Of a stretch of DNA of 64,000 nt, positions 1 to 64,000 are shown one piece after another (positions within the stretch are counted from its first letter, which is position 1; each line of letters starts with the position of its first letter). Under the pieces are notes generated by a model. It was not told the origin of the DNA, did not search any database, and worked only from the letters and a program-made list of their open reading frames with translations. Origin of the DNA: Rhizobacter sp. Root1238 (lineage in GTDB: Bacteria > Pseudomonadota > Gammaproteobacteria > Burkholderiales > Burkholderiaceae_C). Made by a program: the position numbers and the translations under genes. The DNA lies in assembly GCF_001425825.1 (NCBI RefSeq), contig NZ_LMDM01000012.1, positions 145,582 through 209,581 of the forward strand. The letters are read 5' to 3'.

Positions 1-2
1 GC

Positions 3-296
3 CGCGGGCGGATCGCCGCGGTCGAGATCATGCTGAACACGCCGCTGATCTCCGAGCTGATCTTCAAGGGCGAGGTCTCCGAGATCAAGGAGATCATGAA
101 GAAGTCGCGCGAGCTGGGCATGCAGACCTTCGACCAGAGCCTGTTCGACCTCTACGAGAACCACCTGGTGACGTATGAAGACGCGCTGCGCAATGCCGAT
201 TCGGTGAACGACCTGCGGCTGCAGATCAAGCTGAACAGCAACCGCGCGCGCAGCAGCGACCTGTCGGCCGGCACCGAACACCTGACCATCGTCTGA
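3..296 (+). CDS. pilU: PilU-like twitching motility ATPase, C-terminal end (5' partial)
   Basis: The reading frame is open from base 3 and gives the last 97 residues of a PilT/PilU-family secretion ATPase, a hexameric cytoplasmic motor that helps retract type IV pili. Recognisable features are the stretch AAVEIMLNTPLI, then FKGEVSEIKEIMKKS, then MQTFDQSLFDLYE and YEDALRNADSVNDLRLQIKL, all typical of the C-terminal helical domain. The spelling of these motifs and the acidic tail resemble PilU more than PilT, but the Walker motifs that would settle it lie outside the window. The stop codon is 13 bases before the next gene's start, so the two may be cotranscribed. Confidence 0.88.
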   Translation, partial: RGRIAAVEIMLNTPLISELIFKGEVSEIKEIMKKSRELGMQTFDQSLFDLYENHLVTYEDALRNADSVNDLRLQIKLNSNRARSSDLSAGTEHLTIV

Positions 297-309
297 GGAC
301 GCGCCCGCG

Positions 310-1203
310 ATGAGCACGAAGAGCTACGAGCCGATCGCCGCACACACCGTGGCTTTCCTGGGCCTGGGCGTGATGGGCCACCCGATGGCCGGGCACCTGG
401 CTCGCGCGGGGCACAAGGTCACCGTCTACAACCGCACTGCAGCCAAGGCGGATCAGTGGGTGAAGGACTACGGCGGCGCGAGCGCCCCGACGCCGAAGGC
501 CGCGGTGGCCGGCGCCGACCTGGTGTTCGCCTGCGTCGGCAACGACGACGACCTGCGCGCGGTGACCACCGGGCCCGACGGCGCCTTCGCCGGCATGAAG
601 CCCGGCGCGATCTTCGTCGACCACACGACCGCATCGGCCGAGGTCGCGCGCGAGCTCGATGCCGCGGCGCGTGCGCTCGGCCTGCGCTTCATCGATGCGC
701 CGGTGTCCGGTGGCAACCTGGGTGCGATCAACGGCGCGCTGACGGTGATGTGCGGTGGCGACGCCGCCGCGTTCGCGAAGGCCCAGCCGGTCGCGATGGC
801 CTTCGCGAAGGCGGTCACGCTGCTCGGCGAGAGCGGCGCCGGCCAGCTGGCGAAGATGGTGAACCAGATCTGCATCGCCGGGCTCGTGCAGGGCCTGGCC
901 GAAGCGATCGCCTTCGGCCAGAAGGCCGGGCTCGACATGAAGGCCGTGCTCGGCGTGATCGGCAAGGGTGCCGCGCAGAGCTGGCAGATGGACAACCGCG
1001 GGCCGACGATGATCGACGGCAAGTTCGATTTCGGCTTCGCGGTCGACTGGATGCGCAAGGACCTGGGCCTGGTGCTCGACGAGGCCAAGCGCAACGGCGC
1101 GCGGCTGCCGGTCACCGCGCTGGTCGACCAGTTCTATGCCGACGTGCAGGCCACGGGCGGCCAGCGCTGGGACACGTCGAGCCTGATCACCCGGCTGAAG
1201 TAG
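310..1203 (+). CDS. NAD(P)-dependent beta-hydroxyacid dehydrogenase
   Basis: A 297-residue member of the 3-hydroxyisobutyrate/6-phosphogluconate dehydrogenase superfamily, a full-length size for the group. The N-terminal Rossmann fold carries GLGVMG at residues 18-23 and the family's MGHPMAGHL continuation. The substrate-binding motif DAPVSGG is near residue 129, and the catalytic Lys182 and Asn185 fall in GQLAKMVNQI. Such enzymes oxidise or reduce short 3-hydroxyacids in the cytoplasm; candidates include 3-hydroxyisobutyrate, tartronate semialdehyde and glyoxylate/succinic semialdehyde. No valine or glycerate pathway gene is adjacent, so the substrate is not assignable. The start ATG at 310 directly follows pilU. 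The gene ends in a convergent hairpin shared with dolP. Confidence 0.85.
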   Translation: MSTKSYEPIAAHTVAFLGLGVMGHPMAGHLARAGHKVTVYNRTAAKADQWVKDYGGASAPTPKAAVAGADLVFACVGNDDDLRAVTTGPDGAFAGMKPGAIFVDHTTASAEVARELDAAARALGLRFIDAPVSGGNLGAINGALTVMCGGDAAAFAKAQPVAMAFAKAVTLLGESGAGQLAKMVNQICIAGLVQGLAEAIAFGQKAGLDMKAVLGVIGKGAAQSWQMDNRGPTMIDGKFDFGFAVDWMRKDLGLVLDEAKRNGARLPVTALVDQFYADVQATGGQRWDTSSLITRLK

Positions 1204-1212
1204 CCCGCCGGG

Positions 1213-1231
1213 CCAGCCCGCTCAGGGCTGG
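1213..1231. terminator. Bidirectional hairpin between convergent genes
   Basis: The arms CCAGCCC and GGGCTGG (7 bp, perfect) enclose a 5-base loop, in the 32-base gap between the dehydrogenase stop and the dolP stop. There is no clear T-run, so this is a hairpin terminator candidate rather than a canonical intrinsic terminator. Its position between two 3' ends supports the role. Confidence 0.5.
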
Positions 1232-1235
1232 GTGA

Positions 1236-1901
1236 TCAGGGCTTGTTGGACGAGGTCGCCGGCTTCGGCGGCTCGGCCGGACGCAGCCGCGCGAGTTCGT
1301 CTTCGCTGACGACCTCGAACACCCGCACCACCTTCTGCACGCCGCTGATGCTGCGCGCCAGGTCGGTCGCGCGGTCGGCTTCGCGCTGGGTGACGATGCC
1401 CATCAGGTAGACGGTGCCGCGCTCGGTCACCACCTTGAAGGCGTTGGCCATCACGTCGCGCGCATCGATCAGCGTCGCCTTGACCTTGCTGGTCAGCAGC
1501 GCGTCGCTCGCGCCGCTGCGGCTGAAGGTGTTGTTGCCGGCCAGCGTGATCTCGTTGACGACGGTGCGCACGTTCTCGAGCTGCGTCACCGCCTGCTCGG
1601 CCGCGGCCTTCTCGGTGTCGGTCTGCACCTCGCCGGTCAGCAGCACCGTGCGGTTGTAGCTGGTGACGCTGACGCGCGACTTCTGTTGATCGGTGACCTC
1701 GGCGACGCGCTTGCCGCCCTTCAGTTCGATGGACTGGTCTTCGAGTTGCGCGCCGGAGGTGCGGCGGTCGGTGGCGACGAGCGTGCCGCCCACCATCGCG
1801 CCGCCGATGAAGAGCGCGGCGCAGCCGGACAGGCCGGACGCGGCCACGACGGCGGCCACGACGATCGAGAGGGACGAGAGACGTTTCGAGAGACGCTTCA
1901 T
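1236..1901 (-). CDS. dolP: BON-domain outer-membrane lipoprotein, DolP/YraP family
   Basis: A 221-residue lipoprotein. The N-terminus has a basic start, a hydrophobic stretch and a lipobox L-S-G-C with Cys27 as the acylated residue. Two BON domains follow (roughly residues 70-135 and 148-210), each with conserved VTSYN/V-LTGEV and VYLMGIVTQREAD-like patterns. DolP binds anionic phospholipid and supports outer-membrane integrity in enterobacteria; the same role is inferred here. The ATG at 1901 overlaps the diaA stop by four bases (ATGA), so translation is probably coupled. The order yraN-diaA-dolP next to rsmI matches the E. coli yraL-yraP neighbourhood, here without lpoA. The tail after the second BON domain is Pro/Lys-rich. 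Confidence 0.9.
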   Translation of the reverse strand: MKRLSKRLSSLSIVVAAVVAASGLSGCAALFIGGAMVGGTLVATDRRTSGAQLEDQSIELKGGKRVAEVTDQQKSRVSVTSYNRTVLLTGEVQTDTEKAAAEQAVTQLENVRTVVNEITLAGNNTFSRSGASDALLTSKVKATLIDARDVMANAFKVVTERGTVYLMGIVTQREADRATDLARSISGVQKVVRVFEVVSEDELARLRPAEPPKPATSSNKP

Positions 1902-2500
1902 GTGTTTTCCTGTTCGCCCAGCAATTGCAGATCGACCGCGTCGCACAGGCAGTGCAGCGCGAGGATGTGGACTTCCTGGATGCGTGCGGTGCGTTCGTGC
2001 GGCACGCAGATGTGGACGTCGGTTTCGGTGAGTTCGGCCACCATCTTGCCGCCGCCGCGGCCGGTGAGGGCCACCACGGTCATCTCCTTCGCGTGGGCCG
2101 CCTCGACGGCGGCCAGCACGTTGGCGGAGTTGCCGCTGGTAGTGATCGCGATCAGCACGTCGCCGGGGGCGCCGAGCGCCTGCACCTGCTTCGAGAAGAT
2201 CGCGTTGAAATCGTAGTCGTTGCCGATCGCGGTGAGGATCGACGTGTCGGTGGTCAGCGCGATCGCCGCGAGCCCCGGGCGTTCGCGTTCGAAGCGGCCG
2301 ACGAACTCGGCGGCGAAGTGCTGGGCGTCGCTGGCGGACCCGCCGTTGCCGCACGCGAGCACCTTGCCGCCGGCCGTGATGCTGCCGACGACGGCGCTGA
2401 CGGCATCGGCGATCGGACGGGAGAGGATTTCAGCGGCCGCGTACTTCAGGTCGGCGCTGTCGAAGAACTGTTGCTGGATTCGTTGTTCGAGCATGGGCAT
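1898..2500 (-). CDS. diaA: SIS-domain protein, DiaA/GmhA family
   Basis: A 200-residue SIS (sugar isomerase) domain protein. GNGGSASDAQHFAAEF (from residue 51) is the phosphoheptose-isomerase/DiaA signature, and ITTSGNSANV follows in the middle of the domain. In E. coli, GmhA makes heptose 7-phosphate for LPS, while its paralogue DiaA binds DnaA and times replication initiation. The context (yraN upstream, dolP downstream) is that of diaA, so that name is preferred; an isomerase role cannot be excluded. The start at 2500 (MPMLEQR) was chosen over the extension to 2569 because family alignments begin near MLEQRI and the extra 23 residues read as low-complexity leader. Confidence 0.85.
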   Translation of the reverse strand: MPMLEQRIQQQFFDSADLKYAAAEILSRPIADAVSAVVGSITAGGKVLACGNGGSASDAQHFAAEFVGRFERERPGLAAIALTTDTSILTAIGNDYDFNAIFSKQVQALGAPGDVLIAITTSGNSANVLAAVEAAHAKEMTVVALTGRGGGKMVAELTETDVHICVPHERTARIQEVHILALHCLCDAVDLQLLGEQENT

Positions 2501-2565
2501 GGATGATATGACACGGGTGCACCAGCTTGGTTCCGAGGGGTGTGACCGCCCGCTCAATCCGTTCT

Positions 2566-2937
2566 TCACCCCGCATCGAAGGCCGCGCGCAGCCAGTCGA
2601 GCCGCTCGCCGTCGATCGCAACGACGTCGAAGCGGCAGGGTGGCAGTGTCGGGTATGCGCGCAGGAAATGATGCGCCGCGAAGATGACACGACGCTGCTT
2701 GACCGCGCCGACGCTCGCCGCCGCGCCGCCATGGCCGAGCCGGGCGCGGGCGCGCACCTCGACGAACACCAGCGTGCCGTCGCGATCGCGCAGGATCAGG
2801 TCGACTTCACCGCCCCGCGCGCGCGGACCGGCCGCGACCCGATAATTGCGGCGCACCAGCACGAGGCCGTGGCGCAGCAGGTGCGCGAGCGCACGCGCTT
2901 CGCCGTCGTCTCCCACCTCCTTCGTCGTCTGGACCAT
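2566..2937 (-). CDS. yraN: YraN/UPF0102 family endonuclease-like protein
   Basis: A 123-residue UPF0102 protein with a PD-(D/E)XK nuclease-like core. It shows G-D-x-GE at residues 9-13, then GEVDLILRDRDGTLVFVEVRAR from about residue 43, where Asp and the E-x-K/R pair would form the metal site. The family's usual final Lys is Arg here (VEVRAR), a common variation. Its cellular role is not established. It is the first gene of the yraN-diaA-dolP set and is divergent from rsmI; the two start codons are one base apart (2937 and 2939), so their promoters must lie inside each other's coding regions. Confidence 0.85.
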   Translation of the reverse strand: MVQTTKEVGDDGEARALAHLLRHGLVLVRRNYRVAAGPRARGGEVDLILRDRDGTLVFVEVRARARLGHGGAAASVGAVKQRRVIFAAHHFLRAYPTLPPCRFDVVAIDGERLDWLRAAFDAG

Positions 2938-2938
2938 C

Positions 2939-3859
2939 GTGACCCTGGATTCAACGTTGTTGCTGAAGGCTGCCGAGGCCGCGGCCGGGGCTCAGCAGTA
3001 TCCCGCCGGCGCGCTGTATGTCGTCGCGACGCCGATCGGCAACCTGGCCGACATCACGTTGCGCGCGGTTCATGTGCTGTCGCTGGTCGACGCGGTGGCC
3101 TGCGAGGACACCCGGCACAGCGCGCAGCTGATGCGCCACCTCGGGCTCGACAAGCCGCTGCTGGCGGTGCACGAGCACAACGAGCGCGAAGCGGCGCAGG
3201 CGGTGCTGGCGCGGCTGGCGCGCGGCGAGCGGGTCGCGTATGTGAGCGACGCGGGGACGCCGGCGGTCAGCGATCCGGGGGCGGTGCTGGTCGCGGCGGC
3301 GCAGGCAGCGGGGCATCGGTGCATTCCTCTTCCGGGCGCCAGCAGTGCGTTGGCAGCATTGAGCGTGGCGGGGGATGTCGTGGCCGGGGGGTTCGAGTTC
3401 GTCGGGTTCCTGCCGGCGAAGGGCGCCGAGCGGCAGCGCGCGCTGTCTGCGGTGGCAACGCGTGCGACGGCGCAGGTGCTGTTCGAGGCACCGCATCGAA
3501 TCGAGGCGTTGGCCACCGCACTGGCCGGCGCGTGCGGTGCGAGACAACTGACCGTGTGCCGCGAGCTGACCAAGCAGTTCGAAAGCATCGCGACGATGCC
3601 GGCCGACCAATTGCCGGCGTGGTTGGCTGCGGATGCCAACCGGGTGCGTGGCGAGTTCGTGCTGGTGCTCCATGGCCAGGCGGTGAGCAGCGACGATGAC
3701 GAGGCACGCGCCACCGCGACGCTGCAGACCTTGCTCGCGGAGTTGCCCCTCAAGCAGGCCGTGTCTCTGGCGGCCAGCCTGACGGGGCAACCCCGCAATG
3801 TGCTCTACGAGCATGCGCTGCGATTGAAACGCGAAGCTGAGGGCGTCGGGGAAGAATGA
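2939..3859 (+). CDS. rsmI: 16S rRNA C1402 2'-O-methyltransferase RsmI
   Basis: A SAM-dependent tetrapyrrole-methylase-fold enzyme that 2'-O-methylates C1402 in the ribosomal P site together with RsmH. Motifs: GALYVVATPIGNLADIT near residue 20, CEDTR-HS near residue 55, YVSDAGTPAVSDPG near residue 100, PGASSALAALSVAG near residue 135, and the C-terminal KQAVSLAA-LTGQPRNVLYEHAL segment. The GTG at 2939 gives 306 residues, close to the usual 280-300, and avoids the nonsense-like extension upstream. The gene sits divergently to yraN, the classical arrangement. Codon choice in the middle is slightly less GC-biased than in its neighbours. Confidence 0.93.
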   Translation: MTLDSTLLLKAAEAAAGAQQYPAGALYVVATPIGNLADITLRAVHVLSLVDAVACEDTRHSAQLMRHLGLDKPLLAVHEHNEREAAQAVLARLARGERVAYVSDAGTPAVSDPGAVLVAAAQAAGHRCIPLPGASSALAALSVAGDVVAGGFEFVGFLPAKGAERQRALSAVATRATAQVLFEAPHRIEALATALAGACGARQLTVCRELTKQFESIATMPADQLPAWLAADANRVRGEFVLVLHGQAVSSDDDEARATATLQTLLAELPLKQAVSLAASLTGQPRNVLYEHALRLKREAEGVGEE

Positions 3860-3912
3860 ACGCTGGCGATTGCTTTGTCGCGGCTCATCGCCGGCATCCA
3901 TTCGCCCTCAGC
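3836..3912. repeat. Long-loop inverted repeat at convergent gene ends
   Basis: GCTGAGGGCG (3836-3845, inside the rsmI tail) is the perfect 10-bp inverse of CGCCCTCAGC (3903-3912). Nested inside are GAACGCTG/CAGCGTTC and GGCGAT/ATCGCC. The structure straddles the rsmI stop and the stop of the downstream orphan gene, and may act as a terminator or mark an insertion boundary. There is no T-run. Confidence 0.4.
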
Positions 3913-3917
3913 GTTCG

Positions 3918-4676
3918 CTATTGCTGACCGTGCCTGTCCTCACGCTCCAACGTTTGGACGATCGCGCTGATGTCCGTTTCGGAGGCGCTCGAATCCGTTC
4001 TCACTTTGCCTTGAGCAGTCGATTGGCGTGAAGAGCGCGAACCGTGAAGCAGGATTGCTGCCTCCTGATCTCTCTTCTGCTGAAGCAAGTTCAGATCTTT
4101 TTTCGCCGCAGCGAGTTGGCGTTGCAAACCCGCAATCTCGCCCTCCAGGCCCGCAATGCTCTCCCGCTTGTTGCTGAGCTTTTGGTCCAGCCCGCTCAAG
4201 TGCTTGGTCCTTGGAGTCTGCTCTCCCCGTGGGGACCGAGGCGTCGCAGGAATGCCCCGTCGCGGCGACGTCGGGGCGAGGTCCCTTTCCCTATGAAGAT
4301 GCGGCGACGTGCCGGAGCCAGGTGATTGCGGAATACTCGAAGATTTGGTCTTCTTGTCCTTGGCGGGCACTTTCAGCGGCGGAATTCCGAGGTCCGCCAA
4401 AATCTGCTTCTGCCGCCCGATCTGATCGGACGACAGATCCTTGAGCTTCAATTTATTCTTTTTGTGCTCCCATTTTTTTTGCTGCTCTTCCGTCAACGCC
4501 ACCGATGGAATGATCGGTTCCGCCATGACGCCCAGGACAGACGCGATGGTATTCCCGGAATTTTTGCGTTCCGAAGTGAGCTTCTTCGTCATACGCTTCC
4601 CTCGTTTTTCCTTTTCCGGCGACCAGCGCGGGCTCTCTTTGGTTCGTGGCGATCCCGGAATCTGAGTGTTGCTCAA
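3918..4676 (-). CDS. Orphan Ser/Pro-rich coiled-coil protein, lower GC
   Basis: I do not recognise this 252-residue protein. The start is a TTG at 4676 with a near-ideal Shine-Dalgarno (GGAGG, five bases upstream); the first ATG (MTKKLTSERK) is 31 codons later and is the alternative. The N-terminus is basic and Ser/Thr-rich with no hydrophobic signal peptide. A charged segment rich in Lys (KKWEHKKNKLKLKDL) is followed by a linker full of S/T-P motifs (SPRR, ATPRSPRG, QTPRT). Then comes a predicted coiled coil (KLSNKRESIAGLEGEIAG and QRQLAAAKKDLNLLQQK), ending in a Ser-rich acidic tail. Base composition and codon use are clearly more AT-rich than the neighbours (for example 4441-4500). It may be a secreted effector; no function is claimed. 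Confidence 0.7.
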   Translation of the reverse strand: MSNTQIPGSPRTKESPRWSPEKEKRGKRMTKKLTSERKNSGNTIASVLGVMAEPIIPSVALTEEQQKKWEHKKNKLKLKDLSSDQIGRQKQILADLGIPPLKVPAKDKKTKSSSIPQSPGSGTSPHLHRERDLAPTSPRRGIPATPRSPRGEQTPRTKHLSGLDQKLSNKRESIAGLEGEIAGLQRQLAAAKKDLNLLQQKRDQEAAILLHGSRSSRQSTAQGKVRTDSSASETDISAIVQTLEREDRHGQQ

Positions 4677-4851
4677 GGAAACCTCCTGTCGTCTGTGGGT
4701 GAGGGTGTCGGCCGTACAGCGCGTTGACGTGGCTGGAACTCTCCCTGAGTAACAGCGCCAGGGGAACGGTTCCGCCTGTCCCTGTCCATGGGTTCCACCA
4801 CCCACCCGGTCGCCCAAAGACCGTCCCGGCAACACCATCCATCGACACTCC

Positions 4852-4857
4852 TAGAAT
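4852..4857 (+). promoter_or_regulatory. Candidate -10 element for tldD
   Basis: TAGAAT (5 of 6 match to TATAAT) lies 28 bases before the chosen tldD ATG. The -35 (GCAACA, 17 bases upstream) is weak. Because the in-frame ATG at 4856 lies inside this element, it is unlikely to be the real start. Confidence 0.4.
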
Positions 4858-4885
4858 GCCCCACCACCCCACAGGAGCCGCCGCC

Positions 4886-6361
4886 ATGATCTCGCGCGAA
4901 CCCACCCTCGAACGACTGGCCGTCGCCCGCTCGCTGCTGCTCGAACCCTTCGGCCTGACCGACGCCACGCTCTCGCAGGCCCTGCAGGCCATCGCGACGC
5001 ACCGCATCGACGACGCCGACCTGTACTTCCAGTACACCCGCAGCGAGGGCTGGAGCCTGGAAGAAGGCATCGTGAAGAGCGGCAGCTTCGGCATCGACCA
5101 GGGCGTCGGCGTGCGCGCGGTGGCCGGCGAGAAGACCGCGTTCGCCTACTCCGACGACATTTCCGAGGCCGCGCTGCTCGATGCCGCCGCCACCGTGCGC
5201 ACCATCGCTGCGGCCGGCCAGAGCCGCAGCGTCAAGATCGCCGGCACGCCGAAGATCGCCGGCAGCCGCGTGCTCTATGCGCCGATGGACCCGATCGCCA
5301 CGCTCGACAGCACGCAGAAGGTTGCGCTGCTGGAGCGCGTCGAGAAACTCGCCCGCGCGAAGGACCCGCGCATCAAGCAGGTGATGGCCGGCATCGCCGC
5401 CGAGTACGACGTGGTGCTGGTCGCCCGCGCCGACGGCACCTTGGCCGCCGACGTGCGTCCGCTGGTGCGGCTGTCGGTCACCGTGATCGCCGAGCAGACC
5501 ATCGCCGGCGAGGTGCGCCGCGAGGTCGGCTCCGGCGGCGGCGGCGGCCGCTTCGGGCTCGGCTACTTCCAGGACAACATCATCGAGAGCTACGTCAACG
5601 ATGCCGTCAAGGCGGCGCTGACCAACCTCGAATCGCGCCCGGCCAAGGCCGGCGAGATGAGCGTCGTGCTCGGCCCGGGCTGGCCCGGCGTGCTGCTGCA
5701 CGAGGCCATCGGCCACGGGCTCGAAGGCGACTTCAACCGCAAGGGCTCCAGCGCGTTCAGCGGCCGCCTCGGCCAGCGCGTCGCGGCCAAGGGCGTCACC
5801 GTGCTCGACGACGGCACCATTCCCGACCGCCGCGGCTCGCTGAACGTCGACGACGAAGGCAACGCGACGCAGCGCAACGTGCTGATCGAGGACGGCATCC
5901 TGAAGGGCTACATCCAGGACTCGATGAACGCCCGACTGATGGGCGTCGCCACCACCGGCAACGGCCGCCGCGAGAGCTACGCCGCGGTGCCGATGCCGCG
6001 CATGACCAACACCTACATGCTCGGCGGCGACAAGACCAAGGAAGAGATCATCGCCGGCCTGAAGCGCGGGCTGTACGCCACCAACTTCGGTGGCGGCCAG
6101 GTCGACATCACCAGCGGCAAGTTCGTGTTCTCCGCCTCCGAGGCCTTCTGGGTCGAGAACGGCAAGATCCTGTACCCGGTGAAGGGCGCCACCATCATCG
6201 GCAACGGCCCCGACGCACTGACCCGCGTCAGCATGATCGGCAACGACATGAAGCTCGACACCGGCGTCGGCGTGTGCGGCAAGGAAGGGCAGAGCGTGCC
6301 GGTGGGGGTGGGGCAGCCCACGCTGCGCATCGACAAGTTGACGGTGGGCGGGACCGCCTGA
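4886..6361 (+). CDS. tldD: Metalloprotease TldD
   Basis: A 491-residue TldD subunit of the TldD/TldE (PmbA) zinc protease, which acts in the cytoplasm on unfolded peptides such as CcdA or microcin B17 precursors. The metal motif HEAIGH is at residues 272-277 and is followed by GLEGDFNRKGSSAFSG. Further family blocks are GVGVRAV near residue 75, IIESYVNDA near residue 232, and GNGRRESYAAVPMPRMTNT in the C-terminal half. The ATG at 4886 has GGAG nine bases upstream and fits the E. coli length; upstream ATGs at 4724 and 4856 look spurious. The partner gene pmbA/tldE is not in the window. The gene is flanked on both sides by orphan coiled-coil genes on the opposite strand. Confidence 0.95.
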   Translation: MISREPTLERLAVARSLLLEPFGLTDATLSQALQAIATHRIDDADLYFQYTRSEGWSLEEGIVKSGSFGIDQGVGVRAVAGEKTAFAYSDDISEAALLDAAATVRTIAAAGQSRSVKIAGTPKIAGSRVLYAPMDPIATLDSTQKVALLERVEKLARAKDPRIKQVMAGIAAEYDVVLVARADGTLAADVRPLVRLSVTVIAEQTIAGEVRREVGSGGGGGRFGLGYFQDNIIESYVNDAVKAALTNLESRPAKAGEMSVVLGPGWPGVLLHEAIGHGLEGDFNRKGSSAFSGRLGQRVAAKGVTVLDDGTIPDRRGSLNVDDEGNATQRNVLIEDGILKGYIQDSMNARLMGVATTGNGRRESYAAVPMPRMTNTYMLGGDKTKEEIIAGLKRGLYATNFGGGQVDITSGKFVFSASEAFWVENGKILYPVKGATIIGNGPDALTRVSMIGNDMKLDTGVGVCGKEGQSVPVGVGQPTLRIDKLTVGGTA

Positions 6362-6378
6362 AGCCCTGCCCCGGGGCG

Positions 6379-8085
6379 CTACAGGTTCGGTCTGCCGCCG
6401 ATGGAGGCCTCACCGCCTGTACGCCTTTCTGACTCCTCACTCAGACGGGCCAACTCGGTTTTCCATTTCTTCATGGCCGCCTTTTCCTCTCGGGCATAGC
6501 CTCTGAATTGCTCGTACCTCTTGGTGTGCTCCGCAAGCTTGTCCCCTGCCTTACTTGGCTCGGCCGCCCTGGTACCACCCGTTCCACCAAGCGGCCGTGA
6601 CCTGATTGACTTTTTGTCCTCGACCTGAGCTCTCTCCAGGCCAAACTCGGGTTCCGGCGTTGACAACAAATCCGCAAGTTGCACAAGCACGTCGTCCAGC
6701 GAACATGTCGCCAGCCCGAACGTCTGTTCTCCAAACGCCCGTTTCTCGGCCTCTTCCACAGACCCGTAGTCGATCAATTCCGCTTCGGCATCTTGTGCCT
6801 GACGGCTTGCTCGGCGGGCTTGCTCCGCTCGAAGCGCGGCGATTGTTTCCTGGCCTCTCGGAGCGCCACCCTTGTTGATTTTCTGAAGAGTGGCGGCCTG
6901 AGCTTCCATTTCAGCCGCGTGGCTTCTTGCCGCGTGCGCCTTGTCCAGGCACCCCCGGGCCGCCGCATCCAGATTCTGGCGACTGCTCTCGATACGCTCC
7001 AGCTTCGTCAGTGCGTCCGCGATCTGCTCATCAGTCGCATCGACCATGGAGCCCACGAGATTGGTTATTGCGTCATTGACATCCTTGCGAACCACGCCGA
7101 GTCTCGGCGTCGAAGGCTGGGTCGACGGCCTAGGGCTTTGGACGGAAGTTTGCCAGCCCGTTGATTTCAAGGGCTGCTTCTGAGCCCCCCATTCGCCGAA
7201 CGTTGGCAGCGTGGCTCTCTTCTGCACAGGGGACAACGGCGATGCAGGCACGATGTGGGAGTCGTCCCTTTCCACAGGCTTTGCGAGCTTCACGGACGAC
7301 AGATCGATCTGTCGCTGGTCCTTGATCTTCCCGCCATAGCGATGGCTCTTTGCGGATTGGGCAGTGCTGCGCGGGCTGGTGGCGTGATGAGACTTCCGGG
7401 TCGGGTCCACTTTCTTCTCCTGATCGATGGGTCGTTGCAAACTGCTTTGTCGAGGCGTCACTGCGACCACCAGACCCATCCCGACTGCCGATGATTCCTG
7501 GGATCGCATCGCGTGAGTACCATCGCCTGCGACGACGTTCCGTCTCAGTTTCTTCGCGAGGATCTCGCCCCTGGCTGCGCAAGCATGGATGCGACCCTCC
7601 AGCGCCTGAACATAGTCCTTTGCCGCAAGGAGTTCGTCCTGCAACCCGCGTGCAGTGTCAAGCTCTTCTCTGATCTCCCGCAGACAGAGCTGCAGCCGTT
7701 GCGGATCATCGAGTCTTGCAATGTCTGAATCGTCGTGCAAGACAAGGCCCTCCCGCATTGCGATGCCTTGTTGCTGCGCTTCTCTCAATTGAAGACGCAG
7801 CCTTTCGACGGCGGCATCGTCAATGCGCGTCATCGCGCCATCGATCTCGCGCAACAGCAACTCCACGTCACGGCGGTTCCGGGTCAACCGCTCATCGGAG
7901 CCGGGGTCGATCGTGGGCCGCCGTGGCAACTGCAGGCCCAGCGACACCAAGGTGGCTTCCGCCCTCTCCTGCGTCATCGCAGGCGTGGCCTTCGCATCAG
8001 GTTGCGTGCTTCTCGCATCGCGGGAGCGGGCGCTCTTCCGCGACGCATGCGACGAGCTGATCTTGCTCGAGGGCTGGCCGTTCAT
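6379..8085 (-). CDS. Large orphan Ser/Pro-rich coiled-coil protein, lower GC
   Basis: I do not recognise this 568-residue protein. The ATG at 8085 has AAAGGAA eight bases upstream. Residues 1-36 are almost devoid of acidic residues and rich in Ser, Arg and Lys (GQPSSKISSSHASRKSARS), a composition seen in type III secretion signals. Charged helices follow at about 60-190 (LRLQLREAQQQ, LREIREELDTARGLQDELL). A Ser/Pro/Thr linker at about 200-330 carries TSPRSTAQS and QSPRPSTQPSTPR. More coiled-coil-like segments rich in Ala, Glu and Arg run to the C-terminus (AHAARSHAAEMEAQA, RAEQARRASRQAQDAEAEL). There is no signal peptide or membrane segment. Codon use is less GC-rich than in its neighbours and resembles the other orphan across tldD. 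Confidence 0.72.
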   Translation of the reverse strand: MNGQPSSKISSSHASRKSARSRDARSTQPDAKATPAMTQERAEATLVSLGLQLPRRPTIDPGSDERLTRNRRDVELLLREIDGAMTRIDDAAVERLRLQLREAQQQGIAMREGLVLHDDSDIARLDDPQRLQLCLREIREELDTARGLQDELLAAKDYVQALEGRIHACAARGEILAKKLRRNVVAGDGTHAMRSQESSAVGMGLVVAVTPRQSSLQRPIDQEKKVDPTRKSHHATSPRSTAQSAKSHRYGGKIKDQRQIDLSSVKLAKPVERDDSHIVPASPLSPVQKRATLPTFGEWGAQKQPLKSTGWQTSVQSPRPSTQPSTPRLGVVRKDVNDAITNLVGSMVDATDEQIADALTKLERIESSRQNLDAAARGCLDKAHAARSHAAEMEAQAATLQKINKGGAPRGQETIAALRAEQARRASRQAQDAEAELIDYGSVEEAEKRAFGEQTFGLATCSLDDVLVQLADLLSTPEPEFGLERAQVEDKKSIRSRPLGGTGGTRAAEPSKAGDKLAEHTKRYEQFRGYAREEKAAMKKWKTELARLSEESERRTGGEASIGGRPNL

Positions 8086-8183
8086 GGTCAGGTTCCTTTG
8101 CTGAGGGGTCGTTGCCACCAGGCGTCCACCCGCCTGCCCGCATTGGTAACGACACCGCCCGCCCGGTTCCCTCTCCTGCCCCG

Positions 8184-8978
8184 CTACACCACCCGCACGC
8201 TCAACACCGGCAAGCCCGCGATCTCCCCCTGCATCACATCCCCGGGCACCACCGGCCCGACGTTCTCCGGCGTGCCGCTGAAGACGATGTCGCCCGGCTT
8301 CAGCTCGAAAGCCTGCGACAGCTTGCTGATCTGCTCGGCCACGCTCCAGATCATCTGCTTCAGGTCGGCGTTCTGCTTCAGCTGGCCGTTCACCTTCAGC
8401 GTGATCGATCCCTGCGTGAAATGCCCGACCTGCGCGACGCGGTGGATCGGCCCGATCGGTGCCGAGCGGTCGAAGCTCTTGCCGATCTCCCACGGCTTCT
8501 TCTCGTCGCCCATCGCGCGCTGCAGGTCGCGGCGCGTCATGTCCAGCCCGATCGCATAGCCGTAGACGAGGTCCAGCGCCTGCTCCGGTGGCACGTTGCG
8601 CCCACCGCGGTGCAGCGCCGCGACCAGCTCGATCTCGTAGTGGTAGTTCTTCGTCAGCGGCGGGTACGGGTGCTCGCCGGTGCTGCCGGGCGCGACGAAC
8701 TGCACCGCGTCGCTCGGCTTCTGGAAGAAGAACGGCGGCTCGCGGTTCGGGTCGGAGCCCATCTCGCGCGCATGCGCCGCGTAGTTGCGACCGATGCAGT
8801 AGATGCGCCGCACCGGGAACAACTCGGCGCTGCCGACCACCGGCAGCGTCGGTTGCGGCACGTCGAACGCGGTCTTCGCGCCGCCGGCCGCGGCACCGGC
8901 GCGGCTGTCAGTGGCGCAGCCCGCCACGGCGCCCAGCCCCATCGCCGCGCCGGTGGATATCAGGTGTCGTCGATCCAT
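8184..8978 (-). CDS. Exported fumarylacetoacetate hydrolase-family protein
   Basis: A 264-residue FAH-superfamily protein of the YcgM/HpaG-like group, which hydrolyses or isomerises acyl-pyruvate or 2-keto acid substrates using a divalent metal. Visible blocks: IYCIGRNYAAHAREMG near residue 60, PFFFQKPSDAV near 80, YHYEIELVA near 112 (metal-binding Glu residues), YAIGLDMTRRDLQ near 145, and IVFSGTPENVGPV near 234. Unusually, the N-terminus (MDRRHLISTGAAMGLGAVAG then Cys21) has a twin arginine and a lipobox (V-A-G-C), suggesting export by Tat and lipid attachment, whereas family members are normally cytoplasmic. The start is well supported (GAGGAGAC before ATG). Substrate unknown. Confidence 0.85.
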   Translation of the reverse strand: MDRRHLISTGAAMGLGAVAGCATDSRAGAAAGGAKTAFDVPQPTLPVVGSAELFPVRRIYCIGRNYAAHAREMGSDPNREPPFFFQKPSDAVQFVAPGSTGEHPYPPLTKNYHYEIELVAALHRGGRNVPPEQALDLVYGYAIGLDMTRRDLQRAMGDEKKPWEIGKSFDRSAPIGPIHRVAQVGHFTQGSITLKVNGQLKQNADLKQMIWSVAEQISKLSQAFELKPGDIVFSGTPENVGPVVPGDVMQGEIAGLPVLSVRVV

Positions 8979-9075
8979 GCTTGTCTCCTCGTGGTTGGTG
9001 AACCTGTGATTGACCCGCGCCCGTGCGGTGCTGTCAATTTGCCGCCGACGGCAAACACCTGTGCGCAAAAGGAGC

Positions 9076-9106
9076 TTGACGGCCGGTCAGTGGCCCGTGC
9101 TACATT
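9076..9106 (+). promoter_or_regulatory. Promoter of the aroG leader
   Basis: TTGACG (9076-9081) and an extended -10, TG-C-TACATT (TG at 9098, TACATT at 9101-9106), are separated by 19 bases. Transcription would start near 9112-9114, at or just before the leader-peptide ATG at 9114, so the leader mRNA may be leaderless or nearly so. Confidence 0.55.
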
Positions 9107-9113
9107 CGCGCCC

Positions 9114-9197
9114 ATGCGTTTCGTTCCGTCCTACTTCTTTGCCTACTTTTGGTTCTCGCACCGCCCGGCGGAGGAGAGGTCAGCGCGTAGGCTGTAA
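9114..9197 (+). CDS. Aromatic-amino-acid leader peptide upstream of DAHP synthase
   Basis: A 27-codon open frame too short for routine gene calling. Codons 3-14 read F-V-P-S-Y-F-F-A-Y-F-W-F, so the peptide has five Phe, two Tyr and one Trp in its first 14 residues, followed by H-R-P-A-E-E-R and an Arg-rich end, then TAA at 9195. Such a run of aromatic codons just before a terminator and a DAHP synthase gene is the hallmark of ribosome-mediated attenuation. The predicted effect is that scarcity of charged tRNA-Phe/Tyr stalls the ribosome and lets transcription through to aroG. No Shine-Dalgarno lies at a usable distance, in keeping with the nearby promoter. Confidence 0.8.
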   Translation: MRFVPSYFFAYFWFSHRPAEERSARRL

Positions 9198-9231
9198 GCG
9201 ACAAACGCAAAGAACTCACCAAACCGCCGGG
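9164..9231 (+). promoter_or_regulatory. Candidate antiterminator pairing of the aroG attenuator
   Basis: CCCGGCGG at 9164-9171, within leader codons 17-20, can pair with CCGCCGGG at 9224-9231, the left arm of the terminator. It is an exact copy of part of the terminator's right arm (9237-9244), so the two structures are mutually exclusive. A ribosome stalled on the Phe/Tyr/Trp codons would leave 9164-9171 free or nearly free. How a freely translating ribosome prevents this pairing is less obvious, as the leader stop lies 24 bases beyond. Confidence 0.55.
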
Positions 9232-9253
9232 CTCCCCCCGGCGGTTTTTTTTT
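9221..9253 (+). terminator. Intrinsic terminator of the aroG attenuator
   Basis: A perfect 11-bp stem, AAACCGCCGGG (9221-9231) with CCCGGCGGTTT (9237-9247), a 5-base loop, and T residues continuing to 9253. It is the clearest canonical terminator in the window and sits 60 bases before the aroG start codon, after the leader peptide. Confidence 0.9.
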
Positions 9254-9312
9254 GCCCTCGCCGTCCCGACCCTTCGATCGTTCCCACATCGCTCACGCAG
9301 GAGATCACCCAC

Positions 9313-10431
9313 ATGAACGCCCAGTCCGCCAGCGCCACGGAGGGTTGGTATGCGCCCGTCGACAAGACAGGCCGAACCGACGACGAAAGGATCCAGGACG
9401 TGACTCCGCTGCCCCCGCCCGAACACCTGGTTCGCTTCTTCCCGATCCGCGGCACCGCGGCCGAAACGCTGATCTCCGACACCCGCCAGCGCATCAAGAA
9501 CATCGTCGCCGGCCGCGACGACCGCCTGCTCGTCGTGATGGGCCCGTGCTCGATCCACGACCCGGTCGCTGCCGTCGACTACGCCCGCAAGCTGCGCGTG
9601 CAGCGCGAAAAATACGCCGACACCCTCGAGATCGTGATGCGCGTCTACTTCGAGAAGCCGCGCACCACCGTCGGCTGGAAGGGCCTGATCAACGACCCCT
9701 ACCTCGACGAGAGCTACCGCATCGACGAAGGCCTGCGCATCGCGCGCCAGCTGCTGACCGAGATCAACAAGCTGGGCATGCCGGCCGGCAGCGAGTTCCT
9801 CGACGTGATCTCGCCGCAATACATCGGCGACCTGATCTCGTGGGGCGCGATCGGCGCGCGCACCACCGAAAGCCAGGTGCACCGCGAACTGGCCTCGGGC
9901 CTGTCGGCACCGATCGGTTTCAAGAACGGCACCGACGGCAACATCCGCATCGCGACCGACGCGATCCAGGCCGCGGCCCGCGCGCACCACTTCCTGTCGG
10001 TGCACAAGAACGGCCAGGTCGCGATCGTCGAGACGCGCGGCAACCCCGACTGCCACGTGATCCTGCGCGGCGGCAAGACACCCAACTACGATGCGGTGCA
10101 CGTCGAGGCGGCCTGCAAGGACCTCGAGGCCGCCAAGCTGAACCCGTCGCTGATGGTCGACTGCTCGCATGCCAACAGCAGCAAGCAGCATGAGCGCCAG
10201 ATCGATGTCGCGCGCGACATCGCCGGCCAGCTTGCCGGCGGCAGCCGCCGCATCTTCGGCGTGATGGTCGAGAGCCACCTGCAGGCCGGCGCGCAGAAGT
10301 TCAGCGCCGGCAAGGACGACCCGGCCCGCCTCGCCTATGGCCAGAGCATCACCGACGCCTGCATCGGCTGGGACGATTCGCTGACGGTGCTCGACGTGCT
10401 GCACCAGGCGGTGAAGGCCCGCCGCGGCTGA
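9313..10431 (+). CDS. aroG: 3-deoxy-7-phosphoheptulonate (DAHP) synthase, class I
   Basis: A 372-residue class I (AroFGH-type) DAHP synthase, which condenses phosphoenolpyruvate and erythrose 4-phosphate in the first step of aromatic amino acid synthesis. Motifs: VVMGPCSIHDP near residue 74 (metal Cys79), RVYFEKPRTTVGWKGLIND near 117, PAGSEFLDVISPQYIGDL, SGLSAPIGFKNGTDG, HVILRGGKTPNY, and the C-terminal metal-binding DCSHANSSK and MVESHL. Length matches the 350-370 of the family. The ATG at 9313 is preceded by GGAG 9-12 bases upstream. Whether it is the Phe-, Tyr- or Trp-sensitive isoenzyme cannot be told with certainty; the leader peptide's Phe bias suggests control mainly by phenylalanine. 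Confidence 0.95.
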   Translation: MNAQSASATEGWYAPVDKTGRTDDERIQDVTPLPPPEHLVRFFPIRGTAAETLISDTRQRIKNIVAGRDDRLLVVMGPCSIHDPVAAVDYARKLRVQREKYADTLEIVMRVYFEKPRTTVGWKGLINDPYLDESYRIDEGLRIARQLLTEINKLGMPAGSEFLDVISPQYIGDLISWGAIGARTTESQVHRELASGLSAPIGFKNGTDGNIRIATDAIQAAARAHHFLSVHKNGQVAIVETRGNPDCHVILRGGKTPNYDAVHVEAACKDLEAAKLNPSLMVDCSHANSSKQHERQIDVARDIAGQLAGGSRRIFGVMVESHLQAGAQKFSAGKDDPARLAYGQSITDACIGWDDSLTVLDVLHQAVKARRG

Positions 10432-10544
10432 GTTGTAAGGGCGGTCACGCAGATGTAGCGAGGGTAAGCCCTGGCAAGAAGACTGGCCCCGGCGCGCCGG
10501 ATCAGGTGCAATCCCGGTTCGATCCACTCGCTCCGGGGCACGCC

Positions 10545-10829
10545 ATGACCACGCCGCACCGCATTCGCAGCAGCCTGCTGGCCGTCACCCTGGGCGGCGC
10601 GGCGCTGCTGGCCTCCGCCGTGACCCCGGCCGCCGAACCGTCGGCCAAGGACAAGGCCGCAATGGAGGCAGTCTTCACCCGCGTCGACGTGAACGGCGAC
10701 GGCAAGTTGTCGCGCGAGGAGGCCGAGCGCCTGCCGGCCATCGCGGCGATGTTCGACAAGCTCGATACCGACCACGACGGCCAGCTCACGTTGGCCGAGT
10801 TCGCCGTCGGCTACAACGCCGCACCCTGA
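10545..10829 (+). CDS. Small exported EF-hand protein
   Basis: A 94-residue protein with an N-terminal signal peptide (basic start, then SLLAVTLGGAALLASAV, probable cleavage near TPAAEP) and two EF-hand calcium-binding loops, DVNGDGKLSREE and DTDHDGQLTLAE, with Asp/Asn/Glu at the ligand positions. It probably binds Ca2+ in the periplasm; no enzymatic role is suggested. The ATG at 10545 was chosen because the signal peptide starts there; an in-frame start at 10506 would bury it. It stands alone between aroG and the convergent adenosyltransferase gene. Confidence 0.8.
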   Translation: MTTPHRIRSSLLAVTLGGAALLASAVTPAAEPSAKDKAAMEAVFTRVDVNGDGKLSREEAERLPAIAAMFDKLDTDHDGQLTLAEFAVGYNAAP

Positions 10830-10844
10830 CGCCACTGGGTCGGA

Positions 10845-11420
10845 TCAGTCCGCGTCGCGCGCCAGCCGCTCGCTGCGCCAGTACACGTCGTCGCCGCCCA
10901 GCCCGTCGAGGTTGGCGCGGTTCAGCACGCGCGCCAGCACGAACAGCAGGTCGCTGAGCCGGTTCAGGTACTGCCGCGGCTCGGCCCGCACCGTCTCGTG
11001 CGCGGCCAGCGCCACCACCGCGCGCTCGGCCCGCCGCGCGACGGTGCGCCCCACGTGCGCGATCGCCGCACTGCGCGTGCCTGCCGGCAGGATGAACTCC
11101 TTCAGCCGCGGCAGCGCGGCATTGTGGTGGGCCAGCGCCTCGTCGAGCCGCAGCACCGCATCGGCCTTCAGCAGCTCGTAGCCGGGGATCGACAACTCGC
11201 CGCCGAGGTTGAACAGCTCATGCTGGATCACCACCAGCAGCTCGCGCACGTCGTCGGGCAGCGGCTCGGCGAGCAGCACGCCGAGCGTCGAGTTCAGCTC
11301 GTCGACATCGCCCATCGCCTGCACCCGCAGGTGGTCCTTCGGCACGCGCGTGCCGTCGCCGAGGCCGGTGGTTCCGTCGTCACCGGTGCGGGTGGCGATC
11401 TGGGTGAGTCGATTCGCCAT
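10845..11420 (-). CDS. ATP:cob(I)alamin adenosyltransferase, PduO type
   Basis: A 191-residue PduO-family adenosyltransferase, which transfers the 5'-deoxyadenosyl group of ATP to cob(I)alamin to make coenzyme B12. The ATP-binding N-terminus TRTGDDGTTGLGDGTRVPKD is followed by MGDVDELNSTLGVL; later blocks are RLKEFILPAGTRSAA and the C-terminal LNRLSDLLFVLARVLN. All are intact and the length is usual. The stop codon of the upstream DUF805 gene is three bases from this ATG, so the two genes are cotranscribed. No B12-dependent mutase is nearby. Confidence 0.92.
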   Translation of the reverse strand: MANRLTQIATRTGDDGTTGLGDGTRVPKDHLRVQAMGDVDELNSTLGVLLAEPLPDDVRELLVVIQHELFNLGGELSIPGYELLKADAVLRLDEALAHHNAALPRLKEFILPAGTRSAAIAHVGRTVARRAERAVVALAAHETVRAEPRQYLNRLSDLLFVLARVLNRANLDGLGGDDVYWRSERLARDAD

Positions 11421-11422
11421 GT

Positions 11423-11989
11423 TCAGGGCTGCGCCGGCGGCGTGACCTGCATCTGCGCCGCCTTGGCCCGCATCACGTAGCTCTGGTAGGCCGGCAGCGC
11501 GATCGCGGCGACGATGCCGAGCAGGATGAAGGCCGGGAACACCCAGGCGAGGATCTTGACCGAGCGGGTGTTCGGCGGCGGCGGGGCGCCGTATTCGTTC
11601 GTGCCCGGCGTGCCGGCCTTGAACAGCCAGATCAGCGCGACCAACGGGATGAGCGCCAGCAGCACGGACCACCCGGTCCAGCCCATGTCGTGCGAGCGCT
11701 GGATCATCATCATCACGGCCCAGACGGCGTACGCGATGCCGACCACGACATAGACCGCCACCGCGACGAACGGCGAATTCGTCAAGGCCACGATCAGGCC
11801 GACGACGAAGAACAGCGGCAACATCAGCAGGTAGCTCGCGCCGAGGTAGGCGAGGTAGCGCAGGCGACCGATGCGGCCCCGCGTCGACCACAGGTTGATC
11901 GGCTGGACTTCGCCCGACGCACGGTCGATGTCGGCGACGGCCGCGCGCGGCGGCTGATAGGGATTGGCGGAGGGGTTGGCGGTGGCCAT
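11423..11989 (-). CDS. DUF805 membrane protein with pilin-like C-terminal segment
   Basis: A 188-residue integral membrane protein. After a polar Pro-rich N-terminus (NPYQPPRAAVAD) comes a DUF805 region, FWSTRGRIGRLRYLAY-type (here LWSTRGRIGRLRYLAY) with three hydrophobic helices and the RSHDMGWTGW motif. The C-terminus has one more helix reading GIVAAIALPAYQSYVMRAKAA, which strikingly resembles the N-terminal helix of type IV pilins, but without the G-F/E processing site. Function unknown; DUF805 proteins are predicted inner-membrane proteins. The ATG at 11989 follows GAGGAG. Probably in one transcript with the adenosyltransferase gene. Confidence 0.82.
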   Translation of the reverse strand: MATANPSANPYQPPRAAVADIDRASGEVQPINLWSTRGRIGRLRYLAYLGASYLLMLPLFFVVGLIVALTNSPFVAVAVYVVVGIAYAVWAVMMMIQRSHDMGWTGWSVLLALIPLVALIWLFKAGTPGTNEYGAPPPPNTRSVKILAWVFPAFILLGIVAAIALPAYQSYVMRAKAAQMQVTPPAQP

Positions 11990-12113
11990 CGGATGGTTCT
12001 CCTCGGGATGATGTGGTGTTGTAGGGCCGGGCCGGGGTCCGGCGCGGCCATCGTAGCGGAGGCCCCGCGCCGCGCCTAGCACCCCGTCGGGGGTGGGGCG
12101 CGGACCGCTCGGG

Positions 12114-13472
12114 CTACAGCAGCCGCGAGCGCTTCACCGCGTGGTAGCGGTTCACCAGCGCCACCGGCAGGTCGCGCGGCTCCACGTCCACCGACAGCGC
12201 GTCCTGCCCGGTCACGCGCCGGAAGGCATCGCGCCGCGCCTGCTCGAACCAGTGCGCGCCGGCCACCTCGACCGCCCGCTCGGCCACGCCCAGCGGCTGG
12301 CCCGCCAGCTCGCGCAGCACCCGCTCGCGCAGGCTGGCCACCAGCACCAGGTGGCGGGTGCGCATCAATTTCAGCGCCGGGGCCAGCTCGGCCGCGTCTT
12401 CATCGCGGAAGTTGGTCAGCATGATCACCAGGGCGCGCTTGCGCTGCAGCTTCATCACGTCGCGCGCCGCCTCGAGGTAGTCGGAGTGGTCGGTGCCGGG
12501 TTCGATGTCGTACAGCCGCGCCATCATCGCGTTCAGCGTCACCGCGCCCTTGCGCGGCGCGAAGCGGCGCTGCTGGCCCGGTGCGTGGCCGAAGGTGATC
12601 GCGCCGACCTCGTCGCCTTCCTTCAGCGCGACGTGGGTCAGCAGCATCAGCGCGTTCAGCGCCTGGTCGAAGTGGCCGCCGTCGGCACTCAGCGCGCCCT
12701 CGTCGGCCCGCATGCGCCGGCCGCAATCGAGCAGGAACAGCACGCACTGGTCGCGCTCGTCCTGGAACTGCCGCACGATCGGCCGGTTGTGGCGCAGCGT
12801 CGCCTTCCAGTCGATGTGGCGCACCGGGTCGCCGCTCTGGTAGTCGGCGAGCTGCTTGAAGTCGGTGCCTTCGCCCCGCTGCGCATAGGTCTTGATGCCG
12901 ATCTGTGACAGCCGCCGGTCGCCGGCCAGCCACGCATAGCGCGCGACCGCCGCGAAGTTCGGGTACACGTGCAGCGCCTGCGGCTCGCCCAGCACCTGCA
13001 GCCATTCGAAGCTGCCGCCGCGCGAACGCAGCCGCAGCTGCGTGCGGCCGAAGCGCACCGGGCCGCGCCGGCGCGGCGTCACGCGGTAGCGCAGCTCGAT
13101 GCGCCGGCGCGCCGGCAGCGTGAATGCGCGCGGCAGCCCGTCGAAATCGAGCGTGCCGTCGGGCTCGTCGAACACCGTGCCGCGCCAGCCGAGCGTCGCC
13201 GGGTTGACGACGTTCAGCACCAGCTCGCGCGGCACGCCGAGCGCCAGCGCCTGCGGCAGGCGCCGCTCCAGCCGCAGCGGCGCGCGCGTCCAGCTGCGCC
13301 GCGTGTGCCACAGGTCGGCCAGCGCCCACAGCAGCCCCGCGGCCGCGCAGGCACCGGCCACGGCCGAGACCCAGGGCGCCGGCACGCCGGCCAGCAGCGC
13401 CACCGCGCTCGCGAGCGCGGCTGCGCCCACCACTGCCACGGCGGCCCGGCTGGGGATCAGGCGCAGGCGCAT
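12114..13472 (-). CDS. DUF58 protein of the MoxR operon
   Basis: A 452-residue protein with two N-terminal membrane helices (residues about 10-60) and a cytoplasmic region containing the DUF58 block, GEGTDFKQLADYQSGDPVRHIDWKATLR by similarity, with the typical R-Y-x-x-GDP-R-x-IDW pattern. A von Willebrand A-like fold follows: FLLDCGRRM (MIDAS-like D-x-G-x-x-M), then LMLLTHVAL and MLTNFRDEDAAEL. DUF58 proteins accompany MoxR ATPases and are thought to be partners or substrates in metal insertion or complex assembly. It is the last gene of the seven-gene run beginning at 19098, ten bases after moxR. The overlapping 5' extension to 13559 is unlikely as it runs into moxR. Confidence 0.88.
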   Translation of the reverse strand: MRLRLIPSRAAVAVVGAAALASAVALLAGVPAPWVSAVAGACAAAGLLWALADLWHTRRSWTRAPLRLERRLPQALALGVPRELVLNVVNPATLGWRGTVFDEPDGTLDFDGLPRAFTLPARRRIELRYRVTPRRRGPVRFGRTQLRLRSRGGSFEWLQVLGEPQALHVYPNFAAVARYAWLAGDRRLSQIGIKTYAQRGEGTDFKQLADYQSGDPVRHIDWKATLRHNRPIVRQFQDERDQCVLFLLDCGRRMRADEGALSADGGHFDQALNALMLLTHVALKEGDEVGAITFGHAPGQQRRFAPRKGAVTLNAMMARLYDIEPGTDHSDYLEAARDVMKLQRKRALVIMLTNFRDEDAAELAPALKLMRTRHLVLVASLRERVLRELAGQPLGVAERAVEVAGAHWFEQARRDAFRRVTGQDALSVDVEPRDLPVALVNRYHAVKRSRLL

Positions 13473-13482
13473 CAGCGGCGGC

Positions 13483-14475
<993 letters not shown>

Positions 14476-14484
14476 GGAGGGTCC

Positions 14485-15813
14485 TCAGGAAGCGGTGTGC
14501 GTGGCGCGCCCGGCCGGGGCCTGCCCCAGCCGGCGGCGCGCGGTTTCCAACAGTTCGAGCACGGGCGGCAGGTCGATGCGGCGGCGCGGGATGCTGCGGT
14601 CGAGCGCGAGGCCGAGCGCCGCGGCGTCCAGCCCGGTCAGCTTCGAGATCGCCGATGCGCGCGCGCCGCGTTCGAGTTCGTCGTAGCGCATCACGTGCAG
14701 CCGGGCGGTCTCGTCGAGCGCGCGCACCTGCGCCGCGTGCAGCGCGAGCGGGCCGTGGCGCCACAGGAAACGCGCGGTGCCGGTGACCTGCTCGACCATC
14801 GAGCGCCGGCCCGGCGGCGTCGGCACCGTCAGCGGGCCGAAGCGCGGCGCGGCGCGCCACCAGGCCAGCAGCAGCGCGAGGCCCGACAACAGCAGCGCCG
14901 CGGCGCCGGCCTGCCAGAGCCAGCCGGCCAGCGATGCCCGCGATTCCTCTTCGACGATCCACAGCCGCTGCCCGCGGTGCAGCTGCAGCGCGGCCGCGGC
15001 GATCAGCCCGTTGTCGCCGCGTGTCAGCGCCCGGTTGCCGCGCAGGTCCCAGCCGGCCAGCACGGTGACGCTGCCGCGGCCATGCGGTACGCGCAGCAGT
15101 TCGATGCCGGTGTCGGCGTCGAGCTGCCAGGTCGCCGGCACCGTGGCCCGCACCCGCGGCCACGGCGGGTGCGCGCAGCTCATGAAGCGGCGCGCCGGCG
15201 GATAGGCAGGCGCCACCGCCTCCGGCTCGGCCACCGAGCGGCACGGCGGGCCCTCGCGCAGCTGCTTCAGCAGGCGGTCGACGTCGGGCCTGCCGCCGGC
15301 GGCAGGACGCGACGCCTGCGCCACCGGGGCGGGCGGCGGCTCGGCCGCTTCGTCCTCGTCCTCGTCGTCCTCTTCATCGTCGTGCGCCTGCGCACCGGAG
15401 GCCGCGCGCTTCGGTGCCGGCGCCACCGGCTTGACGGCGTGCACCGGCAGCCAGCTGCTGAGCTCGGCCTCGCGGAGGTCGGTCGCCTGCAGCACCAGGT
15501 GGCCGCCATCGGCCACCCACGCGCGCAAGCGCTCGCCGCGGCCGGGGACGATGCCGCGCTGCCACGCGGCGAAGTAGACGGTGCTGCCGGCCGGCAGCAT
15601 CTGCGGCAGCTCGGTCGGCCGCTCGACCGTCGCGCCGAGCCGGCGCGCCAGGTCCTCCAGCGCGAGCAGGTCGTTCTTCGCCGCCTCGGGCGACGGCGGC
15701 TTCGGCACGTCGACCTCGACCCATTCGGTGCACGAGGCCAGCCACAACAGGCCGCCAACCAGCAGCGCGGCGAGGCCGGCGCGCAGCAGGTTGTCGCTGG
15801 TCAGCAGCTTCAT
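14485..15813 (-). CDS. DUF4350 membrane protein of the MoxR operon
   Basis: A 442-residue protein with an N-terminal membrane anchor (LAALLVGGLLWLASC), a DUF4350 region in which GATVERPTELPQMLPAGSTV and RLRAWVADGGHLVL resemble a GATase-like/IFT52 fold, a low-complexity acidic insert (HDDEEDDEDEDEAAE, about residues 145-160), and a second membrane helix near residue 300 (AAALLLSGLALLLAWW). Its role is unknown; it is a standard member of MoxR operons. The GTG-less ATG at 15813 overlaps the DUF4129 stop by four bases (ATGA). The acidic insert is unusual and may be a lineage-specific addition. Confidence 0.82.
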   Translation of the reverse strand: MKLLTSDNLLRAGLAALLVGGLLWLASCTEWVEVDVPKPPSPEAAKNDLLALEDLARRLGATVERPTELPQMLPAGSTVYFAAWQRGIVPGRGERLRAWVADGGHLVLQATDLREAELSSWLPVHAVKPVAPAPKRAASGAQAHDDEEDDEDEDEAAEPPPAPVAQASRPAAGGRPDVDRLLKQLREGPPCRSVAEPEAVAPAYPPARRFMSCAHPPWPRVRATVPATWQLDADTGIELLRVPHGRGSVTVLAGWDLRGNRALTRGDNGLIAAAALQLHRGQRLWIVEEESRASLAGWLWQAGAAALLLSGLALLLAWWRAAPRFGPLTVPTPPGRRSMVEQVTGTARFLWRHGPLALHAAQVRALDETARLHVMRYDELERGARASAISKLTGLDAAALGLALDRSIPRRRIDLPPVLELLETARRRLGQAPAGRATHTAS

Positions 15814-16616
15814 GCGGCCTCCGTCCCGACCGCTGCGGCCGGCGCCTGCAGCCGCGCGTCGAATTCATCGCACAGCGCGAGCACGACGTCGGTCGGCGGC
15901 AGCCGGGCGCCGTAGACCGCGAGCTGCCACGCGCCCACCAGCCGCGCCAGGTACTCGGCCGGTTCGGCGCGCAGCCGCGCGCGCGCCAGCGCGACGCACT
16001 CGCCCTCGGTGCTGGCCGCGCGGATCGGCAGCGCATGCGCATGCACCAGCCGCGACAGCGCACCGCGGTACAGCAGCGACAGCGCGGCCCGCTGCTCGCC
16101 GCGCTGCCAGAGCGCCGCGGCCGCCGGGCCGATGCGATCGGGCAGGCTTTCGGGGCGGATGTCGAGGTCGCGCACATGGCTGGGCAACGGCGGCGCGCGC
16201 TGCGGCAGCGCACCGGCGCGCTCGCGGATCCAGTAGCGCAGCCCGACCACCAGCACCGCGACCAGCACCGCGCCGATCGCCCACACCACCAGCCGCCCGG
16301 CCGCGGTGGCCCAGCCGGCGAACTCGCGCAGCCACTTGAACCACGGCGGGATGTCGCCCGGTTTCTCGGGCTTCTTCGCTTCGGATTCACGCGGCTTGAA
16401 GCGCCAGGTCTTCTGCTTCTGCGTGCCGCCGAAGCGCGGATCGGCGCGCAGCGTCGCGACCTCGGTTTCGATCTCGTCACGCGACGGGCGGCCCTCGACG
16501 GCCTCGGGCGCCGACGCTGCCAATGCCGCTGAAGCCGCCAACTCGGGCGCCTCTTGCGCCCGCACACCGGCGCCCAGCAGCGCCACCGCCAGCCACCAGG
16601 CAGCGCTAGAACGCAC
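15810..16616 (-). CDS. DUF4129 membrane protein of the MoxR operon
   Basis: A 268-residue protein starting at a GTG (16616) with an N-terminal signal peptide (WWLAVALLGAGVRAQ), an Ala/Glu-rich periplasmic region, one transmembrane helix near residues 100-125 (LVVWAIGAVLVAVLVVGLRYW), and a C-terminal cytoplasmic DUF4129 domain containing ALSLLYRGALSRLVHAH and GECVALAR. DUF4129 domains resemble the C-terminal region of transglutaminase-like membrane proteins. Its start overlaps the preceding gene by 11 bases, so translational coupling is likely. No catalytic residues are evident. Confidence 0.82.
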   Translation of the reverse strand: MRSSAAWWLAVALLGAGVRAQEAPELAASAALAASAPEAVEGRPSRDEIETEVATLRADPRFGGTQKQKTWRFKPRESEAKKPEKPGDIPPWFKWLREFAGWATAAGRLVVWAIGAVLVAVLVVGLRYWIRERAGALPQRAPPLPSHVRDLDIRPESLPDRIGPAAAALWQRGEQRAALSLLYRGALSRLVHAHALPIRAASTEGECVALARARLRAEPAEYLARLVGAWQLAVYGARLPPTDVVLALCDEFDARLQAPAAAVGTEAA

Positions 16617-17331
16617 GGCGGAACTCCTGCTCGATGTCCCAGGCCTCGAGCTGCACGCGGCGGTTCAGGTACATCGCGAAACCGGCGCCGACGTAGAACG
16701 GCTCCAGCATCAGCACCACCAGCGCATAGCCGCTGGCGGTCGCGAACGAGGCCGACAGGCTGCCGCCGGTGAACCAGTCCCAGGCCTGGCTGCGCAGCCC
16801 CTCGGGCAGCAGCAGCGCGATGAACGCCATCAGCCCGATGCCGAGGAAGGCTTCGGCATGCGCGAACGCCAGGTGCATCATCCCGGCCGGCCCGCGCTGC
16901 GCGCGCAGCATCAGCGCGCGCCGCTGGCGCCGTGCCTTGCCGCGCTGGCCTTCGAGCTGGTAGATCGGCTGCGTGTACGAGCGCCACGGCGACAGCCGCC
17001 GCCACAGCAGGCTGCCGAACCATTGCCCCCACCAGACCTCGCGCTGCGCGCGCCACAGGTCGGCGAAGCGGGTCGACTGGCCGAAGGCCGCGCGCGACAG
17101 CACGAACAGCACGCTGCGGTCGATCCACGGCTTGAACCAGAAGATCAGCACGCTCGGCAGCCAGCTCGCGATCTCGACGCTGGACAGCGCGAGCACGAAC
17201 ACCGCGGCGAACACCGGCGTGCAGGTCAGCCACACCGAACGCGCGTGGGCCTGCACCAGCCGCACGCCCAGGTCGCCGGCCTCGTGCATCGGGCGCGGGC
17301 GCAGCTCGACCGCGATCGCATCAACCTGCAT
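16606..17331 (-). CDS. Multi-spanning membrane protein of the MoxR operon
   Basis: A 241-residue protein with about four hydrophobic segments: VFAAVFVLALSSVEIASWL (about residue 40), WLPSVLIFWFK, FLGIGLMAFIALLLPEG (about 170) and ASGYALVVLMLEPFYVGAGF (about 205). A long basic loop (QRGKARRQRRALMLRAQRG) lies between them. I assign no function. It overlaps both neighbours by 11 bases and is found between SpoIIM-like and DUF4129 genes in comparable clusters, so it probably belongs to the same membrane complex. Confidence 0.75.
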   Translation of the reverse strand: MQVDAIAVELRPRPMHEAGDLGVRLVQAHARSVWLTCTPVFAAVFVLALSSVEIASWLPSVLIFWFKPWIDRSVLFVLSRAAFGQSTRFADLWRAQREVWWGQWFGSLLWRRLSPWRSYTQPIYQLEGQRGKARRQRRALMLRAQRGPAGMMHLAFAHAEAFLGIGLMAFIALLLPEGLRSQAWDWFTGGSLSASFATASGYALVVLMLEPFYVGAGFAMYLNRRVQLEAWDIEQEFRRAF

Positions 17332-18388
17332 GCGAGCCCTCTTCCGCCATGACCGCGCGGCGCGGCCGCCCCTGCCAGCCCAGGTAGGCGATCACCAGCG
17401 CCCAGCAGGCCGCGCCGACGCCGTACTTGACCTGCGGCGCGACCCAGCGGGCCGACGACCAGAAGGCCTCGACCGCGGCGGCGATCAGCAGGAACGCGAT
17501 CACGCCGTACATCACCACGATGGCATGCGACGACGCATGGCGCAGCGCCTCGAGCCGAGTGCGCCGGCCCGGCGCGAGCAGCGCATGGCCGAGGCGCAGC
17601 CCGGCCGCGCCGGACATCACGATGGCCGTCAGTTCGAAGGCGGAGTGGGTGACGATGAACGAGTAGAAGGCGGTGCCGTGGCCGCGGGCCGTCAGGTAGC
17701 CGCCGACCGCGCCGCCCTGCAGCCCGTTGAAGACCAGGAAGAAGGCGCTGCCGATGCCGCCGAACAGCCCGGCCGCGAAGCACTGGAAGCCGATGCCGAT
17801 GTTGTGCTGGATGTAGTAGCCGAACATCTGCCAGTCGGTCTCGGCGCTGCGCGGCTTGCCGATCGGCTCGGCGCCGGGGCCGTACATCTGGTCGAAGTTG
17901 CGCACCTGGTCGGCGCTCATCAGGTGCAGCACGAAGCCGGGGTCGCGCCAGCAGGCCCAGCCGACCAGCAGCGTCGGCAGCACGAACAGCAGCGCGGCCA
18001 CCAGCAGGTAGCCGCGGTGCGCGCGCACGCTCTGCGGGATGTCGACCAGCAGCAGCCGGCGCAGCCGCCCGATGCCGAAGCCGGGTTCGTGGCGGCGGTA
18101 GATCAGCTGGTGCGCGCGGTGCGTCAGCTGTTCGAGGCGCTGCGTCAGGCCGATCGGGTAGGCGCGGGCCTGCGCCAGCGCGAGGTGCTCGCAGGCGCGG
18201 CGGTACAGCACGCTGAGGCGGGCGCCGTCGACGACGCCGGGCCGGGCCTTGCTGCGCTCCTGTCGCGCCTTCTTGCCGTCGGTCTTGTCGGCCTTTTTTC
18301 GCGGCCGCGTGCCCTCCGCCCGCTCCAGCAGGGCCTGCAACTCGTCCCACAGCGGCGCATAGGCGGCCTCGAACTGCAACGGCGTCAT
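17321..18388 (-). CDS. SpoIIM/DUF95-like membrane protein
   Basis: A 355-residue membrane protein of the stage II sporulation protein M family. The N-terminal half is cytoplasmic and basic, with a Lys/Arg insert (RPRKKADKTDGKKARQERSK). The C-terminal half has five or six helices, including LLVAALLFVLPTLLVGWAC, the conserved NIGIGFQCFAAGLFGGIGS and LVFNGLQGGAVGG, and FIVTHSAFELTAIVMSGAAG, all characteristic of SpoIIM. In non-sporulating bacteria the gene travels with RDD and MoxR genes; its role is unknown. The ATG at 18388 overlaps the RDD stop (ATGA), and the much longer upstream frame is not coding. Confidence 0.86.
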   Translation of the reverse strand: MTPLQFEAAYAPLWDELQALLERAEGTRPRKKADKTDGKKARQERSKARPGVVDGARLSVLYRRACEHLALAQARAYPIGLTQRLEQLTHRAHQLIYRRHEPGFGIGRLRRLLLVDIPQSVRAHRGYLLVAALLFVLPTLLVGWACWRDPGFVLHLMSADQVRNFDQMYGPGAEPIGKPRSAETDWQMFGYYIQHNIGIGFQCFAAGLFGGIGSAFFLVFNGLQGGAVGGYLTARGHGTAFYSFIVTHSAFELTAIVMSGAAGLRLGHALLAPGRRTRLEALRHASSHAIVVMYGVIAFLLIAAAVEAFWSSARWVAPQVKYGVGAACWALVIAYLGWQGRPRRAVMAEEGSHAG

Positions 18389-19098
18389 CGGGCGGCATCC
18401 CCGCGGTGGCCGAGCAGCCAGTGCGCGACGCCGAGCAGGCGCTGCGTCGCATCGGCCGGCGCGGCCCCGGCGCCGTCGGCATCGGTCGCCGAGCGGGCGA
18501 GGGTGGCCAGCTCGTCGAAGCGGGCCGGCGTGAGCCGCGCGCCGCGCATCGCCCAGTTGACGATCGCGGCCTGCTCGCGCAGCGCGAGCGGCCGCGCCGG
18601 CGCGCGCGGCGGTGCGTCGGGCAGCGCGCCGTGCAGCTCGACGCTGCCGGCATGCACCACCAGCGTGCCGGCCGCCATGTCGCCCAGGCGCTTGAAATCG
18701 GGTCGCCACAGCATGGCCAGCACGCCGAAGCCGTACAACAGCGGCATGAAGTCGGCCGCGCGCAGCAGGTTGCGGATGATCGATGCGGCCGGCGTCACCG
18801 GCAGGCCGGAGTCCATCACCACCCGCAGCCCCAGCATGCGCTTGCCCGGCGTCGCGCCGGCCAGCGCCAGCTCGAACGCCACCGGGTAGAACCATTCGAG
18901 CAGGAAATAGACCATCAGCTGCAGCCCGGCGCCCAGGCCGCCGCCGAGCCCGAGCAACGCCGACAGCACCAGGAACAGCACGATGCGGATGCCGAAATCG
19001 GCGGCGAACGCCAGCACGCGCGGCACCAGCCCGGCCGGTCTCAGCGACAGCGCGATGCCTTCCGGTGTCTCGGCAGTGGTCAGCGTATCCAGGGACAC
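18385..19098 (-). CDS. RDD-domain membrane protein, first gene of the MoxR operon
   Basis: A 237-residue RDD-family membrane protein. After a short N-terminus comes RPAGLVPRVLAFAADFGIRI, where the R...D pair gives the family its name, two further helices, and ATPGKRMLGLRVVMDSG plus ASIIRNLLRAADFMP, followed by a cytoplasmic tail with no known motif. RDD proteins are probable transporters or membrane partners. The GTG at 19098 was chosen as the most downstream start before the RDD core; the start is uncertain, with no strong ribosome site. It heads the run of genes to 12114, with its promoter probably in the 107-bp gap shared with the divergent oxidase gene. Confidence 0.83.
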   Translation of the reverse strand: MSLDTLTTAETPEGIALSLRPAGLVPRVLAFAADFGIRIVLFLVLSALLGLGGGLGAGLQLMVYFLLEWFYPVAFELALAGATPGKRMLGLRVVMDSGLPVTPAASIIRNLLRAADFMPLLYGFGVLAMLWRPDFKRLGDMAAGTLVVHAGSVELHGALPDAPPRAPARPLALREQAAIVNWAMRGARLTPARFDELATLARSATDADGAGAAPADATQRLLGVAHWLLGHRGDAAR

Positions 19099-19205
19099 GG
19101 AAGCGTTCGGTGGTGAGGTCGCAGATTCTAGGGTCAGCGCGCGCGCTGCGGCGCCGGCCCGGCGCGCGGTGCAGAATCGACGGTCCGTTGTCGGAGGCCC
19201 CCGCC

Positions 19206-20627
19206 ATGAATGCACCCATTCCCGCCCACCTGCTGCCGCAGCTCGATCCGCGGCCGGTTCCTGCCGAGATGGTCGAGGCGCTGAAGGCCCGCTTCGGCGA
19301 GCGCTGCTCCACCGCGCTCGCGGTGCGCGAGCAGCACGGCCGCGACGAATCGCCGTTCGACGTGCCGCCGCCCGAGGTGGTGGTGTACTGCGAGAGCACC
19401 GACGACGTCGCCGCGGTGGTGACGCTGGCCGACCGGCATGCGGTGCCGGTGATCCCCTACGGTGCCGGCTCGTCGCTCGAAGGCCACCTGCTCGCGGTGC
19501 AGGGCGGCGTCAGCATCGACCTGACGCGCATGAACCGCATCCTGTCCGTGCGCCCCGAGGACCTCACCGTCACCGTGCAGGCCGGCGTCACCCGCATGCA
19601 GCTGAACGCCGAGGTCCGCCATGCCGGCCTGTTCTTCCCGATCGACCCCGGCGCCGACGCCACGCTCGGCGGCATGAGCGCCACCCGCGCGAGCGGCACC
19701 AACGCCGTGCGCTACGGCACGATGCGCGACAACGTGCTGGCGCTCACCGTCGTCACGCCGCAGGGCGAGGTGATCCACACCGGCACGCGGGCGCGCAAGT
19801 CGTCGGCCGGCTACGACCTGACGCGGCTGATGGTGGGCAGCGAAGGCACGCTCGGCGTGATGACCGAGATCACGCTGAAGCTGTACCCGCTGCCCGAGGC
19901 GATCTCGGCGGCCACCTGCAGCTTCCCGAGCATCGACGCCGCGGTGCGCACCACCATCCAGCTGATCCAGATGGGCGTGCCGATCGCCCGCTGCGAGCTG
20001 CTCGACGCCAACGCGGTGCGCGCGGTGAACCGGCACGACAAGCTGACGCTGCCCGAATCGCCGCTGCTGCTGATGGAGTTCCACGGCAGCGAGGCGAGCG
20101 TGGCCGAGCAGGCCGCGACGGTGCAGGAGATCGCCAGCGAGTTCGGCGGCGAAGGCTTCCAGTGGGCGACCACGCCGGAAGAGCGCACGAAGCTGTGGAC
20201 GGCGCGCCACCGCGCGTACTTCGCCGGGCTGCAGATGAAGCCCGGCAGCCGCACCGTGACCACCGACACCTGCGTGCCGATCTCGCGGCTGGCCGAGTGC
20301 ATCAACGACAGCGTCGCCGAGGTCGAGGCCTCGGGGCTGATGTACTACATCGTCGGACATGTCGGCGACGGCAACTTCCACCTTGCGTACCTGATCGACC
20401 CCGACAAGCCGCAAGAGCGCGAGACCGCCGAGCGGCTGAACCTGCAGCTGGTGCAGCGCGCGCTGCGGCTCGACGGCACCTGCACCGGCGAGCACGGCAT
20501 CGGGCTGCACAAGATGGGCTTCCTGGTCAGCGAGGCCGGTGCCGGCGCGGTCGACATGATGCGCAGCGTCAAGCGCGCGCTCGATCCGAAGAACATCATG
20601 AACCCCGGCAAGATCTTTTCGCTGTGA
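19206..20627 (+). CDS. FAD-linked oxidase, D-lactate/glycolate dehydrogenase family
   Basis: A 473-residue flavoprotein of the GlcD/Dld2 group, which oxidises 2-hydroxyacids such as D-lactate or glycolate. The PCMH FAD-binding domain has VIPYGAGSSLEGH, VQAGVTRMQLN, FFPIDPGADATLGGMSATRASGTNA and LMVGSEGTLGVMTEITLKLYP. The C-terminal cap has DTCVPISRLA, YIVGHVGDGNFHL (metal-binding His residues) and CTGEHGIGLHKMGFL. All are intact. It closely resembles D-lactate dehydrogenase (cytochrome) enzymes. There is no iron-sulfur partner (GlcF) nearby. The ATG at 19206 follows GGAGG-like GGAGGCC. A peptide ABC transporter begins 16 bases downstream, so the genes may share a transcript without obvious metabolic linkage. 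Confidence 0.9.
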   Translation: MNAPIPAHLLPQLDPRPVPAEMVEALKARFGERCSTALAVREQHGRDESPFDVPPPEVVVYCESTDDVAAVVTLADRHAVPVIPYGAGSSLEGHLLAVQGGVSIDLTRMNRILSVRPEDLTVTVQAGVTRMQLNAEVRHAGLFFPIDPGADATLGGMSATRASGTNAVRYGTMRDNVLALTVVTPQGEVIHTGTRARKSSAGYDLTRLMVGSEGTLGVMTEITLKLYPLPEAISAATCSFPSIDAAVRTTIQLIQMGVPIARCELLDANAVRAVNRHDKLTLPESPLLLMEFHGSEASVAEQAATVQEIASEFGGEGFQWATTPEERTKLWTARHRAYFAGLQMKPGSRTVTTDTCVPISRLAECINDSVAEVEASGLMYYIVGHVGDGNFHLAYLIDPDKPQERETAERLNLQLVQRALRLDGTCTGEHGIGLHKMGFLVSEAGAGAVDMMRSVKRALDPKNIMNPGKIFSL

Positions 20628-20643
20628 GACCGCGGCCATCGGC

Positions 20644-21588
20644 GTGTTCCTGATCCGGCGCGGCGCCGCGTTCGTCGCCACGCTGCTGGCGGCCTCGGCG
20701 CTGATCTTCGCGGTGCTCGCGCTGCTGCCGGGCAGCGCGGTCGACGTGCGGCTGGAGACCGGCGCGACGCCGGAGGCCGCCGCGGCGCTGGCGCAGCAGC
20801 TCGGGCTCGACCAGCCGCCGCTCGCGCGCTATGGCCGCTGGCTGCGCGGCCTCGCGAGCGGCGACCTGGGCCGCAGCGTCGCCTACGACGCGCCGATCGC
20901 CGAGCTGCTGGCCGAGCGGCTGCTCGTCACGGTGCCGCTGGCGCTGATCGCGATGGCCCTCACGGTCGTGCTCGCGCTCGCGCTCGGCGTGTTCGCCGCG
21001 TCGCGGCACCGCCGGCTGGGCGATGCCGGCGTGATGGCCGCGAGCCAGCTCGGCATGGCGGTGCCGAACTTCTGGCTCGCGATCCTGCTGATCGGGGTGT
21101 TCGCGGTGAAGCTGCAGTGGTTCCCGGCTGGTGGCTTCGACGGCTGGGCCGACGACCCGGCCGCCGCGCTGCGTTCGCTGCTGCTGCCGGCCATTGCGCT
21201 GGCCGCGGTGCAGGTCGCGATCCTCGCGCGCGTGACGCGCAGCGCGGTGCTCGAGGTGATGCGCGAGGACTTCGTGCGCAGCGCCCGCGCGCAGGGCCTG
21301 GGCCGGCGCGCGGTGCTGTGGCGCCATGTGCTGCGCAACGCGCTGGTGCCGGTGCTGACGGTGATGGGGCTGCAGTTCGCGAACCTGCTGACCGGCGCGA
21401 TCGTCGTCGAGAAGGTGTTTGCGTTGCCGGGACTCGGGCTGCTGGTGTTCCAGGCGATCGCGAACCGCGACCTCGCGGTGGTGCAGAACGTCGTGATGCT
21501 GTTCGCCGGCGCGGTGATCGCGATCAACTTCGCGGTCGACCTGCTGCTGGTGGCCGTCGACCCGCGGCTGAAGGCGGTGCACCGGTGA
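20644..21588 (+). CDS. Peptide/nickel ABC transporter permease, DppB/OppB family
   Basis: A 314-residue permease starting at GTG 20644. It has an N-terminal helix (GAAFVATLLAASALIFAVLALLPG by pattern), the conserved RYGRWLRGLASGDLGRS periplasmic segment, and five further helices. The EAA-type cytoplasmic loop REDFVRSARAQGLGRRAV is near residue 205, followed by HVLRNALVPVLTVMGLQ. It forms an inner-membrane heterodimer with the next gene product to import oligopeptides, dipeptides or similar solutes. It lies 16 bases after the oxidase gene and overlaps the next gene at GTGA. No ribosome site is obvious, so coupling to the oxidase is possible. Confidence 0.9.
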   Translation: MFLIRRGAAFVATLLAASALIFAVLALLPGSAVDVRLETGATPEAAAALAQQLGLDQPPLARYGRWLRGLASGDLGRSVAYDAPIAELLAERLLVTVPLALIAMALTVVLALALGVFAASRHRRLGDAGVMAASQLGMAVPNFWLAILLIGVFAVKLQWFPAGGFDGWADDPAAALRSLLLPAIALAAVQVAILARVTRSAVLEVMREDFVRSARAQGLGRRAVLWRHVLRNALVPVLTVMGLQFANLLTGAIVVEKVFALPGLGLLVFQAIANRDLAVVQNVVMLFAGAVIAINFAVDLLLVAVDPRLKAVHR

Positions 21589-22424
21589 GCGGGGCGATGA
21601 CGACGGCGATGCGCCGCCACCCGAGCTTCGTCGCCGGCTGCGGGCTGGTGGGGCTGTGGCTCGCCGCGGTGCTGTTGTCGCTCGCGTGGACGCCGTACCC
21701 GCCGACCGAGATCGACGTGCCGAACCGGCTGCTGCTGCCGTCGGCCGCGCACTGGCTGGGCACCGACAGCCTGGGGCGCGACATCGCGTCGCTGCTGATC
21801 GTCGGCGCGCGCACCTCGCTGCTGGTGGGCGTCGCGGCGGTCGGGCTGGGCGCGCTGCTCGGCACCGCGATCGGCGTGCTCGGCGCTGCACGCCGCGGCT
21901 GGCTCGATGCGCTGCTGATGCGCGCCGCCGACTTCAGCTTCGCGTTCCCGGCGCTGCTGACCGCGATGATGCTGGCCGCGCTGGCCGGCCCGGGCGCCGC
22001 CACCGCGGTGGCGGCGATCGCGGTCTTCAACGCCGCGGTGTTCGCGCGCATCAGCCGCTCGGCGGCCGGTGCGGTCTGGTCGCGCGACTTCGTGCTGGCC
22101 GCGCGCGCCTGCGGCCGCGACCGCTGGCAGATCACCCTCGACCATGTGCTGCCGAACATTGCGGCGCCGCTGATCGTGCAGGCGACGATCCAGTTCGCGG
22201 TCGCGATCCTCGCCGAGGCGGCGCTGAGCTACCTCGGCCTGGGCGTGCGGCCGCCGCAGCCGAGCTGGGGTCGCATGCTGAACGAGGCGCAGGAGATGAT
22301 GTTCCAGGCGCCGCAGCTGGCGCTGTACCCGGGCATCGCAATCGCGCTCGCGGTGCTGGGCCTCAACCTGGTGGGCGACGGGCTGCGCGACCTGCTGGAC
22401 CCGCGGCTGGTGACGGAGCGCTGA
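21585..22424 (+). CDS. Peptide/nickel ABC transporter permease, DppC/OppC family
   Basis: A 279-residue OppC-like permease. The typical HWLGTDSLGRDIASLLIVGARTSLLVG region (by family pattern: GTDSLGRD near residue 65) is followed by five helices and the EAA loop SRDFVLAARACGRDRWQI near residue 170, with the ending LNLVGDGLRDLLDPR that marks the family. The start is taken as GTG 21585, which overlaps the dppB stop; ATG 21597 or 21609 are alternatives that would shorten the polar N-terminus. It partners DppB and the ATPase encoded next. No binding-protein gene is in the cluster. Confidence 0.9.
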   Translation: MSGAMTTAMRRHPSFVAGCGLVGLWLAAVLLSLAWTPYPPTEIDVPNRLLLPSAAHWLGTDSLGRDIASLLIVGARTSLLVGVAAVGLGALLGTAIGVLGAARRGWLDALLMRAADFSFAFPALLTAMMLAALAGPGAATAVAAIAVFNAAVFARISRSAAGAVWSRDFVLAARACGRDRWQITLDHVLPNIAAPLIVQATIQFAVAILAEAALSYLGLGVRPPQPSWGRMLNEAQEMMFQAPQLALYPGIAIALAVLGLNLVGDGLRDLLDPRLVTER

Positions 22425-23413
22425 TGGCCGACCCGCTGCTCCAGGTGCGCGACCTGCGGGTCAGCCTGCCGTCGGCGCGCGGGCCGGTGGACGCGGTGCG
22501 CGGGGTCGACCTGGACCTGGCGCGCGGCTGCACGCTCGGGCTGATCGGCGAGAGCGGCTGCGGCAAGTCGATGACCGCGCTGGCGCTGATGGGCCTGCTG
22601 CCCGATGCGGCGCGTGCGAGCGGCAGCATCCGCTTCGACGGGCAGGAGCTGGTCGGCCTGGACGATGCGGCGATGTGCCGCCTGCGCGGCCGGCGCATCG
22701 CGATGGTGTTCCAGGAGCCGATGACGGCGCTCGATCCGCTGCAGCCGCTGTGGCGCACGGTGTCGGAACCCTTGCGCGTGCACCGTGGCCTGGATGCGCG
22801 CGGCGCCCGCGCCGAAGCGCTGCGCCTGCTCGACCGCGTGCAGCTGCCGCAGGCCGCGCAGCGGCTCGACGCGCGCCCGCACCAGCTGTCGGGCGGGCAG
22901 CGGCAGCGCGTGATGATCGCGACGGCGCTGGCCTGCGGGCCGGAGCTGCTGATCGCCGACGAGCCGACGACCGCGCTGGATGCGACGCTGCAGCGCGAGA
23001 TCCTGTCGCTGATCGGCACCCTGGTCGCCGACGGCGGCATGGCCTTGCTGCTGATCTCGCACGACCTCGACCTGATGGCACGCAGCGTCGAGCGGGTGAT
23101 GGTGATGTACGGCGGCACGGTGGTGGAGGAAGGCCCTGGCGCGCAGGTGCTGGCCGCGCCGGCGCATCCGTACACCCGCGGGCTGGTCGGCGCGCGGCCG
23201 CGGCTCGGTGCGTCGCGCGGCACGCGGCTGGCGACGATCCCGGGGCGCGTGCCGGCGCTCGGCGAGTGGCCGGCGGGCTGCCCGTTCGCCGACCGCTGCG
23301 GGTGGGTGGTCGACGCGTGCCGGGCCGGCCTGCCGGCGCCGATGGGCGTCGGCGTGGATCGCGCGGCGCGGTGCATCCGGCTGACATCTGCTCACACGTG
23401 GGACAGCCGGTAA
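22424..23413 (+). CDS. Peptide/nickel ABC transporter ATPase, DppD/OppD family
   Basis: A 329-residue ABC ATPase. Walker A GESGCGKS (near residue 42), Q-loop MVFQEPMTALDPL, signature LSGGQRQRV (near 155), Walker B LLIADEPTTALD and switch His in LISHDLDLMARS. The C-terminal oligopeptide-type extension HPYTRGLVGARP plus CPFADRCGWVVDAC is present, which separates DppD/OppD from other ABC ATPases. The ATG overlaps the dppC stop (TGATG). A DppF partner and a solute-binding protein are missing from the cluster and would have to be encoded elsewhere. Confidence 0.92.
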   Translation: MADPLLQVRDLRVSLPSARGPVDAVRGVDLDLARGCTLGLIGESGCGKSMTALALMGLLPDAARASGSIRFDGQELVGLDDAAMCRLRGRRIAMVFQEPMTALDPLQPLWRTVSEPLRVHRGLDARGARAEALRLLDRVQLPQAAQRLDARPHQLSGGQRQRVMIATALACGPELLIADEPTTALDATLQREILSLIGTLVADGGMALLLISHDLDLMARSVERVMVMYGGTVVEEGPGAQVLAAPAHPYTRGLVGARPRLGASRGTRLATIPGRVPALGEWPAGCPFADRCGWVVDACRAGLPAPMGVGVDRAARCIRLTSAHTWDSR

Positions 23414-23457
23414 CCACGCTTGCATCTCGTGCACAGCCCGCAACCCGACAATCCCGC

Positions 23458-23874
23458 ATGTCCCAAATCCTGATCCTCGCGGGGGCCGCGATCTACGGCG
23501 TGCTCGGCGTGCTGCACCTGGCGTACACCTTCTTCGGCACGAACTTCGATCCGCGCGATGCCAACGTCGCCCGCGCGATGCGCTCGAGCTCGCCGCGCCT
23601 GACGCGCGACACGACGATGTGGAAGGCGTGGATCGGCTTCAATGCCAGCCACAGCCTCGGTGCGATGCTGTTCTCGCTCGTCTACCTGATGCTTGCCGCG
23701 CGGCACATGGACATGCTGCGCCAGTCGCCGACCTTCGTGTGGCTGGCCGGCATCGCGAGCGCCGCCTACGTGGTGCTCTCGCTGCGCTACTGGTTCAGGA
23801 TTCCGCTCGCCGCGACGGCGATCGCGACCAGCTGCTTCGTCGCCGGCTCCCTCACGATGTCAATGGGGTATTGA
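23458..23874 (+). CDS. Small four-helix membrane protein of unknown function
   Basis: A 138-residue protein with four predicted membrane helices (ILILAGAAIYGVLGVLHL, SLGAMLFSLVYLMLAA, FVWLAGIASAAYVVLSL and ATAIATSCFVAGSLTM). The loop DPRDANVARAMRSSSPRLTR and the motif MWKAWIGFNASHS are distinctive; I have seen similar small proteins annotated only as conserved (LIC_13387-like), so no function is claimed. The ATG at 23458 fits the first helix. Its last 23 bases overlap the 3' end of the convergent flavoprotein gene, so the two transcripts would be antisense to each other there. Confidence 0.75.
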   Translation: MSQILILAGAAIYGVLGVLHLAYTFFGTNFDPRDANVARAMRSSSPRLTRDTTMWKAWIGFNASHSLGAMLFSLVYLMLAARHMDMLRQSPTFVWLAGIASAAYVVLSLRYWFRIPLAATAIATSCFVAGSLTMSMGY

Positions 23875-25519
23875 AGGCCTTCGCAATCCGCCGCGCCGCC
23901 TCGTTCCCATGAAAGAACGCCTCTTCGAACACCGAGTACCCCGACAGGTCGGCATGCGCGAACTGCACGCGGCCGTTGCCTGAGGCCAGCGCCGCCAGCG
24001 CAGCGCTGCCGCGCACGCCCGGCAACGGGATGCTCATCGCGTGGCCGTAGCGCATCAGGTCGACGCGCGCCAGCTTGTGCGGCAGGTCGGGGTGCGCTTC
24101 GACCAGCGTCTGCACCACCGCCTGCGACCAGGCCTGCCAGGGCTGGTCGAGCAGGCGTTTGCGCTGCGCCTGCAACTGCGCCTCGTTGTCGCCGCCCAGC
24201 GCCCAGTAGCTTGTCAGCACCGTCGGACCGGGGAAGGGCCGCGTCGCCTGGTGCATCGCGTCGACATACCCGAGCGTGCTGCTGCCGTACAGCACGTTGT
24301 CCCACGACGGCGGCGCGCCGGGCCGGTCGTCCAGCGCGTCCGACAGCTGCAGGTTCGCGACCAGCCACGGCGCGTACCGCATCGCGGCCACCGCCGGCTG
24401 CAGGGCCGCCGGCGGCGTGCGCAGCACGCGGGCCGAGATGAACAGCGGCGTCGCGAGCACCGCCTGCGCCGCGATCCATCGCTCGGTGCGCTGCGCCTTC
24501 GCGTTCCACAGGTCCAGGGTCACCTCGTGCCGGCTTTCGTCGAGCGCCAAGGCGACGCAGCCGTCGTGCAGCCGCCCGGCCAGCGGCGCCGCCAGCCGCT
24601 GCGACAGCCAGGCATTGCCCTCGGGCCAGGTCAGCACGCCGTCGTCGCGCGGAGCGTCGTCGCCCGGCGCGTGGAAGCCGTGCCGGCTCGCGAAGTAGTG
24701 CAGCCCGGCCCAGGCCGACACCTGCGCGGCGCCGGCGCCGTAATCGTCGCGGCAGCAGTAGTCGAGGTACCAGCGCAACGGCGGCGCGGTGATGCCCTGG
24801 TCGTCCAGCCAGCGCGCGAACGTGATGCCGTCGAGCGCCTGCAGCGCCGGTGTCCATGCGGCGCGTGCGGTCGGCAGCGCGAAGCTGCCGGCCGGTCCGG
24901 CCACCGACACCAGCCCGGCAAAGCGGCGGTACTGCGCGAGCGTCGCGGTGCGCTGCGCTTCGGGCAGCGCGGCGATCGGCGGCAGCAGGCCGTCGTGCCA
25001 GTGGCCGTCGATGAAGAGCCGCTCCTGCGGGCTGTGGCACAGGTGGCGCTCGTCCCACACCGTGCGGCCCCCCTCGGTGCGGCGCAAGCCCAGCGAATCG
25101 AGCAGGCCCACCAGTTCGACCGCGTCGTCGCCCGGCACCGGCAGGTAATGCGCGCCGAGCGGGCAGGCCATGCCGCCCATGCGGTGCGCGCGGCTGTTGC
25201 CGCCGGCGGCATCTTCCAGGTCGAACACCTGCACGTCGTCGATGCCGGCCTGTGCCAGCTTGCGAGCACACGACAGCCCGGCGATGCCGGCGCCGACGAT
25301 GATCACCGCCGCGCGCCTGTGCACCGTCGGCTCGGCGAGCGTGCGGCCGCCGTCGCGCAGCCGGTGGCCGCGCTCGTGCTGCGCGCCGACCCATTCGCCG
25401 CCGTACGCCGTCGGGCGCTTCGCCTCGCAGCCGGCGAGACCGGTGAGCGCAGGTGCGGCCAGCGCGGCAGCCGTCGCGGCAAGCAGCGTGCGCCGGTCGC
25501 GGTCGGGCGCCGCCGTCAT
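23852..25519 (-). CDS. Tat-exported amine-oxidase-like flavoprotein
   Basis: A 555-residue FAD-dependent oxidoreductase. The N-terminus DRDRRTLLAATAAALAAPAL has a twin-arginine signal and a Cys at about residue 31 (LTGLAGC), which may be a lipobox. The FAD fold starts with AVIIVGAGIAGLSCARKLA, then VFDLEDAAGGNSRAHRMGG (dinucleotide binding and GG motif), as in flavin amine oxidases and phytoene desaturase-like enzymes. The C-terminus reads GNGRVQFAHADLSGYSVFEEAFFHGNEAARR, the FAD-binding end of the family. Predicted location is periplasmic or lipid-anchored. The start overlaps the aminopropyltransferase stop (ATGA), suggesting a polyamine-related substrate, an inference not proven by sequence. 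Confidence 0.85.
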   Translation of the reverse strand: MTAAPDRDRRTLLAATAAALAAPALTGLAGCEAKRPTAYGGEWVGAQHERGHRLRDGGRTLAEPTVHRRAAVIIVGAGIAGLSCARKLAQAGIDDVQVFDLEDAAGGNSRAHRMGGMACPLGAHYLPVPGDDAVELVGLLDSLGLRRTEGGRTVWDERHLCHSPQERLFIDGHWHDGLLPPIAALPEAQRTATLAQYRRFAGLVSVAGPAGSFALPTARAAWTPALQALDGITFARWLDDQGITAPPLRWYLDYCCRDDYGAGAAQVSAWAGLHYFASRHGFHAPGDDAPRDDGVLTWPEGNAWLSQRLAAPLAGRLHDGCVALALDESRHEVTLDLWNAKAQRTERWIAAQAVLATPLFISARVLRTPPAALQPAVAAMRYAPWLVANLQLSDALDDRPGAPPSWDNVLYGSSTLGYVDAMHQATRPFPGPTVLTSYWALGGDNEAQLQAQRKRLLDQPWQAWSQAVVQTLVEAHPDLPHKLARVDLMRYGHAMSIPLPGVRGSAALAALASGNGRVQFAHADLSGYSVFEEAFFHGNEAARRIAKAFNTPLTS

Positions 25520-27087
25520 TGATGCACCTTGCCCCATTCGTCTTCGAAGGTCTGGACCAGGACTTGATTCGACAACCGGTTCACCTCGGTCGGCACGCGT
25601 GCCATGTCGATCGGGAAATCGAACAGCGCCGGCAGCCCGCCGAGGCTGATGAAGCGCAGCCCGTCGGGCAGCTGCGTCGGCATGCGGTACGGCCGGCGGC
25701 TCGCGAGGATGAAGCCCCATTCGCCGAAGCTCGGCACGTGCGCGTGGTACGGCGTCACCTGCAGGCCAGCGGCCTCCAGCGTGGTCGCCACCGTCCAGAA
25801 GCTCTTGCGCGCGATCAGCGGCGAGGTGGTCTGCACCACCGCATAGCCGCTCGCGTTCAGGTGCTGCTCGACCAGCCGGTAGAAGCCGGTGGTGTAGAGC
25901 TTGCCGATCGAGAAGTTGGTCGGGTCGGGGAAGTCGATGACGATCACGTCGAACGCGCCCGGGTTCTGTTCGAGCCACGCGAAGGCGTCGGCGTTGACGA
26001 TGCGCAGCTTCGGCGACTGCAGCGAATCGCCGTTCAGCGCGCGCAGCAGCGGCGACTGCGCGAACAGCGTCGTCATGTGCGGGTCGAGCTCGACCAGCGT
26101 GACCTGCTCGACGCCCGGGTATTTCAGTATCTCGCGCGCCGCCATGCCGTCGCCGCCGCCCAGCACCAGCACCTGGCGCGGCGCGCCGTGGCCGGCCATC
26201 GCCGGGTGCACCAGCGCCTCGTGGTAGCGGTACTCGTCTCGCGAATGGAATTGCAGGTTGCCGTTCAGGAACAGCCGCACGCCGACGCTGCTGGCGGTGA
26301 CGACGATGCGCTGGTAGGCGCTGCTCGCGCTGTAGACGATGCGGTCGGCGTAGAAGCGGTCTTCGGCCCAGCTGCTGACGCGATCGGCGCCGGCGAAGGC
26401 CGCGAGCAGTGCCACGACGACGCCGCCGCACGCGAGCGCATGCAGGCCCCAGCGCCGCAGCTCGCCCTTGAACAGCCACAGCGCCCACACCGCGACCGCG
26501 GCATTCAGCAGCCCGAAGAACGCACCGGTGCGGATCAGCCCCAGTTGCGGCACGAACAGCAGCGGGAACGCGATCGCGACGACCAGCGCGCCGAGGTAGT
26601 CGAAGGTCAGCACCTGCGACACCAGGTCCTTCAGCGCGTACCGTTCGCGGAAGTGCCGCTTCAGGATGCGCATCACCAGCGGGATCTCGAGCCCGACCAG
26701 CGTGCCCACCAGCAGCACCAGCGCATACAGCGCGAAGCGGAACGACGGCGCGGCCAGCGTCTGCAGCGCGAACAGCGCGAGCGGCATCAGCCCGCCGACC
26801 AGCCCGACCAGCAGCTCGATGCGCAGGAAGTGCGCAATGATCTGCCGCTCGAAGAAGCGCGACAGGTACGAGCCGATGCCCATCGCGAACAGGTAGGTGC
26901 CGATGATGGTCGAGAACTGCAGGATCGAATCGCCCAGCAGGTAGCTCGCCAGCGTGCCGGCCGCGAGCTCGTAGACCAGCCCGCAGGCGGCGACGACGAA
27001 GACGGACGCGAGCAGCGCCACCTCGGCCGGGCGGATGCCGGCCGCGGCCGGCGTCTCGGGAGGGGGTTCGGCGCGCGTCTCGTTCAT
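25516..27087 (-). CDS. Membrane-fused aminopropyltransferase (spermidine synthase-like)
   Basis: A 523-residue protein with seven or so membrane helices in residues 22-230, then a spermidine-synthase-type Rossmann domain. There, YHE is at residues 288-290, VLVLGGGDGMAAREIL at 306-320, LVELDPHM at 331-338, and the catalytic region VIDFPDPTNFS at 384-394, which has DxPDP where soluble enzymes have D-S-T-D-P. Such fusions transfer an aminopropyl group from decarboxylated SAM to an unknown acceptor near the membrane. The gene overlaps its neighbours by ATGA on both sides (25516 and 27084), placing it firmly within the SPFH-DUF4178-DUF350 run. The acceptor polyamine is not known. Confidence 0.9.
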   Translation of the reverse strand: MNETRAEPPPETPAAAGIRPAEVALLASVFVVAACGLVYELAAGTLASYLLGDSILQFSTIIGTYLFAMGIGSYLSRFFERQIIAHFLRIELLVGLVGGLMPLALFALQTLAAPSFRFALYALVLLVGTLVGLEIPLVMRILKRHFRERYALKDLVSQVLTFDYLGALVVAIAFPLLFVPQLGLIRTGAFFGLLNAAVAVWALWLFKGELRRWGLHALACGGVVVALLAAFAGADRVSSWAEDRFYADRIVYSASSAYQRIVVTASSVGVRLFLNGNLQFHSRDEYRYHEALVHPAMAGHGAPRQVLVLGGGDGMAAREILKYPGVEQVTLVELDPHMTTLFAQSPLLRALNGDSLQSPKLRIVNADAFAWLEQNPGAFDVIVIDFPDPTNFSIGKLYTTGFYRLVEQHLNASGYAVVQTTSPLIARKSFWTVATTLEAAGLQVTPYHAHVPSFGEWGFILASRRPYRMPTQLPDGLRFISLGGLPALFDFPIDMARVPTEVNRLSNQVLVQTFEDEWGKVHQ

Positions 27088-29183
27088 TCGATGTTGTGGT
27101 CGTTCACCTCGTGCTTGTAGGTGTTGCCGAAGTGGTCGTAGACCTCGATGTTGGCATAGGCACCATTGAAATGCAGGCCGCGCGTGACGGTGAGCGGCAG
27201 GCTCTGGCGATCGCTGTCGAGGTACGAATCGAAGCGCGACACTTCGTGGAAGTTGAACGCCGCATCGCTGTAGAAGGTCGAGAAGCCGACGCCGTGCAGG
27301 CTCATCTTCGGTGCCGTCGGGAAGCTCCAGTGCAGCACCAGCATGGCACCGTCCTTGAACGCGCCGTTCTCGTCGTACAGGTTGGCCACGCTGAACTTCT
27401 GCGACGCATCGAGCTGCAGGCGTGCGAAGAAGCGGCCCTTGTCCGCCAGCAGCTGCGTCGCATCGGCCGGCTTGGCCGGCAGGCGGCGGCGCATCTCGCC
27501 GAGCACGTTGCCGCCGGCATCGCGGAAGCTGAACACGTACTCCGAGCCGGTCTGCACCTTCGACAGGTCGAAGCCGCAATCGGGCACCGGGTTGGCGGCG
27601 TTGTTCACGGCCCGGCAGCGCGACGCGTTGAAGGCGGTCCAGGCGTCCGAGTCGCCCTTGAAGATCCAGGCCCAGCGCGGGCGCTCGGCGGTCGGCGCGG
27701 TCAGCGTCAGCCCACCGCCCGGCAGGCCGGGGCCGGTCAGCAACGCCGACGCGACGTGCGGCGACACGCGGTCGCTCAGGATCGCCGGGATGAAGTACTG
27801 CTCGATCGCGCTGTTCGGCGTTGCGTAGTACTCGGTGTTCTGGCGGTACTTGACCAAGCCGTCCGGCGTGTAGCTGTCGCCGGAAGAGTAGCCGACGTAG
27901 CCGAAGCCGTAGTCGCCCGGCGCGCCGAGGTAGAGCGTGTCCACGACCTCGCCGGCGGCGTCGAGCACGTCGCGCCAGTAGAGGGTGCGCGGCGCGCCGC
28001 TGCCGTCGACGGTGCTCTGCGCGCGCACACGCGGCAGCGCGAGCAGCGCCTCCTGCGCCAGCGGCGTCGCGACCAGCCGCGATTCGAACGACAGCGAGAG
28101 CGCCGCCAGTTCGCCGTCGCCCTTGAACTGCCAGGCGCCGGCGACCTTCTGCATGCGCAGCGTCTCGGTGATCGGCCGCTCCTTGGTCGCGGCGTCGAAA
28201 TGCACGCGGTAGCCGACGACGACGTTGCTGTCGTCGATCACCGACAGGATGCGCGGGTTGTCGAAGCTCGCGTTGACATACAGCGGCTTGCGCAGGAAGG
28301 CGGCGAAGTCGTCCGCGTCCAGACCGGTGTGCAGGAAGTCGGCGGTGAACAAGGCCTTCAGGTCGGCCGCGGCCGGCGTCGTCGCCTTGAACAGGGCCGT
28401 CAGGGCCTGCAGTCGGGTCCGGATCGCGGGCAGTGCATTCAGCGCCGTGCCCAGCTGCGTGGCCGAACCGCCGTCGAACGCGAGCGGCGTTGCCGCTTGA
28501 GGCGCTGCCGGGTCGAGGTCGGTGCTGCTGTCGCCGACCACCGAGGTCACGGTGTAGCCGGCGGCGCTGCGCTCGATGCGGATCGCGTCGAGCGCGCGGT
28601 CGAGCCCGCTGTGGTCGGCTGCGAACACGGCAGTGCGCAGGTCGACGGTGGACGCCACGCCCATCGCGTCGAGCACCGCGCGCAGCAGCGCCTGCACGCT
28701 CGCCTGCGCCGACTGCAGCTTCGGCGCCGTCAGCAGCGCCGGATCGAAGGTTTCGCCGGGCGCGGTGCCGAGCGCCAGGGCCGTGATCAGCTCGGTCAGC
28801 GGCGTCACGTTGACGTGGGCGCCGTTCGTCTCGCCGACCAGCACCGGTGCGTGCAGTTCGACGCTGGCGCCGCCGAGCGTGCCCTTGGCCGTCAGCAGGA
28901 AGGGCGCCTTGTACGTGCCGACATCGGCGAAGCGGAAGCTGCCGTCGGCGGCCGCGGTGACCACCAGGCCGCGGCCCTCGGCGTCCTTCAGCGTCACGAC
29001 CGCATCGGCCAGCGGCGCGCCGGCGGCGGCCAGGCCGGTCAGCTCATGCGACACCGTCACCGGTGGCGTCACCGGCGGCGGCGCGGTGCTGCCACCGCCC
29101 GCATCGCCACCACCACCTCCTCCTCCGCAACCGGCCAAAGCCAGTCCCAGGGCCAGCACAGCCGGCCATCCACGCAACTTCAT
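27084..29183 (-). CDS. Large secreted lipoprotein with poly-Gly linker
   Basis: A 699-residue lipoprotein. Signal MKLRGWPAVLALGLALAGC gives acylated Cys19, followed by eight Gly and a Pro/Ser/Thr linker that would hold the body away from the membrane. Residues about 45-115 (GLAAAGAPLADAVVTLKD, DGSFRFADVGTYKAP) look like a carboxypeptidase-regulatory or Big-type beta domain; PLTELITALALG follows. The rest is of unknown fold, with several Asp/Tyr-rich blocks. The ATG at 29183 follows GAGGAG. It overlaps the aminopropyltransferase start by four bases, and the gap to DUF350 upstream is 104 bases. Function unknown. Confidence 0.82.
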   Translation of the reverse strand: MKLRGWPAVLALGLALAGCGGGGGGGDAGGGSTAPPPVTPPVTVSHELTGLAAAGAPLADAVVTLKDAEGRGLVVTAAADGSFRFADVGTYKAPFLLTAKGTLGGASVELHAPVLVGETNGAHVNVTPLTELITALALGTAPGETFDPALLTAPKLQSAQASVQALLRAVLDAMGVASTVDLRTAVFAADHSGLDRALDAIRIERSAAGYTVTSVVGDSSTDLDPAAPQAATPLAFDGGSATQLGTALNALPAIRTRLQALTALFKATTPAAADLKALFTADFLHTGLDADDFAAFLRKPLYVNASFDNPRILSVIDDSNVVVGYRVHFDAATKERPITETLRMQKVAGAWQFKGDGELAALSLSFESRLVATPLAQEALLALPRVRAQSTVDGSGAPRTLYWRDVLDAAGEVVDTLYLGAPGDYGFGYVGYSSGDSYTPDGLVKYRQNTEYYATPNSAIEQYFIPAILSDRVSPHVASALLTGPGLPGGGLTLTAPTAERPRWAWIFKGDSDAWTAFNASRCRAVNNAANPVPDCGFDLSKVQTGSEYVFSFRDAGGNVLGEMRRRLPAKPADATQLLADKGRFFARLQLDASQKFSVANLYDENGAFKDGAMLVLHWSFPTAPKMSLHGVGFSTFYSDAAFNFHEVSRFDSYLDSDRQSLPLTVTRGLHFNGAYANIEVYDHFGNTYKHEVNDHNIE

Positions 29184-29287
29184 GGGTTCTCCTCGGTTCG
29201 TCTTTTTTGTCGACTGCCATTGAGCGGGCGCAGTCGTGCCCGGCGGGGCGGCCCTCCGCCGCCCCAGTTCTTCGAATTGCCGCCGCG

Positions 29288-29512
29288 TCAGCCGTGGATC
29301 GCGGCCGAGACGATCATCCCGATCGCGATGCACATCGCGCCGACCACGATGGCCAGCGCGACGTTCTTCTTCTCGACGATCTCGGCCCACAGGTCGTAGG
29401 GCGTGATCTTGTCGACGATCACGAAGCTGATCCAGAACACCAGCACGCCGATCAGTGCAAACAGGATGGAGCCGACGAAGATGCCGGGCTTCATCCATTC
29501 GATTCCCATCAT
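29288..29512 (-). CDS. DUF350 small membrane protein, short form
   Basis: A 74-residue protein with two membrane helices (FVGSILFALIGVLVFWISFVIV and NVALAIVVGAMCIAIGMIVSAAI) separated by DKITPYDLWAEIVEKK. This matches one repeat of the DUF350 family (E. coli YjfL has two pairs). The start is ATG 29512, with AGGAGG five bases upstream; the tail of the longer frame to 29620 is not supported. DUF350 genes recur with DUF4178, aminopropyltransferase and SPFH genes in envelope-stress clusters; that pattern is present here. Confidence 0.82.
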   Translation of the reverse strand: MMGIEWMKPGIFVGSILFALIGVLVFWISFVIVDKITPYDLWAEIVEKKNVALAIVVGAMCIAIGMIVSAAIHG

Positions 29513-29558
29513 GAGAGCCTCCTGTGTGTCGATGTGAAAGGGTCGCGCATGCCGGGAC

Positions 29559-31127
29559 TCACTTGTGGCCGCCGCCGCTCGAGAAGCCGCCGAACGAGCC
29601 GCCGCCGGTGCGGAAACCACTGCCGCTGCGGTTGCTGTTCAGGCAGCTGACGTACTCCTGCGAATTCTCGCCGTAGGTGGTGCGCAGCCCGTCGCAGTTC
29701 GACGAACTGCTGCTGCCGCAGCGGAACAGCATCAGCAGCACGGCGATCACGAACATCACGAAGAAGATCTTCGCCAGCAGCCCGCCCGAGCCGGACGACG
29801 GCAGCGCGTCGCGCTGCAGCGCCGCGCGCCGGTCGTCGCCGAGCCGGAAGGCCTTCAGGATGTCGGCGGCGTTCATCGCGTCGCCGGCCGACCAGACGAT
29901 CTCGTCGCCGGTCTGCTCGCGGTTCAGCCGCTTGCTGCCGGACTGGTAGTCGGTGTTGAGCGTGCGCTGCTCGCGCGTGAGCTGCCAGTAGAACTCGCCG
30001 AGCACGTAGGTGACCTGCCCGGTGTAGGTGTAGAGCTTGCGGTAGGTCGCGCCCTGGTACACGGCGCTGTCGCCGCGCAGTTGCGGCACCCCGGTGATCG
30101 GCGCGGTCCAGCTCCAGCCGTCTTCCGCGTCGACCAGGAACGCGAAGCCCTCGCTGCGGTGGTACAGCAGGTACTCGCGCCAGAAGGTCTGCTCGTCGTC
30201 CGAGCCGTCGGGCAGCTCGCAGCGCTCGACATAGCCGACCACCTGCCACGCCAGCGGCGCCTTGCCGAGCGCCAGCGTGCCGACGCTGCCCAGCGGGATC
30301 TGCGGTTCGCTGCCGTTCTCCTGCACGTAGTGCGCCAGGTCGCCGCCGACGCCCTGCGACACGTCGACCACCGAATGGCACTGGTGGCAGACGATGGATT
30401 GCGTCGTCGCGAGCTTCACCTCGAGCGAGGTGCCGCAGTTCGGGCATTCGATGCTGCGGGCCTTCAGCGTCTTTTCCGCCGGCTCGGCCAGGCCGGTCAT
30501 CGCGAGTTCGCTGATCGCGACCGAGCGGCCGACCGACCATTTCGGCGCCGCCGGGTTGCCGTAATCGAGCGTGCCGACCTCGTCGCGCGTGCTGCGCAGG
30601 TCGCTGACGACGAAACCTCTTTCGGTGTTGGGCTTGACCGGCAGCTCGCCCTGCGCCGCGATCAGCTTCGCGGCCGAGACCGAGGCCACCGACCACGGCT
30701 GGCCGTTGACGATCTGCTGCTGGCCCGGCCGCAGGCTGGTCGGATCGGGCGCCGCGGCCTGCAGCGGCTGGTCGAAGGCCAGCACGTAGCGGCCGTTGTC
30801 CTCCGACAGCCAGCCGCTGCGGCCGTTGTCGAACAGCGCATGCCACTCGTTCCAGGTGCCCTCGGCATAGCGGTACTGCAGCCGGCCGACCAGCGTGAAG
30901 GCGGCGCCCTGCATGCGCCCGCTGGCACCGAGCTGCAGCGGCGAATGGTCGTCGAACAGCTCGGCGCTCTCGCCGATCTTGCGCAGCGCATCGCCGTCGC
31001 GCACGATGGTGCTGCGACAGAAGCTGCAGACCGCGAAGGCCGACGCGGCCGAGCGGAACTCGACCTCGGCCCCGCAGTTCGGGCAGGCCGCGCGGTAGAC
31101 GCGCTGGGGGCTGGGTTCGGTCGCCAA
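29559..31127 (-). CDS. DUF4178 protein with two zinc ribbons and a Gly-rich tail
   Basis: A 522-residue protein with C-P-N-C/C-S-F-C at residues 15-36 (zinc ribbon), a first DUF4178 domain (about 55-190, FTLVGRLQYRYAEGTWNEWH), a second zinc ribbon near residue 227 (ECPNCGTSLEV and CHQCHSV), a second DUF4178 domain (about 270-400, VGYVERCELPDGSDDEQTFW then REYLLYHRSEGFAFLVDAED), a membrane helix near residue 452 (AKIFFVMFVIAVLLMLFRCG), and a Ser/Gly-rich end (GGGSFGGFSSGGGHK). The only start is a TTG at 31127 with no clear Shine-Dalgarno, so translation may depend on the upstream SPFH gene. DUF4178 proteins occur beside SPFH and DUF350 genes; the function is not settled. Confidence 0.85.
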   Translation of the reverse strand: MATEPSPQRVYRAACPNCGAEVEFRSAASAFAVCSFCRSTIVRDGDALRKIGESAELFDDHSPLQLGASGRMQGAAFTLVGRLQYRYAEGTWNEWHALFDNGRSGWLSEDNGRYVLAFDQPLQAAAPDPTSLRPGQQQIVNGQPWSVASVSAAKLIAAQGELPVKPNTERGFVVSDLRSTRDEVGTLDYGNPAAPKWSVGRSVAISELAMTGLAEPAEKTLKARSIECPNCGTSLEVKLATTQSIVCHQCHSVVDVSQGVGGDLAHYVQENGSEPQIPLGSVGTLALGKAPLAWQVVGYVERCELPDGSDDEQTFWREYLLYHRSEGFAFLVDAEDGWSWTAPITGVPQLRGDSAVYQGATYRKLYTYTGQVTYVLGEFYWQLTREQRTLNTDYQSGSKRLNREQTGDEIVWSAGDAMNAADILKAFRLGDDRRAALQRDALPSSGSGGLLAKIFFVMFVIAVLLMLFRCGSSSSSNCDGLRTTYGENSQEYVSCLNSNRSGSGFRTGGGSFGGFSSGGGHK

Positions 31128-31147
31128 GAAGAGGTCAGCCGGCGCCG

Positions 31148-31184
31148 AGCCGCCTCAAGGCGGCTGACGGCCCCCGCGGGGGGC
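31148..31184. repeat. GC-rich double hairpin between two operon genes
   Basis: AGCCGCC/GGCGGCT (31148-31165, TCAA loop) is followed by GCCCCC/GGGGGC (31170-31184). The two stems lie between the DUF4178 and SPFH genes. I have seen similar GC-rich hairpin clusters between genes of Burkholderiales; this may be one family of dispersed repeats. There is no T-run. Confidence 0.45.
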
Positions 31185-31215
31185 AGGAGCGCAGCGACGT
31201 GGGGGTCGTCATCCT

Positions 31216-32253
31216 CTAGACCAGTTTCTTCAGCAGCTCGGCCTTCTTGGCGTCGAACTCGTCCTGGGTCAGGATGCCCTTGGCCTTCAGGTCGCCGAGC
31301 TTCTCGAGCGTGGCCATCACCTCGTCGGGACGGATCGCCGCCGCGGCGGCTGGCGCGGCCGGCGCCGCAGCGGGTTGCTGCAGGCCCTGGCCCAGCTGCT
31401 GCGCCAGCACCTGGCCGAGCGCGACCCCGGCGCCCAGGCCCATCGCATCGCCGGCGATGCCGCCGCCACCGCCGCCGCCTTCGGCGAACTTCGGCAGCGA
31501 CTGCGCGGTCTGGTACTGCATGAACTTGCCCATGTCGTTGCCGACCATGCCCATGCCGATCTTCTGGTCGAGGATCTTCTGCAACTCCTCGGGCAGCGAG
31601 ATGTTCTGCAGCGTGACGCTCTCGAGCAGCAGCCCGAGCTTGTTGAACGACGGCTGCGTCGCTTCCTGCAGCGCCTTCGCGAACTCGACCTGGTTGGCCG
31701 CGAGGTCGAGGAAGGCGATGCCACTGGACGCGACCGCGTCGGAGATGTGCTGCAGCATCAGCGCGCGCAGCTGGCCGTCGAGCTCGGCGGTGGTGTAGCT
31801 GGCGCGGGTGCCGGAGACCTCGGTGTGGAACAGCTTCGGGTCGGCGATGCGGTAGCTGTAGTTGCCGAAGCCGCGCAGGCGCACCGCGCCGAAGTCCTTG
31901 TCGCGGATCGTGACCGGCTGGGTCGTGCCCCAGCGCTGGTCGATCTGCTGGCGGGTGCTGAAGAAGTAGACGTCGCTCTTGAACGGGCTCTGGAACAGCT
32001 TGTCCCAGTTCTTCAGGTAGGTCAGCACCGGCAGCGTCTGCGTTGTCAGCTTGTAGGTGCCGGGGCCGAACACGTCGGCGACCTTGCCCTCGTTGACGAA
32101 CACCGCCATCTGCGATTCGCGCACGGTCAGCGAGCCGCCGTACTGGATCTCGTTGTCGGCCATCGGGTAGCGCCAGGCGAGCACGCCGTCGCCGGACTCG
32201 GTCCACTCGAGGATGTCGATGAACTGTTTCTTGATGAAATCCATCAGGCCCAT
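31216..32253 (-). CDS. SPFH/band 7 protein with C-terminal SHOCT domain
   Basis: A 345-residue protein of the YdjI-like SPFH group (sometimes called virion core protein, lumpy skin disease type). Residues about 20-230 hold the SPFH core (GDGVLAWRYPMADNEIQYGG, VRESQMAVFVNEGKVADVF, VTIRDKDFGAVRLRGFGNYSYRI by pattern). An Ala/Gly linker (FAEGGGGGGG) follows, and the C-terminal SHOCT helix pair LEKLGDLKAKGILTQDEFDA ends the protein. SPFH proteins form membrane-associated oligomers; SHOCT helices mediate oligomerisation. The ATG at 32253 follows CCAGGAG. It heads the minus-strand run to DUF4178, DUF350, lipoprotein and aminopropyltransferase. Confidence 0.88.
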   Translation of the reverse strand: MGLMDFIKKQFIDILEWTESGDGVLAWRYPMADNEIQYGGSLTVRESQMAVFVNEGKVADVFGPGTYKLTTQTLPVLTYLKNWDKLFQSPFKSDVYFFSTRQQIDQRWGTTQPVTIRDKDFGAVRLRGFGNYSYRIADPKLFHTEVSGTRASYTTAELDGQLRALMLQHISDAVASSGIAFLDLAANQVEFAKALQEATQPSFNKLGLLLESVTLQNISLPEELQKILDQKIGMGMVGNDMGKFMQYQTAQSLPKFAEGGGGGGGIAGDAMGLGAGVALGQVLAQQLGQGLQQPAAAPAAPAAAAAIRPDEVMATLEKLGDLKAKGILTQDEFDAKKAELLKKLV

Positions 32254-32356
32254 GGCGCGAAGCTCCTGGAAAACGACACGCTCCGGAAGCGGAGTGCGGC
32301 GAATAATACGCCGACGGGACATCCCGTCACTCCCCCTTTCCGGTGAGCCGCCGCGC

Positions 32357-33463
32357 ATGTCCGCCCTCTCGAACGACTCTTCCCGCGCCGACGTTCTCCA
32401 GGAAGCCGTCGCCGAACCCGCACGCTTCCTCGGCGACATCCATCGGCTGCGCGGCGTCGCGATCCTGCTGATCGTCGCGACGCACTGCCTCTATTTTTTC
32501 CACTGGAGCGCCCACCCGCAGCTGCAGGGCGCACTTGCCGACCTGCTCGACAACTCGACGGTGCTGTTCGTGTTCATCGCCGGCTACCTGTTCATGCACG
32601 GCAGCGGCCGGTTCTCGTACCCGCGCTACCTGCTGGGCAAGCTGCGCCATGTGATCCTGCCGTTCCTGGTGGCATCGATCCCGGCGGTCGCGCTGGAGCT
32701 GCGCCACGACAGCCTGGCATTCGCCGCGCCGGGACTGCACGCGCTGTCGATGCCGGCGAAGATCCTGTACCTCTTGCTCTACCCCGGCGCGCATGTCAAC
32801 TACGCGCTGTGGTTCATCCCGGTCGTCACGGTCTACTACCTGGTGTCGCCGCTGATGCTGTGGGTGGCGCGCCGGCCGCTGCGCTACGCGCTGCTGTGCC
32901 TGCTGGTGCCGCTGTCGATCCTGATGCACCGGCCGAGCTATGCGCACGACCACGACCTGGCGCTCGCGCTGTATTTCCTGTCGGCCTACCTGCTGGGCAT
33001 GTGGTGCCGGCAGTACCGCCAGGCGACGCTTGCGGTGATCGAGCGGCACTTCGCGTGGTTCGCGGCGGCGTTCGGCGCGGTGTTCGTCGGGCACCTGATG
33101 CTGTCGGGGCACCACGGCAAGTACACCTTCACGCAGCCGTTCGAGTTCCACGGCCAGGGGGCGATCGACTGGAGCTTCGTGCAGAAGCTGCTGCTGTTGC
33201 CGCTGCTGTGCGGCCTGGCCTGGCGCTGGCGCCACCTGCGGCTGACCATGCTCGACTACCTGGCCGACGTCAGCTTCACCGTCTACTTCCTGCACCTGTA
33301 CGTGATCTTCTTCGCCAGCTGGCTGTTGCACTGGCGCACGCCGGAGGTCAGCGCCGCCGGGCTGGCCGCGCTGTTCGCGGCCGCGGTGCTGCTGCCGTGC
33401 GCGGTGGCGACGAGTTCGCGGCGCCTGGTGCCGCAGTGGAGCCGTTCGCTGGTCGGCAGTTGA
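32357..33463 (+). CDS. Acyltransferase family 3 membrane protein
   Basis: A 368-residue polytopic membrane protein of the acyltransferase-3 (OafA/NodX-like) family, which transfers acyl groups such as acetyl to sugars or lipids at the inner membrane. DIHRLRGVAILLIVATHCLY (near residue 28) supplies the conserved R-x-x-A and His, and NSTVLFVFIAGYLFMH follows. About ten membrane helices are visible, including VIERHFAWFAAAFGAVFVGH and DVSFTVYFLHLYVIFF. No glycan or LPS cluster is adjacent, so the substrate is unknown. The gene is divergent from the SPFH gene, with 103 bases between them. Confidence 0.86.
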   Translation: MSALSNDSSRADVLQEAVAEPARFLGDIHRLRGVAILLIVATHCLYFFHWSAHPQLQGALADLLDNSTVLFVFIAGYLFMHGSGRFSYPRYLLGKLRHVILPFLVASIPAVALELRHDSLAFAAPGLHALSMPAKILYLLLYPGAHVNYALWFIPVVTVYYLVSPLMLWVARRPLRYALLCLLVPLSILMHRPSYAHDHDLALALYFLSAYLLGMWCRQYRQATLAVIERHFAWFAAAFGAVFVGHLMLSGHHGKYTFTQPFEFHGQGAIDWSFVQKLLLLPLLCGLAWRWRHLRLTMLDYLADVSFTVYFLHLYVIFFASWLLHWRTPEVSAAGLAALFAAAVLLPCAVATSSRRLVPQWSRSLVGS

Positions 33464-33469
33464 ACCGCG

Positions 33470-34381
33470 TCAGCGTTGCACCGGGGCCGATGTCGCAGCG
33501 GCGCTCCACCGCATCGAGCGGCCGATGTACTCGACCCGGGCCTGCTGCTGCAAGGCTGCGAGCCCGCGCTCGACCGCCTTGCGGCGCCGCTCGCCACGGA
33601 TCACCGCCGCGATCTGCTTGACCGCCGCTGCGCGCGACACCGCGGCGGACTGCGTCTGCAGCACCGTCAGCACGCGCACGCCGCCTTCTTGCGGCAGCAC
33701 CAGCGACTGGCCGACGCGCAGCGGCGCCAGGCCGTCCAGCAGCGCCTGCGGGGTCTCTTCGGGCTGCAGCGCGAACTGGCGCGCGTTCAGCGGCACGCCT
33801 TCGACGCGCAGCGCGTCCATCGTCTTGTCGGGCGTGGTGGCGGCCTGCAGCCGGGCCTTCAGCGCATCGATGCGCGCGGCCGGCAGCGGCAACACGGCCT
33901 CCTGCAGCCACACCAGCCGGCGCTGCGCGAACCAGGCGGGGTGGGCCTCGTAGAACTGGTCGATCTCGTCGCTGGACGGCTCGACCGCGGTGCCGGCAAG
34001 TCGTTCTTCATAGGCACGGGCGAGCACCTCGCGTTGCGCGGCCTCGATCATCTGCACGGTGCGCGGGTCGCGGTCCAGACCGGCCTGGCGTGCGGCCTGC
34101 GCCGCGAGCGATGCCTGCACCAGCCCGGCCACCGCGTCGCGGTTCGCGGCCTGCGACTGCGCATCGCTGTCGCCGATCGCCGCGCGCGGCAGCACCAGTT
34201 CGAGCTGGTGTTCGCTGACCGGCTCGCCGTTGATCCTGAAGGCGGCCTGTTCGGTGGAGGCGCCGGCCTGCGGGCTGCAGGCGCCGAGCATCGCGCCTGC
34301 GGCGACGACGGCGGAGATCAGGAATGACAGGCGCGCGGGAACTGCGAAGGCGGGCATGGGTGGGGTACGACGAAGAGACAT
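33470..34381 (-). CDS. EpsD-family peptidyl-prolyl isomerase-like lipoprotein
   Basis: A 303-residue lipoprotein of the EpsD/PpiC (parvulin/SurA-like) family. Signal: FAVPARLSFLISAVVAAGAM then LGAC with Cys35 as lipobox cysteine. The N-terminal SurA-like segment (FRINGEPVSEHQLELVLPRA) is followed by helical repeats (RDAVAGLVQASLAAQAARQAGL) and a parvulin-like C-terminal half (QALLDGLAPLRVGQSLVLPQ). EpsD homologues usually sit in exopolysaccharide export operons; here the gene stands convergently beside an acyltransferase, the only hint of a glycan link. Two starts are possible, ATG 34381 and ATG 34357, and neither has a strong ribosome site. Confidence 0.72.
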   Translation of the reverse strand: MSLRRTPPMPAFAVPARLSFLISAVVAAGAMLGACSPQAGASTEQAAFRINGEPVSEHQLELVLPRAAIGDSDAQSQAANRDAVAGLVQASLAAQAARQAGLDRDPRTVQMIEAAQREVLARAYEERLAGTAVEPSSDEIDQFYEAHPAWFAQRRLVWLQEAVLPLPAARIDALKARLQAATTPDKTMDALRVEGVPLNARQFALQPEETPQALLDGLAPLRVGQSLVLPQEGGVRVLTVLQTQSAAVSRAAAVKQIAAVIRGERRRKAVERGLAALQQQARVEYIGRSMRWSAAATSAPVQR

Positions 34382-34543
34382 CAGCTGGCACCGTAACCTC
34401 GCCCGCGCAGGCGAGCCATGCCCTGAGTCGGGGGTAGGACAGCGGCGGGCTGGCGATCGGTGCGAAATGTCACGCCACGGCCTGGAAAAGGGGTCGGGTG
34501 CGGCAGCGCGACAATGCCGTTTTTCCGCCACACGAGGTGCCCG

Positions 34544-35779
34544 ATGAACGCTCCCCGCCCCACCTCTTCCCCGGCCGGCAAGCCGCTGACGCTGGCCGTG
34601 GTCGGCGCCGGACCGGTCGGGCTGGCGCTGGCGCTGCTGGCGGCGCAGTCGCTGCCGCAGGCCCAGGTCAGCGTGTTCGATGCCCGCCCGCTCGACAAGG
34701 ATGTCTCCGGCGACCCGCGCACGCTGGCGCTGTCGCTCGGCAGCGTGCAGCTGCTGCAGCGGCTCGAGGCCTGGCAGGCCGATGCGGCGCAGCCGATCGT
34801 CGAGGTGCATGTCTCGCAGCAGCCGCCGTCGCTCGGCGCGGCGCTGGCGGCCTGGGTCGGCGAGCCGACGGTGCGCATCAGCGCACTCGAAGAGGCGGTG
34901 CCGATGCTGGGCGCGGTGCTGTCCTATGGCGGCATCGTCGCGCCGCTGCAGCGCGCCTGGCTGGCCGCCTGCGAGCGTGAACCGCAGCGGCTGCTGAGCC
35001 GCTTCGGCCAGCCGGTGCAGGGGCTGAAGCCGATGGCCGACGGCGTCGAGGTCGATGCCGGCATCGCCGAGCGCTTCGACCTGGCGGTGGTGGCCGAGGG
35101 CGGCGTGTTCAGCCAGCTGCCCCGCGAGCGCCTGGGCAGCGTGCGCGAGCCGCTGCACCGCGACTACCGGCAGACGGCGTGGGTCGGCACCGTGACGCTC
35201 GCGAACGCGCGGCCGGGCGTCGCCTACGAGCGCTTCACGCGCCACGGGCCGGCGGCGCTGCTGCCGCTGAAGAACGGCCAGGCCTCGCTGGTGTGGTGCG
35301 TGCCGGGCCACGACGACCCGGTCGAGCCGCTGAACGACGCGCAGCGGCTTGCGGTGCTGAACACGATGTTCGATGCCGAGGTCGGTGCGATCACCGCGGT
35401 GTCGCCGCTGAAGCGCTTCGCGCTGGGGCTGAGCGCCGAGCGCACGCTGACCGACGGCCGCACCGTGCGCATCGGCAACGCGGCGCAGACGCTGCACCCA
35501 GTGGCGGGGCAGGGCCTGAACCTGGGCTTGCGCGATGCGTTCGAGCTGGTGCAGGCCTTGTCGCGCAACGCGGACGTGGCGCAGGTGCTGCGGCGGCTCG
35601 AATGGCAGCGCGGGCCGGACCGCTGGGCGATGATCGCCGCGACCGATTTCCTGGCGCGCAGCTTCACGTGGAAGCTGCCGGGGGCAGGGGCGGCACGCGG
35701 GCTGGGGATGGTGGCGTTGCAGGCGCTGAAGCCGGTCAAGTCGGCACTGGCGCGGCAGATGATGTTCGGTTCGAGGTGA
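34544..35779 (+). CDS. UbiH/UbiF/VisC-family FAD-dependent hydroxylase
   Basis: A 411-residue class A flavoprotein monooxygenase of the ubiquinone-biosynthesis group, which hydroxylates the quinone ring (C6 in UbiI, C4 in UbiH, C5 in UbiF). FAD motif TLAVVGAGPVGLALAL (residues 17-32), the DPRTLALSLGSVQLLQ block near 60, and the second FAD motif GNAAQTLHPVAGQGLNLGLRD near 322. Which of the three activities applies cannot be decided from motifs. The ATG at 34544 has GAGG nine bases upstream. The end of the gene faces a composite palindromic repeat. Confidence 0.88.
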   Translation: MNAPRPTSSPAGKPLTLAVVGAGPVGLALALLAAQSLPQAQVSVFDARPLDKDVSGDPRTLALSLGSVQLLQRLEAWQADAAQPIVEVHVSQQPPSLGAALAAWVGEPTVRISALEEAVPMLGAVLSYGGIVAPLQRAWLAACEREPQRLLSRFGQPVQGLKPMADGVEVDAGIAERFDLAVVAEGGVFSQLPRERLGSVREPLHRDYRQTAWVGTVTLANARPGVAYERFTRHGPAALLPLKNGQASLVWCVPGHDDPVEPLNDAQRLAVLNTMFDAEVGAITAVSPLKRFALGLSAERTLTDGRTVRIGNAAQTLHPVAGQGLNLGLRDAFELVQALSRNADVAQVLRRLEWQRGPDRWAMIAATDFLARSFTWKLPGAGAARGLGMVALQALKPVKSALARQMMFGSR

Positions 35780-35787
35780 ACACCAAC

Positions 35788-35906
35788 CCGTTCGCCCTGA
35801 GCAGGGACTGAGCTTGTCGAAGGCCCGTCCGTCGAAGGGTTGTGTCCGAGCGCGCGAGGCCTTCGACAAGCTCAGTCCGACCCTTCGACAAGCTCAGGGC
35901 GAACGG
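35788..35906. repeat. Composite palindromic repeat, copy A (119 bp)
   Basis: This element begins CCGTTCGCCCTGAG and ends CTCAGGGCGAACGG, with internal units CTGAGCTTGTCGAAGG and CCTTCGACAAGCTCAG. Its outer arms are inverted repeats and the inner units fold into one or two hairpins. It lies between the 3' ends of the Ubi hydroxylase and the ROK repressor. Copy B at 53586-53705, in opposite orientation, is almost identical apart from a variable centre. Confidence 0.9.
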
Positions 35907-35919
35907 AACATGGCCGGAA

Positions 35920-37131
35920 TCAAGGCTCCAGCTTCAGGAACAGATCCCGGTCCGGCGCGAAGTTCGCGTACAGCGGCAGCAGCGCGCCACCCATCGCCCG
36001 CGCATCCGAACCGATCGTGCCCGGCAGCACCTCCGGCCGCGCGACGCCTTCCCAGCTGTAGCCGTCCAGCGCCGCCGTCAGCTCGCGCAGCAGCGCCGCC
36101 AGCAGCCCTCGGCCGAACGAGCCGTCGATGATCACGCCCTCCAGGTCGAGCAGGCAGGCCGCCGTGTGCACCGCCAGCGCGATGCCGGGGCAGGCGTCGC
36201 GCAGCCAGGCCTCGGTGATCGGCAGCCACGGCGCACTCAGTGCGCGCTCGTCCAGCCAGGCGTCCTCGGCCAGCCCGGCCTCGCGCCAGCGCGCTTCCAG
36301 GTCGAACAGCGAGGCCAGGCTCAGCAGCTGTCGCGGGAGGCCGCTGCCGTCGTTCGCGCCCAGCGCCAGCGAGCCGACTGCGCCGGCATTGCCGCTGACG
36401 CCGCCGCGCAAGTGGCTGTCCAGCACCAGCCCGCCGCCGATGAAGGTGTCGACGAAGATGTACAGGTAGCTGCGCATGCTGCGCCCGCGGCCGGCCACCA
36501 GCTCGGCCACGCAGGCGGCCGCGGTGTCTTTCACGAACACCACCGGCAGCTCGGTCAGCGCGGCCACGCGGGCGCGGATGTCGATCAGCGCCCAGGCCCG
36601 CGCCGCCTCGGCCGACAGCCCGAGCAGCGACTCCCATCCGCCGAGCGACAGCGGCGCCGCGACACCCACGCCGTGCAGCACGCGCGCCCGCTCGGGGCCG
36701 AGCCGGCCGCGCAGTTCCGCCAGGCCGTCGGCGATCTCGTCGAACAGCGTGCGCGGGTCGGGGAAGGCATAGGCCCGCACCAGCCGCTCGCGCACCTGGC
36801 CGGTGAAATCGACCAGCAGCATGTCCATGCCGCGCCGGCCGATCTTGATGCCGATCGAGAACGCGCCGTCCGGGTTCAATGCCATCGGCACCGACGGCTG
36901 GCCGACCTTGCCGCGCACCGGCGCCTGCTTGACGACCAGCCCATCGCCTTCGAGCCGGCCGATGATCAGCTGCACCGTCTGCGGCGTCAGGTGCGTCAGC
37001 CGTGCGATCTCGGCCTTCGGCAGCGCGCCGTGCAGCCGGATCGCCTGCAGCACCACGCGCTCGTTGAACTGCCGCATGCCGACATGGTTGGAGCCGCGCG
37101 GCCGCAGCCGGCTGGACTGGAGCTCGGTCAT
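35920..37131 (-). CDS. ROK-family transcriptional repressor of the fructose operon
   Basis: A 403-residue ROK protein. The N-terminal winged helix (LQAIRLHGALPKAEIARLTH then LTPQTVQLIIGRLEGDGLV) precedes a ROK sugar-kinase-like domain with the ATPase-type signature FVDTFIGGGLVLDSHLRGG. The usual Cys-rich zinc motif of ROK proteins is absent; the equivalent region reads GSLALGANDGSGLP. Sugar probably binds in the ROK domain and releases DNA. The gene is last in a minus-strand set with fucU, frcA, frcC and frcB (overlap ATGA with fucU), and the palindrome at 40417-40441 is the likely operator. The zinc-site loss is a real oddity. Confidence 0.86.
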   Translation of the reverse strand: MTELQSSRLRPRGSNHVGMRQFNERVVLQAIRLHGALPKAEIARLTHLTPQTVQLIIGRLEGDGLVVKQAPVRGKVGQPSVPMALNPDGAFSIGIKIGRRGMDMLLVDFTGQVRERLVRAYAFPDPRTLFDEIADGLAELRGRLGPERARVLHGVGVAAPLSLGGWESLLGLSAEAARAWALIDIRARVAALTELPVVFVKDTAAACVAELVAGRGRSMRSYLYIFVDTFIGGGLVLDSHLRGGVSGNAGAVGSLALGANDGSGLPRQLLSLASLFDLEARWREAGLAEDAWLDERALSAPWLPITEAWLRDACPGIALAVHTAACLLDLEGVIIDGSFGRGLLAALLRELTAALDGYSWEGVARPEVLPGTIGSDARAMGGALLPLYANFAPDRDLFLKLEP

Positions 37132-37562
37132 GGCCGAAGGGCGTCGGCGATGACGCCCTTCTTGAAGAGGATGTTGGCGAACGGTTGCATCTCGCCAGTC
37201 TGCACGATCGCGAAGGCGCCGCGCACCCGCTCGTAGAACGCGAAGCGCTCGACGGCCTCGCACTGCGCACCCAGCGGATCGAGGATCTCGCGCTGCAGCG
37301 CCGAGCGGTAGCCGTCGGCCGTGCCGCTCACCTGCATGTAGGCGACCGGCCGCGGCACCGCCGCGTCGAGCGGGAACACCGACAGCACGGCCGCGCAGGC
37401 GCGCGCCATGCCGATGCCGGGCAGGCGCAGCACCGGCTTGCCGCCGGCCAGCGATTCGGCGGTGAAGTTGGCGTCGGCCAGCACCACCTCGTCGCCGTGG
37501 CCCATCTCGCACAGCAGCTTCAGCAGGGCCGGCGTCAGCACCGGGTCGATGTTCTTCAGCAT
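37128..37562 (-). CDS. RbsD/FucU-family sugar mutarotase
   Basis: A 144-residue member of the RbsD/FucU family, which interconverts anomers of a sugar such as fucose, ribose or fructose after uptake. Motifs: MLKNIDPVLTPALLKLLCEM then GHGDEVVLADANF (His22 and Asp24 are the catalytic pair in the family), and a C-terminal GEMQPFANILFKKGV. Length is usual. The placement between frcA and the ROK repressor gene implies fructose or a fructose-like sugar as substrate. The start lies 16 bases after the frcA stop, and the stop overlaps the ROK start. Confidence 0.88.
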   Translation of the reverse strand: MLKNIDPVLTPALLKLLCEMGHGDEVVLADANFTAESLAGGKPVLRLPGIGMARACAAVLSVFPLDAAVPRPVAYMQVSGTADGYRSALQREILDPLGAQCEAVERFAFYERVRGAFAIVQTGEMQPFANILFKKGVIADALRP

Positions 37563-37578
37563 GGGGTCGGCACCGGGT

Positions 37579-38375
37579 TCAGGCCAGGCAATCGGCCGGC
37601 AGTTCGTCGACCCGCTTTGCGCCGGTCATCACCGCCACCGTGTCGCTCATGCTGATCTTCTTCGGGTTGACCACGGCCGCGCGCTTGCCGAGCCGCGCGA
37701 TGTGGATGCGGTCGGCGATCTCGAACACATGCGGCATGTTGTGGCTGATCAGGATCACCGGCAGGCCCTTGTCGCGCACGCGGCGGATCAGCTCCAGCAC
37801 CATGTTGCCTTCCTTGACGCCGAGCGCCGCGGTCGGCTCGTCCATGATGACCACGTGCTGCGCGAACGCCGCCGCGCGGCCCACCGCGACGCACTGGCGC
37901 TGCCCGCCCGACAGCGTCTCGACCGCCTGCGTCATCGAGCGGATGCCGACCTTCAGCTCGTTCATCCGCGTGATGCTTTCCTCCAGCATCTTCTTCTTGT
38001 CGAGCATGCGCAGCACGTTGCCGAGGAAGCCCGGGCGGCGCAGTTCGCGGCCGAGGAACAGGTTCTCGGCGATGCTCATCGCCGGCGCCACCGCGAGGTC
38101 CTGGTAGACGGTCTCGATGCCGGCGCGGCGCGCGTCGATCGGGCTCCTGAAGTGGATGACCTTGCCGTCGAGCTTGATCTCGCCCTCGTCGGGGATGGTC
38201 GCGCCCGACAAGGCCTTGATCAGCGACGACTTGCCGGCGCCGTTGTCGCCGATCACCGCGAGGATCTCGCCGGCGCGCAGCTCGAAATCGGCGCCGTCGA
38301 GCGCGACGACCTGGCCGTAGCGTTTCACGAGGCCGCGGGCCTCCATCACGATCGGCGCGTTTGCCGTGGTGCTCA

Positions 38376-38376
<1 letters not shown>
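37579..38376 (-). CDS. frcA: Fructose ABC transporter ATPase
   Basis: A 265-residue ABC ATPase with a single nucleotide-binding domain, as in FrcA of Sinorhizobium rather than the two-domain RbsA type. Walker A GDNGAGKSSLI, Q-loop VYQDLAVAPA, signature LSGGQRQCVAVGRA, Walker B VVIMDEPTAALG, and switch ISHNMPHVFEIADRI. It powers import of a monosaccharide across the inner membrane with the permease and binding protein encoded before it. It overlaps the permease stop by one base (TGATG). The fructokinase gene across the operator region supports fructose as substrate. Confidence 0.9.
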
Positions 38377-39328
<952 letters not shown>

Positions 39329-39329
<1 letters not shown>

Positions 39330-40345
39330 CACTTCTTGCCCCAGCACAGGTCCGTGCCGGTCTTCACGTCCTTGCTGTCGACGCCGGCCACCGGCTTCGC
39401 GGCGATCAGCGTGACGCCGGTGTCGGTGTAGCCGCTCGGCTTCTTGCCGGTCTTCGCGTACTCGATGCCGGCCTCGACGCCCATCGCCGCCATCTTCAGC
39501 GGGTACTGCTGCGAGGTCGCCGCGATGACGCCGGCGCCGACGTCCTTGATGCCCTGGCAGCCGCCGTCGACCGACACGATCGTCACGCCCTTCTCCTTGC
39601 CGGCCGACTTCAGCGCCTTGTACGCACCGGCGGCGGCCGGCTCGTTGATCGTGTAGACCAGCGTCACCTCGGGGCTCTTCTGCAGGCAGTTCTCCATCGC
39701 GGTCTGCGCCTTGGCCTGGTCGCCGAAGCTGTCGGCCATGCAGACCACCTCGGCGGCCTTGCCGAGTTCGTTGCTCTTCGCATCGGGCGCGGCCAGGCCG
39801 AAGCCCTTCAGGAAGCCGTTGTGGCGCTGTGCACCGACCGGGTGGCCGGGGAACAGGTCGAGCGTGACGATCTTCACCGGCTTGCCCGCCATCGCCACCT
39901 TCGCGTACTGGCCGATCAGCACGCCGGCCTGGTAGTTGTCGGTCGCGAACAGCGCGTCGGTGCCGTCGGTCGGGTCGGTCGGGCTGTCGAGCGCGATCAC
40001 CAGCACGCCCTTGTCGCGCGCCTTCTTGATCGCCGGCACGATGGCCTTCGAGTCGCTCGGCGTGATCAGGATCGTCTTGGCGCCGGCGGCGATCATGTTC
40101 TCCATCGCGGTCACCTGGCCGGCGTTGTCGCCATCGGCCTTGCCGGCACCGGTCAGGAGCTTCGCGCCCTTGGACTTGGCGGCCTCGTTGGCGCCTTCCT
40201 TCATCTTCACGAAGAAGGGGTTGGTCTCGGTCTTCGTGATCAGGCCGATGATCGGCTGGTCGGCGGCCTGCGCCGCGGGTCCGGCCACCAGCAGGGCAGC
40301 AGCGGCGGTGATCGACGAGAGGATCGGCAGGGTCTTCAGGCGCAT
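39329..40345 (-). CDS. frcB: Fructose-binding periplasmic protein
   Basis: A 338-residue periplasmic type 1 binding protein with a signal peptide (LPILSSITAAAALLVAGPA, cleavage near AQAADQP). Blocks of the RbsB-like fold are IIGLITKTETNPFFVKMKEGA, LLTGAGKADGDNAGQV, TILITPSDSKAIVPAI, and VLVIALDSPTDPTDG. The final GTDLCWGKK is seen in FrcB-like proteins, which bind fructose (and sometimes ribose or mannose). It is first in the frcBCA-fucU-rok run, and a promoter with an overlapping palindrome lies 55-80 bases upstream. Confidence 0.9.
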
Positions 40346-40399
40346 GGCTTGTCTCCGTTGTGGTGTGGGGTGAGGTGGCGTATCGGGAACGCGCCGCAA

Positions 40400-40428
40400 A
40401 GTATGGACAGCGGCGTTTAATAAATCAA
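40400..40428 (-). promoter_or_regulatory. Promoter of the frcBCA operon
   Basis: Reading on the minus strand, TTGATT (40423-40428) and CATACT (40400-40405) are separated by exactly 17 bases. TTGATT lies within the palindrome, so repressor binding would block polymerase. The transcript would begin near 40393, with a leader of about 48 bases before the frcB ATG. Confidence 0.6.
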
Positions 40429-40441
40429 GTTGATTGATTAA
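40417..40441. promoter_or_regulatory. Palindromic operator between frcB and fructokinase
   Basis: Arms TTAATAAATCAA and TTGATTGATTAA (11 of 12 complementary) around a single central G, in an AT-rich island unlike the GC-rich surroundings. The site lies between two divergent operons and overlaps the frcB -35; a second TTGATT on the plus strand (40430-40435) could serve the kinase gene. The likely ligand is the ROK repressor encoded at 35920-37131. Confidence 0.7.
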
Positions 40442-40531
40442 TGGAAAACCCTGTAGCCTCCGCGTCCCGCCGGCGGGCAAGCTGGCGGGCCGATGGCCGT
40501 CTTTCCTTCATCTGTCCCGTGGGAGCGTTCG

Positions 40532-41455
40532 ATGTTCGTGGTGTGTGGCGAAGCCTTGATGGATGTGTTCTCGACCGGCTCGACGCCGACCGGCGTCAGC
40601 CTGGATGCGCGCATCGGCGGCTCGCCGTTCAACGTCGCGGTCGGGCTGGCGCGGCTGGCGCAGCCGGTGGCGTTCTTCGGCGGCGTGTCGAGCGGCTTCC
40701 TCGGCGAGCGGCTGGTGGCGGCGATGCAGGCGGAGCGCGTCGACACGCGGGCTTTGCACGTCAGCAGCGCGCCGACGACGCTGGGCCTGGTCGGGCTCGA
40801 TGCGGCCGGCGTGCCGTCGTATGCGTTCTACGGGCATGGCGCGGCCGACCGCGAGGTGCCGGTCGAGGCGCTGCAGCGCGTGCCGGCCGATGCGGCGGTG
40901 ATCCACGTTGGCTCGTTCAACACCGTTGTCGAGCCGGTGGCCGGCACCTTGCGCGCGCTGGTCGAGCGCGAACACCGTCGCTGCCTGATCTCGTACGACC
41001 CGAACATCCGGCTGAACGTCGAACCCGATGTCGTGCGCTGGCGCGAGCAGCTGCAGTGGATGCTGCCGCGCACGCACCTGCTGAAGGTCAGCGACGAGGA
41101 CCTGGCGCTGCTGTACCCGGGGGTGGCGCACGAGGCCTTGGCGCGGCAGTGGCTCGCGGCCGGTGTCGCGCTGGTGGTGGTGACGCGCGGCGCCCAGGGC
41201 GCGATCGGCTGGACCGCGTCGGCGCAGGCCGAGGCGAAGCCGGTGGTGGTGACGGTGATCGACACCGTCGGCGCCGGCGACACCTTCCAGGCGGCGTTGC
41301 TGACCTGGCTGGCCGAGCGCGATTCGCTGAGCGGCGCGGCGATCGCGGCGCTGGCGTCGACGCAGCTGGGGCAGGCGCTGGACTTCGCGGCGAAGGCCGC
41401 GGCGATCACCTGCTCGCGGCGGGGCGCGGACCTGCCGCGGCGGGACGAACTCTAG
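40532..41455 (+). CDS. Fructokinase, PfkB family
   Basis: A 307-residue PfkB-family carbohydrate kinase, which phosphorylates fructose to fructose 6-phosphate with ATP. VCGEALMDVF at the N-terminus, ARIGGSPFNVAVGLARLA near residue 33, SYDPNIR near 155, and the anion-hole/catalytic motif DTVGAGDTF with Asp250 near residue 244. The ATG at 40532 was chosen over an earlier in-frame start because the enzyme's beta-strand begins there and GGGAG lies upstream. Divergent from frcBCA, with a shared operator. Fructose is inferred from context, and 2-keto-3-deoxygluconate or related sugars remain possible. Confidence 0.88.
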   Translation: MFVVCGEALMDVFSTGSTPTGVSLDARIGGSPFNVAVGLARLAQPVAFFGGVSSGFLGERLVAAMQAERVDTRALHVSSAPTTLGLVGLDAAGVPSYAFYGHGAADREVPVEALQRVPADAAVIHVGSFNTVVEPVAGTLRALVEREHRRCLISYDPNIRLNVEPDVVRWREQLQWMLPRTHLLKVSDEDLALLYPGVAHEALARQWLAAGVALVVVTRGAQGAIGWTASAQAEAKPVVVTVIDTVGAGDTFQAALLTWLAERDSLSGAAIAALASTQLGQALDFAAKAAAITCSRRGADLPRRDEL

Positions 41456-41459
41456 GGCC

Positions 41460-42566
41460 TCAGACCACGCATCCCCGCGCATCGACCGGCCACACGCCTT
41501 CGACGACGCTCTCCGCCAGGCCACCCCTCACCGCGACATAGCGGTCGTGCAGGTTGACCGTCGGATCGCAATGCCCCGGCACCAGCCAGACCGTGTCGCC
41601 CAGCGCCGGCAGCGCATCGCGCCCCGGGTGCAGGATGCCGTGCTCGTCGCCGCCGTTCGCGAACACCAGCTCGCGCTGCCAGGTGCGCGGCAGCCCGCTG
41701 TCGATCGCATGCGACTTGTGGCCGGCGTCGACCACCGCATGCGACGCGCCGCGGCTGACCACCTGGCTCTTGACGAACAGCGCCTGCTCGAACACCGGCG
41801 CCCCAGGCGTCGGCTGGTTGTCGGCGTAGTCGCGGTCCATGAACAGGTAGCTGCCGGCCTGCAGCTCGCCGCAGACGCCGCCGGCCGCCTCGAATGCGAA
41901 GCTGCCGGTGCCGGCACCGGTCACCAGCGGGCACGCGATACCGGCCGCCGTCACCGAGGCCTGCGCGGCCCGCGTCAGCGCGATCGCATGGCGGATCGCC
42001 GCCGCGCGCTCGTCGGCGTTGCGCAGGTGCTGCGCCTTGCCGTGGTACGCCTGCAACCCGGCGAAGCGCAGACCGTGCGACACCACCTGGTGCGCGAGCG
42101 CGCCGGCCGCGGTCGGCGCGACGCCGCAGCGGCCCTGGCCGACGTCGATCTCGACGAACACGTCGAGCGCGCTGCCGGCCGCTTTCAGCGCGAGCGCGAG
42201 CCGGTCGATGCCGAGCGGCGAATCGACCGCGATCGCGAGCCGGATCCGGCCGGCCAGCGCGGCCACCCGCGCCAGCTTGGCCGCATCGACGATCTCGTTG
42301 CTGATGTAGATGTCGCCGACCCCGCCGGCCGCCAGCGCCTCGGCCTCCGACAGCTTCTGCACGCACACGCCGACCGCACCGGCGGCGATCTGCAGCCCGG
42401 CGATGTGCGCGCTCTTGTGCATCTTCGCGTGCGGGCGCAGCTTCAGCCGGTGCTCGCGCGCGAACGTGGCCATGCGCGCCAGGTTGCGCTCCATCGCGTC
42501 GAGGTCGATCACCAGCGCCGGCGTCTCAACCGCCGCGACCGGGTCGCCGACCCGCGCGCCCGTCAT
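41460..42566 (-). CDS. D-threonine aldolase / DSD1-family PLP enzyme
   Basis: A 368-residue fold-III PLP enzyme of the alanine racemase-like DSD1/D-threonine aldolase family. The PLP lysine lies in LRPHAKMHK (Lys48), and the metal pair is H-C-D at residues 332-334 (GHCDPT), the spacing used by D-threonine aldolase rather than the H-x-C of D-serine dehydratase. It probably splits D-3-hydroxy-amino acids such as D-threonine to glycine and aldehyde with Mn2+. The ATG at 42566 overlaps the phosphatase gene's stop by four bases (ATGA), so the two genes are coupled. Convergent to the fructokinase gene with a four-base gap. Confidence 0.88.
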   Translation of the reverse strand: MTGARVGDPVAAVETPALVIDLDAMERNLARMATFAREHRLKLRPHAKMHKSAHIAGLQIAAGAVGVCVQKLSEAEALAAGGVGDIYISNEIVDAAKLARVAALAGRIRLAIAVDSPLGIDRLALALKAAGSALDVFVEIDVGQGRCGVAPTAAGALAHQVVSHGLRFAGLQAYHGKAQHLRNADERAAAIRHAIALTRAAQASVTAAGIACPLVTGAGTGSFAFEAAGGVCGELQAGSYLFMDRDYADNQPTPGAPVFEQALFVKSQVVSRGASHAVVDAGHKSHAIDSGLPRTWQRELVFANGGDEHGILHPGRDALPALGDTVWLVPGHCDPTVNLHDRYVAVRGGLAESVVEGVWPVDARGCVV

Positions 42567-43252
42567 GCCGCGTGGCCCACGCGGTCGGGGATCGCCTGGC
42601 CGGTCGCGTTGCCGGGGTCGTCCAGCGCCGGCGCCTCGACGCCGTCGAAATGGTGCGTGTCGTTCCAGCCGACCAGCGTGAAGCCCTCGGGCGTGTAGAG
42701 CAGCCGGTTGATGCTCGCATTGCCGAGCTGCCACGAGCGCGGCGCCTGCAGGTCGATGCGGGCCGCGGCGCGGTACAGGCAGTCCATCACGCCGCCGTGC
42801 GCGACGATCGCGATGCTGCGGCCGAGGTGCGCCTCGGCCAGCCGCGTCACGGCGCCGACGCAGCGCGCCGACAGCTGCTGCAGGTTCTCGCCGCCCTCGG
42901 GGCCGTAGTCGGGGTCGCGCTGGCGCCAGCGCAGGCTCTGCTCGGGCCAGCGCGCCTCGATCTCGGCGAAGGTCCAGCCCTCGAAGATGCCGAAGCTGCG
43001 CTCGCGCAGGCCGGCATCGGCGTGCACCGGCAGCCCGTGCGGCCGGGCGACCGCCTGTGCGGTCTCGAAGGCGCGCTGCAGGTCGCTCGCGAACACCAGG
43101 TCGATCTGCTCGTGCGCCAGTGCGGCGCCGAGGCGCCCGGCCTGCCAGCGGCCCTTGTCGTTCAGCGGAATGTCGGTGTGGCCCTGGATGCGGCCGTCGA
43201 CATTCCACGCGGTCTCGCCGTGGCGGATCGCGAGGATGCGGGTCAGTTGCAT
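42563..43252 (-). CDS. Histidine phosphatase family protein (GpmB-like)
   Basis: A 229-residue histidine phosphatase. The catalytic RHGETAWN (His near residue 10) begins the fold, with DLVFASDLQRAFETAQA near residue 51, the acid/base Glu in LRERSFGIFEGWTF near 83, and the second His in VAHGGVMDCLY near 150. It hydrolyses phosphomonoesters and may act on sugar phosphates or other small molecules; the family includes GpmB, CobC and other phosphatases. It overlaps the downstream aldolase gene by ATGA. An upstream start is not needed. Confidence 0.88.
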   Translation of the reverse strand: MQLTRILAIRHGETAWNVDGRIQGHTDIPLNDKGRWQAGRLGAALAHEQIDLVFASDLQRAFETAQAVARPHGLPVHADAGLRERSFGIFEGWTFAEIEARWPEQSLRWRQRDPDYGPEGGENLQQLSARCVGAVTRLAEAHLGRSIAIVAHGGVMDCLYRAAARIDLQAPRSWQLGNASINRLLYTPEGFTLVGWNDTHHFDGVEAPALDDPGNATGQAIPDRVGHAA

Positions 43253-43270
43253 GGAATCAGTGGATTGGAA

Positions 43271-43897
43271 TCAGGCGAGTCGTCGGTTGAGCGTGTAGGT
43301 GCCCGAATGCGTGGCTTCGGCCAGCACATGGCGGGCGATCGCGGCGCGCACCTGCGCGCCGGTGAACGCGCCGTCGACCGGCGCGCGGGCGATGTCGAGC
43401 GCATACAGCGTGAACACGTAGTGGTGCACCAGCGAATCGTTGAACGGCGGGAACGGGCCGTCGTAGCCGAAGTACTGCCCGGCCTTCTCGGCGTCACCGG
43501 CGAACCAGCCGGTGTAGTCGTTCAGGCCGTGCCGCGCGCCGTGCAGCGTCTGCGGGCCCGGCTTGCCACGCGGGGTGAAGCCGCGGCTGAACTCGCCCTC
43601 GGCGATCGCCGACAGGTCGGCCGGCAGGTCGACCATCACCCAGTGGAAGAAGTCGACGCGCGGCAGGTCGCTCGGCACCTCGCGGTCGGCCTGGTTCACG
43701 TCGTCGCCCCGGCTGGGCACGTCAAAGTCGTGGCAGATCAGCGCCAGCGACTGCGTGCCGGGCGGCACCTCGCTCCAGGCCAGGTGCGGGTTCAGGTTGT
43801 CGGAGAAGCCGACACCGGCGCTGCCGTCGAGCCGCCCGGCGGCATGGCGGGCCGGGATGCGGTCTCCGTTGATCCAGCTGTCACTCCACAACTTCAT
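43271..43897 (-). CDS. YbhB/YbcL-family PEBP-like protein
   Basis: A 208-residue phosphatidylethanolamine-binding-protein (Raf kinase inhibitor-like) family member. NLNPHLAWSEVPPGTQSLAL near residue 36, DFFHWVMVDLPADLSAI near 83, and the pocket GKPGPQTLHGARHGLND near 113 with HHYVFTLYALD later. Function in bacteria is unknown; the fold binds small anionic ligands. Two starts are possible, ATG 43903 and ATG 43897. The second is preferred because AAGGA lies six bases upstream of it, whereas it abuts the first. Stands alone among minus-strand genes. Confidence 0.85.
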   Translation of the reverse strand: MKLWSDSWINGDRIPARHAAGRLDGSAGVGFSDNLNPHLAWSEVPPGTQSLALICHDFDVPSRGDDVNQADREVPSDLPRVDFFHWVMVDLPADLSAIAEGEFSRGFTPRGKPGPQTLHGARHGLNDYTGWFAGDAEKAGQYFGYDGPFPPFNDSLVHHYVFTLYALDIARAPVDGAFTGAQVRAAIARHVLAEATHSGTYTLNRRLA

Positions 43898-43920
43898 GGC
43901 CATTCCTTCTCGAACCGCGT

Positions 43921-44244
43921 TCAGACACCCCAGGTGATCTCGGCGTCGGCCGATTGCGAGCGCTTCATCATCTCGACCAGCGGCCAGGCCCGCTGGCGCA
44001 GGTTCACGCCGTCGGCCGGCGGCAGCTTCTTGCCGGCGGCCGCGGCCTCCTGCTCGGCCGCCTTGCGCGCCGCCTCGTCCTGCGCGATGGCCGCTTCCAG
44101 CGCGCCGATCGCGCCCGGCATCTGCGCCGGCTCGATGATGCCGGTCGCGCCCGGCGTCTTTCCGATCAGGCGCAGCACCTGGTCGCCGTTCGGGCCCATC
44201 ATGATCACGTCGCCGGCCGCCTTCGATTTGAACTTGTAGATCAT
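43921..44244 (-). CDS. DUF1840 small protein
   Basis: A 107-residue protein of the DUF1840 family: MIYKFKSKAAGDVIMMGPNG, then QVLRLIGKTPGATGIIEPAQ and a charged Ala/Glu segment (DEAARKAAEQEAAAAGKK), ending in RQRAWPLVEMMKRSQSADAE. Its function is not known; it is common in beta-proteobacteria. The ATG at 44244 overlaps the stop of the cfa gene by four bases, so it is translated from the cfa transcript. No signal or membrane segment. Confidence 0.83.
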   Translation of the reverse strand: MIYKFKSKAAGDVIMMGPNGDQVLRLIGKTPGATGIIEPAQMPGAIGALEAAIAQDEAARKAAEQEAAAAGKKLPPADGVNLRQRAWPLVEMMKRSQSADAEITWGV

Positions 44245-45494
44245 CGGTACATGTACTCGCGGTTGAACGGGAACCCGGATTGTGCGCCGCGCATCGGGCC
44301 GCTGGCCGGATCGCCGTCCGGCCGCGCGGCCAGCATCTGGAACAGCGAGATCCAGCCCTGCTCGAAGCACATCGCGCTGCCGGCGAGGTAGAGCCGGTAG
44401 GCGCGCACCACCGATTCGCCGGTCAGCTCGCGCGCCTTGTCGAGCTGCTTCTCGAGCGCGGCGCTCCAGGCCCACAGCGTGCGCGCGTAGTGCGGGCGCA
44501 GGTTCTCGGCGTCGACCGGTTCGAGCTGCGATTCGCTCATCACCTTCAGCACGTGCGACATGTGCAGCAGCTCGCCGCCGGGGAAGATGTAGCGCTCGAT
44601 GAAATCGCCCATGCCGGCGCCGAGCTGGTCGTTGCGCGTGCTGCCGGCGGTGATGCCGTGGTTCATCAGCAGCCCGCCCGGCTTCAGCAGCCGGCGGATC
44701 TTGTCGAAGTAGGCCGGCAGCTGCACATGGCCGACGTGCTCGAACATGCCGACCGATGCGATCTTGTCGAACGGCTCGTCTTCCGGCAGTTCGCGGTAGT
44801 CGCGCAGCTCCATCGTGACGCGCCCGCGCAGCCCGCAGCGCTCGATCAGCTGCTCGACGTGCGCATGCTGGTTCTTCGACAGCGTGATGCCGTGCGCCCG
44901 CACGCCGTAGTGCTGCGCTGCCCACATCAGCAGCCCGCCCCAGCCGGCGCCGATGTCGAGGAAGCGCTCGCCGTCGCGCAGCATCAGCTTGCGGCAGATG
45001 TGGTCGAGCTTGGCCTCCTGCGCCTTCGCGAGCGACAGGCTGCCCTCGCGGAAATATGCGCAGGAGTAGACCTTGCGCGGGTCCAGCCACAGCGCGTAGA
45101 AATCGTCCGAGACGTCGTAGTGGAACTGGATCTGCTGGGCGTCGGATTCGGTGCTGTGGCGCGCCCGCGAGCGCGCGGCCCGCGTGATGGTGCGCCACCA
45201 GGCAAGCGGTGCGCCGCTGGCCTCCGACTTGGTCGGGTCGTCGTCGATCAGCTGGGCGGCGATGGCCATCAGGTCGCGCACCGTGCCGTCGAAATCGAGC
45301 CGGCCCTCGACGTAGTCCTGCGCGACCCGGCCGACCTGGCCGCCGGCGATGTGCAGCAGCGGCGACAGCTCGTTGAGCCGGATCGTCACCGTCGGCTGCG
45401 CATGGCCGAGCCGCTGCCCACCGGGCAGCACCACCGCCAGCGGGACACCCAGCGCTTCGACGCGCTGCTCCAGCGTTCGCTCAAGAGGGCTCAT
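44241..45494 (-). CDS. cfa: Cyclopropane-fatty-acyl-phospholipid synthase
   Basis: A 417-residue CFA synthase, which uses SAM to add a methylene bridge to the double bond of unsaturated acyl chains in membrane phospholipids. The N-terminal lipid-binding domain runs to about residue 115, then IQFHYDVSDDFYALWLD near residue 122, YSCAYFREG, the SAM motif LDIGAGWGGLLMWAA near 175, VGMFEHVGHVQLPAYF near 247, and the C-terminal RTLWAWSAALEKQ. Length is slightly above the E. coli enzyme (382). The ribosome site GGAGG lies in a small hairpin directly before the ATG. DUF1840 follows in the same transcript. Confidence 0.92.
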   Translation of the reverse strand: MSPLERTLEQRVEALGVPLAVVLPGGQRLGHAQPTVTIRLNELSPLLHIAGGQVGRVAQDYVEGRLDFDGTVRDLMAIAAQLIDDDPTKSEASGAPLAWWRTITRAARSRARHSTESDAQQIQFHYDVSDDFYALWLDPRKVYSCAYFREGSLSLAKAQEAKLDHICRKLMLRDGERFLDIGAGWGGLLMWAAQHYGVRAHGITLSKNQHAHVEQLIERCGLRGRVTMELRDYRELPEDEPFDKIASVGMFEHVGHVQLPAYFDKIRRLLKPGGLLMNHGITAGSTRNDQLGAGMGDFIERYIFPGGELLHMSHVLKVMSESQLEPVDAENLRPHYARTLWAWSAALEKQLDKARELTGESVVRAYRLYLAGSAMCFEQGWISLFQMLAARPDGDPASGPMRGAQSGFPFNREYMYR

Positions 45495-45495
45495 C

Positions 45496-45513
45496 GGGAT
45501 CCTCCAGGATCCC
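45496..45513 (-). promoter_or_regulatory. Hairpin masking the cfa ribosome binding site
   Basis: On the minus strand the sequence just before the cfa ATG is a perfect inverted repeat, GGGATCC...GGATCCC, around TGGA. The Shine-Dalgarno GGAGG spans the loop and the right arm, two bases from the stem end. Such a stem could limit translation; a role in regulation is inferred only. Confidence 0.5.
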
Positions 45514-45596
45514 CAAAATGTAGGGAAAAAGTAAACGCCTCGCAGCGTGCGGACTTTTCCGTCCGGCGCCGCAGCGCCGATCCGTGTCAGTTCATG

Positions 45597-47669
45597 TCAC
45601 GCGGGATGCACCAGCCGCACGCTGCGCGGCGCCGGCGCGCCGTGGCCGATGCGGCCTTCGAAACTGCCGTGGTCGAGCGCCGGCGCGAACAGGAAGCCCT
45701 GGAACTCGTCGCAGCCGGCGTCGTGCAGGAACTGCCGCTGCGCCTCGGTCTCGACGCCCTCGGCGATCACGCGCAGGTTCAGCGCCCGGCCGAGCTGGAT
45801 GATCGCGTTGACGATCGCGACATCGCTGGTGTCGTCGGGCAGGTTCTTGATGAAGCTGCGGTCGATCTTCAGCCGCGCGATCGGGAAGCGCTTCAGGTAG
45901 CCCAGGCTCGAATAGCCGGTGCCGAAATCGTCGATCGCCATCTGCACGCCGAGTTGCTCCAGCGCCTGCAGCCGCTGCAAGGCGCCGGCCGCGTCGTGGA
46001 TCAGGATCGATTCGGTGAGCTCCAGTTCGAGCAGCCGTGGCGGCAGGCTCGCGCCCTTCAGCGCGTCGGCCACGCGGTCGATGAAGTCGGGCTGCTGGAA
46101 CTGCAGCGCCGAGACGTTGATCGACACCGGCATCTCCAGCCCGTTGGCGCGCCACGCGGCGGCCTGCCGCACCGCCTGCGCCAGCACCCAGTCGCCGATC
46201 GGGATGATGAAGCCGCTCTCCTCGGCCACCGGGATGAACTCGGCCGGCGAGACCTCGCCGAGCACCGGGTCGCGCCAGCGGATCAGCGCCTCGGCACCGA
46301 TCACCTGGCCGCTCTTCAGGTCGATCTGCGGCTGGTAGTGCAGGCGGAACTGGCCGCTCGCCAGCGCCTGGCGCATCGCATGGTCGATCTGCATCGGCGA
46401 GCTGTCGGAACGCTCGCCGGCATCGCCGCGCGGCTGGTGGAAGCGGAAGCTCGCCCGCCCCGCCTCCTTCATGCGGTGCATCGCGGCGTCGGCGCGGCGC
46501 ATCAGGTCGTCGGCGCTGTCGCCGTCGGCTGGGCACAGCGCGATGCCGATGCTGCAGGTGACGGTGAAGCTGACGCCGTCGAGCGTGAACGGCCGCGCCA
46601 TCGCGTCGATCACGCGGCGCGCGGTGGCTTCGGCGGTCACGGCATCGGCCTGGTGCACGAGCAGCACGAACTCGTCGCCGCCCAGCCGCGCGACCGTGTC
46701 GACATTGCGCAGGCTGGCCTTGATGCGGTCGGTGACCTCCAGCAGCACGCGGTCGCCGAAGCCCAGCCCGAGCGTGTCGTTGATCTGCTTGAAGCGGTCG
46801 ATGTTCAGCACCATCAGCGCGAACGGGTTGCCGCCGCGCTGCGCCATCGCGAGCGCGAACTCGATGCGGTCGGCCAGCAGCCGCCGGTTCGGCAGGCCGG
46901 TCAGCGCGTCGGTGTGCGACAGCTCCTCGATGCGCGCGCTGGCAGCCAGCTTCTCGGTGATGTCGCGGAACGAGAACACGCGGCCGATCGGGTGGCCGCG
47001 GGTGCATTGCGGCAGCGTCAGCCGCTCCAGCACGCGGCCGGAGTGCAGCGTGAAGACGTCGCTGGTCTGCAGCATCGTCGCTTCCTGGATGGCGGCCAGG
47101 CGGCGCTCGTAGTCGGCGCCGTCGACGACGCTGCGGCGCATCCAGTCGCGCACCGCTTCGTCGTCGCGCCGGGCCAGCACGTCCTCGGGCAGCGCCCACA
47201 GCCCGGCGAAGCGGTGGTTGAAGCTGCGGATGTGGCCCGACAGGTCGGTCACCAGGATGCCGTCGGCGGTCGATTCGAGCGTCGCGCGCAGTTCGGCCAG
47301 GCGGGTTTCGAGTTCTTCCTCGGCAGCACGCTGCGCGCTGCGGTCGCGGCAGGTCACCAGGAACAGGCCGTCGCCGATGCGGCTGACGCGGCGCGTCACC
47401 GGCAGCAGCCGGCCGCCGGCATCGCGCACCAGCGTGTCGGAGACGATCTGGTCGACCAGCCCGCCCGACGCCTCGCTCCAGAACACCAGGTCTTCGGGCG
47501 TCGCGCACAGGTCGGTGGCGCCGCGGCCGCACAGCGACGCGGGCTCGACCCCGAACAGGTTGCCGGCCGCGGCGTTCGCCGCGCGGATCTTCAGGCTGCC
47601 GGCATCGACCAGCCACACCGCCTCGAGCAGGCCATCGATCAGGTCCTGCATCGGGTCGGCGACCGTCAT
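45597..47669 (-). CDS. PAS-PAS-GGDEF-EAL cyclic-di-GMP protein
   Basis: A 690-residue cytoplasmic signalling protein. Two PAS-like segments at residues about 8-110 and 130-240 (STADGILVTDLSGHIRSFN; IGRVFSFRDITEKLAASA) precede a GGDEF domain with an intact LGGDEFVLLV at residues 329-338, and an EAL domain with GAEALIRW at residues 458-465 and DDFGTGYSSL at 580-589. Both synthesis and hydrolysis of cyclic-di-GMP are possible. The ATG overlaps the HD-GYP gene's stop (ATGA), pairing it with a second c-di-GMP enzyme. No membrane segment. Confidence 0.93.
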   Translation of the reverse strand: MTVADPMQDLIDGLLEAVWLVDAGSLKIRAANAAAGNLFGVEPASLCGRGATDLCATPEDLVFWSEASGGLVDQIVSDTLVRDAGGRLLPVTRRVSRIGDGLFLVTCRDRSAQRAAEEELETRLAELRATLESTADGILVTDLSGHIRSFNHRFAGLWALPEDVLARRDDEAVRDWMRRSVVDGADYERRLAAIQEATMLQTSDVFTLHSGRVLERLTLPQCTRGHPIGRVFSFRDITEKLAASARIEELSHTDALTGLPNRRLLADRIEFALAMAQRGGNPFALMVLNIDRFKQINDTLGLGFGDRVLLEVTDRIKASLRNVDTVARLGGDEFVLLVHQADAVTAEATARRVIDAMARPFTLDGVSFTVTCSIGIALCPADGDSADDLMRRADAAMHRMKEAGRASFRFHQPRGDAGERSDSSPMQIDHAMRQALASGQFRLHYQPQIDLKSGQVIGAEALIRWRDPVLGEVSPAEFIPVAEESGFIIPIGDWVLAQAVRQAAAWRANGLEMPVSINVSALQFQQPDFIDRVADALKGASLPPRLLELELTESILIHDAAGALQRLQALEQLGVQMAIDDFGTGYSSLGYLKRFPIARLKIDRSFIKNLPDDTSDVAIVNAIIQLGRALNLRVIAEGVETEAQRQFLHDAGCDEFQGFLFAPALDHGSFEGRIGHGAPAPRSVRLVHPA

Positions 47670-48967
47670 GCAACGGCCTCGGTGTCCGCGGTGTCCGGCA
47701 CTTGCTCCGGTTCGAAGAAGTAGGCCACGCGGGCACGCGGCGACAGGTAGATCAGCGAGGCCGTCGGCAGCTGCTGCGGCTTCAGGCTGCGCCGGATGCC
47801 CAGGCGCGGGGTCTGCTCCAGGTCGAGCATCAGCGCTTCGTCGCGCGGCACCTTCGGGTCGTGCACCAGCACGCGCGGCTTCAGCGGCCGGGTCGAGTTG
47901 ACCGACACCACCATCGCATAGCGGTCGTCGGTGAGCTGCACCGTCGAGCCGGGCGGGTAGACGCCCATCATGCGGATGAAGGCGCCGAGGATCGCGGTGT
48001 CGAACTTGGCCTTGCTCTGCGCGAACAGCGTCGACAGCGCCTCGTGCGGCGTCAGCGCGCGCGACGGCACGTGCGGGTTGCACAGGTTGTCGTAGCGGTT
48101 CACCAGCGAGACGATGCGGGCCGCCGTCGTCATGCGGTCGCTGTTGAGCTTGAGCGGAAAGCCGCTGCCGTCGGCATGCTCGTGGTGCTGCGCGATCACC
48201 AGCGTCGCGCCCGGCTGCAGCTCCATCTTCTTGGCCAGCGTCACGCCGTGCGTCACGTGCTCCTGGTAGAACTGCGTCTCGGCACTGGTGAAGTGCTCTT
48301 CGCGGTGTCGCACGCGGTCGGGGATCTCGATCTTGCCGATGTCGTGCAGCAGCGCGCCGACGCCCAGGTCCATCATCTCGGCCTGCGACAGCCCGAAGGT
48401 CTTGCCCATCAGCAGCGAGATCACCGCGACGTTGACCGAATGCATCGACGCCTTGTCGCCGATGCCGTCGCTCAGCAGGCGGATGCACAGGTCCTGCGCC
48501 GCCAGCATCTTGTCGACGAAGGCCCGGCTCAGCGCCTCGGTGTTCTCGCGCGCCTGCTGCGGCTTCGACGACACCAGGTCGAGCGACTGCTTGCAGGCCT
48601 TGGTGGCTTCGGCGAACTGGCGCTCGCAGACCGCGAGCGTGGCGCGCTCGGCGGCCAGCGCTTCGCGCAGGCGGCGGCGTTCGCCGGCTTCAGGGGATTC
48701 GGCCGGGGCGGCCGGTGCGGCAGGCGGGGCCGGTGCGGCGGCCGCATCGGCGGTGGCCGCGGGCACCGGCGGCGGGTCGCTCTTGTCCGGGCTCCAGCGC
48801 ACGCGCGGCAGCCCGAGGCTGCGGATCGTCGCGATCTGGTCGGCCGTCGTCAGCTTGAAGCTGCTGAGCGGAAACGGGTGTGCCATCCAACCGACGTCGA
48901 GATGGACGAACATCCCGACGCGCAGTTCCTGGACCTCGATGACCAATGGGGAGATGGCTTCTTTCAT
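47666..48967 (-). CDS. HD-GYP domain phosphodiesterase with DUF3391
   Basis: A 433-residue protein. The DUF3391 N-terminus (VQELRVGMFVHLDVGWMAHPF) is followed by an Ala/Pro-rich hinge (PPVPAATADAAAAPAPPAA), a coiled segment, and an HD-GYP domain with LLHDIGKIEIPD (HD at 208-209) and HHEHADGSGFP at 261-271. In this motif GYP reads GSGFP, a usual variant. It likely hydrolyses cyclic-di-GMP. The start is ATG 48967 (MKEAISPLV); an in-frame start at 49021 adds only a poor leader. Paired by overlap with the GGDEF-EAL gene downstream. Confidence 0.92.
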   Translation of the reverse strand: MKEAISPLVIEVQELRVGMFVHLDVGWMAHPFPLSSFKLTTADQIATIRSLGLPRVRWSPDKSDPPPVPAATADAAAAPAPPAAPAAPAESPEAGERRRLREALAAERATLAVCERQFAEATKACKQSLDLVSSKPQQARENTEALSRAFVDKMLAAQDLCIRLLSDGIGDKASMHSVNVAVISLLMGKTFGLSQAEMMDLGVGALLHDIGKIEIPDRVRHREEHFTSAETQFYQEHVTHGVTLAKKMELQPGATLVIAQHHEHADGSGFPLKLNSDRMTTAARIVSLVNRYDNLCNPHVPSRALTPHEALSTLFAQSKAKFDTAILGAFIRMMGVYPPGSTVQLTDDRYAMVVSVNSTRPLKPRVLVHDPKVPRDEALMLDLEQTPRLGIRRSLKPQQLPTASLIYLSPRARVAYFFEPEQVPDTADTEAVA

Positions 48968-49134
48968 GCGGATGGCGGGCAGCCTGGGACCAGGGTTGCG
49001 CGCCGGGTGATGCGCTTGCAAGGTTGTCGGCGGCCGGATGCCTTGACTTGAAGTTCATTATCCCGAGGGACACATGTCCTCACACCTGCTAACTCTGACA
49101 GGAAATGGGGGCTGCAGGCCGTCTTCCGTGACTT

Positions 49135-49575
49135 TTACCGCTCTATCCGCGTCGACAGCACGATGGCCGAGGTCGTCCGCTCGACCCCTTCGAGCGCGCC
49201 GATGCGGTCGATCAACGCGTCGAGCTCGCCGATCGACTGCGCCGCGACGATCGCGATCAGGTCGAACGGCCCGCTGACCGAATGCAGCACCCGCACTTCG
49301 GCGATCTTGCGCAGCGCTGCCTCGATCGCTGCGCTCTGCCGCGGCGCGACCGTGATCAGCACGTGGGCGCGCACCAGCGCGGCTTCGAGTTCATCGGGCA
49401 CGACGATCGTGTAGCCGGCGACGACCCGCTGCCGCTCCAGCCGCTCCAGCCGGCTCTGCACCGTGGTGCGCGACAGCGCGAGGCGCCGCGCCAGTTCGGC
49501 GGTGGAGGCGCGGGCGTTCTCGCGCAGCAGCGCGAGCAGCGCGTGGTCGGTCTTGTCGAGGATGGGTTTGGGCAT
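49135..49575 (-). CDS. Lrp/AsnC-family transcriptional regulator
   Basis: A 146-residue Lrp/AsnC protein: an N-terminal HTH (LDKTDHALLALLRENARAST, then LARRLALSRTTVQSRLERLE) and a C-terminal RAM domain (LITVAPRQSAAIEAALRKIA, GPFDLIAIVAAQSIGELDAL) that binds an amino acid and forms dimers and octamers. The ATG at 49575 is preferred to an in-frame TTG at 49596. It is divergent from the saccharopine-dehydrogenase-like gene, 120 bases away, and probably regulates it in response to lysine or another amino acid (inference). Confidence 0.9.
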   Translation of the reverse strand: MPKPILDKTDHALLALLRENARASTAELARRLALSRTTVQSRLERLERQRVVAGYTIVVPDELEAALVRAHVLITVAPRQSAAIEAALRKIAEVRVLHSVSGPFDLIAIVAAQSIGELDALIDRIGALEGVERTTSAIVLSTRIER

Positions 49576-49607
49576 TTCGTCGGCAGTCGTCGGCAATATG
49601 CCGAAAT
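49574..49607. promoter_or_regulatory. Candidate operator in the lrp-sdh intergenic region
   Basis: ATTTCG (49574-49579) and CGAAAT (49602-49607) are inverted, and inside lies CGGCA-ATA-TGCCG (49591-49603). The structure overlaps the start of the Lrp gene and could serve both divergent genes by autoregulation. Confidence 0.4.
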
Positions 49608-49695
49608 GTGCACTGCGTTTCGTTGAATTTCAAGCTGCCTTTTGATCGCATGCTTCCGACAATCGCCGTCACTCTCCACAGCACGCGAGGCGGCA

Positions 49696-50814
49696 ATGAA
49701 AGACATCCTGGTGATCGGCGGCGGCAAGATCGGCTCCGTCGTGGGGGCCTTGCTGGCCTCGGCGAGCGGCGGCGAGCGCTACACGGTGACGGTGGCCGAC
49801 CGGTCGGCGCCGCAGCTGGCGGACATCGCCGCCGAGATGGCCGGCACCCCCGGCCTGTCGACGCTGGTGCTCGACGTCAACGATGCCGAGCAGTTGCGCC
49901 GAGCCCTGCGCGGCCGCTTCGCGGTGCTGAGCGCGGCGCCCTACCACCTGACGGCCAAGGTGGCGCAGGCCGCGCGCGACATCGGCGTGCACTACCTCGA
50001 CCTGACCGAAGACGTGGCCAGCACCCGGCGCATCCGCGAACTGGCGGTGGGCGCCGGCACCGCCTTCATCCCGCAATGCGGGCTGGCGCCGGGCTTCATC
50101 TCGATCGTCGCGGCCGACCTGGCGCGCGGCTTCGACACCCTCGACAGCGTGCGCATGCGCGTCGGCGCGCTGCCCGCCTACCCGAGCAACGCGCTGAACT
50201 ACAACCTGACCTGGAGCACCGAAGGCGTCATCAACGAATACTGCGAGCCCTGCGAGGCGATCGTCGACGGCGTGCAGCGCGAGGTGCCGGCGCTCGAGGA
50301 GCGCGAGGAGTTCTCGCTCGACGGCGTGCTGTACGAAGCCTTCAACACCTCCGGCGGCCTCGGCACGCTGTGCGAGACGCTGGCCGGCAAGGTGCGCACG
50401 CTGAACTACCGCACAATCCGCTACCCCGGCCACGCCGCGATCATGAAGGCGCTGCTGCACGACCTGCGGCTGAAGGATCGGCGCGACGTGCTGAAGGACA
50501 TCCTCGAACAGGCCGTGCCGACGACGATGCAGGACGTGGTGATCGTGTTCGTCACCGTCTCCGGCATGAAGGAGGGCCGGCTGGTGCAGAACACCTACGC
50601 GCGCAAGACCTATGCGCACGTGCTGGCCGGCAAGCTGCGCAGCGCCATCCAGATCACCACCGCCAGCAGCCTGTGCGCGATCCTCGACATGCTGGCCGAC
50701 GGCCAGCTGCCGCAACAAGGCTTCGTGCGCCAGGAAGACGTGAAGCTGGCCGACTTCCTGGCCAACCGCTTCGGCCGCGTCTACGCGATGGACGAACTCG
50801 CGAAGGCCGCCTGA
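49696..50814 (+). CDS. Saccharopine dehydrogenase-family NAD(P) oxidoreductase
   Basis: A 372-residue member of the saccharopine dehydrogenase / lysine 6-dehydrogenase-like family. The Rossmann start MKDILVIGGGKIGSVVG is followed by VADRSAPQLADIAAEM, VLSAAPYHLTAKVAQAA, GVHYLDLTEDV, FIPQCGLAPGFISIVAADLA and, later, SGGLGTLCETL. Possible roles are lysine catabolism (L-lysine dehydrogenase or saccharopine dehydrogenase) or carboxynorspermidine metabolism. The start at 49696 fits the nucleotide-binding strand. A divergent Lrp/AsnC regulator supports an amino acid substrate. Confidence 0.85.
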   Translation: MKDILVIGGGKIGSVVGALLASASGGERYTVTVADRSAPQLADIAAEMAGTPGLSTLVLDVNDAEQLRRALRGRFAVLSAAPYHLTAKVAQAARDIGVHYLDLTEDVASTRRIRELAVGAGTAFIPQCGLAPGFISIVAADLARGFDTLDSVRMRVGALPAYPSNALNYNLTWSTEGVINEYCEPCEAIVDGVQREVPALEEREEFSLDGVLYEAFNTSGGLGTLCETLAGKVRTLNYRTIRYPGHAAIMKALLHDLRLKDRRDVLKDILEQAVPTTMQDVVIVFVTVSGMKEGRLVQNTYARKTYAHVLAGKLRSAIQITTASSLCAILDMLADGQLPQQGFVRQEDVKLADFLANRFGRVYAMDELAKAA

Positions 50815-50845
50815 GCGGCGCGGTCCGGCCCGGGCGGTTTAAACT

Positions 50846-50860
50846 GTTCCTATACAGAAC
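50846..50860 (+). promoter_or_regulatory. Candidate promoter/activator box before the CoA transferase
   Basis: GTTCCTATACAGAAC (GTTC, seven bases, GAAC) contains TATACA (50851-50856) as a possible -10. No -35 match is present, so an activator may be needed. In pca systems IclR-type activators bind GTTC-containing sites; the match here is suggestive only. Confidence 0.35.
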
Positions 50861-50866
50861 CTGGGT

Positions 50867-50888
50867 TCGTCAAAAGAACTTTTGACGA
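50867..50888. promoter_or_regulatory. Long palindrome upstream of the CoA-transferase operon
   Basis: Arms TCGTCAAAAG and CTTTTGACGA (10 bp, perfect) around AA, 25 bases before the CoA-transferase start. Flanking CCTGG (50860-50864) and CCAGG (50891-50895) extend the symmetry. It may be a repressor operator or an RNA hairpin in the 5' leader. Confidence 0.6.
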
Positions 50889-50912
50889 CGCCAGGTTTCC
50901 GCGAGGAACAGG

Positions 50913-51614
50913 ATGATCAACAAGCTCTGCGATTCGGTGCAGGACGCGCTGGCCGGCGTGGCCGACGGCGCGACGGTGATGATCGGCGGCTTCGGCGGTG
51001 CCGGCCAGCCGGGCGAGCTGATCGACGCGCTGATCGCGCAGGGCGCGCGCGACCTGACCATCGTCAACAACAACGCCGGCAACGGCGAGACGGGGCTCGC
51101 GGCGCTGCTCGCGACCGGTCGGGTGCGCAAGATCATCTGCAGCTTTCCGCGCCAGGCCGATTCGCAGGTGTTCGACGGCCTGTACCGCAGCGGCCGCATC
51201 GAGCTCGAACTGGTGCCGCAGGGCAACCTGGCCGAGCGCATCCGCGCGGCCGGCGCCGGCATCGGTGGTTTCTTCACCCCCACCGGCTATGGCACCGAGC
51301 TGGCGCGCGGCAAGGAAACGCGCGAGATCGGCGGCCGCATGCACGTGCTCGAGTCGCCGATCCATGCCGACGTGGCGCTGATCAAGGCCGAGCGCGGCGA
51401 CCGCTGGGGCAACCTGGTCTACCGCAAGACCGCGCGCAACTTCGGGCCGATCATGGCGATGGCGGCGAAGCTCAGCATCGCGTCGGTGCACGAGGTGGTG
51501 GCGCTCGGCGAACTCGACCCGGAGCACATCGTGACGCCGGGGATCTTCGTGCAGCGGGTCGTGCAGGTGCCGCGCAGCAGCACCGGCCCGGCCGGTTTGA
51601 AGCAGGCGGCGTGA
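50913..51614 (+). CDS. pcaI: 3-oxoacid CoA-transferase subunit A
   Basis: A 233-residue alpha subunit of a family I CoA transferase, typical of beta-ketoadipate:succinyl-CoA transferase or SCOT. VMIGGFGGAGQPGELIDALI near residue 24, then NNNAGNGETGLAALL near 52, GIGGFFTPTGYGTELA near 115, and LIKAERGDRWGNLVYRKTARNF near 157. It transfers CoA from succinyl-CoA to 3-oxoadipate or acetoacetate, in complex with the next gene product. The stop overlaps the pcaJ ATG (TGATG). A thiolase of the PcaF type follows, favouring the beta-ketoadipate pathway. Confidence 0.9.
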   Translation: MINKLCDSVQDALAGVADGATVMIGGFGGAGQPGELIDALIAQGARDLTIVNNNAGNGETGLAALLATGRVRKIICSFPRQADSQVFDGLYRSGRIELELVPQGNLAERIRAAGAGIGGFFTPTGYGTELARGKETREIGGRMHVLESPIHADVALIKAERGDRWGNLVYRKTARNFGPIMAMAAKLSIASVHEVVALGELDPEHIVTPGIFVQRVVQVPRSSTGPAGLKQAA

Positions 51615-52255
51615 TGGCGATGCAACGCTTGAATCGAGACCAGATGGCGGCCCGCGTTGCACGCGACATTCCCGAGGGCGCGTATGTGAACCTCGGCATC
51701 GGCCTGCCGACGCTGGTGGCCAACCACCTGCCGCGCGAGCGCGAGGTCTTCCTGCACAGCGAGAACGGCCTGCTCGGCATGGGCCCGGCGCCGGCCGCCG
51801 GCGACGAGGATTTCGACCTGATCAATGCCGGCAAGCAGCCGGTGACGCTGCTGGCCGGCGGCGCGTTCTTCCACCATGCCGACAGCTTCGCGATGATGCG
51901 CGGCGGCCACCTCGACATCTGCGTGCTCGGCGCGTTCCAGGTGTCGGCGCGCGGCGACCTGGCCAACTGGCACACCGGCGCGCCCGATGCGATCCCCGCG
52001 GTCGGCGGTGCGATGGACCTGGCGATCGGCGCGAAGCGCACCTTCGTGATGATGGAGCACCTGACCAAGGCGGGCGAGAGCAAGATCGTCGCCGACTGCA
52101 GCTACCCGTTGACCGGCGTGGCCTGCGTCAGCCGCATCTACACCGACCTGGCCGTCATCGACGTGACAGCCGCCGGGCTGAAGGTGGTGGAGACTTTCAA
52201 CGGCCTGCCCTTCGATGAACTGCAGCGATTGAGCGGCGTGCCGCTGATCGCCTGA
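51614..52255 (+). CDS. pcaJ: 3-oxoacid CoA-transferase subunit B
   Basis: A 213-residue beta subunit. The catalytic Glu lies in LHSENGLLGMGP near residue 50, the thioester-forming residue of family I CoA transferases. YVNLGIGLPTLVANHL near residue 24, GGHLDICVLGAFQVSARGDLA near 99, and LTGVACVSRIYTDLAVIDV follow. Length is usual. It forms the heterodimer with the preceding subunit. Start ATG 51614 directly overlaps the previous stop. Confidence 0.9.
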   Translation: MAMQRLNRDQMAARVARDIPEGAYVNLGIGLPTLVANHLPREREVFLHSENGLLGMGPAPAAGDEDFDLINAGKQPVTLLAGGAFFHHADSFAMMRGGHLDICVLGAFQVSARGDLANWHTGAPDAIPAVGGAMDLAIGAKRTFVMMEHLTKAGESKIVADCSYPLTGVACVSRIYTDLAVIDVTAAGLKVVETFNGLPFDELQRLSGVPLIA

Positions 52256-52265
52256 AAGAGCCTCC

Positions 52266-52375
52266 ATGAAACCCGAATCGTTTGACGCGCAGCCGGCCGA
52301 GCGCCGGGCCGCTCCCAAGCCGGCCGGCATCCCCTCGGGGGATCGGCTGATGTACTCATCAGTCGAGGGGTTGTC

Positions 52376-52379
<4 letters not shown>
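52266..52379 (+). CDS. Possible 37-residue ORF coupled to the thiolase start
   Basis: An open frame of 37 codons begins with ATG after an AAAGAG ribosome-like site and ends with TGA overlapping the thiolase ATG (ATGA). Its peptide (for example PAERRAAPKPAGIPSGD) is Ala/Pro-rich and resembles translated GC-rich intergenic sequence. A hairpin (CTGATG/CATCAG, 52347-52362) lies near the end. Translation coupling is possible; a real product is doubtful. Confidence 0.25.
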
Positions 52380-53578
<1,199 letters not shown>

Positions 53579-53585
53579 TCCACAT

Positions 53586-53705
53586 CCGTTCGCCCTGAGC
53601 CCGTCGAAGGGTCGGACTGAGCTTGTCGAAGGCCTTGTGCGCTTCGTGCACAACCCTTCGACGGACGGGCCTTCGACAGGCTCAGTCCCTGCTCAGGGCG
53701 AACGG
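53586..53705. repeat. Composite palindromic repeat, copy B (120 bp, inverted)
   Basis: The reverse complement of this element is nearly identical to copy A (35788-35906): same outer arms, same units CTGAGCCTGTCGAAGGCCCG and CCTTCGACAAGCTCAG, with differences mainly in the centre (about 12 bases). It separates the convergent ends of pcaF and the EamA exporter. A bidirectional terminator or BIME-like role is likely. Confidence 0.9.
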
Positions 53706-53712
53706 AAGTCTG

Positions 53713-54594
53713 CTATCCGGCGGGCCGCAGCCGCGGCCACAACAGGTTCAACGCCAGCCCCGCCATCACCAGCCCGGCAGCGACCAGCTTCCAGGCCGGC
53801 AGCGATTCGCCGAGCCACCATGACGATGCGGCCATGCCGAACACCGGCACCAGCAATGCCATCGGCGTGACGGTCGCGGCCGGGTGGCGCGCCAGCAGCC
53901 AGCCCCACGCCGCATAGCCGAACAGCGTGTTGCCGACCGACTGCCACAGCACCGAGGCCCAGGTCACTGCATCGGCCTGGCGCAGGCCGGCCTCGATCGC
54001 CGTGCTGCCTTCGAACCACCACGACAGCAGGAACAGCGGCGGCACCGCGAACGCGCTGGTCCACACGACGTAGGCCAGCATGTTCACGCGGCCCGCGGCG
54101 CGGCTGACGATGTTGCCGCCGGCCCACGACAGCGCGGCGAACAGCACCATCAGCACGCCGGCCACCGTGGTGTCGCCGCCGGTGTGCGAACCGATCACGA
54201 CGATGCCGGCCGCGGCCAGCAGCAACGCGACCCACTGGAACGGCCGCACCACTTCGCCGCTGCCGCGCATCGCGAGGCCGATCGTGAAGAACACCTGCGT
54301 CTGCACGACCAGCGACGCGAGCCCCGGCGTGATGTGGCCGCGCATCGCGAGGTACAGCACGCCGAACTGGCCGACGCCGATCAGCAACCCGTAGGCCGCG
54401 AGCTTGCGCCACGGCACCGCTGGGCGCGGCAGGAAGAACACCGCCGGCAGCAGCGCGAACGTGAAGCGCAGCGCGGCGAACAGCAGCGGCGGCAGGTGCG
54501 CGAGGCCGAGCTTGATAACGACGAAGTTGGTGCCCCAGACCGCGACCACCAGCAGCGCGAGGAAGAAGTGCCTGGCCGGCAAGGCTGCACTCAT
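53713..54594 (-). CDS. EamA/DMT-family exporter
   Basis: A 293-residue drug/metabolite transporter with ten membrane helices in two EamA repeats. The first repeat is FFLALLVVAVWGTNFVVIKLG and PPLLFAALRFTFALLPAVFFL; the second starts near residue 148, LVMVLFAALSWAGGNIVSRAAG by pattern, and ATVTPMALLVPVFGMAASS near 243. It may export an amino acid or metabolite (such as a purine or aromatic compound). The ATG overlaps the GGDEF gene's stop (ATGA). Substrate unknown. Confidence 0.88.
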   Translation of the reverse strand: MSAALPARHFFLALLVVAVWGTNFVVIKLGLAHLPPLLFAALRFTFALLPAVFFLPRPAVPWRKLAAYGLLIGVGQFGVLYLAMRGHITPGLASLVVQTQVFFTIGLAMRGSGEVVRPFQWVALLLAAAGIVVIGSHTGGDTTVAGVLMVLFAALSWAGGNIVSRAAGRVNMLAYVVWTSAFAVPPLFLLSWWFEGSTAIEAGLRQADAVTWASVLWQSVGNTLFGYAAWGWLLARHPAATVTPMALLVPVFGMAASSWWLGESLPAWKLVAAGLVMAGLALNLLWPRLRPAG

Positions 54595-55697
54595 GCGAGC
54601 ACCACCCGGTTGCGACCCGCGCCCTTGGCCGCGCGCAGCGCCTGGTCGGCGCGCGCGACCGTGTCGGCCACCGATTCGCCGGCCCGGTGCTCGGTGACGC
54701 CGGCCGAGAAGCTGACGTGGATCGGCGGCCCCTGCGCGTCGATCTGCATCGCGAAGATGCGTTCGCGCAGCCGCTCCAGCCCGAGCCGCGCGAGCGAGGC
54801 CCGGGTGTCCGACAGCAGCAGCAGGAACTGTTCGCCCTGCCAGCGCCCGAGCAGGTCGGAGATGCGGATCACGTTCAGCGCCTCGCGGGCGAAGCGCTTC
54901 AGCAAGCGGTCGCCGAACTCGTGGCCTTGCTGGTCGTTGATCTTGCGAAAGCCGTCGAGGTCGATCATCGCGATGCAGAAGGTGTAGCCGGAGCGCACGC
55001 CGCGCTGGCGCTCCTGCTCCATGAGTTCCTGCATGTGGCGGCGGTTGATCAGCCCGGTCATCTCGTCGCGGGTGGCGAGGTCCTGGATGCGCGCCAGCGC
55101 CGTCGACAACTCCTTCTTCTGCCGCCGCATGCGCTCGCGCAGGCGGCTGAGCTGCCCGGCCAGCACGGCGATCGCCGGCACCATGATCGCGATCATGATG
55201 AAGTGCCCCCATTCGACGGCCGGCTCGTAGGTGGCCGGATCGTGCCAGGCCATCGCGGCCATCGTCGCGCCGAACAGCACGACCGCGAACAGCGCGATGC
55301 GCATCACCTGGGCCGGCGGCAACGCATACATGCTGAACATGAAGATCACCATCAAGATCGGGAATGCACCGCCGCGACCCGCACCGGCCAGCGCGTAGCC
55401 GCCGGCGCCGCAGGCGATCGCGAACAGCATCTGCGGCTGCGTCAGCGCCGGATCGGGCAGCTTCAGGTTGAGGCCGCTGCGGATCACGCCGAAGAAGACC
55501 GCGAAGCCGCCGGCGAGCACCGCGCTCCACAGCGCCACCGGCCAGGCCGGCGCGAGGCCGGCGACCACGAGGTACTGCATGTTGAGCACGCTGCCGAGCA
55601 CCAGCAGCATCGCGACGCCGCATTGCACGAGCCGCAAGCGCTGCTTGGGTTCGGTGCCGAACACGCGGTCGGCGAGGGAGACGAGGACGGTCCGCAC
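54591..55697 (-). CDS. Membrane GGDEF-domain protein with degenerate active site
   Basis: A 368-residue protein starting at a GTG (55697), with six membrane helices in residues 25-185 (AMLLVLGSVLNMQYLVVAGL, FPILMVIFMFSMYALPP), a coiled linker and a GGDEF domain (RDEMTGLINRRHMQELMEQE near residue 210; IAMIDLDGFRKINDQQGHEF near 242). The signature is QGEQF at residues 287-291 in place of GGDEF, so the first Gly and the second acidic residue are changed while Glu289 and Asp246 remain. Catalysis is doubtful; it may bind GTP or act as a receptor. Overlaps the EamA gene. Confidence 0.88.
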   Translation of the reverse strand: MRTVLVSLADRVFGTEPKQRLRLVQCGVAMLLVLGSVLNMQYLVVAGLAPAWPVALWSAVLAGGFAVFFGVIRSGLNLKLPDPALTQPQMLFAIACGAGGYALAGAGRGGAFPILMVIFMFSMYALPPAQVMRIALFAVVLFGATMAAMAWHDPATYEPAVEWGHFIMIAIMVPAIAVLAGQLSRLRERMRRQKKELSTALARIQDLATRDEMTGLINRRHMQELMEQERQRGVRSGYTFCIAMIDLDGFRKINDQQGHEFGDRLLKRFAREALNVIRISDLLGRWQGEQFLLLLSDTRASLARLGLERLRERIFAMQIDAQGPPIHVSFSAGVTEHRAGESVADTVARADQALRAAKGAGRNRVVLA

Positions 55698-55748
55698 GGG
55701 GCGAGAGGTTAGCAGCCCCGCGGTCCCCGGTCGTCCCAGCTCATCGGT

Positions 55749-57035
55749 TCAATCGTTCCAGCGGGTCAACCCGAGTGCGCCCAGCACGGTCCCGTCGATC
55801 GCGGCGTCGCCCACCTGGCAGCGGTGACCGGGCAACGCCTGCGAGAGCAGCGCGAGGTAGGCGGCATTGCGTGCGAGCGGGCCTTCGATGACGACCGGCG
55901 ACGGGCCCGACAGGGCGCGCACCCGCTCGGCGGTCATCGCCGCGCAGTACTGCGCGGCCAGCGTGGCGCGCTGCACCGGCGTGAGCCGTTGCGGCGCTTG
56001 CGCGGTGATGTCGTCGCCATGGCAGACGATGCGGGGGTGGCCGCCATCGGCCGACGGCACGGCCTGGATGCCGGCCTCGGCGAGTGCGGGCAGGCACGCG
56101 AGGTCGGCCGCGTCGGGATCGGCACCGGCACACAAGGCCGCGTGGTCGCGCCCGCCCATGAAGCGCGCGGTCGGCACCAGGTCCTGCGCGACCGACACGT
56201 TGGCCAGCATGTCGGCCGACAGGTCGAGGCGATCGACCTTCCCGCCGCAGGCCATCACCACGGTCCAGGTGCCCGAGGTGACCAGCGTCATTTCCGGCGA
56301 GCGCCGCAGGTGGCGCGCAAGGCAGGCGTTGCTGTCGTGCACGCCGGCATGCACGCGGCAATCGCCCGGCAGGCCGAGCCGCTTCGCCAGCTCCGGGCGC
56401 ATGGGGCCGAGCACGTCCCACGCAGAGCGCAGCGGTGCGAAGCGCCGATCCCAGCCTTCGGCCCGGGCGAGGCGAGACCAGCTGCGTGCCACCGGCGCCC
56501 ACAGGTGCGTGTGGCACCCCAGCGAACTCGCCTCGCTCGCGGCAACACCGCTCAGCCGCCAGGCCCAGTACTGCGGGTATGGCAGCAGCGTGGTCGCCCG
56601 CGCAAACTCGCCCGGGCATTCGCGCGACAGCCAGTACCACGGCCGCGCCGCATTGAGGCCCATGGGCAGGTGAGGAGACAGCGACTCGCGCAGGTCGCCG
56701 ACGGCCTCGGCGTAGGCATCCCGTTGACCGTCGTAGGCATCGAACTCGTAGTCGACGATCGGCAGCACGAGGCCGTCCGCGTCGATCGCGGCGAAGGCCG
56801 CACCGTGGGTGCTGGTGACGATGCGATCGACGTGGAACTCGCTCGCCAGCGACGCGAGGCTGTCCCACAGCCACGCTTCGATGCCATCGGTATCGAGGGC
56901 CGCGTAGCCGGCGGGGGCCTGGACGCTCGCGTTGTCTCGCGTGCGGACGGCGAGGACGCGGTCGCTCGCGTCGAGGGCGCACAGCTTGACGTGCGTCTTG
57001 CCGATGTCGAGCACGACGGTGGCTTGGTGCTTCAT
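55749..57035 (-). CDS. rhaK: Rhamnulokinase-like FGGY carbohydrate kinase
   Basis: A 428-residue FGGY kinase. VLDIGKTHVKLCALDAS at the N-terminus, SSLGCHTHLWAPVARSW near residue 182, HAGVHDSNACLARHL near 244, and VTSGTWTVVMACGG near 268. The family includes rhamnulose and fuculose kinases; context with RhaI, RhaU and RhaSTPQ implies L-rhamnulose (forming rhamnulose 1-phosphate). In Rhizobium the kinase is also needed for transport. It is separated from the transporter genes by a 520-base gap with a palindromic element, so it may have its own promoter. Confidence 0.85.
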   Translation of the reverse strand: MKHQATVVLDIGKTHVKLCALDASDRVLAVRTRDNASVQAPAGYAALDTDGIEAWLWDSLASLASEFHVDRIVTSTHGAAFAAIDADGLVLPIVDYEFDAYDGQRDAYAEAVGDLRESLSPHLPMGLNAARPWYWLSRECPGEFARATTLLPYPQYWAWRLSGVAASEASSLGCHTHLWAPVARSWSRLARAEGWDRRFAPLRSAWDVLGPMRPELAKRLGLPGDCRVHAGVHDSNACLARHLRRSPEMTLVTSGTWTVVMACGGKVDRLDLSADMLANVSVAQDLVPTARFMGGRDHAALCAGADPDAADLACLPALAEAGIQAVPSADGGHPRIVCHGDDITAQAPQRLTPVQRATLAAQYCAAMTAERVRALSGPSPVVIEGPLARNAAYLALLSQALPGHRCQVGDAAIDGTVLGALGLTRWND

Positions 57036-57065
57036 GGTCGCGTGTCTGCTTCGGCGCGTCGCGCC

Positions 57066-57293
57066 GGGTGGCGGGATGCGCTGGGGGCTCGGCTGGGGCG
57101 GTCGGCCCTGGCGGGCCGACTCCACGGAGAAGATCGGCTTCGGGGGTGCATCGGCAAACTCCCTCCACTCACTTCGTTCGTTGTGGTCAAACAGTGCCGA
57201 TGAGTCAGTCCACGAAGCGCGCTGGCGCGCGCCACCCCCGAAACCAATCTTCTCCGTCGCCCCAGAAGTCGCCCCCAGCGCATCCCGCCACCC
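57066..57293. repeat. 228-bp composite inverted repeat (MITE-like)
   Basis: Outer arms of 23 bp (57066-57088 and 57271-57293) are perfect inverses; part of the left arm reads GGGTGGCGGGATGCG. Inner arms of 24 bases (57125-57148 and 57233-57256) match at 22 positions and include CGGAGAAGAT. A separate hairpin GTCGGCCC/GGGCCGAC lies at 57101-57120. A short spacer with no gene separates the halves. Confidence 0.75.
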
Positions 57294-57455
57294 GCCGCGA
57301 AGAACCAGCAGCGCTTGTTGGGGGCAAAAGACTGAAGTGATTGTTGAGCATGCGAGCGCCCGCACGCTTCGTCGGCCTGTTCAGTCTCTTTCGCCCTCAC
57401 GCAGAGAGCGGCGGGAGTTTCGGCGACGGGCCATGACACCAGCCGGCGGAGGGAA

Positions 57456-57481
57456 GTCTTCGCCCCGGGAGGGGCGAAGAC
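57456..57481. repeat. Perfect 11-bp stem hairpin near the end of rhaU
   Basis: GTCTTCGCCCC (57456-57466) pairs with GGGGCGAAGAC (57471-57481) around a GGGA loop. It is 75 bases past the rhaU stop on the minus strand. With no T-run it is not a standard terminator; it could protect the 3' end of the transcript. Confidence 0.6.
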
Positions 57482-57555
57482 CGACCCGTCCGGCGCACCA
57501 CAGCCTCCCCACCTGCGCCTTTGCGAGAGCCCCCGACAGACAACAAACCAGTACC

Positions 57556-57870
57556 TCATTCAAGATGAAACATCGGCTTCAAGTCGACGACGCAAGGCGC
57601 CGATGAAGGCTCGACCTCCATCAGCTCCGCCATCTCCGCCCACCACCGCTGCATCACCGGATGCAACGGCAACTCGTCCATCCGATGATCGGCAGCCCGG
57701 CGCAGCACCGCGAACAAGGCCAGGCTCTCCTCGTCGAGAAAGATGCTGTAGTCGCGCACGCCGGCCTCGTGCAGCAGGCTCGCCAGCTCCGGCCACAGCG
57801 CATCGTGCCGTCGCTTGTACTCGGCCGCGCAGCCCGGCTTCAGCCGCATCCGGAACGCAACCTGCTCCAT
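57556..57870 (-). CDS. rhaU: L-rhamnose mutarotase
   Basis: A 104-residue RhaU/RhaM family member that interconverts alpha and beta L-rhamnose. FRMRLKPGCAAEYKRRHDAL begins with the conserved His22, YSIFLDEESLALFAVLRR follows, and the C-terminus ends MQRWWAEMAELMEVEP with the tandem Trp characteristic of the family. Length is as usual (about 104). The ATG at 57870 overlaps the permease stop by one base (TGATG). Confidence 0.92.
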   Translation of the reverse strand: MEQVAFRMRLKPGCAAEYKRRHDALWPELASLLHEAGVRDYSIFLDEESLALFAVLRRAADHRMDELPLHPVMQRWWAEMAELMEVEPSSAPCVVDLKPMFHLE

Positions 57871-58835
57871 CACAGCAGCACCCGCGGGCCGCGCATCAGC
57901 CGCGGCAGCACCATCGAGACGATCAGCAGGATGCCGACGATCATCGCCATCACGATGCCCGAGATGTTCGCCATGCCGAGCGCGAAGGTGAACAGGCCCA
58001 GCAGCAGCGCCGCCAGCAGCACGCCGACGATGCTGCCGCGACCGCCTTCGATCGCGACACCGCCGAGGATCACCATCGTCACTGCGTCCAGCTCCCAGCC
58101 GAGCGCGATGTTCGGGCGCGTGCTGCCGATGCGACCGGTCAGCAGCACGGCCGCCAACGCCGCCATCAGGCCGGCGAACACGAACAACGCGAAGCGGTGG
58201 CGGTCGACCTCGATGCCCGAGAAACGCGAGGCGACGGGGTTCGCACCGATCGCCACCAGCCGGCGGCCGGTGACAGTGCGGTGCAGCAGCACGGCAACAG
58301 CCACCGCCATCGCCAGCAGGATCGCGAACTCGATCGGCACGATCAGCCACGGCAGGCCGACCAGGTCGCCGAGGTAGCCGTTGCCGAGCACCGACAGCGC
58401 GTCGGGGTAGCCGGTGATCGCCTGGTCGCCGAGCACCACCAGCGCGATCCCGCGGTACAGCGACAGGCTGCCGATGGTGACGACGATGGACGGCAGGCGG
58501 TATGCGGTGACGAGCCAGCCGTTCAGCGCACCCGCGGCCGCACCGGTGCCGAAGGCGGCCAGCAACATCAGCGGCAGGCCGGCGCCGGCCTTCATCGCGA
58601 AACCCATCGCCAGCGAACACAGCGACAGCGTCGCGGCGATCGACAGGTCGATCTCGCCGGCCAGGATCAGCAGCGCCATCGCGAGGGCGAGCAGCCCCTT
58701 CTCGCTGAAGTTGAAGGTGCTGTCGGCCAGCGCATACGGCGTCATGAAGCCGTCGATGCCGAGGCCGAAGCCGGCCAGCAGCAGCACCAGCAACGCGAGC
58801 AGCATGCGCTCCCACAATCCAAACGCGCGCGTCAT
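57870..58835 (-). CDS. rhaQ: Rhamnose ABC transporter permease
   Basis: A 321-residue BPD_transp_2 permease with eight or nine helices. ALLILAGEIDLSIAATLSLC near residue 56 is the LxAGIDLS-type motif; ALNGWLVTAYRLPSIVVTIG follows, and GWELDAVTMVILGGVAIEGG near residue 234 is the conserved late helix. It pairs with RhaP to form the channel. Start overlaps the RhaP stop (ATGA). Assignment to rhamnose rests on the operon and on RhaSTPQ order in Rhizobium. Confidence 0.88.
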   Translation of the reverse strand: MTRAFGLWERMLLALLVLLLAGFGLGIDGFMTPYALADSTFNFSEKGLLALAMALLILAGEIDLSIAATLSLCSLAMGFAMKAGAGLPLMLLAAFGTGAAAGALNGWLVTAYRLPSIVVTIGSLSLYRGIALVVLGDQAITGYPDALSVLGNGYLGDLVGLPWLIVPIEFAILLAMAVAVAVLLHRTVTGRRLVAIGANPVASRFSGIEVDRHRFALFVFAGLMAALAAVLLTGRIGSTRPNIALGWELDAVTMVILGGVAIEGGRGSIVGVLLAALLLGLFTFALGMANISGIVMAMIVGILLIVSMVLPRLMRGPRVLL

Positions 58836-59815
58836 GCGGGCACCTCCCGTCGTTCGAGAATCTGCCGGCCGCTGCGCCGCTGCGCACCGGCATTGACCGC
58901 GACCGACACCAGGATCACCAGGCCGGCGATCGCCTGCTGCCAGAATGGCGACACCTGGATCACCGGCAACGCGCCGTTGACGACGCCGATGAACAGCACG
59001 CCGAGCACCGCGCCCGCCACGCTGCCCACCCCGCCGCCGATGCTGACGCCGCCGATCACGCAGGCGGCGATCACCGTCAGCTCGTAGCCCGCCGCCAGCT
59101 CGGTGAACGCGATCGCGTAGCGGCCGACCCACAGCAACCCGGCCAGGCCGGCCAGCGCGCCCGAGACCGCATAGACCAGCAGCAACCGCCGCCGCAGCGG
59201 GATGCCGACATACGCCGCCGCGGTCGGGTTGCCGCCCAGCGCGTACAGCTCGCGCCCTTCGCGGCGCCAGCGCAGGAACACGGCCATCGCCAGCACCACT
59301 GCCGCGGCGATCCACACCAGCGCCGGCAGCCCCAGCCATTGCTCGCGCGGCAGGCCCTTGATCACCGGATGGATCTGGTGGTCGGAGATCCACGCGCCCT
59401 GGCTCGCGACGAAGATCGCGCCGCGGTAGGCCGACAAGGTGCCGAGCGTCACGACGATCGGCGGCAGCTCGAAGACCGTGATCAACCAGCCGTTGACGAG
59501 GCCGAGCAGCGTGCCGATCGCGATCGCCAGCAGCAGCAGCGGCACGACGCCAAGCTGCGGCAGCGCGCGCCCGGCCAGCGCGCACAGCATGCCGGTCAGC
59601 GCCAGGTTCGATGCGGCCGACAGGTCGACGCCGCGTGTCAGCAGCACCAGCATCTGCCCCATCACCAGGATCGCGAGGATCGCCGAATCGTTCGCGATGT
59701 CGAGCGCGTTGTGCCAGGTCAGGAACACCGGCGCGCGCGCACCGACGGCCAGCGCGATTGCGACGATGATCGCCAGCAGCACGATCTCGCGGTACCGATC
59801 CTTCAGGCCCTTCAT
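58832..59815 (-). CDS. rhaP: Rhamnose ABC transporter permease
   Basis: A 327-residue BPD_transp_2 permease. MGQMLVLLTRGVDLSAASNL (near residue 52) is the family motif, ELPPIVVTLGTLSAYRGAIF (near 114) follows, and AAGYELTVIAACVIGGVSIG (near 247) completes the conserved set. It forms a heterodimer with RhaQ, energised by RhaT. The start overlaps the RhaT stop by four bases. The designation P versus Q follows gene order. Confidence 0.88.
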   Translation of the reverse strand: MKGLKDRYREIVLLAIIVAIALAVGARAPVFLTWHNALDIANDSAILAILVMGQMLVLLTRGVDLSAASNLALTGMLCALAGRALPQLGVVPLLLLAIAIGTLLGLVNGWLITVFELPPIVVTLGTLSAYRGAIFVASQGAWISDHQIHPVIKGLPREQWLGLPALVWIAAAVVLAMAVFLRWRREGRELYALGGNPTAAAYVGIPLRRRLLLVYAVSGALAGLAGLLWVGRYAIAFTELAAGYELTVIAACVIGGVSIGGGVGSVAGAVLGVLFIGVVNGALPVIQVSPFWQQAIAGLVILVSVAVNAGAQRRSGRQILERREVPA

Positions 59816-61347
59816 GCCGCCAACTCCCGCAGTTCGAGCGGTGCCTGCGGCCGCGGCGGCGGCGCCAGGCCCGACGCGGCCGCGACGACCGCTTCCGCTT
59901 CGGCACCGTCGCGCGCGAACTCCGCCACCTGCCGGCCGCGCCGCATCACGATCACGCGGTGCGCCAGGTTCATCACCTCCGGCAGTTCCGACGACACCAG
60001 GATCACCGCCAGCCCCTGCGCGACCATCTCGCCGATCAGCTGGTACACCGCCTGCTTCGCGCCGACGTCGATGCCCTTGGTCGGCTCGTCGAGGATCACG
60101 ATGCGCGGGTCGAGCCCCAGCCACTTCGCGATCACCACCTTCTGCTGGTTGCCGCCCGACAGCCCCGCCATCGGCGTGTGCGGCGAACCGGTCTTGATCT
60201 GCAGCCGCTCGATCATCCGGCCGCACAGCGCCGATTCGCGCAGCGCCGACAGCCACGGCCCGCGCGCAAAGCGCGACAACCCCGCCAGGCTGATGTTGTG
60301 CTGCACCGAGAAGCTCAGGATGCCGCCCTGGCGCTGCCGCTCCTCGGGCACGTAGGCGATGCCGGCCGCGATCGCGTCGCCGGCCCGGCCCGGCTTGAAG
60401 CGCTTGCCGTCGATCTCGAACTCGCCGCGCGCGTCGGGGTTCAGGCCCATCAGCGCCAGCATCGCCTCGCTGCGGCCCGAGCCGACCAGCCCGTAGAAGC
60501 CGAGGATCTCGCCGCGCCGCAGCTCGAACGACAGGCCGTCGAACTCGCTCGGGTGCGACAGCCCACGCACCCGCAGCACCACCTCGCCGGGCGGCGCGGC
60601 GGGAGCGGGGTAGATCTGCTCGATCGCGCGGCCGGCCATCAGCTTCACCAGTTCGCGCTCCTCGGCCTGCGCGATCGCCCCGCAGCCCACCGACGCGCCG
60701 TCGCGCAGCACCAGCCAGCGGTCGGCCACCGCGAAGATCTCGTCGAACTTGTGGGTGATGAAGATCACGCCGACACCCTGCTCGCGCAGCGTGCGCACCA
60801 GCCCGTAGAAATCGCGGATCTCCTGCTGCGACAGCGCGGCCGTCGGCTCGTCGAGGATGACGACCGAGGCCTGCTGCGACAAGGCCCGCGCAATCTCCAC
60901 CAGGTGCCGCTCGGCCAGGCTCAGGTCCTTGACGAGCACCCCCGGCGCGAAGCGCGCGCCGATCTTCGCGAGCACCTGCGCCGCCTGCGCGTGCATCGCT
61001 GGCCAGTCGATGAACGGCCCGCGCTGCAGGTGCCGGCCGATGAAGATGTTCTCGGCCACCGACAGCTCGTCGAACATCACCGTCTCCTGGTGGACGGCGA
61101 CGATGCCGGCGGCCTGCGAGGCCTGCGCATGCGCGAAGCGCAGCGCACGGCCATCGAGTTCGATCGTACCCTCGTCCGGCTGCACCACGCCGGTCAGGAT
61201 CTTCACCAGCGTCGACTTGCCGGCACCGTTCTCGCCGACCAGCGCGAGCACCTCGCCGCGCTGCAGTTCGAGGTCCACGCCGCGCAAGGCATGCGTCGCC
61301 CCGTAGCGCTTGTGGATGCCGCGCAGGCGCAGCAGGGGTTCGCTCAT
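59812..61347 (-). CDS. rhaT: Rhamnose ABC transporter ATPase (two NBDs)
   Basis: A 511-residue RbsA/XylG-type ATPase with two tandem nucleotide-binding domains. First: GENGAGKSTLVKIL (near residue 35), LSLAERHLVEIARAL, VVILDEPTAALSQQE. Second: GLVGSGRSEAML (near 285, Walker A altered, G-S-G-R-S), LSGGNQQKVVIAKWL, IVILDEPTKGIDVGAKQ. The degenerate second Walker A is normal for this class. The ATG at 61347 is preferred; a GTG two codons upstream is not needed. It is separated from rhaS by a palindromic repeat array. Confidence 0.92.
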   Translation of the reverse strand: MSEPLLRLRGIHKRYGATHALRGVDLELQRGEVLALVGENGAGKSTLVKILTGVVQPDEGTIELDGRALRFAHAQASQAAGIVAVHQETVMFDELSVAENIFIGRHLQRGPFIDWPAMHAQAAQVLAKIGARFAPGVLVKDLSLAERHLVEIARALSQQASVVILDEPTAALSQQEIRDFYGLVRTLREQGVGVIFITHKFDEIFAVADRWLVLRDGASVGCGAIAQAEERELVKLMAGRAIEQIYPAPAAPPGEVVLRVRGLSHPSEFDGLSFELRRGEILGFYGLVGSGRSEAMLALMGLNPDARGEFEIDGKRFKPGRAGDAIAAGIAYVPEERQRQGGILSFSVQHNISLAGLSRFARGPWLSALRESALCGRMIERLQIKTGSPHTPMAGLSGGNQQKVVIAKWLGLDPRIVILDEPTKGIDVGAKQAVYQLIGEMVAQGLAVILVSSELPEVMNLAHRVIVMRRGRQVAEFARDGAEAEAVVAAASGLAPPPRPQAPLELRELAA

Positions 61348-61356
61348 TGCCACCCC

Positions 61357-61525
61357 CGTTCGGGCTGAGCCTGTCGAAGCCCGGGTGCCCTGCGCGCAGG
61401 CCCTTCGACAAGCTCAGGGCGGCCCTTCGACAGGCTCAGGGCGAACGGAATCTTCCATTCGGGCTGAGCTTGTCGAAGCCCTTGCTCGATGCGCGCCCAC
61501 CCTTCGACCAGCTCAGGGCGAACGA
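61357..61525. repeat. Palindromic repeat array between rhaS and rhaT
   Basis: About five units of the TTCGGGCTGAGC / CTTCGACAAGCTCAGGGCG type are arranged as two hairpin sets: one with arms at 61358-61382 and 61400-61446, the other at 61459-61481 and 61500-61525. They share sequence with copies A and B but not their exact layout. The array lies within the rha operon immediately after the binding-protein gene, as REP elements do after malE in E. coli. Confidence 0.9.
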
Positions 61526-61555
61526 ACAGGCGCTGTCCATTCATCGTCTTGATGC

Positions 61556-62548
61556 TCAGAAGAACTTCGCGAATTTCTCGACGTTGCCGGCGTCGTAGGT
61601 GAACGGTTCGGCCATCGCCGCCTCGTTGTTCGCGTCCAGCGCCACCGTGCCGACCCGGCCCAGCGACACCTTCTCGCCCGCCGCGCCCTTGGCCTTGCCG
61701 TGCACGAACTGGTGCGCCGCATACACCGCGGAGTAGCCGAGGTCGATCGGGTTCCAGATCGCGAACGACTTCACCGCGCCGCTCTTCACATGGCCGGCCA
61801 TCTCCGACGGCAGCCCGAGCCCGGTGACGAACAGCGCACCGACCTTCTTCTCGTCCTGCACCGCCTTCGCCGCGGCCGCGACGCCGACGGTGGTCGGCGC
61901 GACGATCGCCTTCAGGTTCGGGTAGCTCTTGAACAGGCCCTGCGCCTCGCGATAGCTCTTGTCGGTCTGGTCGTCGCCGTAGACGACGCTGACCAGCTTC
62001 AGCCCGGTGTACGGCGGCTTCGCGAGCACCTTCTTCATCTCGTCGATCCAGATGTTCTGGTTGGTCGCCTGCGCGGTCGCCGACAGCACCGCGATCTCGC
62101 CGTTGGCGCCGATCGCGTCCTGCGTCATCTTCACCAGCTTCTCGCCGATCAGCGCGTTCGACGACGGGTTCAGGTGCATCAGCCGGCCGTCCTTGCGCAC
62201 GCCGGAATCGAACGACACCACCTTGATGCCGCGCGCCATCGCCTTCTTCAGCGCCGGCACCAGCGCGTCGGGGTCGTTGGCCGAGATCACGATCGCCTTC
62301 ACGTTCTGCGCGATCAGCGAGTTGATGATCTCGATCTGCCCTTCGGCGGTCGCCTTGGCCGGGCCGGTGTAGATGATCTCGACGTCCTTCAGCTCCTTGG
62401 CCGCTTCCTGCGCACCCTGGTTGGCGGCATCGAAGAAGCCGTTGCCCAGGCTCTTGACGACCAGCGCGATCTTGTCGGCCGCCATCGCGCCCGGGGCGAA
62501 GGCCGCGCACACCAGCGCGGCCAGCAACACTTGCAGAGGTTTCTTCAC
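61556..62548 (-). CDS. rhaS: Rhamnose-binding periplasmic protein
   Basis: A 330-residue type 1 periplasmic binding protein with a signal peptide (KKPLQVLLAALVCAAFAPGA, cleavage after AMA). Motifs: LVVKSLGNGFFDAANQGAQE near residue 30, EIINSLIAQNVKAIVISAND near 72, KVVSFDSGVRKDGRLMHLNP near 109. It delivers rhamnose to RhaPQ. The start is GTG 62548 with GGAG ten bases upstream (CAGGAGAC); the longer frame to 62659 is not credible. Downstream lies the palindromic array, before rhaT. Confidence 0.9.
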   Translation of the reverse strand: MKKPLQVLLAALVCAAFAPGAMAADKIALVVKSLGNGFFDAANQGAQEAAKELKDVEIIYTGPAKATAEGQIEIINSLIAQNVKAIVISANDPDALVPALKKAMARGIKVVSFDSGVRKDGRLMHLNPSSNALIGEKLVKMTQDAIGANGEIAVLSATAQATNQNIWIDEMKKVLAKPPYTGLKLVSVVYGDDQTDKSYREAQGLFKSYPNLKAIVAPTTVGVAAAAKAVQDEKKVGALFVTGLGLPSEMAGHVKSGAVKSFAIWNPIDLGYSAVYAAHQFVHGKAKGAAGEKVSLGRVGTVALDANNEAAMAEPFTYDAGNVEKFAKFF

Positions 62549-62594
62549 GGGTTTGTCTCCTGATTGGTTTTTGAACTGACGGGGGAACATGAAA

Positions 62595-63887
62595 TCAGAC
62601 GATGCCGCTGCTCGGGCCCGACGCCGGCCGCGCCTCGGCGACCCGCGCGCGATAACCACTGGCGCGGTACGCCGCCACCGGCTCGATCGCGCCGCCGGCC
62701 TCCAGCCGCACGCGCTGCAGGATCGGCGTCACATCGGTCTGGTAGGCCTGCTTCAGCGCCTGCGCGGCCATCAGCGCGTCGTTGCCATCCTGGTAGGCGG
62801 TCAGCGCCTTGCGGTCGACGATCAGCGCCTGCGCGTAGCAGCGCTGCACGCTGGCGGCGCTGGTCATCAGGCTCTCGATCGGGTCGGTGACGTTGTGCGA
62901 CTGGTCCAGCATGTAGGCCGGCGCGAAGTCGGGCGCACCGGACTGCGCGGCATCGACCAGCTCGTTGAAGACGAGGAACAGCTGGAACGGGTTGATGCTG
63001 CCGCTGTCGAGGTCGTCGTCGCCGTACTTGCTGTCGTTGAAGTGGAAGCCGGCCAGCTTGCGCGCATGCACCAGCCGCGCGACGATCATCTCGATGTTGA
63101 CGTTCGGTGCGTGGTGGCCCAGGTCGACCAGGCAGCGCGCCCGCTCGCCCAGCGATTGCGCGGCGAGCAGGCTGGAGCCCCAGTCCTGGATCACCGTGGC
63201 GTAGAACGCCGGCTCGAACATCTTGTGCTCGAGGAATAGGTGCCAGTCGGCCGGCAGCCCGGCGTAGATGCGCCGCGTGCTGTCGAGGTAGCGCTCGAAG
63301 CTGCGCCGGAAATGCTGCTGGCCGGGGAAGTTCGAACCGTCACCGATCCACACCGTGATCACGCGGCTGCCGAGCTGGCGGCCGATCTCGATCACCTCCA
63401 GGTTGTGCGCGACCGCCTGCGCCCGCACCGCTGCATCGCTGTGCGTCAGGCTGCCGAACTTGTAGCTCAGCGGCTGGCCCTTCTGGTCGGAGAAGGTGTT
63501 GGAGTTGACCGCGTCGAAGGCCAGGCCACGCATCGCCGCATGCTCGCGCAGCTCGCTGTAGTCGCTGCACTTGTCCCACGGGAAGTGCGGCGAGACGGTC
63601 GGCGTGCAGCGCGCCAGTTGCTGGATCACGCTGCAGTCCTCGATCTTGTCGAACACGTCGCGCGGCTCGCCGGCGCCGGGGAAGCGCGCGAAACGCGTGC
63701 CGCCGGTGCCGACGCCCCACGACGGCACGGCCACCGTGAAGGCCGCGACCTGCCGGCGCACGGTCTCGATGTCGATGTCGCGCCGCGCGAGCTGCTCGCC
63801 CAGCGTGTCGTAGTCGTCGCGCACGCGCTGCGCCAGCGGTGCGTTCTGCGCGTCGATCAGGGTCCTGGCGATCAGCGGGGTGGCCAT
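62595..63887 (-). CDS. rhaI: L-rhamnose isomerase, RhaI type
   Basis: A 430-residue TIM-barrel isomerase of the proteobacterial RhaI class (non-RhaA), converting L-rhamnose to L-rhamnulose with Mn2+ or Zn2+. Metal residues are in DWHLFLEHKMFEPAFYATVI (near residue 214), CLVDLGHHAPNVNIEMIVAR (near 257) and LAGFHFNDSKYGDDDLDSG (near 287). YDTLGEQLARRDIDIETVRR at the N-terminus matches. Start ATG 63887 with GAGGAG upstream; a TTG at 63908 is in frame but unlikely. Follows rhaD and precedes rhaS, as in rhizobial rha clusters. Confidence 0.9.
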   Translation of the reverse strand: MATPLIARTLIDAQNAPLAQRVRDDYDTLGEQLARRDIDIETVRRQVAAFTVAVPSWGVGTGGTRFARFPGAGEPRDVFDKIEDCSVIQQLARCTPTVSPHFPWDKCSDYSELREHAAMRGLAFDAVNSNTFSDQKGQPLSYKFGSLTHSDAAVRAQAVAHNLEVIEIGRQLGSRVITVWIGDGSNFPGQQHFRRSFERYLDSTRRIYAGLPADWHLFLEHKMFEPAFYATVIQDWGSSLLAAQSLGERARCLVDLGHHAPNVNIEMIVARLVHARKLAGFHFNDSKYGDDDLDSGSINPFQLFLVFNELVDAAQSGAPDFAPAYMLDQSHNVTDPIESLMTSAASVQRCYAQALIVDRKALTAYQDGNDALMAAQALKQAYQTDVTPILQRVRLEAGGAIEPVAAYRASGYRARVAEARPASGPSSGIV

Positions 63888-63904
63888 GTCGTGCTCCTCG
63901 GGAT

Positions 63905-64000
63905 TCAACGCGGAAAAGCAGCGAGGTTGCCCGCGTCCACGTTGAGGATGTTGCCGGTCGATTTGGCCGACAAGTCGGATGCGAAGAAATAGGTGGCTTC
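63905..64000 (-). CDS. rhaD: RhaD-like bifunctional aldolase/dehydrogenase, C-terminal end (5' partial)
   Basis: The last 31 residues of a protein continuing past the window end. The sequence FFASDLSAKSTGNILNVDAG ends a short-chain dehydrogenase fold (S-x-x-x-T-G-x-x-x-x-V-D-G/A-G). In rha clusters this position is occupied by RhaD, whose C-terminal dehydrogenase domain acts on lactaldehyde and whose N-terminal domain splits rhamnulose 1-phosphate. Identity with RhaD is inferred from context; the aldolase part is not visible. Confidence 0.7.
   Translation of the reverse strand, partial: EATYFFASDLSAKSTGNILNVDAGNLAAFPR

Follow-up and report, generated by a model that had tools for sequence, protein, structure and literature searches.

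Ribosome-mediated attenuators govern the trp, phe, his, thr and ilv operons of enteric bacteria, and the leader families of Rfam include Trp_leader and Phe_leader. For DAHP synthase genes, a predicted upstream-ORF attenuator is already on record in the uORFC-13-1 motif of Acholeplasma aroF, and the excerpted text of the same source (PMC8632094) notes, citing Camakaris 1980, that attenuation of E. coli aroF had been hypothesised earlier. Leader peptides that begin at the very 5' end of their transcript have been described as well: according to the available part of PMC8079986, RNA-seq in Streptomyces lividans places leuL, trpL, ilvL, metL and thrL on leaderless attenuator-peptide transcripts. 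An aroG attenuator was not found in the open-licence PMC literature; the accessible portions of PMC2965389 and PMC5343134 make no mention of one, and two start-site papers, on B. cenocepacia (PMC4603805) and C. metallidurans (PMC7563307), do not name aroG in the portions of their main texts that were available.

Here we describe an element ahead of the aroG gene of Rhizobacter sp. Root1238, within a stretch of 64,000 nucleotides (the window, whose numbering is used throughout). We consider it highly probable, at about 0.9, that this is a trp-type ribosome-mediated transcription attenuator, through which the supply of charged tRNA-Phe, tRNA-Tyr and tRNA-Trp would set DAHP synthase output, a reading built from sequence comparison and folding.

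The aroG leader and its relatives

All features of the element and its gene lie on the plus strand. The class I DAHP synthase gene (aroG/aroFGH type) occupies 9313-10431, 373 codons including the stop, behind a Shine-Dalgarno-like AGGAG at 9299-9303; it scores 532.4 bits against TIGR00034 (cut-off 173.2), and 543.7 bits against the narrower AroG model, under that model's cut-off of 568. Ahead of it runs a leader peptide ORF of 27 codons plus stop, from the ATG at 9114 to the TAA at 9197 (product MRFVPSYFFAYFWFSHRPAEERSARRL), which agrees base for base with the preliminary description, as do the five Phe, two Tyr and one Trp counted there among its first 14 codons. The aromatic control codons (codons 3-13) span 9120-9155, within this ORF. 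The terminator proposed ahead of aroG is likewise present at 9221-9253: an 11-bp stem (9221-9231 with 9237-9247, loop CTCCC) runs into nine T at 9245-9253, the first three of which are shared with the stem. It is the only plus-strand terminator-like site within 8500-10000, a span in which both strands together hold three such sites and shuffles give 0.8. Its left arm is region 3 (9221-9232), which is also the antiterminator partner, and its right arm is region 4 (9237-9247). Region 2, the antiterminator arm GCCCGGCGG at 9163-9171, sits inside the leader ORF; it contains CCCGGCGG at 9164-9171, identical to 9237-9244 and complementary to 9224-9231. The exact copy and the alternative pairing previously claimed thus both stand, and an additional pair, G9163-C9232, brings the antiterminator helix to 9 bp.

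The upstream neighbour lies on the minus strand and points away, with an ATG at 8978 (chosen by eye) and an ORF extending to 8184; because this gene is divergent, a promoter region separate from it is expected for the leader. The neighbour is fumarylacetoacetate-hydrolase-like, all its matches falling under curated cut-offs.

How readily would such an arrangement arise by chance? A detector was built for an ATG or GTG ORF of 10-40 codons that has six or more F/Y/W among 14 codons and a terminator after it, and across both strands of the 64-kb window the aroG leader was its sole match. It was positive in 52 of 79 real upstream regions, in 0 of 790 dinucleotide-shuffled ones, and nowhere in control sequence from related loci, 401,628 bases with each strand counted separately. 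Under a looser stem rule, an F/Y/W-rich leader ORF and a terminator precede the DAHP synthase gene in 64 of 80 related loci, these being the best 80 of 588 and skewed to close relatives. The remaining 16 of that best 80 lack such a leader: one (L023) has just 7 bases upstream and is thus untestable, and the others comprise three Polynucleobacter, two Cupriavidus, two betaproteobacterial bins, three bins labelled as other phyla, and loci labelled Thauera, Azoarcus, Rhodocyclus, Enterovibrio and Thioalkalivibrio. Within the genus of the window (11 genomes) the element is present in 10 of 10 orthologues that have upstream sequence, the window included, and the eleventh genome has a partial copy (L100). 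Seven DAHP synthase paralogues, among them a second DAHP synthase in the window's own genome, yielded no case of ORF plus stem in a check that demanded the same stem; paralogue L097 has a 16-codon ORF with five F/Y. Another gene of the own genome, L173, which matches PF00800, was inspected by eye.

Covariance-model searches give a second view of the distribution. Across the class, strong full-length matches (E < 1e-10) occur in 5 of 229 genomes, and matches at E up to 0.01 in 30 of 229. The 25 loci from the other 25 genomes (L106-L130) have no DAHP synthase in the locus and were treated as ordinary terminators, four of them being full-length yet weak matches; two further weak matches, L168 and L169, were treated likewise. 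In the order of the window, taken to be Burkholderiales on the strength of its named relatives, 39 of 160 genomes have matches at E up to 1e-4, of which 30 loci were read and the last 10, four of them with E below 1e-9, left out. A second order, that of genome G175, has matches at E up to 1e-4 in 14 of 61 genomes, 12 of them strong, and we call it Xanthomonas-like after L080, a named Xanthomonas locus whose leader is of the same kind. Every one of the 42 strong-match loci read (E below 1e-9, window included) has a same-strand DAHP synthase match downstream, 29-151 bases from the end of the model match; in L105 this match was found by tblastn and had been missed by the motif check.

Leaders were collected by a rule of at least four F/Y/W in 14 codons and a CCGCC/GGCGG stem, so that counts within the collection are conditioned on a rule that itself demands F/Y/W and a stem; under it, 74 of 74 leaders contain Phe and Tyr and 59 of 74 contain Trp, in line with the expectation that the leader codons are conserved in relatives. 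Phenylalanine is written TTT at 66% of leader positions (188/283), versus 16% (80/496) in the coding sequence of the same genes, a comparison covering the leaders of L001-L080 and the window; this preference may make decoding slower or help the region to remain unstructured.

Alternative pairing and a proposed course of events

An attenuator of the trp type should conserve two mutually exclusive helices, and evidence for the antiterminator comes from an alignment of 46 leaders, hand-picked out of 73 listed (from which list L060, an identical leader, had been dropped). The 2:3 helix is paired in 92.4% of cells, and sliding the partner lowers pairing to 22-62%. It has 28 double-sided changed cells versus a shuffled mean of 11.7 ± 2.8, and the 3:4 terminator has 22 versus a shuffled mean of 7.3, neither value being reached by any of 500 shuffles; these counts are not independent events, because related sequences may exceed shuffles without any structure. 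At the position beside the GGCGG core, 2:3 is paired in 41 of 46 leaders, as C-G in 22, U-A in 13, U-G in 4 and A-U in 2, and region 4 tracks region 3 there (45 of 46 paired). Counted by pairs rather than by cells, double-sided changes are unremarkable in both helices (2:3, 4 versus 3.3 in shuffles, matched by 211 of 500; 3:4, 3 versus 2.1, matched by 152 of 500), and further pair types are fewer in the terminator than in its shuffles. When partners were swapped among 72 leaders, own 2:3 partners gave a mean of 7.42 paired bases versus 6.77 for swapped ones (0 of 5000 permutations). A further 41 leaders, a set only partly independent because model R1 contains the region 2 sequence, pair regions 2 and 3 over 7 bp or more in 26 of 41 cases versus 47 of 820 shuffles, with means of 6.98 for own and 6.55 for swapped partners (0 of 10,000 permutations). 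The antiterminator thus covaries in the alignment, the partner swaps and the further leaders, which upholds the alternative pairing in relatives; covariation and codon conservation together support the preliminary reading of attenuation by Phe, Tyr and Trp codons on a DAHP synthase gene.

The core of region 2 was found in 72 of 74 leaders, being absent from L002 and L005. In most it lies 47-56 nt from the leader start, in a frame that differs by lineage (PGG versus PAE/PLAE), and since the distance is constant while the frame shifts, nucleotides rather than peptide seem to be conserved. Many leaders carry a purine block (GAGAGG-like; 9172-9179 in the window) after region 2, in varying reading frames. 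A different account of the locus would make the leader a constitutive small RNA, or a terminator-trimmed 5' UTR, with no amino acid sensing and with aromatic codons that serve a function of the peptide itself. The S. meliloti rnTrpL and peTrpL, described in the available part of PMC7298713, illustrate that leader RNAs and peptides can act in trans, but here the peptide drifts in sequence and length among relatives outside the F/Y/W block, region 2 changes frame between lineages, and 2:3 covaries with one arm inside the ORF. We regard this account as quite improbable; an added trans role of the leader RNA or peptide may nonetheless exist, being compatible with the same evidence.

The consensus fold of the leaders retains only the terminator. 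In the lowest-energy single-sequence fold of the window, region 1 (9130-9143) pairs with 9167-9179, and the resulting 1:2 protector hairpin appears in single-sequence folds of the window and shows no covariation. One version of a 1:2 stem, TTCTC/GAGAG (9153-9157 with 9174-9178), looked conserved by eye but was rejected, being 74.3% paired versus a shuffled mean of 75.8; an inner stem failed the pair count and had no covariation support. Could the leader instead sense a protein or a metabolite, as a riboswitch or a TRAP-like element, with the ORF incidental? The conserved GAGAGG-like block after region 2 speaks for it. Against this, the consensus fold is confined to the terminator, Rfam 15 has no match to the window at gathering score, and the collected leaders are F/Y-rich in 74 of 74 cases, though the rule required at least four F/Y/W. 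A search of six relatives against Rfam at E up to 5 returned 13 sub-threshold matches, none to an amino acid leader family, and the sole one lying over a leader was RNAI in L061 (22.9 bits, gathering 47, E 2.3). We judge a sensing leader of this sort very improbable.

Folding calculations bear on how an attenuator would operate here. The full leader is more stable than 200 of 200 shuffles (z -2.96), and the leader up to the terminator's left arm is no better than shuffles (z 0.44; 129 of 200 as good). In partial-transcript folds that mask out the stalled ribosome, a stall at the best-placed aromatic codon frees 2:3 (probability >0.5) in 72 of 72 leaders, and one at the first aromatic codon does so in 62 of 72; with no ribosome, 2:3 has a probability of 0.99 in the window and is favoured in 32 of 72 leaders. 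In the window, the fold before region 4 is made is the full 2:3 helix when the ribosome stalls at codons 7, 8, 9, 11, 12 and 13, and a stall at codon 14 shortens that helix. At equilibrium, the antiterminator wins with a stall at codon 13 (-33.8 versus -32.2 kcal/mol), the terminator is 2.0-3.9 kcal/mol more stable with stalls at codons 7, 8, 9, 11 and 12, and in the complete window RNA the terminator prevails by 12.3 kcal/mol (-53.1 versus -40.8). Because equilibrium mostly favours the terminator, the choice must, on these folds and established models of attenuation, be kinetic, decided during transcription.

We propose the following course for the attenuator. Transcription would begin at the leader AUG or within a nucleotide or two of it, and a ribosome would load onto the bare 5' end of the transcript. 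Scarcity of any one of the three aminoacyl-tRNAs would stall that ribosome on the aromatic codons (3-13), leaving region 2 (9163-9171) open to pair with region 3 (9224-9232); this pairing, the step to which the covariation speaks, would block the terminator and let aroG be transcribed, in an order of events that we infer. With good supply, the ribosome would reach the stop codon, and region 2 would be either covered or, in the window, folded onto the Phe/Tyr codons; with region 2 so occupied, 3:4 would pair and transcription would end near 9253. For the window, folds with a ribosome at the stop have the upstream piece placing region 2 on the Phe/Tyr codons and the downstream piece forming the terminator. 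The stop codon of the window's leader lies 23 nt beyond the region 2 core, so that a ribosome there would not cover region 2. Among the 72 leaders, a ribosome at the stop covers region 2 in 27 when a distance of up to 15 nt is applied, and in 56 under an assumed footprint of 15 nt before the P site. Within the genus, the leaders of the window, L084 and L085 have a later stop, at 27 codons, and the other seven end at 24; a ribosome at this later stop should no longer reach region 2.

The leader start, leuA and trpE

The promoter of the preliminary description comprises two boxes, a -35-like TTGACG at 9076-9081 and an extended -10 element, TGCTACATT, at 9098-9106. The 19-nt spacing between them is poor, and a sigma-70 consensus scan that allowed spacers of 16-18 nt reported no site. 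The promoter is of the extended -10 type with poor -35 spacing. TTGAC recurs at about the same place in the same-genus leaders L084-L092 and, by eye, is seldom seen in wider relatives. The predicted transcript start is the A of the leader ATG at 9114, placed by a 7-nt gap to the -10 element and by being the first purine after CCC.

Does the leader peptide then begin at the first base of its RNA? The question was put to 112 upstream regions, obtained from 114 by merging two identical ones, with L068 excluded for a misassigned start and L145 entered at its model start, which is not a start codon. Of the 112, 56 carry TGnTAnnnT at a distance of 6-9 nt upstream of the leader start; relaxing the pattern to TGnTAnnn(n)T at 5-9 nt raises the number to 68, including 13 of 13 Xanthomonas-like leaders, where the box is mostly one base longer than a -10 hexamer. 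Immediately ahead of the start, 100 of 112 have a C or a T. These patterns support leaderless translation of the leader peptide, short of proof. The competing possibility is the same attenuator with a normal 5' UTR, its true start upstream and the -10-like element at 9098-9106 coincidental. The 44 of 112 leaders that lack TGnTAnnn(n)T at 5-9 nt speak for it, as does a TTATAA/TTATAG-like box that many Burkholderia-, Caballeronia- and Massilia-like leaders have instead, at some 25-45 nt upstream (by eye), on the strength of which a leadered form seems to exist within the family. Yet the distance from TAnnnT to the start is most often 6-9 nt (63 of 112) and never 10-19 nt, a Shine-Dalgarno-like motif precedes the start in just 2 of 112, and of the 9055 ATGs in the best 80 of 588 loci only 42 have an extended -10 at 6-9 nt, 36 of the 42 being the aroG leaders themselves. 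The available parts of PMC7298713 and PMC8079986 moreover report S. meliloti trpL and several Streptomyces leader peptides to be leaderless. A normal 5' UTR for the window's leader is therefore unlikely in our estimation, and we retain the leaderless start as the preferred reading for it. In Burkholderia/Caballeronia- and Massilia-like leaders, the leaderless state may have been replaced. Many of the aroG leaders among L050-L073 (Burkholderia, Caballeronia, Massilia and kin) are, by eye, free of Shine-Dalgarno motifs and often have a T-rich 5' stretch, in contrast to the leaderless-looking leaders in other families.

The same signature appears elsewhere in the own genome. A strict pattern, TGNTACANTN{6,8}ATG, occurs four times in its 6.5 Mb (once for a reversed-pattern control), and three of these matches belong to the aroG leader and to ORFs before trpE and leuA. 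The leuA gene (2-isopropylmalate synthase; NF002991 776.9 bits, cut-off 455), at L174 on G000:C4 from about 136666 on the plus strand, comes after an ORF that looks leaderless, MTFRTTITLALFLGVPRVR; it contains three CTA leucine codons and is followed by a hairpin with a T-rich tail. To judge from these features, this is probably a leucine attenuator. Across the order, TAnnnT lies 6-9 nt before the start in 9 of 12 Leu-rich leuA leader candidates, hand-picked among 19 leuA loci, versus 40 of the remaining 1697 ATGs of these loci. The trpE gene (L175/L170, G000:C8, about 20590, minus strand) likewise has ahead of it an ORF that looks leaderless, contains two Trp codons and ends WPWRA; the same arrangement precedes trpE in L197, of the same family, with WPWRKPA. 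A short ORF with at least two Trp in 8 codons was found at 22 of 30 trpE loci, 6 of the 22 having TAnnn(n)T 5-9 nt before the start. The fourth strict-pattern match (L177; G000:C20, 48721, plus strand) precedes an ORF beginning MPRGGHFANETDPRL, which is not obviously an attenuator leader.

We tentatively suggest, at somewhat less than even odds, that leaderless initiation is integral to how a whole class of amino acid attenuators (aroG, leuA, trpE) works across Burkholderiales and the Xanthomonas-like group; that an AUG at the 5' end would let a 70S ribosome load as the RNA emerges, timing ribosome and polymerase without a Shine-Dalgarno sequence; and that the aroG member would integrate Phe, Tyr and Trp supply where the pathway begins. 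The proposed aroG attenuator gives two bacterial groups a concrete, conserved point of control over carbon entry to aromatic synthesis, and it suggests under-annotation of amino acid attenuators in both. Since its leader ORF apparently begins at base 1, it offers a natural test bed for leaderless translation that keeps pace with transcription.

Relation to known attenuators

Like the enteric attenuators, the aroG element has a leader peptide rich in end-product amino acids, mutually exclusive antiterminator and terminator helices, and an intrinsic terminator ahead of the structural gene. Unlike them, it targets the first enzyme of the whole aromatic pathway, mixes Phe, Tyr and Trp codons in one leader, and carries region 2 within the ORF, a few codons past the control codons; its start looks leaderless, and its simple 1:2 hairpin is without covariation support. 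The uORFC-13-1 motif shares Phe codons and a terminator before a DAHP synthase gene, whereas, in the excerpted account (PMC8632094), it is confined to Acholeplasma and environmental sequences, has a ribosome-binding site, is noted for at least one Phe codon and counts 24 representatives; the two are likened here by description only. S. meliloti trpL (rnTrpL) resembles the aroG leader as an attenuator RNA whose 5' end is the leader ORF ATG, a position that is predicted for aroG, and differs as a 14-aa Trp leader of trpE(G) in Alphaproteobacteria (PMC7298713, as available in part). The S. lividans leaders are amino acid attenuator peptides and leaderless, as we infer for aroG, but they belong to Actinobacteria, and the eight peptides listed in the consulted portion of PMC8079986 serve Leu, Trp, Ala, Ile, Met and Thr and include no DAHP synthase leader. 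Precedents thus exist for attenuation, for leaderless leader peptides and, in Acholeplasma, for a predicted DAHP synthase attenuator, and the aroG element is a further member of this company.
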